The notes below the pieces were generated by a model. It had not been told where the DNA came from and ran no database searches. It was given only the letters and a program-made list of their open reading frames with translations. Below are positions 1-14,870 of a DNA stretch of 14,870 nucleotides, in pieces. The translations under genes and the position numbers were made by a program. How positions within the stretch are numbered: position 1 is the first letter of the stretch; every line of letters starts with the position of its first letter. The DNA is from DHVE2 group archaeon (GTDB lineage: Archaea; Thermoplasmatota; Thermoplasmata; Thermoplasmatales; Aciduliprofundaceae), in contig WAOY01000180.1 in NCBI GenBank assembly GCA_015520985.1, positions 1-14,870 of the forward strand, read 5' to 3'.

Positions 1-39
1 GATACGGGAGGGATGTTCATTGCCCTTCTCAAAAAATAA
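1..39 (+). CDS. 3' end of a probable NOL1/NOP2/Sun (NSUN)-family RNA m5C methyltransferase (partial)
   Basis: The first frame reads DTGGMFIALLKK and then TAA at 37-39. A Gly-rich turn followed by (M/F)F(I/V)A.L(K/R)K is the usual last beta-strand of NSUN-family cytosine-5 RNA methylases, and the next gene looks like the PUA-like domain that often accompanies these enzymes. Only 12 codons are present and no catalytic motif is visible, so the assignment rests on this short tail and on the neighbour. The gene begins left of the window. Confidence 0.5.
   Translation, partial: DTGGMFIALLKK
7..11 (+). promoter_or_regulatory. Shine-Dalgarno GGAGG that sets the TTG start at 20
   Basis: GGAGG lies inside the end of the upstream gene, 8 nt before TTG at 20. 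No ATG or GTG in the same frame is better placed. This is why the TTG is accepted as the start although the frame stays open to the left edge. Confidence 0.55.
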
Positions 40-451
40 CTCATACCGGGAGTATTTCGTGGAGAGGTTCGGGATACCCAGCGACATCGTATCCATTTAC
101 GACTTCTACGAGTTCGCAAAGGGAGTCTGGGCAACCACATCTCCCATTCTACCCTCTTCTAGGATCGAGACGGTGGGAATCAGGGCTCTCAGGATTTCCC
201 GCGATCTCAAGCCAACCACTTCATTCCTCAGGGTGGTGGGCATGCACGCCAGAAAGAACGTGGTGGTCCTCGATGAGGATCAGGCCATACCGTTTCTTAG
301 AGGGGGAGAAATTGGGGGGGTGTGCGGTGATATGCAGGGGTACGTGGTGGTGAGGACATCCCGCGATGTCCTGGGCTGCGGGCTGTGCAGGAACGCCACG
401 CTTGTGAGCCAGGTTCCCAAGAAGTACAGGCCCGAGGACTCCTGGGTCTAG
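20..451 (+). CDS. Small PUA-like RNA-binding protein, probable partner domain of an NSUN RNA methylase
   Basis: This 143-aa protein starts at TTG behind a GGAGG and overlaps the preceding methylase end by 20 nt, so the two are co-translated. Its C-terminal third, GYVVVRTSRDVLGCGLCRN followed by a Ser-Gln-Val-Pro-Lys-Lys-Tyr-Arg segment, matches the pattern of PUA-like domains in NSUN/RsmF-type methylases (GYVVV...LG.GL......S..PK..R). The middle segment (GIRALRISRDLKPTTSFLRV) also fits the RNA-recognition part of those domains. I infer that it helps the upstream enzyme bind rRNA or tRNA as a separate chain instead of a fused domain. No catalytic residues are seen. It converges on thiI, and the two stop codons share one CTAG. 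Confidence 0.55.
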   Translation: MPFSKNNSYREYFVERFGIPSDIVSIYDFYEFAKGVWATTSPILPSSRIETVGIRALRISRDLKPTTSFLRVVGMHARKNVVVLDEDQAIPFLRGGEIGGVCGDMQGYVVVRTSRDVLGCGLCRNATLVSQVPKKYRPEDSWV

Positions 452-1527
452 AGGCCAATCCTCTTCAGTACGTTTTCGAACCTCGCCTCGCTGCTCACCG
501 TGATTACATGCCTTGGCCTGAAGGGGCACTCCTCCTCCTTCGCGGAGAGGAATATGTCGTAGGTGCCGATCTCCTTCGCTATGCTTTCTATTTCAACCTT
601 GTCCATGCCTATGAGGGGCCTGTAAATGGGCAGCTTCGATGCCCTGCTCTCCAGCATCATGTTGTGGAGGGTCTGGGACGCCACCTGGCCCAGAGAGTCG
701 CCGGTCACGATGCCCAGCGCGCCTATGCGCTCAGCGAATTCGCTCGCCTCCTTCAGCATAAGATACTTGCACAGCACGCAGGTCCACTCTTCCCTCTTTA
801 TCTTCTTAAGTTTCTCCGCGTACTTCCCCAGGATCTTCTCGTGGGGCACGATATTGATCTCGATATCCTTCGGTGCGTACTCGCTTAATTTCCTCACGTA
901 TCTCTTCACCTTCTCCTCCCCTACGGGTCCCTGGGAGAAGTGCAGAGCCACGATCTTCGCCCCGCGGCGGAGCATCATGTACCCGGCGACCGGCGAGTCC
1001 ATTCCCGGGGATAGGAGAAGGAGGAGCTTTCCCGCCGTGCCAACGGGCAGCCCGCCCACACCGCGATAACTCTCAAAGAATACGTAGGCGCGGCCGTTAA
1101 TGATCTCAATTCCCACCACGAGATCAGGCGAGTCGAGGTTCACCCTCCAGCCGAAGTTCTCCACGATGAATGCGCCTATGTCTTCATTTATCTCCTGGGA
1201 AGTCATCGAAAATTTCTTGTCCACCCTGTGCGCTGAAACCCGGAAGGAGGAAGGGTTGAAATTTTCGAGTTCTCGCAGGAGGTATTCCTTGACCTCCTCG
1301 TACTTCATCTCCCTCGCCGGGGATACCGATACCACTCCGGGGCACTTCGCCACTATACCCGCGGCCTCGTCGGAGGCGAATACGAATATCCTACCCCGCA
1401 GGATTTTAGTGCTCGATGCGAATCCGTACCTCTTCAATTTTCTCTCGATATTCTTCGCCAGGGTCTCCTCGAAGAACCTGCGGTTCTTTCCCTTGAGGCC
1501 TATCTCTCCGTAGCGGACGATGAGCAT
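448..1527 (-). CDS. thiI: tRNA 4-thiouridine synthase ThiI (archaeal type)
   Basis: ThiI adenylates U8 of tRNA and replaces O4 with sulfur; in many organisms it also supplies thiazole sulfur. From ATG 1527 it is 359 aa. The layout is an N-terminal ferredoxin-like region beginning MLIVRYGEIGLKGKNRRFF, a THUMP domain (about residues 57-160), a PP-loop pyrophosphatase domain with SPGMDSPVAGYMML (173-186), CVLC (250-253), GDSLGQVASQT (276-286) and a final EECPFRPRHVIT. There is no rhodanese domain, as in other archaea. The CxxC pair and Cys334 fit the three cysteines reported as iron-sulfur ligands in methanogen ThiI (family knowledge). Oddly, the PP-loop reads SPG where SGG is usual. A longer reading from 1680 or a start at ATG 1533 is possible, but the TATA box at 1547-1555 would then lie inside the gene or only about 18 nt upstream. 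Confidence 0.93.
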   Translation of the reverse strand: MLIVRYGEIGLKGKNRRFFEETLAKNIERKLKRYGFASSTKILRGRIFVFASDEAAGIVAKCPGVVSVSPAREMKYEEVKEYLLRELENFNPSSFRVSAHRVDKKFSMTSQEINEDIGAFIVENFGWRVNLDSPDLVVGIEIINGRAYVFFESYRGVGGLPVGTAGKLLLLLSPGMDSPVAGYMMLRRGAKIVALHFSQGPVGEEKVKRYVRKLSEYAPKDIEINIVPHEKILGKYAEKLKKIKREEWTCVLCKYLMLKEASEFAERIGALGIVTGDSLGQVASQTLHNMMLESRASKLPIYRPLIGMDKVEIESIAKEIGTYDIFLSAKEEECPFRPRHVITVSSEARFENVLKRIGL

Positions 1528-1546
1528 CGGCATCGCAGAGGGGAGG

Positions 1547-1555
1547 AAATATAAA
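1547..1555 (-). promoter_or_regulatory. TATA box for thiI
   Basis: On the minus strand this reads TTTATATTT. Its centre (1551) is about 24-26 nt from ATG 1527, the standard archaeal distance from TATA box to transcription start. No Shine-Dalgarno precedes the ATG, so the message is probably leaderless. Confidence 0.6.
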
Positions 1556-1587
1556 AACCATGTGCCGCGGATCTGTGCATCGATACC

Positions 1588-1594
1588 TTTATTT
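1588..1594 (+). promoter_or_regulatory. TATA-like box for the radical SAM gene
   Basis: TTTATTT is centred at 1591, exactly 26 nt before ATG 1617. It lies back to back with the thiI TATA box inside a 90-bp divergent region. The placement predicts a leaderless transcript beginning at or next to the start codon. Confidence 0.5.
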
Positions 1595-1616
1595 CCCTCC
1601 TGGAGATGTGCCAGGG

Positions 1617-2687
1617 ATGCTCTACATAGTGTTCCTGACCGGCGTGTGCAATCTGCGCTGCAGGTACTGCGGAGGTTCAATCCCTGAGGAGGTAATGCCC
1701 CACGAGATACAGTACAATATCGAATCGCTTCGGGAGTTCATAGCGAAGGACCCCGAAGCCATCGTCGCCTTTTATGGCGGGGAGCCCACGCTTCGCCTTG
1801 GAAAGATGATAGAGATAATGGACGCGGTTCCCGCGAAAAAATTCGTGATCCAGACCAACGGCTTCTTCCTGCACAAGATCCCCGAGGAGTATCTCAACCG
1901 CCTGGACGCCATCCTCGTTTCAATAGACGGCCCGAAGGAGGTCACGGATTACTACCGGGGCAACGGCGTTTACGACATTGTTCTTGACCGCGTTGGGAAG
2001 ATAAGGCCTGCTTACCGCGGAGATTTGATTGCGAGGATGGCGGTGAGCCAGGAGAGCGATATATACCGGGATGTGCGACATCTTCTATCTCTCCCATTCG
2101 ACCACGTGCACTGGCAGCTCAACGTAGTCTGGGCTCCAGATGACTCCTGGGACGATTTCGATTCCTGGGTTCGCAACTCCTACAACCCGGGGATAACCAG
2201 GCTCACGGACTGGTGGATATCCGAGTTGAAGGAAGGAAAAATTCCGGGCATCGTGCCTTTCCTGGGAGTGATAAAGCGCATGTTCTGGCCCGAAGACGGG
2301 GTGCCCTGCGGCGCAGGCCGCGACGCTTTCGCGATTACAACGGATGGCCGCGTTCTCGCGTGCCCCATCGGCGGGGAATTCGAGTGGAACAACCTGGGCG
2401 ACATATTCAGCAGCGAGCCCGAAGATTTCAGAAATTCCGTGGAAATTGACGAGCCGTGCCGCTCCTGCGATATATACCCGATCTGCGGGGGCCGCTGCCT
2501 CTTCGCGAACAAGGAGCGCCTGTGGGGGATGGACGGCTTCAAGAAGATTTGCGGCACTGTTCGCCATCTCGTGAATGAGATGAACCGCGCCCGGGAGGTG
2601 ATAGAGGAGCTGATTGCGGATGGGGTGTTCAGGAGGGAGGATTTTTTCTATCCACCATTCAACAACACCACCGAGATCATCCCTTAA
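1617..2687 (+). CDS. Radical SAM/SPASM-domain enzyme, resembling the archaeal AF0577-type putative peptide modifiers
   Basis: This 356-aa protein carries the radical SAM cluster motif CNLRCRYC (Cys11, Cys15, Cys18), which holds the 4Fe-4S cluster that cleaves SAM to a 5'-deoxyadenosyl radical. A GGEPT motif follows at about residues 54-58. The C-terminal part has further cysteines (Cys231, 249, 281, 284, 290, 294, 312) around PCGAGRDAFAITTDGRVLACP and CRSCDIYPICGGRC, the pattern of a SPASM domain binding auxiliary clusters. SPASM enzymes mostly modify ribosomal peptides or proteins. I recall an archaeal family typified by AF0577 with this size and layout, but cannot confirm the match. No obvious precursor peptide lies beside it, so the substrate is unknown. 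ATG 1617 is preferred over an upstream ATG at 1560 because of the TATA spacing and because the protein then begins close to the first strand of the barrel. Confidence 0.85.
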   Translation: MLYIVFLTGVCNLRCRYCGGSIPEEVMPHEIQYNIESLREFIAKDPEAIVAFYGGEPTLRLGKMIEIMDAVPAKKFVIQTNGFFLHKIPEEYLNRLDAILVSIDGPKEVTDYYRGNGVYDIVLDRVGKIRPAYRGDLIARMAVSQESDIYRDVRHLLSLPFDHVHWQLNVVWAPDDSWDDFDSWVRNSYNPGITRLTDWWISELKEGKIPGIVPFLGVIKRMFWPEDGVPCGAGRDAFAITTDGRVLACPIGGEFEWNNLGDIFSSEPEDFRNSVEIDEPCRSCDIYPICGGRCLFANKERLWGMDGFKKICGTVRHLVNEMNRAREVIEELIADGVFRREDFFYPPFNNTTEIIP

Positions 2688-2697
2688 TTTGATTAAC
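2684..2697 (+). promoter_or_regulatory. AT-rich TATA-like element for the phosphoesterase gene
   Basis: TTAATTTGATTAAC overlaps the stop codon of the radical SAM gene and is centred 27-30 nt before GTG 2718. There is no Shine-Dalgarno before that GTG. This suggests an own, near-leaderless promoter, although read-through from the gene upstream is also likely. Confidence 0.4.
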
Positions 2698-2717
2698 CTC
2701 TGCGCCATTACCACATC

Positions 2718-3446
2718 GTGGACGAGATTCACCTGGATGGCCTTACGTTAACGAAGTATGGAATGCTGTTCCTCGAAGAGTATGAGACTGCGGTAGTTGC
2801 GGATCTGCACATTGGATACGAGGACGTGATGGCGTCGCAGGGCGTGTTTTTGCCGAAAGTGCAGAGGCGATATCTGCTCGCAATCCTTTCGGAGATATAC
2901 GACAGGTACGGGCCCAAAAGGGTGATAATCGATGGGGACTTCAAGCACGAGTTCTCCCGCAACATGCCCCAGGAGTGGGACGAAATCGAGGAGGTACTGG
3001 ACTACATCTCCGACAGGAGCGAGATAATAGTGGTTCGCGGCAATCACGACAACTTCCTTAAGGGTATCCTCGGGAGGCGAGGCCTTGAACTGTACGATTC
3101 CTATTCCTTGGGCAACTACTTCTTCGTGCACGGGCACAAGGATGTGGAGATAAGGGGCACGACGATAATCGGGCACGAGCATCCCAGCATCACTCTGAGG
3201 GATGAAATAGCCGCGACCGCCAAGGTTCCCTGCTTTCTCTATTCCCCCGATCTCATTGTACTCCCGGCGCTGAGCATTTACGCCGCTGGAACCGATATAA
3301 CGAGGAACGATTTCATATCTCCGATACTGAGAAAAAATTGGAGGGATTTTGAGATCTACGGAATCGACGAGAATCTGGGGGTGATCCCCCTGGGGCGCCT
3401 CAGCTCTCTCCAAGCACCTTCTGGAGGTTATCCACGACCTCGTTGA
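2718..3446 (+). CDS. Metallophosphoesterase, SbcD/Mre11-related archaeal family
   Basis: The 242-aa protein from a GTG start has the full calcineurin-like metal-binding set: ADLHIG (Asp29, His31), GD (Asp74), GNHD (108-111), HGH (138-140) and GHEH (152-155). These residues hold two metal ions for phosphodiester or phosphomonoester hydrolysis. Size and motif spacing fit the stand-alone archaeal phosphoesterases related to SbcD/Mre11 nucleases, which lack the capping and Rad50-binding regions. The substrate is unknown. The gene follows the radical SAM gene by 30 bp. Its last 15 codons run antisense through the end of mrp, so its C-terminal tail may be a late extension. Confidence 0.85.
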
Positions 3447-4233
3447 AGGCTTTGGCGGCTTCGCTGTCCTTGTACTCAAGCACGAACGGAGTGCCTGAAT
3501 CTCCGCACTTCACTATGTTTGCATCCATTGGAATTGATCCGAGGAACGGCACATTGTATTTATCTGCGACCTTCTTTCCGCCGCCGGTGCCGAAGATCTC
3601 GCCGGACATGTTCTCTATTATGCCGACCACCTTCTTGTTCATCTGCCTGGCGAAGTTGATGGCCTTCGTAGCGTCGAGAATCGCGACCTCCTGCGGCGTC
3701 ACGACGATGAGCACCCCGTCCATGTCTGGTATGAGCTGCGCCACGCTCAGCGACTCGTCGCCAGTCCCCGGGGGCATGTCTATGATGAGGTAATCAAGTT
3801 CTCCCCAGTCCACCTCATCGAGAAGTTGCTGTATCGCCTTGTGTTTCAGAGGTCCGCGCCACACCACGGGCAGGTCGTCCTGGGGGAGTGCCATCTGAAT
3901 GGAAATGACCTTTAAATTCGGAATCGGCTCCACGGGCACGATCATCTGATTCTCGTTCACCTCCAGCTTAGCATTTTGCACGCCAAGCATCTTCGGCACA
4001 TTTGGGCCGTGAATGTCTGCGTCCAGGAGGCCCACCTTGAAGCCGCGTAGCGCTAGGGTCGTGGCGAGGTTAACCGCCACAGTCGTCTTCCCCACGCCGC
4101 CTTTTCCGCTGAGGACCATCAATTTGTGCTTGATCTTCTTCATCTTCTCCGCTATCCTCTTCTCCGTCTCCTTCGACTGCCTTATCCTCTCGGCCATAGC
4201 CCTGGCTTGATTCATATCCACCGGTGCTCCCAT
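3400..4233 (-). CDS. Mrp/NBP35-family P-loop ATPase, putative iron-sulfur carrier lacking the CPxC motif
   Basis: The protein is 277 aa from ATG 4233 (295 aa from GTG 4287). It has the deviant Walker [10 protein letters not shown] of the MinD/Mrp group, a [16 protein letters not shown] segment, a Walker-B-like [12 protein letters not shown], and the typical C-terminal GDSGTPFV. Mrp/ApbC/NBP35 proteins are dimeric ATPases that bind and transfer 4Fe-4S clusters through a CPxC pair between ENMS and IFG.GGG. Here the text reads [13 protein letters not shown], so that segment is missing and only one Cys remains in this half. The ATG is preferred because AAGGTGAT precedes it. The longer form would encode the TATATAT stretch as its fourth to eighth residues. 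It is divergent from the ATP synthase operon. Confidence 0.88.
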
Positions 4234-4237
4234 TTCA

Positions 4238-4245
4238 ATCACCTT
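4238..4245 (-). promoter_or_regulatory. Shine-Dalgarno for mrp
   Basis: The minus strand reads AAGGTGAT, a long match to the 16S anti-Shine-Dalgarno, with 4 nt before ATG 4233. This favours the shorter start over GTG 4287, which has no such sequence. Confidence 0.5.
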
Positions 4246-4263
4246 GCCCGGGGATTGCGGTAC

Positions 4264-4271
4264 ATATATAT
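4264..4271 (-). promoter_or_regulatory. Possible TATA box for mrp
   Basis: ATATATAT lies about 35 nt before ATG 4233 on the minus strand. It would start a transcript around 4242, which leaves little room for the full Shine-Dalgarno. The palindromic TATA at 4325-4334 is an alternative source of the mrp transcript. Confidence 0.35.
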
Positions 4272-4324
4272 CATCTTTGTTGGACACAAGTGGGAATTCT
4301 CCGCCGCAACGCGTGGTAACAAAA

Positions 4325-4334
4325 CTTTATAAAG
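4325..4334 (+). promoter_or_regulatory. ATP synthase operon promoter, palindromic TATA box
   Basis: CTTTATAAAG is a perfect palindrome with its centre 27 nt before ATG 4357, and an A-rich stretch sits just upstream where a BRE would be. This gives a leaderless atpH transcript. Because the box is symmetrical it could also drive transcription towards mrp. Confidence 0.6.
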
Positions 4335-4356
4335 GGAAATGCAATCATGCGGCCAG

Positions 4357-4668
4357 ATGATAGAGGAGAGCATCAGGAAAATCAGGGAAGCCGAGGAGAA
4401 GGCCAAGCGCGACGTGGAAGAGGCGGAGAGGAACAGCAAGATCATGGTAGAGAGTGCAAAGAAGGAAATCGCCAGGGATATTGAGGAGAAGAGAAAGGCC
4501 CTTCTCCGGGACATAGAGGCAAGGAAGAAAAAAGCGGAGGAAGAGGCCACCAGGGAAGCGGAGAAGATACGCAAGTACTACAGCGACAGGGCGGCTAAGA
4601 TCAGGGCCATAGGCGAGGATCGCGTGGAGACCGTCGCCAGGGAGATAATCGGGGAAATCCTTGGGTGA
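4357..4668 (+). CDS. atpH: A-type ATP synthase subunit H (peripheral stalk)
   Basis: Subunit H (AhaH) pairs with subunit E to form the peripheral stalk that keeps A3B3 from turning with the rotor. The 103-aa protein is almost entirely charged coiled coil, with repeated Glu/Lys/Arg and Ala heptads (REAEEKAKRDVEEAE and onward), and ends in a short hydrophobic IIGEILG. This length and composition are usual for the family. ATG 4357 is chosen over ATG 4339 because it sits 27 nt from the TATA centre and begins the expected MIEESIRKIREAEEKA. It is the first gene of the operon, and its TGA overlaps a GTG of the next gene. Confidence 0.85.
   Translation: MIEESIRKIREAEEKAKRDVEEAERNSKIMVESAKKEIARDIEEKRKALLRDIEARKKKAEEEATREAEKIRKYYSDRAAKIRAIGEDRVETVAREIIGEILG
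4664..4668 (+). promoter_or_regulatory. Shine-Dalgarno deciding the atpI start
   Basis: GGTGA contains both the GTG at 4665 and the atpH stop. Five bases later comes ATG 4674. Read as a ribosome-binding site it makes ATG 4674 the start, not the GTG. Confidence 0.5.
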
Positions 4669-4673
4669 AGGGG

Positions 4674-6824
4674 ATGCTCTTCCCGGCCAAGATGGCTGAA
4701 GTCGAAGTTCTCGTACACGATTCTGTGAAGTACGACGTCCTGCGCGTGATGCAGCGCAAGGGGTTCATGCACATCGTTCACCATTCCCTTGACTCCGTGG
4801 AAGACGCGAAGCCCTCGGATGATGTCAGCAAAATTGTGGATCTCAGTTTCAGGATATCCAAGCTGATGGGCATCCTTAACATAGCGAAGAGGAAGGGGAG
4901 CGGCGGCATAAAGGAGCTTTTGAACCCTCCCGCACCAGAGAAGTTCCCGGCCAGGTCCAGGGGCAGGGAGGAGATAATGCAGGATGCCCGGGATACCCTG
5001 GCGAACTTGGAGGATTTCATCCTGGGTCTGGGGCAGGAGTGGGATAGGATAAACGATTCCATAGAGAGGAAGAGGCGGCAGATCCAGGACCTGAAGCTCC
5101 TCTCCGGTCTGGATTTCAACCTGGAGTACCTGGGCGAGGGGATGTACGCCGTTGTTTCCGCGGGCATGGCCAAGGACATATCCGGCCTGATGAAGCTCCG
5201 GTCAGAGGGCAAGCTGGCGCTTTGGTACAAGGTCATCGGAAAGAAGAAGAACATATCCTACGTGGTAGTGGTTGCCTACCACCTCAAGGACAGGAAGGAG
5301 GTGGAATCGGCGCTCCGTTTCGCCAGTTTCGCCGAATTCGATTTGTCGGGGCTGCGGGGCAAGCCCGGCGAAGCGGTAGCTGCCCTGAAAAAGGAGATAA
5401 AGGACCTGGAGAACTCCCGGGAGGAACTTAGGGAGAGGATAGCCAGGGTGAGGGAGGAGCACTACGGGCACCTCGCCGTGCTGTACGATGACCTTGAGAC
5501 GGAGAAGGTTAAGGAGGACTTCCACAACCGCTTTGGAAAAACGGAGTTCACCACGGTGATAAGGGGCTACATCCCCAAGAAGCGCCTGGAGGAGGCGAAG
5601 GAGTCCATAAACGAGGCGGCCAGGGGTCTAGCGGTTATAGAGCACAGGGACGCCGAGGGCGAGGACACCCCGGTCATGTTCAACAACCCGTCCTTCCTGA
5701 AACCCTTCCAGGCCTTCGTTGAGATGTACTCTGTGCCCAAGTACGGGTACATTGAGCCAACCGTGATAATCGCGCCCCTCTTCATAGCGTACTTCGGCTT
5801 GACCCTGGGAGACGCGGGGTATGGTCTCATAATCACCATCCTTGGGTATCTCCTCTGGTTCAAGGTGGGGAGGTACGACTGGACCAACCGCACCCTGGGG
5901 AAGATACTCTTCGCCTCGGGAATATCCGCGATAATCTTCGGGATAATCCAGGGCGGTATATTCGGGCCCCTGGACTCTACGAATCCCCTGTCGCAGTACA
6001 TACAATATGAGCCCCTCATAGACCCAATGAGGGACGCGGTTTACATACTCACCATAGCCCTAGTCATAGGCATCGCGCAGATATCCCTCGGCCTGATACT
6101 AGGTGCATATCATCATCTGAAGCACAGGAACTACGGGGATTTCCTCACCTCTGAGCTCTCCTGGTTCCTCATCCTGCCCTTCGGAGGGCTTCTCATAGGC
6201 CTTATGTTCAACTGGTGGACCCTGGACACGAACCTATATTACCTAAGCTGGGCGCTGCTTCTGGTGGGTCTGGCCCTCCTCACCGGCGTCCCGGCGCGCC
6301 TCGTGGACAGGGAGTCGGCGATAAACGGCATGGCCTTCTTCGACATCACCGGGATGGTCGGGGACTGGCTGTCGTACTCCCGCCTTCTCGCCCTGGACCT
6401 GGGCACATCGGGTATCGCCCTCACCATAAACCTCTTCGCCGGGATAATGTCGGGGATGATCGTGGGCGCGGGGAGCCTGGTGTGCTGTGCTCCTCTAATC
6501 ATTGTCGGTATCGCCATGTTCGCGTGGGTGGCCAGGAAGAGGGACCCGAAGAAGACCGGCATAGCCGCATTCCTGCTGGTACTCGGGGCTATTGGTGTTA
6601 TTAACCTGCAGGCGGCCCTCTGGCTCTTCATCGGAATTTACCTGGTGGCCGCGCATATTGGCAATGCGCTGCTGCAGTCCCTTGGCTCGCTTGTGCATTC
6701 CCTCAGGTTGCAGTACGTTGAATTCTTCTCGAAATTCTACGAAGGTGATGGTGTGAAGTTCGAGCCGTTTAGGGAGTTTAGGAAGAACTCAAAGATTGTG
6801 GATGTCGGAGGTGCTGAGAGATGA
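4674..6824 (+). CDS. atpI: A-type ATP synthase subunit I (a subunit, ion channel stator)
   Basis: Subunit I (AhaI) provides the two half-channels through which ions reach the rotor ring. The 716-aa protein has a cytoplasmic N-terminal half (about residues 1-340) with coiled-coil segments and a C-terminal membrane half with about eight helices. The signature FGLTLGDAGYGL is at about 374-385. Arg570 in WLSYSRLLALDLG aligns with the essential Arg of the yeast a subunit (R735). Arg678 in VHSLRLQYVEFFSKFYEG matches the second conserved Arg (R799). The end, KFYEGDGVKFEPF, is typical. It is slightly longer than many archaeal homologues. The stop overlaps the start of atpK as ATGA. Confidence 0.95.
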   Translation: MLFPAKMAEVEVLVHDSVKYDVLRVMQRKGFMHIVHHSLDSVEDAKPSDDVSKIVDLSFRISKLMGILNIAKRKGSGGIKELLNPPAPEKFPARSRGREEIMQDARDTLANLEDFILGLGQEWDRINDSIERKRRQIQDLKLLSGLDFNLEYLGEGMYAVVSAGMAKDISGLMKLRSEGKLALWYKVIGKKKNISYVVVVAYHLKDRKEVESALRFASFAEFDLSGLRGKPGEAVAALKKEIKDLENSREELRERIARVREEHYGHLAVLYDDLETEKVKEDFHNRFGKTEFTTVIRGYIPKKRLEEAKESINEAARGLAVIEHRDAEGEDTPVMFNNPSFLKPFQAFVEMYSVPKYGYIEPTVIIAPLFIAYFGLTLGDAGYGLIITILGYLLWFKVGRYDWTNRTLGKILFASGISAIIFGIIQGGIFGPLDSTNPLSQYIQYEPLIDPMRDAVYILTIALVIGIAQISLGLILGAYHHLKHRNYGDFLTSELSWFLILPFGGLLIGLMFNWWTLDTNLYYLSWALLLVGLALLTGVPARLVDRESAINGMAFFDITGMVGDWLSYSRLLALDLGTSGIALTINLFAGIMSGMIVGAGSLVCCAPLIIVGIAMFAWVARKRDPKKTGIAAFLLVLGAIGVINLQAALWLFIGIYLVAAHIGNALLQSLGSLVHSLRLQYVEFFSKFYEGDGVKFEPFREFRKNSKIVDVGGAER
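6807..6813 (+). promoter_or_regulatory. Strong Shine-Dalgarno for atpK
   Basis: GGAGGTG lies 7 nt before ATG 6821, inside the end of atpI. It is among the best ribosome-binding sites in the operon, as expected for a ring subunit needed in many copies. It also fixes the start at the signal peptide, so the N-terminal domain is truly part of the protein. Confidence 0.6.
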
Positions 6825-8170
6825 AAAGATTGTTGATGGCACTGCTTCTCATAGCGCTGCTAAGCGTGGTGAGCGGCTCCGTGCTCGGGGCGGTTAATGT
6901 GAAGGAGGAGAAGTGGAACAGCCATGAGTACACCACAACTTCGCTGGATAAGGCGAATCTGGTGGTTGGAACGGATTACATATTCGAGTACGTGGCCGAT
7001 GATGGGAGCACACCCTCAAATGTGACCTGGATCATCGTGAGCGTTGAGGACGGCACGCAGACCGTTTACATGGGCAACCCCGTCAGGATATCCTTCCCCA
7101 CATCCGGAAATTACAACGTGACCGTTAAGATGGGCAGCACAGTGGTCTATTCTTCCGGGACAATCAAGGTGCACGAGGGTCCCCTGGGCATGGCCCTCGC
7201 GTTGATAGGTGCGGGAATAGCCGTTGGCGCATCCGGAATGGGTGCCGCCATTGGTGTGGGTATCGCCGGGGCCAGCGGTGCGGCCGCCGTGGCCGAGGAC
7301 AAGAACAGATTCCGCAACGCCTTCATATTCCAGGCCTTCCCCCAGACCCAGGGTATCTACGGCCTGCTCGTTGGTATCTTGATTCTCATGTCCACTGGTG
7401 CCCTCACCGGTGGGGGCCTTCTGCCCACCGCGGACATCCCCGTGGGTGCCGGTCTTATGGCCCTGGGCGCCGGGCTCTCCGTGGGCATCGCCGGCCTGAG
7501 CGCCATAGGTCAGGGCATCGTGGCAGGTACTGGCATCGGGGGCACAAGGAAGCAGGGCACCATGGGTAAGGCCGTGGTTTTCACAGTTCTCCCGGAAACT
7601 CAGGCCATATACGGTCTCCTGGTTGCCATCCTGCTCTGGCTTGGAATGAACGCCATGATAAGTGGGAGCACCACCCCGTCCTTCGCCCTGGCCATGGGTA
7701 TCGCAGCCGTTGGTGTGGGCCTGGGCATGGGTCTGAGCGGAATAACCGCCATAGGTCAGGGCATCGCCGCGTCTTCGGGCTCAGCCGCGACGGCGCAGAA
7801 TCCCAAGGCATTTGGAAGCTCTATACTATTCGCCGTGCTGCCCGAGACGCAGTCCATATACGCCCTGCTTGCCGCGATCCTGGTGATAATGAACATGGGC
7901 CTTATGTCGGGCATTGCCCCTATCAAATCGCCCTTCCAGGCCATGCTCATAGGTATAGGTGTCCTGGGTATTGGCTTCTCCGTGGGTCTCGCCGGGATAA
8001 GCGGTATCGGTCAGGGTATCACCGCGGGATCCGGTGTGGCGGCGTACGTGAAGGACCCGAGCACCAGGACCAAGAGCATAATGCTGTCCGTGATGAGCGA
8101 GACATACGCCATCTTCGGTCTGCTGATGGCGATCCTGATAATGATGGCCCTCCACATCATAGGAGGATGA
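6821..8170 (+). CDS. atpK: A-type ATP synthase subunit K: signal peptide, external PKD-like domain and four ring hairpins
   Basis: Subunit K (AhaK, proteolipid) forms the rotating membrane ring. Most are one or two hairpins of 80-160 aa; this one is 449 aa. Residues 1-24 are a signal peptide (MKRLLMALLL..., possible cleavage near VLGA). Residues 25-118 are a beta-rich domain with PKD-like FPTSGNYNVTV and two Asn-Val-Thr sequons (Asn67, Asn99). Four hairpins follow at about 122-195, 207-280, 287-362 and 373-446, spaced 82-86 aa apart. The ion carboxylates are Glu259, Glu342 and Glu428, and the partner Gln in the first helices is Gln231, Gln313 and Gln398 (GQG). Hairpin 1 has Gln175 and Val146 at these places. 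PETQ in hairpins 2 and 3 and SETY in hairpin 4 resemble Na+-type V/A-ATPase sites. Family membership is secure; ion type and stoichiometry are inferred. Confidence 0.93.
   Translation: MKRLLMALLLIALLSVVSGSVLGAVNVKEEKWNSHEYTTTSLDKANLVVGTDYIFEYVADDGSTPSNVTWIIVSVEDGTQTVYMGNPVRISFPTSGNYNVTVKMGSTVVYSSGTIKVHEGPLGMALALIGAGIAVGASGMGAAIGVGIAGASGAAAVAEDKNRFRNAFIFQAFPQTQGIYGLLVGILILMSTGALTGGGLLPTADIPVGAGLMALGAGLSVGIAGLSAIGQGIVAGTGIGGTRKQGTMGKAVVFTVLPETQAIYGLLVAILLWLGMNAMISGSTTPSFALAMGIAAVGVGLGMGLSGITAIGQGIAASSGSAATAQNPKAFGSSILFAVLPETQSIYALLAAILVIMNMGLMSGIAPIKSPFQAMLIGIGVLGIGFSVGLAGISGIGQGITAGSGVAAYVKDPSTRTKSIMLSVMSETYAIFGLLMAILIMMALHIIGG
6893..7174 (+). other. Extracytoplasmic PKD-like domain within AtpK
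   Basis: About 94 residues lie between the signal peptide and the first ring helix. They contain alternating hydrophobic/polar strands (DYIFEYVADD, NVTWIIVSVE, PVRISFPTSGNYNVTVKM, TIKVHEG), two N-glycosylation sequons and no cysteines. Because the hairpin ends of K subunits face away from the cytoplasm, the domain would sit on the outer mouth of the ring. The fold call is by pattern only. Confidence 0.5.
7184..8167 (+). repeat. Four tandem proteolipid hairpin repeats in atpK
   Basis: The ring part consists of four diverged copies, about 82-86 codons each. Copies 2 and 3 still share an identical 20-base stretch (7501-7520 and 7747-7766) around the GQG codons, which fits in-frame duplication of an ancestral hairpin. 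Copies 1 and 4 differ in the ion-site residues. Confidence 0.8.
8162..8166 (+). promoter_or_regulatory. Shine-Dalgarno for atpE
   Basis: GGAGG sits within the last codons of atpK, 8 nt before ATG 8175. Confidence 0.5.
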
Positions 8171-8174
8171 TCCG

Positions 8175-8762
8175 ATGGAAGACGCCGTTGAGAGGATCAT
8201 AGAGAAGATACGCGAGGACGTGCGGTGGAAGATCGAGGAGATCGAGAGGGACGCTAAGCAGAAGATCGAGAGGATAAAGAGCGAGGAATATGCGCGCTGG
8301 GAGAGAGAAAGGGAGAAGATGGAGCACGACGCCGCGCGCGAGGTGGAGGGCATAAGGAGTCTCATCATATCCCGGGCAAACCTCGAGGGCAAGAGGGAAC
8401 TGATGGATGCCCGGGAGGAAGTGATGAACCGCGTGGTTGAGAACATAAAGAGGAACGCCAGGAACTCCGATAAGTACCCCGGGTACCTGGAGAGCCGCAT
8501 AAGGGATGCGCGGGAGGTATTCGGGGACGAGTTCGTAATAGTGTGCATACCCGAGGACAAGGCCAGGGTGGACGCCATCGTGTCAAAGGTGGCCCCGGGC
8601 GCTAAGGTGGAGATGGGCCCCGTGAAGCACGGCGGAATAATAGTAAGGGACGCTGAGGGCACGAGGACGGTGGACTACAGCATCGATGCCCTTGTGGAGC
8701 GGCGGATGAACGACATAAGGAAGATGATTGTTGAGAGGCTCTTCGAGGGAGAGTATGCTTGA
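8175..8762 (+). CDS. atpE: A-type ATP synthase subunit E (peripheral stalk)
   Basis: Subunit E (AhaE) pairs with H in the peripheral stalk and binds the top of the catalytic head. The 195-aa protein has a long charged coiled coil in residues 1-85 (REDVRWKIEEIERDAKQKIE and so on) and a mixed alpha/beta C-terminal domain with EFVIVCIPEDKARVDAIV, GGIIVRDAEGTRTVDYSID and a final helix ERRMNDIRKMIVERLFEG. This arrangement and length are typical. It starts 4 nt after atpK. Its stop is embedded in the start of atpC (ATGCTTGA). Confidence 0.92.
   Translation: MEDAVERIIEKIREDVRWKIEEIERDAKQKIERIKSEEYARWEREREKMEHDAAREVEGIRSLIISRANLEGKRELMDAREEVMNRVVENIKRNARNSDKYPGYLESRIRDAREVFGDEFVIVCIPEDKARVDAIVSKVAPGAKVEMGPVKHGGIIVRDAEGTRTVDYSIDALVERRMNDIRKMIVERLFEGEYA
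8745..8751 (+). promoter_or_regulatory. Shine-Dalgarno deciding the atpC start
   Basis: GAGGGAG stands 3 nt before ATG 8755. This selects ATG 8755 over the in-frame upstream start at 8728 and leaves the hydrophobic helix as the true N-terminus. Confidence 0.5.
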
Positions 8763-9843
8763 CGCCTACACCCTGACCCTGATGGGCATAGCGGCCGCAT
8801 TCATTGCCGTTCTGATCGCCGTAATAGTCTTCATGGGGTACCTGCGCAAGATACTGAGCATCGCCTCCTTCATGGGTCCCAACGCGACCATATTTGCAAT
8901 AGGCTCAAAGTATACAGATCCCGAGGGCATAGGCAAGCTCCTGGAGATGACCACGGTGACCGAGGTGATCGCGGACGCCAAGAAGGAGGGCTATGTGATA
9001 GAAGACGAGGAGAACGCGGATGTGGAAATTGACAGGCAGATGCTCAGGATGATGAACGATGTCATCTCCATGCTCCCCGAGGGTGTGAGGGAGTTCGCAG
9101 AGGTCTACATGCTCAAGTTCGATGCCAACATAGTGAAGAGGATCCTCCGTGCCAAGGCAGCCGGGGTACCCAAGAACAAGATATACGAGAGCGTCTACGA
9201 GGGGAAGCACATAACGAAGACCATAATCAGCCACATGGTGGAGGCCACCAGCATAGAGGACGCGATAACCGCGCTGGATGCCACACCCTTCCGCGATGCG
9301 ATAGACGTCTGGAACGAGACCAACAACCTCCACGCCGTGGACATAGCCCTGGATCGAATATTCCTTGAGGGCCTGATGGATGCCAGGAGCAGCCTGGACG
9401 AGGACAGCAGGGAGGCGGTGGAGAAAACGCTCTCCATCATGGTTGACGTCTACAACCTGAAGGTCCTCGTGAGGGGTAATTTCCTGGGGCTGGACGTGGA
9501 GAAGTACCTGGTATCTGGTGGTTACGAGCTTGATTCCTGGAAGCTGAAGAACATGGCCGAGGCTCGCAGCCTTGAGGAGATGCTTGGCAACCTTGAGGGC
9601 ACCTCCTACTCCTTCCTACGGGATGCGCAGGATCCCTTTGAGGTGGAGATCCTCCTGGATCGCTACCTCCTGGACAAGGCCAAGGAGATAGGGATGGTTT
9701 ACGCCACGTCCTCGGGGCCAGCGATGATGTTCCTTATATCCAAGGAGTACGAGGCCAGGAACCTTAAGGCGATAATCAAGGGGTTCCAGGAAGGCTTGCC
9801 GAAGGACAGGATTGAAAGGCTTCTGGTGGGTGTTGCCTCATGA
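8755..9843 (+). CDS. atpC: A-type ATP synthase subunit C with an N-terminal transmembrane helix
   Basis: Subunit C (AhaC, equal to V-ATPase d) couples the central shaft to the K ring. The 362-aa protein has the usual all-alpha body, including the repeated helical bundles, LDRIFLEGLMDA, LDRYLLDKAK and the C-terminal ISKEYEARNLKAIIKGFQEG, which is diagnostic. Unusually, residues 7-30 (LTLMGIAAAFIAVLIAVIVF and onward) form a clear transmembrane segment followed by the positive YLRK, so the body should be cytoplasmic. The soluble Thermus homologue (about 320 aa) lacks this; I recall longer C subunits in some methanogens but cannot check them. The gene overlaps atpE at its start and atpF (ATGA) at its end. 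Confidence 0.9.
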   Translation: MLDAYTLTLMGIAAAFIAVLIAVIVFMGYLRKILSIASFMGPNATIFAIGSKYTDPEGIGKLLEMTTVTEVIADAKKEGYVIEDEENADVEIDRQMLRMMNDVISMLPEGVREFAEVYMLKFDANIVKRILRAKAAGVPKNKIYESVYEGKHITKTIISHMVEATSIEDAITALDATPFRDAIDVWNETNNLHAVDIALDRIFLEGLMDARSSLDEDSREAVEKTLSIMVDVYNLKVLVRGNFLGLDVEKYLVSGGYELDSWKLKNMAEARSLEEMLGNLEGTSYSFLRDAQDPFEVEILLDRYLLDKAKEIGMVYATSSGPAMMFLISKEYEARNLKAIIKGFQEGLPKDRIERLLVGVAS

Positions 9844-10160
9844 GGATCGTGGCCATAGGTGACCTGGATTTCATCGCCGGGTTCCAGCTCGCTGGCGTTA
9901 AGGATGTTTACGAGGCTTCAGATTCCTGGAAGGCCAGGAATGCCCTTGAGATGGTGCGCGAGATGCGCGATGTGGCCATTGTGATAATCCAGAGGAGGTT
10001 CGCAAAGGACCTTCGCGATTACCTGAACGAGTGGAAGTCCACCAAGGGGATTTACCCCGTCATACTGGAGCTCCCCGACCACAGGGAGAGGGGAGAGTAT
10101 GAGGATCCGATGCGTGATGTGATAAGGAGAGCTATAGGCGTAGATGTGATGAAGAGGTGA
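9840..10160 (+). CDS. atpF: A-type ATP synthase subunit F (central stalk)
   Basis: Subunit F (AhaF) binds the D shaft and modulates catalysis. The 106-aa protein has the Rossmann-like N-terminus [20 protein letters not shown], a [12 protein letters not shown] strand-helix, YPVILELPD, and a C-terminal helix with [16 protein letters not shown], all normal for the family. The start is an ATGA overlap with atpC, with only a weak GGTGGGTG (9825-9832) before it. This makes coupled translation likely. Its presence without a D gene in the operon is notable, because F and D form one complex. Confidence 0.92.
10154..10160 (+). promoter_or_regulatory. Shine-Dalgarno deciding the atpA start
   Basis: GAGGTGA includes the atpF stop and the alternative GTG at 10157. 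ATG 10166 follows after 5 nt and begins the expected [12 protein letters not shown], so ATG 10166 is taken as the start. Confidence 0.55.
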
Positions 10161-10165
10161 AGAGT

Positions 10166-11914
10166 ATGGGAAAGATAATCAGGGTCGCAGGACCTGTGGT
10201 GGTCGCCGACGGCATGAAGGGAAGCGAGATGTACGAAGTGGTGCGCGTTGGCGAAGAGGGACTGATAGGCGAAATAATCGCCCTGTCCGGGGATAGGGCG
10301 ACGATTCAGGTTTACGAGGAGACATCCGGCATCAAGCCCGGGGAGAAGGTGGAGCGCACTGGAGCACCGCTATCCGTGCTTCTCGGACCTGGCATAGTGG
10401 GGCAGATTTACGACGGTATCCAGAGGCCCCTCCCGGCGATAAAGGATATGATGGGCGACTTCATACAGCGCGGTGCCGACGTGCCCCCACTGGATTTCAA
10501 CAAGAAGTGGCATTTCGTTCCGAAAGTGAAGAAGGGGGACAGGGTAACCGGCGGCGATGTGCTTGGTGTGGTTAAAGAGACGAACCTTGTGGAGCACCGC
10601 GTGATGGTTCCTCCGGATCTATCTGGCACGGTGGATTTCATAATTGACGAGGGGGATTACACCATCGAGGAGGTCGTGGCGAAGGTTGGAGGAAAGGATG
10701 TTAAGATGTACCAGCGCTGGCCCGTGAGGATGCAGAGGCCCTTCAAGGAGAAATTAGATCCGTCGGAACTGCTCGTGACGGGTCAGAGAGTTCTCGATAC
10801 ATTTTTCCCGATTGCGAAGGGCGGCGCCGCCGCAATTCCGGGAGGTTTCGGAACTGGAAAGACGGTTACGCAGCACCAGCTGGCCAAGTGGAGCGACGCC
10901 GAGGTCATCGTGTACGTGGGGTGCGGAGAGCGCGGTAATGAGATGACCGAGGTGCTCGAGGATTTCCCCAAGCTCAAGGACCCGAAGACGGGAGAGCCGC
11001 TGATGAACCGAACGATACTGATTGCGAACACCTCCAACATGCCCGTTGCGGCCAGGGAGGCGAGCATTTACACGGGGATAACGATAGCGGAGTATTTCCG
11101 AGACATGGGCTACAACGTCGCACTCATGGCGGACTCCACCTCCCGCTGGGCCGAGGCCCTGAGGGAGATATCCGGGAGATTGGAGGAGATGCCCGGTGAG
11201 GAAGGATATCCCGCTTACCTGGCATCACGCCTGGCGGAGTTCTACGAACGCGCGGGATATGTGAAGATCCTCGGCTCCACCGAGAGAAAGGGCTCGGTTA
11301 CGGTGGTGGGCGCGGTATCCCCGCCCGGCGGAGATTTCAGCGAGCCCGTTACGCAGAACACCCTGCGCATCGTAAAGGTATTCTGGGCCCTGGACGCGGA
11401 CCTCGCGCACAAGAGGCACTTCCCATCCATTAACTGGCTTCGCTCGTACTCCCTCTACCTGAACACGGTGCGCGGGTGGTGGGAGAGGAATGTGGCCAAG
11501 GACTGGTACGAGCTCAGGAAGGAGGCCATGGGTATACTCCAGAGGGAAGCCGAACTTCAGGAGATAGTGCAGCTCGTGGGCCCAGACGCCCTTCCGGCGA
11601 GGGAGCAGGCATTGCTCGAAACTGCAAGATCACTCAGGGAGGACTTCCTCCAGCAGAACGCGTTCCACGAGGTCGATACATACTGCCCCGCGGACAAGCA
11701 GTACCACATGCTCCGCATAATCCTGAAGTTCCATCATCTCGCGACGGAGGCTGTTGAGAAGGGCGTGAGCATCGAGAAGATAAGAAAGCTGAAGGTGAAG
11801 GAGGACATCGCCTACATGGGCAGGATTCCCAACGATAAGTACCAGGAGGAGTTCCGCAGGATAGAGGAAGAGCTGGAGAGGGAGATATCCCGGCTCATTG
11901 AAGAGGTGAGATAA
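10166..11914 (+). CDS. atpA: A-type ATP synthase catalytic subunit A
   Basis: Subunit A (AhaA) holds the nucleotide sites that make or hydrolyse ATP in the A3B3 head. The 582-aa protein has the N-terminal beta-barrel ([16 protein letters not shown]), the A-type non-homologous insertion at about 110-190, and the P-loop GGFGTGKT at 226-233. It also has GCGERGNEM with the catalytic Glu255, a Walker-B-like [38 protein letters not shown], and a helical C-terminal domain. Length is normal and no intein interrupts the P-loop. The P-loop differs from the usual archaeal GPFGSGKT at two positions. It ends in TAA, directly abutting the ATG of atpB. Confidence 0.97.
11903..11909 (+). promoter_or_regulatory. 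Shine-Dalgarno for atpB
   Basis: GAGGTGA is 5 nt before ATG 11915 and lies in the last codons of atpA. The stop and start abut as TAA-ATG. Confidence 0.5.
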
Positions 11915-13291
11915 ATGGAGGTGGAGTATCGCACCATACGAGAAATCAAAGGTCCTCTGCTCATAGTGGAGAACACCAAGGACGTCGCTTACGGCGAGGT
12001 TGTGAAAATTCGTGGTCCCGATGGCAAGGAGCGCCTTGGGCAGGTTCTTGAAGCGAGGGAGAACATGGCTGTGGTGCAGGTATTCGAGGGCACCAGGGGC
12101 CTGGACATAAAGAACACCTCCGTGAAGTTCTTGGGCGATACCCTCAAGATAGGCGTCTCACTCGAGATGCTCGGCCGCGTTTTCGACGGTACCGGAAGGC
12201 CCATAGACGGCGGCCCGGATATCGTTCCGGAGGAGATGAGGGACATAAACGGATATCCAATTAACCCCGCTGCGAGAGAATATCCACGAGAATTCATACA
12301 GACGGGAATCTCCACAATAGACGGGATGAACACCCTGGTGAGGGGGCAGAAGCTGCCCATATTCTCCGGATCCGGTCTCCCGCACAATGAAATTGCGGCG
12401 CAGATCGCCAGGCAGGCGAAGGTGAGGGGCGAAGGGGAGAAATTCGCAGTGGTCTTCGTCGCCATGGGAATCACGGCGGAGGAGGCCAATTTCTTCCGCA
12501 GGGAGTTCGAGAGAACTGGCGCGCTGGAGAGGACTGTGCTTTTCCTCAACCTCGCCAATGACCCAGCGATAGAGCGCATAGTGATTCCGAGGATGGGGTT
12601 AACAGTCGCTGAGTACCTGGCTTTCGAGAAGGACATGCAGGTCCTGGTCATCCTCACCGACATGACCAACTACTGCGAGGCTCTTCGAGAGATTTCTGCG
12701 GCGAGGGAGGAGGTGCCGGGAAGGAGGGGTTATCCGGGATACATGTACACCGACCTTGCCACCATCTACGAGAGGGCCGGGAGAATTATCGGGAAGAAGG
12801 GGAGCATCACGCAGATCCCCATTCTCACCATGCCCGACGACGACATGACTCACCCCATTCCGGACCTCACGGGGTACATCACCGAGGGCCAGATTGTGCT
12901 GAGCCGCGAACTTCATCGCCGTGGCATCTACCCGCCGATTAACCCACTTCCATCCCTATCGCGTCTGATGAAGGAGGGTATCGGCGAGGGGAGAACCCGG
13001 GAGGATCACGCCGGTGTGGCCAACCAGCTGTACGCGGCTTACGCTGAAGGCCTTCGACTCCGCGACCTGGTGGCGGTGGTTGGCGAGGAAGCGCTCACTG
13101 AAGAGGACCGCATCCTGCTGAAATTCGCCGACGAGTTCGAGGCGAAGTTCATATCGCAGGGACGAGACGAGGACCGCAGCATAGAGGACACTCTTGGAAT
13201 CGCATGGAACCTCCTGGCCATGCTGCCGCGCAGCTACCTGAAGAAGATAGACAGGAAGTACATCGAGAAGTACCTTCCCAAATCCTCCTGA
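11915..13291 (+). CDS. atpB: A-type ATP synthase subunit B (regulatory, non-catalytic)
   Basis: Subunit B (AhaB) alternates with A in the head and supplies the arginine finger. The 458-aa protein has the beta-barrel start, [15 protein letters not shown] at 88-102, the degenerate loop SGSGLPHNE (151-159) replacing a Walker A, and [15 protein letters not shown]. It also has [34 protein letters not shown], and [12 protein letters not shown] with Arg350 as the likely finger. All are standard. It is the last gene of the operon here; the usual next gene, subunit D, is absent, and a T-run follows the stop at once. Confidence 0.97.
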
Positions 13292-13300
13292 TTTTTTATT
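13292..13300 (+). terminator. T-run terminator of the ATP synthase operon
   Basis: TTTTTTATT follows the atpB stop directly. Archaeal RNA polymerase stops at such T-runs on the non-template strand without needing a hairpin. It also covers the stop codon of the convergent cysteine-synthase-type gene. Confidence 0.55.
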
Positions 13301-14180
13301 CGATAACTTCCCGCAGTATTTTCGGGTACCTCACTATTGAATCCGCCACTATTGTAACGGGTCTGCACCCCTCGTCCCTCAGTTTCAGGGCGTGGTAAAA
13401 ATTTGCCCCAGAAGTTGGCCCGCCTGGTATACCCCGGGCCCAGAGGAGTTTCATGCCCTCAATTGCCTCCTGCGAGGAAACGTACCGTATCTCGTCGATG
13501 ACATTCTCCTCTATGGCTCTCTGCAAAAGCTCGGTGAAGTTGTGGTATGAGAACCCCTCCATGAACTCGCGATCCTCTTCCCTGCGGCCGGTGAGGATTT
13601 CCTGGGCGTAGGAGCCCTTGGGTATGAGCGCTATTACCCTTGCGTTATTTTTCTCCTTCAGGTACTTACCCGCGCCGTACACCGTTCCGCCGGTGCCAGA
13701 GCCCATAACGAAGCAGTCAGCGTAGGACGACTGCCTGGCAATTTCAGGGCCTGTGGTGCTGTAATGCGCTTTGAAGTTTGCCATGTTGCGCGTCTGGTCC
13801 AGGAATATTCCTCTTTCTTTCTTCGCTATCTTGCGCGCTAGTTCGTGGCCGTCCACCTCGGGAGGTACGAATGTCACCTCGGCACCGAACGCCTTTATCA
13901 TGTTCACCTTCTGCTCGCTCGTAGCCTCAGGGACAAGAATCTTCGCCCTGTACCCCAGAATCTTCGCGACCCAGGCCACCGAGATGCCGGTGTTGCCCGA
14001 TGTGTATTCCACCACGGTGCCCCCACGCTTAAGTTTCCTCGCGGCGTCGCGGATCATGAAAAGGGCAGTCCTGTCCTTGTGGCTTCCCGTGGGATTGAGG
14101 TATTCAAGCTTCAGGGATATGCCCTCAATCTTCACCATCGGTGTGTTCCCGATGAGCTCCAGCAGGGGCAATTCAATCAC
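13296..14180 (-). CDS. PLP-dependent cysteine synthase family enzyme (fold type II)
   Basis: The 294-aa protein belongs to the family that performs beta-replacement on O-acetylserine or O-phosphoserine (CysK/CysM), or related beta-elimination. It has the start [13 protein letters not shown], the PLP lysine Lys35 in NPTGSHKDR, the substrate loop TSGNTG (60-65), the phosphate-binding GSGTGGT (160-166), and GGPTSGAN near the end, where the cofactor-ring residue of this family usually lies. HKDR replaces the more common VKDR, and the protein is shorter than E. coli CysK. The acceptor substrate and exact reaction cannot be told from sequence. Its GTG start overlaps the ftsY stop by 8 bp, so the two are coupled; no Shine-Dalgarno is visible. 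Confidence 0.85.
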
Positions 14181-14870
14181 CGAATATGCGGTTTATGAAC
14201 CAGTCCACGTCGAATTTCATAAGGTCATCGTAGCCCTGCCCGGTGCCCAGGAATATGATGGGCTTTCCTATCTCGTAGGCGATGCTTATCGCAGCGCCTC
14301 CCTTGGCGTCGGCGTCTATCTTCGTCAAAATGACCGCGTCCACGCCCACCTCCTTGTCGAAGGTCTTCGCCTGCTCTATGGCGTCGTTGCCCGCGAGGGC
14401 ATCGCCGACGAAGATCGTGAGGTGCGGCTTCGCGACCCTCTTTATCTTCTTCATCTCATCCATGAGGTTGCGGTTGGTCTGCATCCTCCCGGCGGTGTCT
14501 ATGAGAACGAAGTCCCTATGCTTCGCCTTTGCGTGCTCTATTGCATCGTAGGCCACCGCCGCCGGATCCCCGCCCGCCTGGTGCTTGATCACCTTCACCC
14601 CAAGATTCTCCCCGTGGATGGATATCTGCTCGATCGCCCCCGCCCTGAAGGTGTCGCTGGCGGCCAGGACGACGGAATAGCCCTCGGACATCAGGTACTT
14701 GGCCATCTTCGCTATGACCGTCGTCTTTCCCGTGCCGTTCACGCCCAGGAACATTATCACGCAGGGCTTCTCGCAGTTCTCGGCGAATTCGTCAAAGTCG
14801 AATTTCTTATCCAGGATGCTCCTGAGGGATCTCTTGAGGGAATTCTCCACAATCTTCCCTATATCCGCAC
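14173..14870 (-). CDS. ftsY: Signal recognition particle receptor FtsY, NG domain (5' end outside window)
   Basis: FtsY is the membrane-associated GTPase that docks SRP-ribosome complexes at the translocon. The visible part covers most of the NG domain: G1 [26 protein letters not shown]3 [16 protein letters not shown]4 [15 protein letters not shown] and the closing [13 protein letters not shown]. That last segment is typical of FtsY and differs from SRP54 (GEK.DDLE.F). The frame stays open to the right edge (ADIGKIVEN...), so the GTG at 14850 is probably internal and the N-terminal part is cut off. The protein ends right after the G domain, as FtsY does, with no M domain. Confidence 0.93.

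What the first reader, a model, noticed from the sequence alone, without database searches (positions are those of the whole stretch)
7184..8167. AtpK ring subunit with three ion sites per four hairpins and matching loss of paired residues
Seen: hairpins 2, 3 and 4 have GQG (Gln231, 313, 398) and Glu (259, 342, 428), while hairpin 1 has Val146 and Gln175. In Enterococcus NtpK (established) a Na+ site is built from Glu139 and Gln110 of one hairpin plus Thr64 and Gln65 of the preceding hairpin. By that logic hairpin 1 still needs its Thr-Gln (Thr176, Gln177) to serve hairpin 2, and has it. Hairpin 4 would serve the dead hairpin 1 of the next subunit, and its Gln is replaced by Tyr430. The loss is therefore coordinated across the gap. 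This predicts Na+-type sites and a ring with fewer ions per turn than hairpins (nine per twelve hairpins if three subunits form a ring), which changes the ion/ATP ratio. It looks like an NtpK-type pair expanded by two central hairpins.
Basis: partly seen in the sequence, partly recalled or inferred. Interest (0 to 1): 0.85.

Follow-up and report, generated by a model that had tools for sequence, protein, structure and literature searches.

The report
Archaeal rotor with one vacant site
The ATP-synthase rotor protein of an archaeon is a chain of four repeated units of which only three look able to carry an ion, and relatives show the same "one vacant seam per chain" design at other lengths, so gene fusion may set how many ions the cell pays per ATP.

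Summary
The K gene (6821-8170) encodes 449 residues: probable signal peptide, Ig/PKD-like outer domain, four hairpins. Hairpins 2-4 carry Gln+Glu; hairpin 1 has Val146/Gln175. Two residue numbers were one too high (Glu427, Tyr429). All 27 four-hairpin sequences listed in the first search, window included, share the pattern. By alignment the two end hairpins equal those of Enterococcus NtpK, with two complete hairpins between.

It is one step of a ladder. In 70 complete genes from the species collection, 67 have a dead first hairpin and a last hairpin without the donor Gln; 65 of these have n-1 sites. Counts divide 12 in 65 of 70 (3, 4, 6, 12; else 13 or 5). Two 12-hairpin genes are 6+6 with an internal vacant seam. 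Sites are Na+-type by sequence; 11 of 12 single-hairpin K genes read from sister families have ETL, as in H+-driven Thermus.

Ring size (probably 3 chains, 12 hairpins, 9 ions, 3.0 ions/ATP) and ion type remain inferred. New variant of a known kind.

The parts
6821..8170 (+). atpK: K (c) subunit of an A-type ATP synthase, 449 aa, probable signal peptide + outer domain + 4 hairpins
6821..6889 (+). hydrophobic N-terminus, probable signal peptide (residues 1-23; cleavage not tested)
   Evidence: inference
6890..7174 (+). outer domain, residues 24-118: beta sandwich, Ig/filamin/PKD-like
   Evidence: AF2 model, filamin/PKD folds, PKD at 15.8 bits, below cut-off
7181..7396 (+). hairpin 1 (residues 121-192): vacant; V146 (7256-7258), Q175 (7343-7345); donor T176-Q177 (7346-7351)
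7439..7648 (+). hairpin 2 (207-276): Q231 (7511-7513), E259 (7595-7597), donor T260-Q261
7685..7897 (+). hairpin 3 (289-359): Q313 (7757-7759), E342 (7844-7846), donor T343-Q344
7940..8152 (+). hairpin 4 (374-444): Q398 (8012-8014), E427 (8099-8101), T428, Y429 (8105-8107) in place of the donor Gln
   Evidence: sequence
4339..4668 (+). coiled small gene, by place probably AtpH (no Pfam match)
   Evidence: inference from order
4665..6824 (+). AtpI (stator a subunit)
   Evidence: PF01496
8175..8762 (+). AtpE (peripheral stalk)
   Evidence: PF01991
8728..9843 (+). AtpC (foot that sits on the ring); listed frame, true start may be later
   Evidence: PF01992
9840..10160 (+). AtpF
   Evidence: PF01990
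10157..11914 (+). AtpA (catalytic)
   Evidence: PF00006
11915..13291 (+). AtpB
   Evidence: PF00006

Best explanation
AtpK is a capped tandem-repeat rotor subunit. Ion sites lie between neighbouring hairpins: hairpin i gives Thr-Gln, hairpin i+1 gives Gln and Glu. Hairpin 1 is an N-cap (gives, cannot receive), hairpin 4 a C-cap (receives, cannot give), hairpins 2 and 3 do both. One chain of four therefore holds three sites, and the interface to the next chain is a vacant seam. The sites are of the Na+ type of NtpK. Most likely three chains close a 12-hairpin ring with nine ions per turn (3.0 ions per ATP), each seam being a double-length step. Shown: residues, their conservation, the register with NtpK, the pairing of losses between neighbours, and the same one-vacant-seam rule in chains of 3, 6, 12 and 13 hairpins. 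Inferred: ring of 12, Na+ as the ion, ion/ATP ratio. My component odds: 3 sites of 4 hairpins 0.95; Na+-type chemistry 0.7; three chains per ring 0.65.
Against: No ring was modelled: the tools give no coordinates and no multimer. NtpK itself forms a ring of 10 two-hairpin chains (PMC12018189, passages), so 20 hairpins (five chains, 15 ions) is possible by ancestry. Counts that do not divide 12 exist: 5 (11 proteins), 7 (3), 8 (2), 9 (1) of 225 capped complete proteins, and 13 (11); some may be collapsed repeats (P0172 has two identical hairpins), but not all need be. Pairing has exceptions: Methanopyri lose the donor Gln (ETR, 23 pairs) with an intact partner site, and 33 pairs break the acceptor with the donor kept. 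Pairs share descent, so p-values overstate. The searches lean towards capped chains: one of the two DNA patterns was the dead-hairpin motif PQTQ itself, and the protein queries carried the caps. Two four-hairpin chains have a live first hairpin (P0198, P0210). The cultured relative Aciduliprofundum is acidophilic (recalled), which fits H+ better than Na+.
Confidence: 0.6

Rival explanations
1. Same capped four-hairpin chain, but the ring keeps the NtpK size: five chains, 20 hairpins, 15 ions (5.0 per ATP), or four chains, 16 hairpins, 12 ions.
For: The caps match NtpK residue by residue; NtpK rings have 10 two-hairpin chains. For n = 4, ions per ATP simply equals the number of chains, so any whole number is consistent with the sequence.
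Against: Relatives with the same caps have 3, 6, 12 and 13 hairpins per chain, none of which divides 20 or 16, and the window's family holds both 4 and 6, which share 12 as the smallest common ring size.
Confidence: 0.25
2. The sites carry H+ (or either ion), and the Gln/Thr ligands are an inherited shell without Na+ use in an acidophile.
For: Aciduliprofundum is an acidophile (recalled). [quoted passage not shown]
Against: Donor Gln is invariant in all 27 four-hairpin proteins aligned, while it is Leu (11) or Asn (1) in the 12 single-hairpin sister-family K genes read and Leu in Thermus. Where a donor Gln is lost the partner is lost too in 22 of 45 pairs.
Confidence: 0.3
3. Another c-like protein completes the ring and supplies or blocks the missing site, as c'' does in eukaryotic V-ATPases.
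For: An orphan two-hairpin ATP-synt_C-like gene (one Glu in most copies) occurs in G001, G002, G004, G006 (two adjacent copies), G007 and G008, weakly G003. Some more distant genomes with multi-hairpin K also hold separate one- or two-hairpin K genes (G140, G144, G145).
Against: No match in the window's held genome nor in G011, G013, G015 and G017; in G007 its neighbours, judged by eye from the translations, are not ATP-synthase genes; it scores below Pfam's cut-off. The window genome is incomplete.
Confidence: 0.04
4. Ordinary relic: hairpin 1 lost its site once in an ancestor and nothing about ratio or fixed ring size follows.
For: One ancestral loss could explain all capped chains; hairpin counts are correlated by descent.
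Against: Caps are kept through changes of length (3, 4, 6, 12, 13), chains fused head to tail keep both caps at the internal joint, and separate partner losses arose at other internal joints (ETP|L, ETH|L, ETH|Q/QTQ).
Confidence: 0.2

Closest known systems
NtpK, c subunit of the Na+ V-ATPase of Enterococcus hirae (2bl2)
   Same: Dead hairpin 1 (V34/G63, donor T64-Q65), live hairpin 2 (Q110/E139) ending in ETY; identical register
   Different: Two hairpins and one site per chain; ring of 10 chains; 156 residues, no outer domain
Three-hairpin K of Methanocaldococcus jannaschii and other methanogens
   Same: Triplicated hairpins in one chain (PMC2359735 section 8, read); that its first hairpin is dead is my recall, and is what the nine three-hairpin genes show (M. 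jannaschii not among them)
   Different: Three hairpins, two sites
Thirteen-hairpin K of Methanopyrus kandleri
   Same: Many hairpins in one chain
   Different: All 13 keep a full site (PMC2359735); likewise P0130 (Methanopyrus sp. KOL6) and L102 (Methanopyri); no caps
Six-hairpin K of Aciduliprofundum relatives and Methanomicrobiales
   Same: Same caps; in the window's family hairpins 4 and 5 are closest to types 2 and 3
   Different: Five sites of six; in four of five six-hairpin chains of the family the hairpin 3/4 site keeps Glu but has Pro and Leu for the two Gln
Eukaryotic V-ATPase c, c' and c''
   Same: Loss of complementary interfaces at chain joints (Finnigan 2012, as told in PMC7982386, passage); one site per two hairpins (recalled)
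   Different: H+; ring of 10 mixed subunits
Single-hairpin K of Thermus (c12 ring)
   Same: A/V-type rotor of 12 hairpins
   Different: One site per hairpin, ETL, H+

Membership tests
A/V-type ATP synthase subunit K/c (PF00137) | ATP-synt_C hairpins above cut-off | tested here: met
   200.2 bits against 24, four stretches
A/V-type ATP synthase subunit K/c (PF00137) | Lies in an A-type operon with I, E, C, F, A, B | tested here: met
   subunit D is elsewhere, G000:C15
A/V-type ATP synthase subunit K/c (PF00137) | Carboxylate in the second helix of hairpins | tested here: met
   in hairpins 2, 3, 4, not in 1
NtpK-type (two hairpins, one Na+ site) | Ligand set Thr64, Gln65 (hairpin 1) with Gln110, Glu139 (hairpin 2) | tested here: met
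   T176, Q177, Q231, E259, and the same residues at joints 2/3 and 3/4
NtpK-type (two hairpins, one Na+ site) | Exactly two hairpins per chain | tested here: not met
   four
NtpK-type (two hairpins, one Na+ site) | Binds and carries Na+ | not testable with these tools
   needs DCCD/Na+ assay
NtpK-type (two hairpins, one Na+ site) | Ring of ten chains | not testable with these tools
   no multimer modelling
All-live multi-hairpin rotor (Methanopyrus type) | Full site in every hairpin | tested here: not met
   hairpin 1 lacks Gln and Glu
PKD domain (PF00801) | Score above Pfam cut-off for the outer domain | tested here: not met
   15.8 bits against 23.5; fold is Ig-like with filamin and PKD matches; some relatives carry precomputed PF00801/PF18911

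The most novel reading that the evidence does not exclude
Archaea tune the ion cost of ATP by gene fusion on a fixed frame of 12 hairpins. Each chain end costs one ion site, so 12 = 4x3, 3x4, 2x6 or 1x12 gives 8, 9, 10 or 11 ions per turn (2.67, 3.0, 3.33, 3.67 ions per ATP). In the window's family the gear differs between 4 and 6 hairpins by a hairpin pair, and relatives have swapped the whole I-K-E-C block while keeping their own A subunit, so the gear box moves as a cassette matched to the foot (C) that sits on the ring.
Probability: 0.4. Interest if true: 0.85.

Novelty: new variant of a known kind. Interest (0 to 1): 0.7.

Why it matters
The number of ions per ATP sets which gradients can support ATP synthesis, and how it changes in evolution is an open question. 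Here nature offers a series of rotors built of homologous hairpins with 2 of 3, 3 of 4, 5 of 6 and 11 of 12 sites filled, two of them within one family, and joint-specific paired losses that show how a site is shared between neighbours. That makes ring size, the effect of vacant seams on stepping, and the ion/ATP ratio directly testable; cultured organisms exist (Aciduliprofundum, recalled; Methanomicrobiales isolates such as Methanocalculus taiwanensis with six hairpins and Methanospirillum stamsii with three).

Tried and rejected
A second K gene as the real ring: only the operon K in the held genome; orphan c-like genes of sister genomes gave no match in G000, and the one whose surroundings I read (G007) is not in an ATP-synthase operon. 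Against me: three of six more distant genomes with multi-hairpin K also hold separate one- or two-hairpin K genes (G140, G144, G145), so more than one rotor gene per genome does occur in the wider group. Assembly collapse for the window: rejected, hairpins differ. Relatives in viral contigs: none confirmed. Ring closure from the 12-hairpin model P0142 (pLDDT 89.7, pTM 0.90): the matches were single c chains and unrelated helical proteins, and without coordinates I cannot say whether the chain closes, so it is not used as evidence. A phylum-wide count (90 genomes, the window's own among them, the others asked for at 90% completeness or more) showed mostly one- and two-hairpin K; outside the family no open frame with more than two hairpins was listed, so long capped chains are patchy in this phylum. 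For print: none of the listings, nor the passages I opened, described a 3-of-4, 5-of-6 or 12-divisor rule; subscription papers that I recall on the subject (Mueller 2004, Mayer 2012, Lolkema and Boekema 2003) were not read (Mayer 2012 is not held), so priority is not claimed.

Weak points of my counts: one search kept the best 80 of 204 relatives and one of its two DNA patterns was the dead-hairpin motif, so the share of capped chains is not an unbiased rate (hairpin counts are less affected). Protein hits are the best-scoring ones for queries of 4, 12 and 3 hairpins, and lists 1 and 3 were cut at 120 (of 255 and 984); related sequences count many times. In one search some frames running off contig ends were counted as complete (L092, L120, L122, L126); one search is the cleaner count and sets aside 10 incomplete frames. 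Four-hairpin proteins: 78 of 82 fit the pattern, two have Gln in the last hairpin (P0178 and the cut L120), two have a live first hairpin. Ten proteins (P0156-P0165) were left out of the pair counts. In the subunit trees, rows covering under 60% were dropped (G014 in A and B).

Full report
What is there. The window is an A-type ATP synthase operon: a small coiled gene (probably H), I, K, E, C, F, A, B; D lies on another contig of the same genome. Named records nearest to the K gene are DHVE2-group and Aciduliprofundum metagenome genomes, so the window belongs to that group of archaea. K is 449 residues: a hydrophobic start, a beta-sandwich domain (residues about 24-118) and four hairpins at 121-192, 207-276, 289-359 and 374-444.

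The observation. Hairpin 1 has V146 and Q175; hairpins 2, 3 and 4 have Q231/E259, Q313/E342 and Q398/E427; donors are T176-Q177, T260-Q261 and T343-Q344, and hairpin 4 has T428-Y429. Of 120 listed homologues (the window included; 255 passed the threshold), 27 have four hairpins and all 27 show this pattern; the site residues other than 429 are invariant among them.

Is the loss coordinated? I extracted neighbouring hairpins from 283 proteins and from the genes of 79 loci not already among them, leaving out ten proteins of other motif classes (P0156-P0165). Of 1321 distinct internal neighbour pairs, 45 have lost the donor Gln; in 22 of these the next hairpin has lost its Gln or Glu, against 33 of 1276 with the donor kept. 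A positive link exists only at offset +1: same hairpin 0 of 272, previous hairpin 4 of 307, second-next 0 of 34, second-previous 74 of 308 (against 231 of 724). Separate kinds of paired loss occur: ETF|V/QTQ at internal seams (4 pairs), ETH|Q/QTQ (6), ETP|L (7) and ETH|L (5); the last two keep the Glu. Against it: ETR|Q/ETQ in Methanopyri (23 pairs) and acceptor losses with an intact donor (33 pairs). Pairs are related by descent, so the odds ratio of 36 is a description, not a probability. At the chain ends, 268 of 296 chains of three or more hairpins counted as complete have both a non-Gln donor and a dead acceptor; 11 have neither, 11 only the donor change, 6 only the dead acceptor (seam list).

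A ladder. In the collection with one genome per species, 421 stretches matched a pattern, 204 encoded relatives and the best 80 were kept, giving 79 loci. One of the two patterns was the dead-hairpin motif, which favours capped chains. 70 genes are complete: 3 hairpins (9), 4 (23), 5 (1, L083, with a further hairpin in another frame behind it), 6 (30), 12 (3), 13 (4). 67 of 70 have a dead first hairpin and a non-Gln last donor; one carboxylate is missing in 65 of these and two in the 6+6 genes L072 and L078. The other three are Methanopyri-type genes (L102, L119, L133) with 13 of 13; the fourth 13-hairpin gene (L075) has 12 of 13. Among the 283 proteins, 225 capped complete chains have 3 (42), 4 (61), 5 (11), 6 (80), 7 (3), 8 (2), 9 (1), 12 (14), 13 (11) hairpins; on contigs of 20 kb or more 85 of 97 divide 12, seven have 13 and five neither. 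Several 12- and 13-hairpin chains have further dead hairpins inside (9 to 11 live). Single-chain capped rotors thus pile up at 12 and 13, while 10 and 11 are missing among capped chains although the second search covered those lengths. A 6+3+3 chain (P0134) also sums to 12, but its likely kin P0002 (9) and P0022, P0028, P0031 (7) do not. I read this as a ring of 12 hairpins. Ancestry from NtpK would allow 20, but 3, 6 and 12 do not divide 20. Some odd counts may be collapsed repeats: P0172 (5) has two identical hairpins, and that hairpin matches its closest six-hairpin relative equally well in three places.

Four and six in one family. Among 18 genomes of the family, K has four hairpins in G000-G004, G007, G014, G015, G017 and six in G009-G013; G008 and G016 hold fragments, and none was found in G005 and G006 (sequences). 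The six-hairpin chain reads 1-2-3-2'-3'-4: its hairpins 4 and 5 are closest to the window's 2 and 3 (61% and 63% in L048, 54-59% in the others). So the lengths differ by a pair, and both divide 12. In four of five six-hairpin chains of the family (L042, L043, L044, L049; not L048) the 3/2' joint carries ETP|L, i.e. both Gln lost and Glu kept: perhaps a proton-type or weak site (inference).

The cassette. Subunit A places four-hairpin G015 and G017 with six-hairpin G011 (100/97) and rejects a clade of the family's five four-hairpin rows that have it (p-AU 8e-12). I, E and C instead reject the genus clade g5 (p 0.004, 1.5e-6 and 3e-32). In C and E the six-hairpin rows (with G016, whose K is a fragment) form a starred clade (100/99) that leaves these two out; the four-hairpin clade itself is weakly supported (C 46/23, E 56/92, I 87/89), and B resolves little. 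K and A lie on the same locus in both genomes (L046, L047). So the I-K-E-C block moved between lineages, or the contigs of two metagenome genomes are chimeric in the same way. In Thermus the foot subunit touches the c12 ring directly (PMC5758568, passages), a reason why C should follow K.

Ion. The three donors that are used have Thr-Gln. In the same order, the 12 single-hairpin K genes I read, from other families, have ETL (11) or ETN (1), and one two-hairpin gene has MTQ and ELF (13 of the loci returned); Thermus, which is H+-driven, has ETL. This points to Na+-type sites here. It stays an inference, because the cultured relative is an acidophile (recalled) and ligands can persist in H+ enzymes (PMC2359735, passages).

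Known and new. Multi-hairpin K, the three-hairpin methanogen form and the 13-hairpin Methanopyrus form are in print, as is loss of ligands after duplication (PMC2359735, section 8 read). I saw no account of 3-of-4, 5-of-6 or 11-of-12 chains, of cap-to-cap fusions, or of hairpin counts dividing 12 in the listings and passages; the library lacks most subscription papers. Verdict: a real, conserved new variant of a known kind, with ring size and ion as the tests that matter.

Noticed in passing
window 6890-7174: K carries a probably secreted Ig/PKD-like domain in front of the first membrane helix, with invariant residues across the 27 four-hairpin relatives; a rotor with outside domains.
   Followed up: partly
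L037:6164-6796; also G001, G002, G004, G006 (two adjacent copies), G008, weakly G003: Orphan two-hairpin ATP-synt_C-like gene with one Glu in most copies, below Pfam's cut-off; in G007 its neighbours, judged by eye, are not ATP-synthase genes; no match in the window's held genome nor in G011, G013, G015 and G017.
   Followed up: partly
P0157-P0160: K chains of 15 hairpins, all with Glu and I/EAL motifs (H+-like); P0157 and P0160 are named Promethearchaeota. Possibly single-chain rotors of 15.
   Followed up: no
P0162-P0165: Candidatus Gracilibacteria / Vampirococcus c subunits of 12 and 10 fused hairpins, all with Glu: multi-hairpin rotor chains in bacteria.
   Followed up: no
L042, L043, L044, L049 (six-hairpin K): At the joint of hairpins 3 and 4 both Gln ligands are replaced (ETP and Leu) while Glu stays: possibly one chemically different site per five.
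   Followed up: partly
G000:C15:4087-4656: Subunit D is not in the operon but on another contig; in the single-contig genomes G011 and G013 it also lies far from K.
   Followed up: no
G140, G144, G145: Genomes of Methanocalculus taiwanensis, Methanospirillum stamsii and a Hydrothermarchaeota MAG hold one- or two-hairpin K genes besides the multi-hairpin one: two kinds of rotor in one genome.
   Followed up: no
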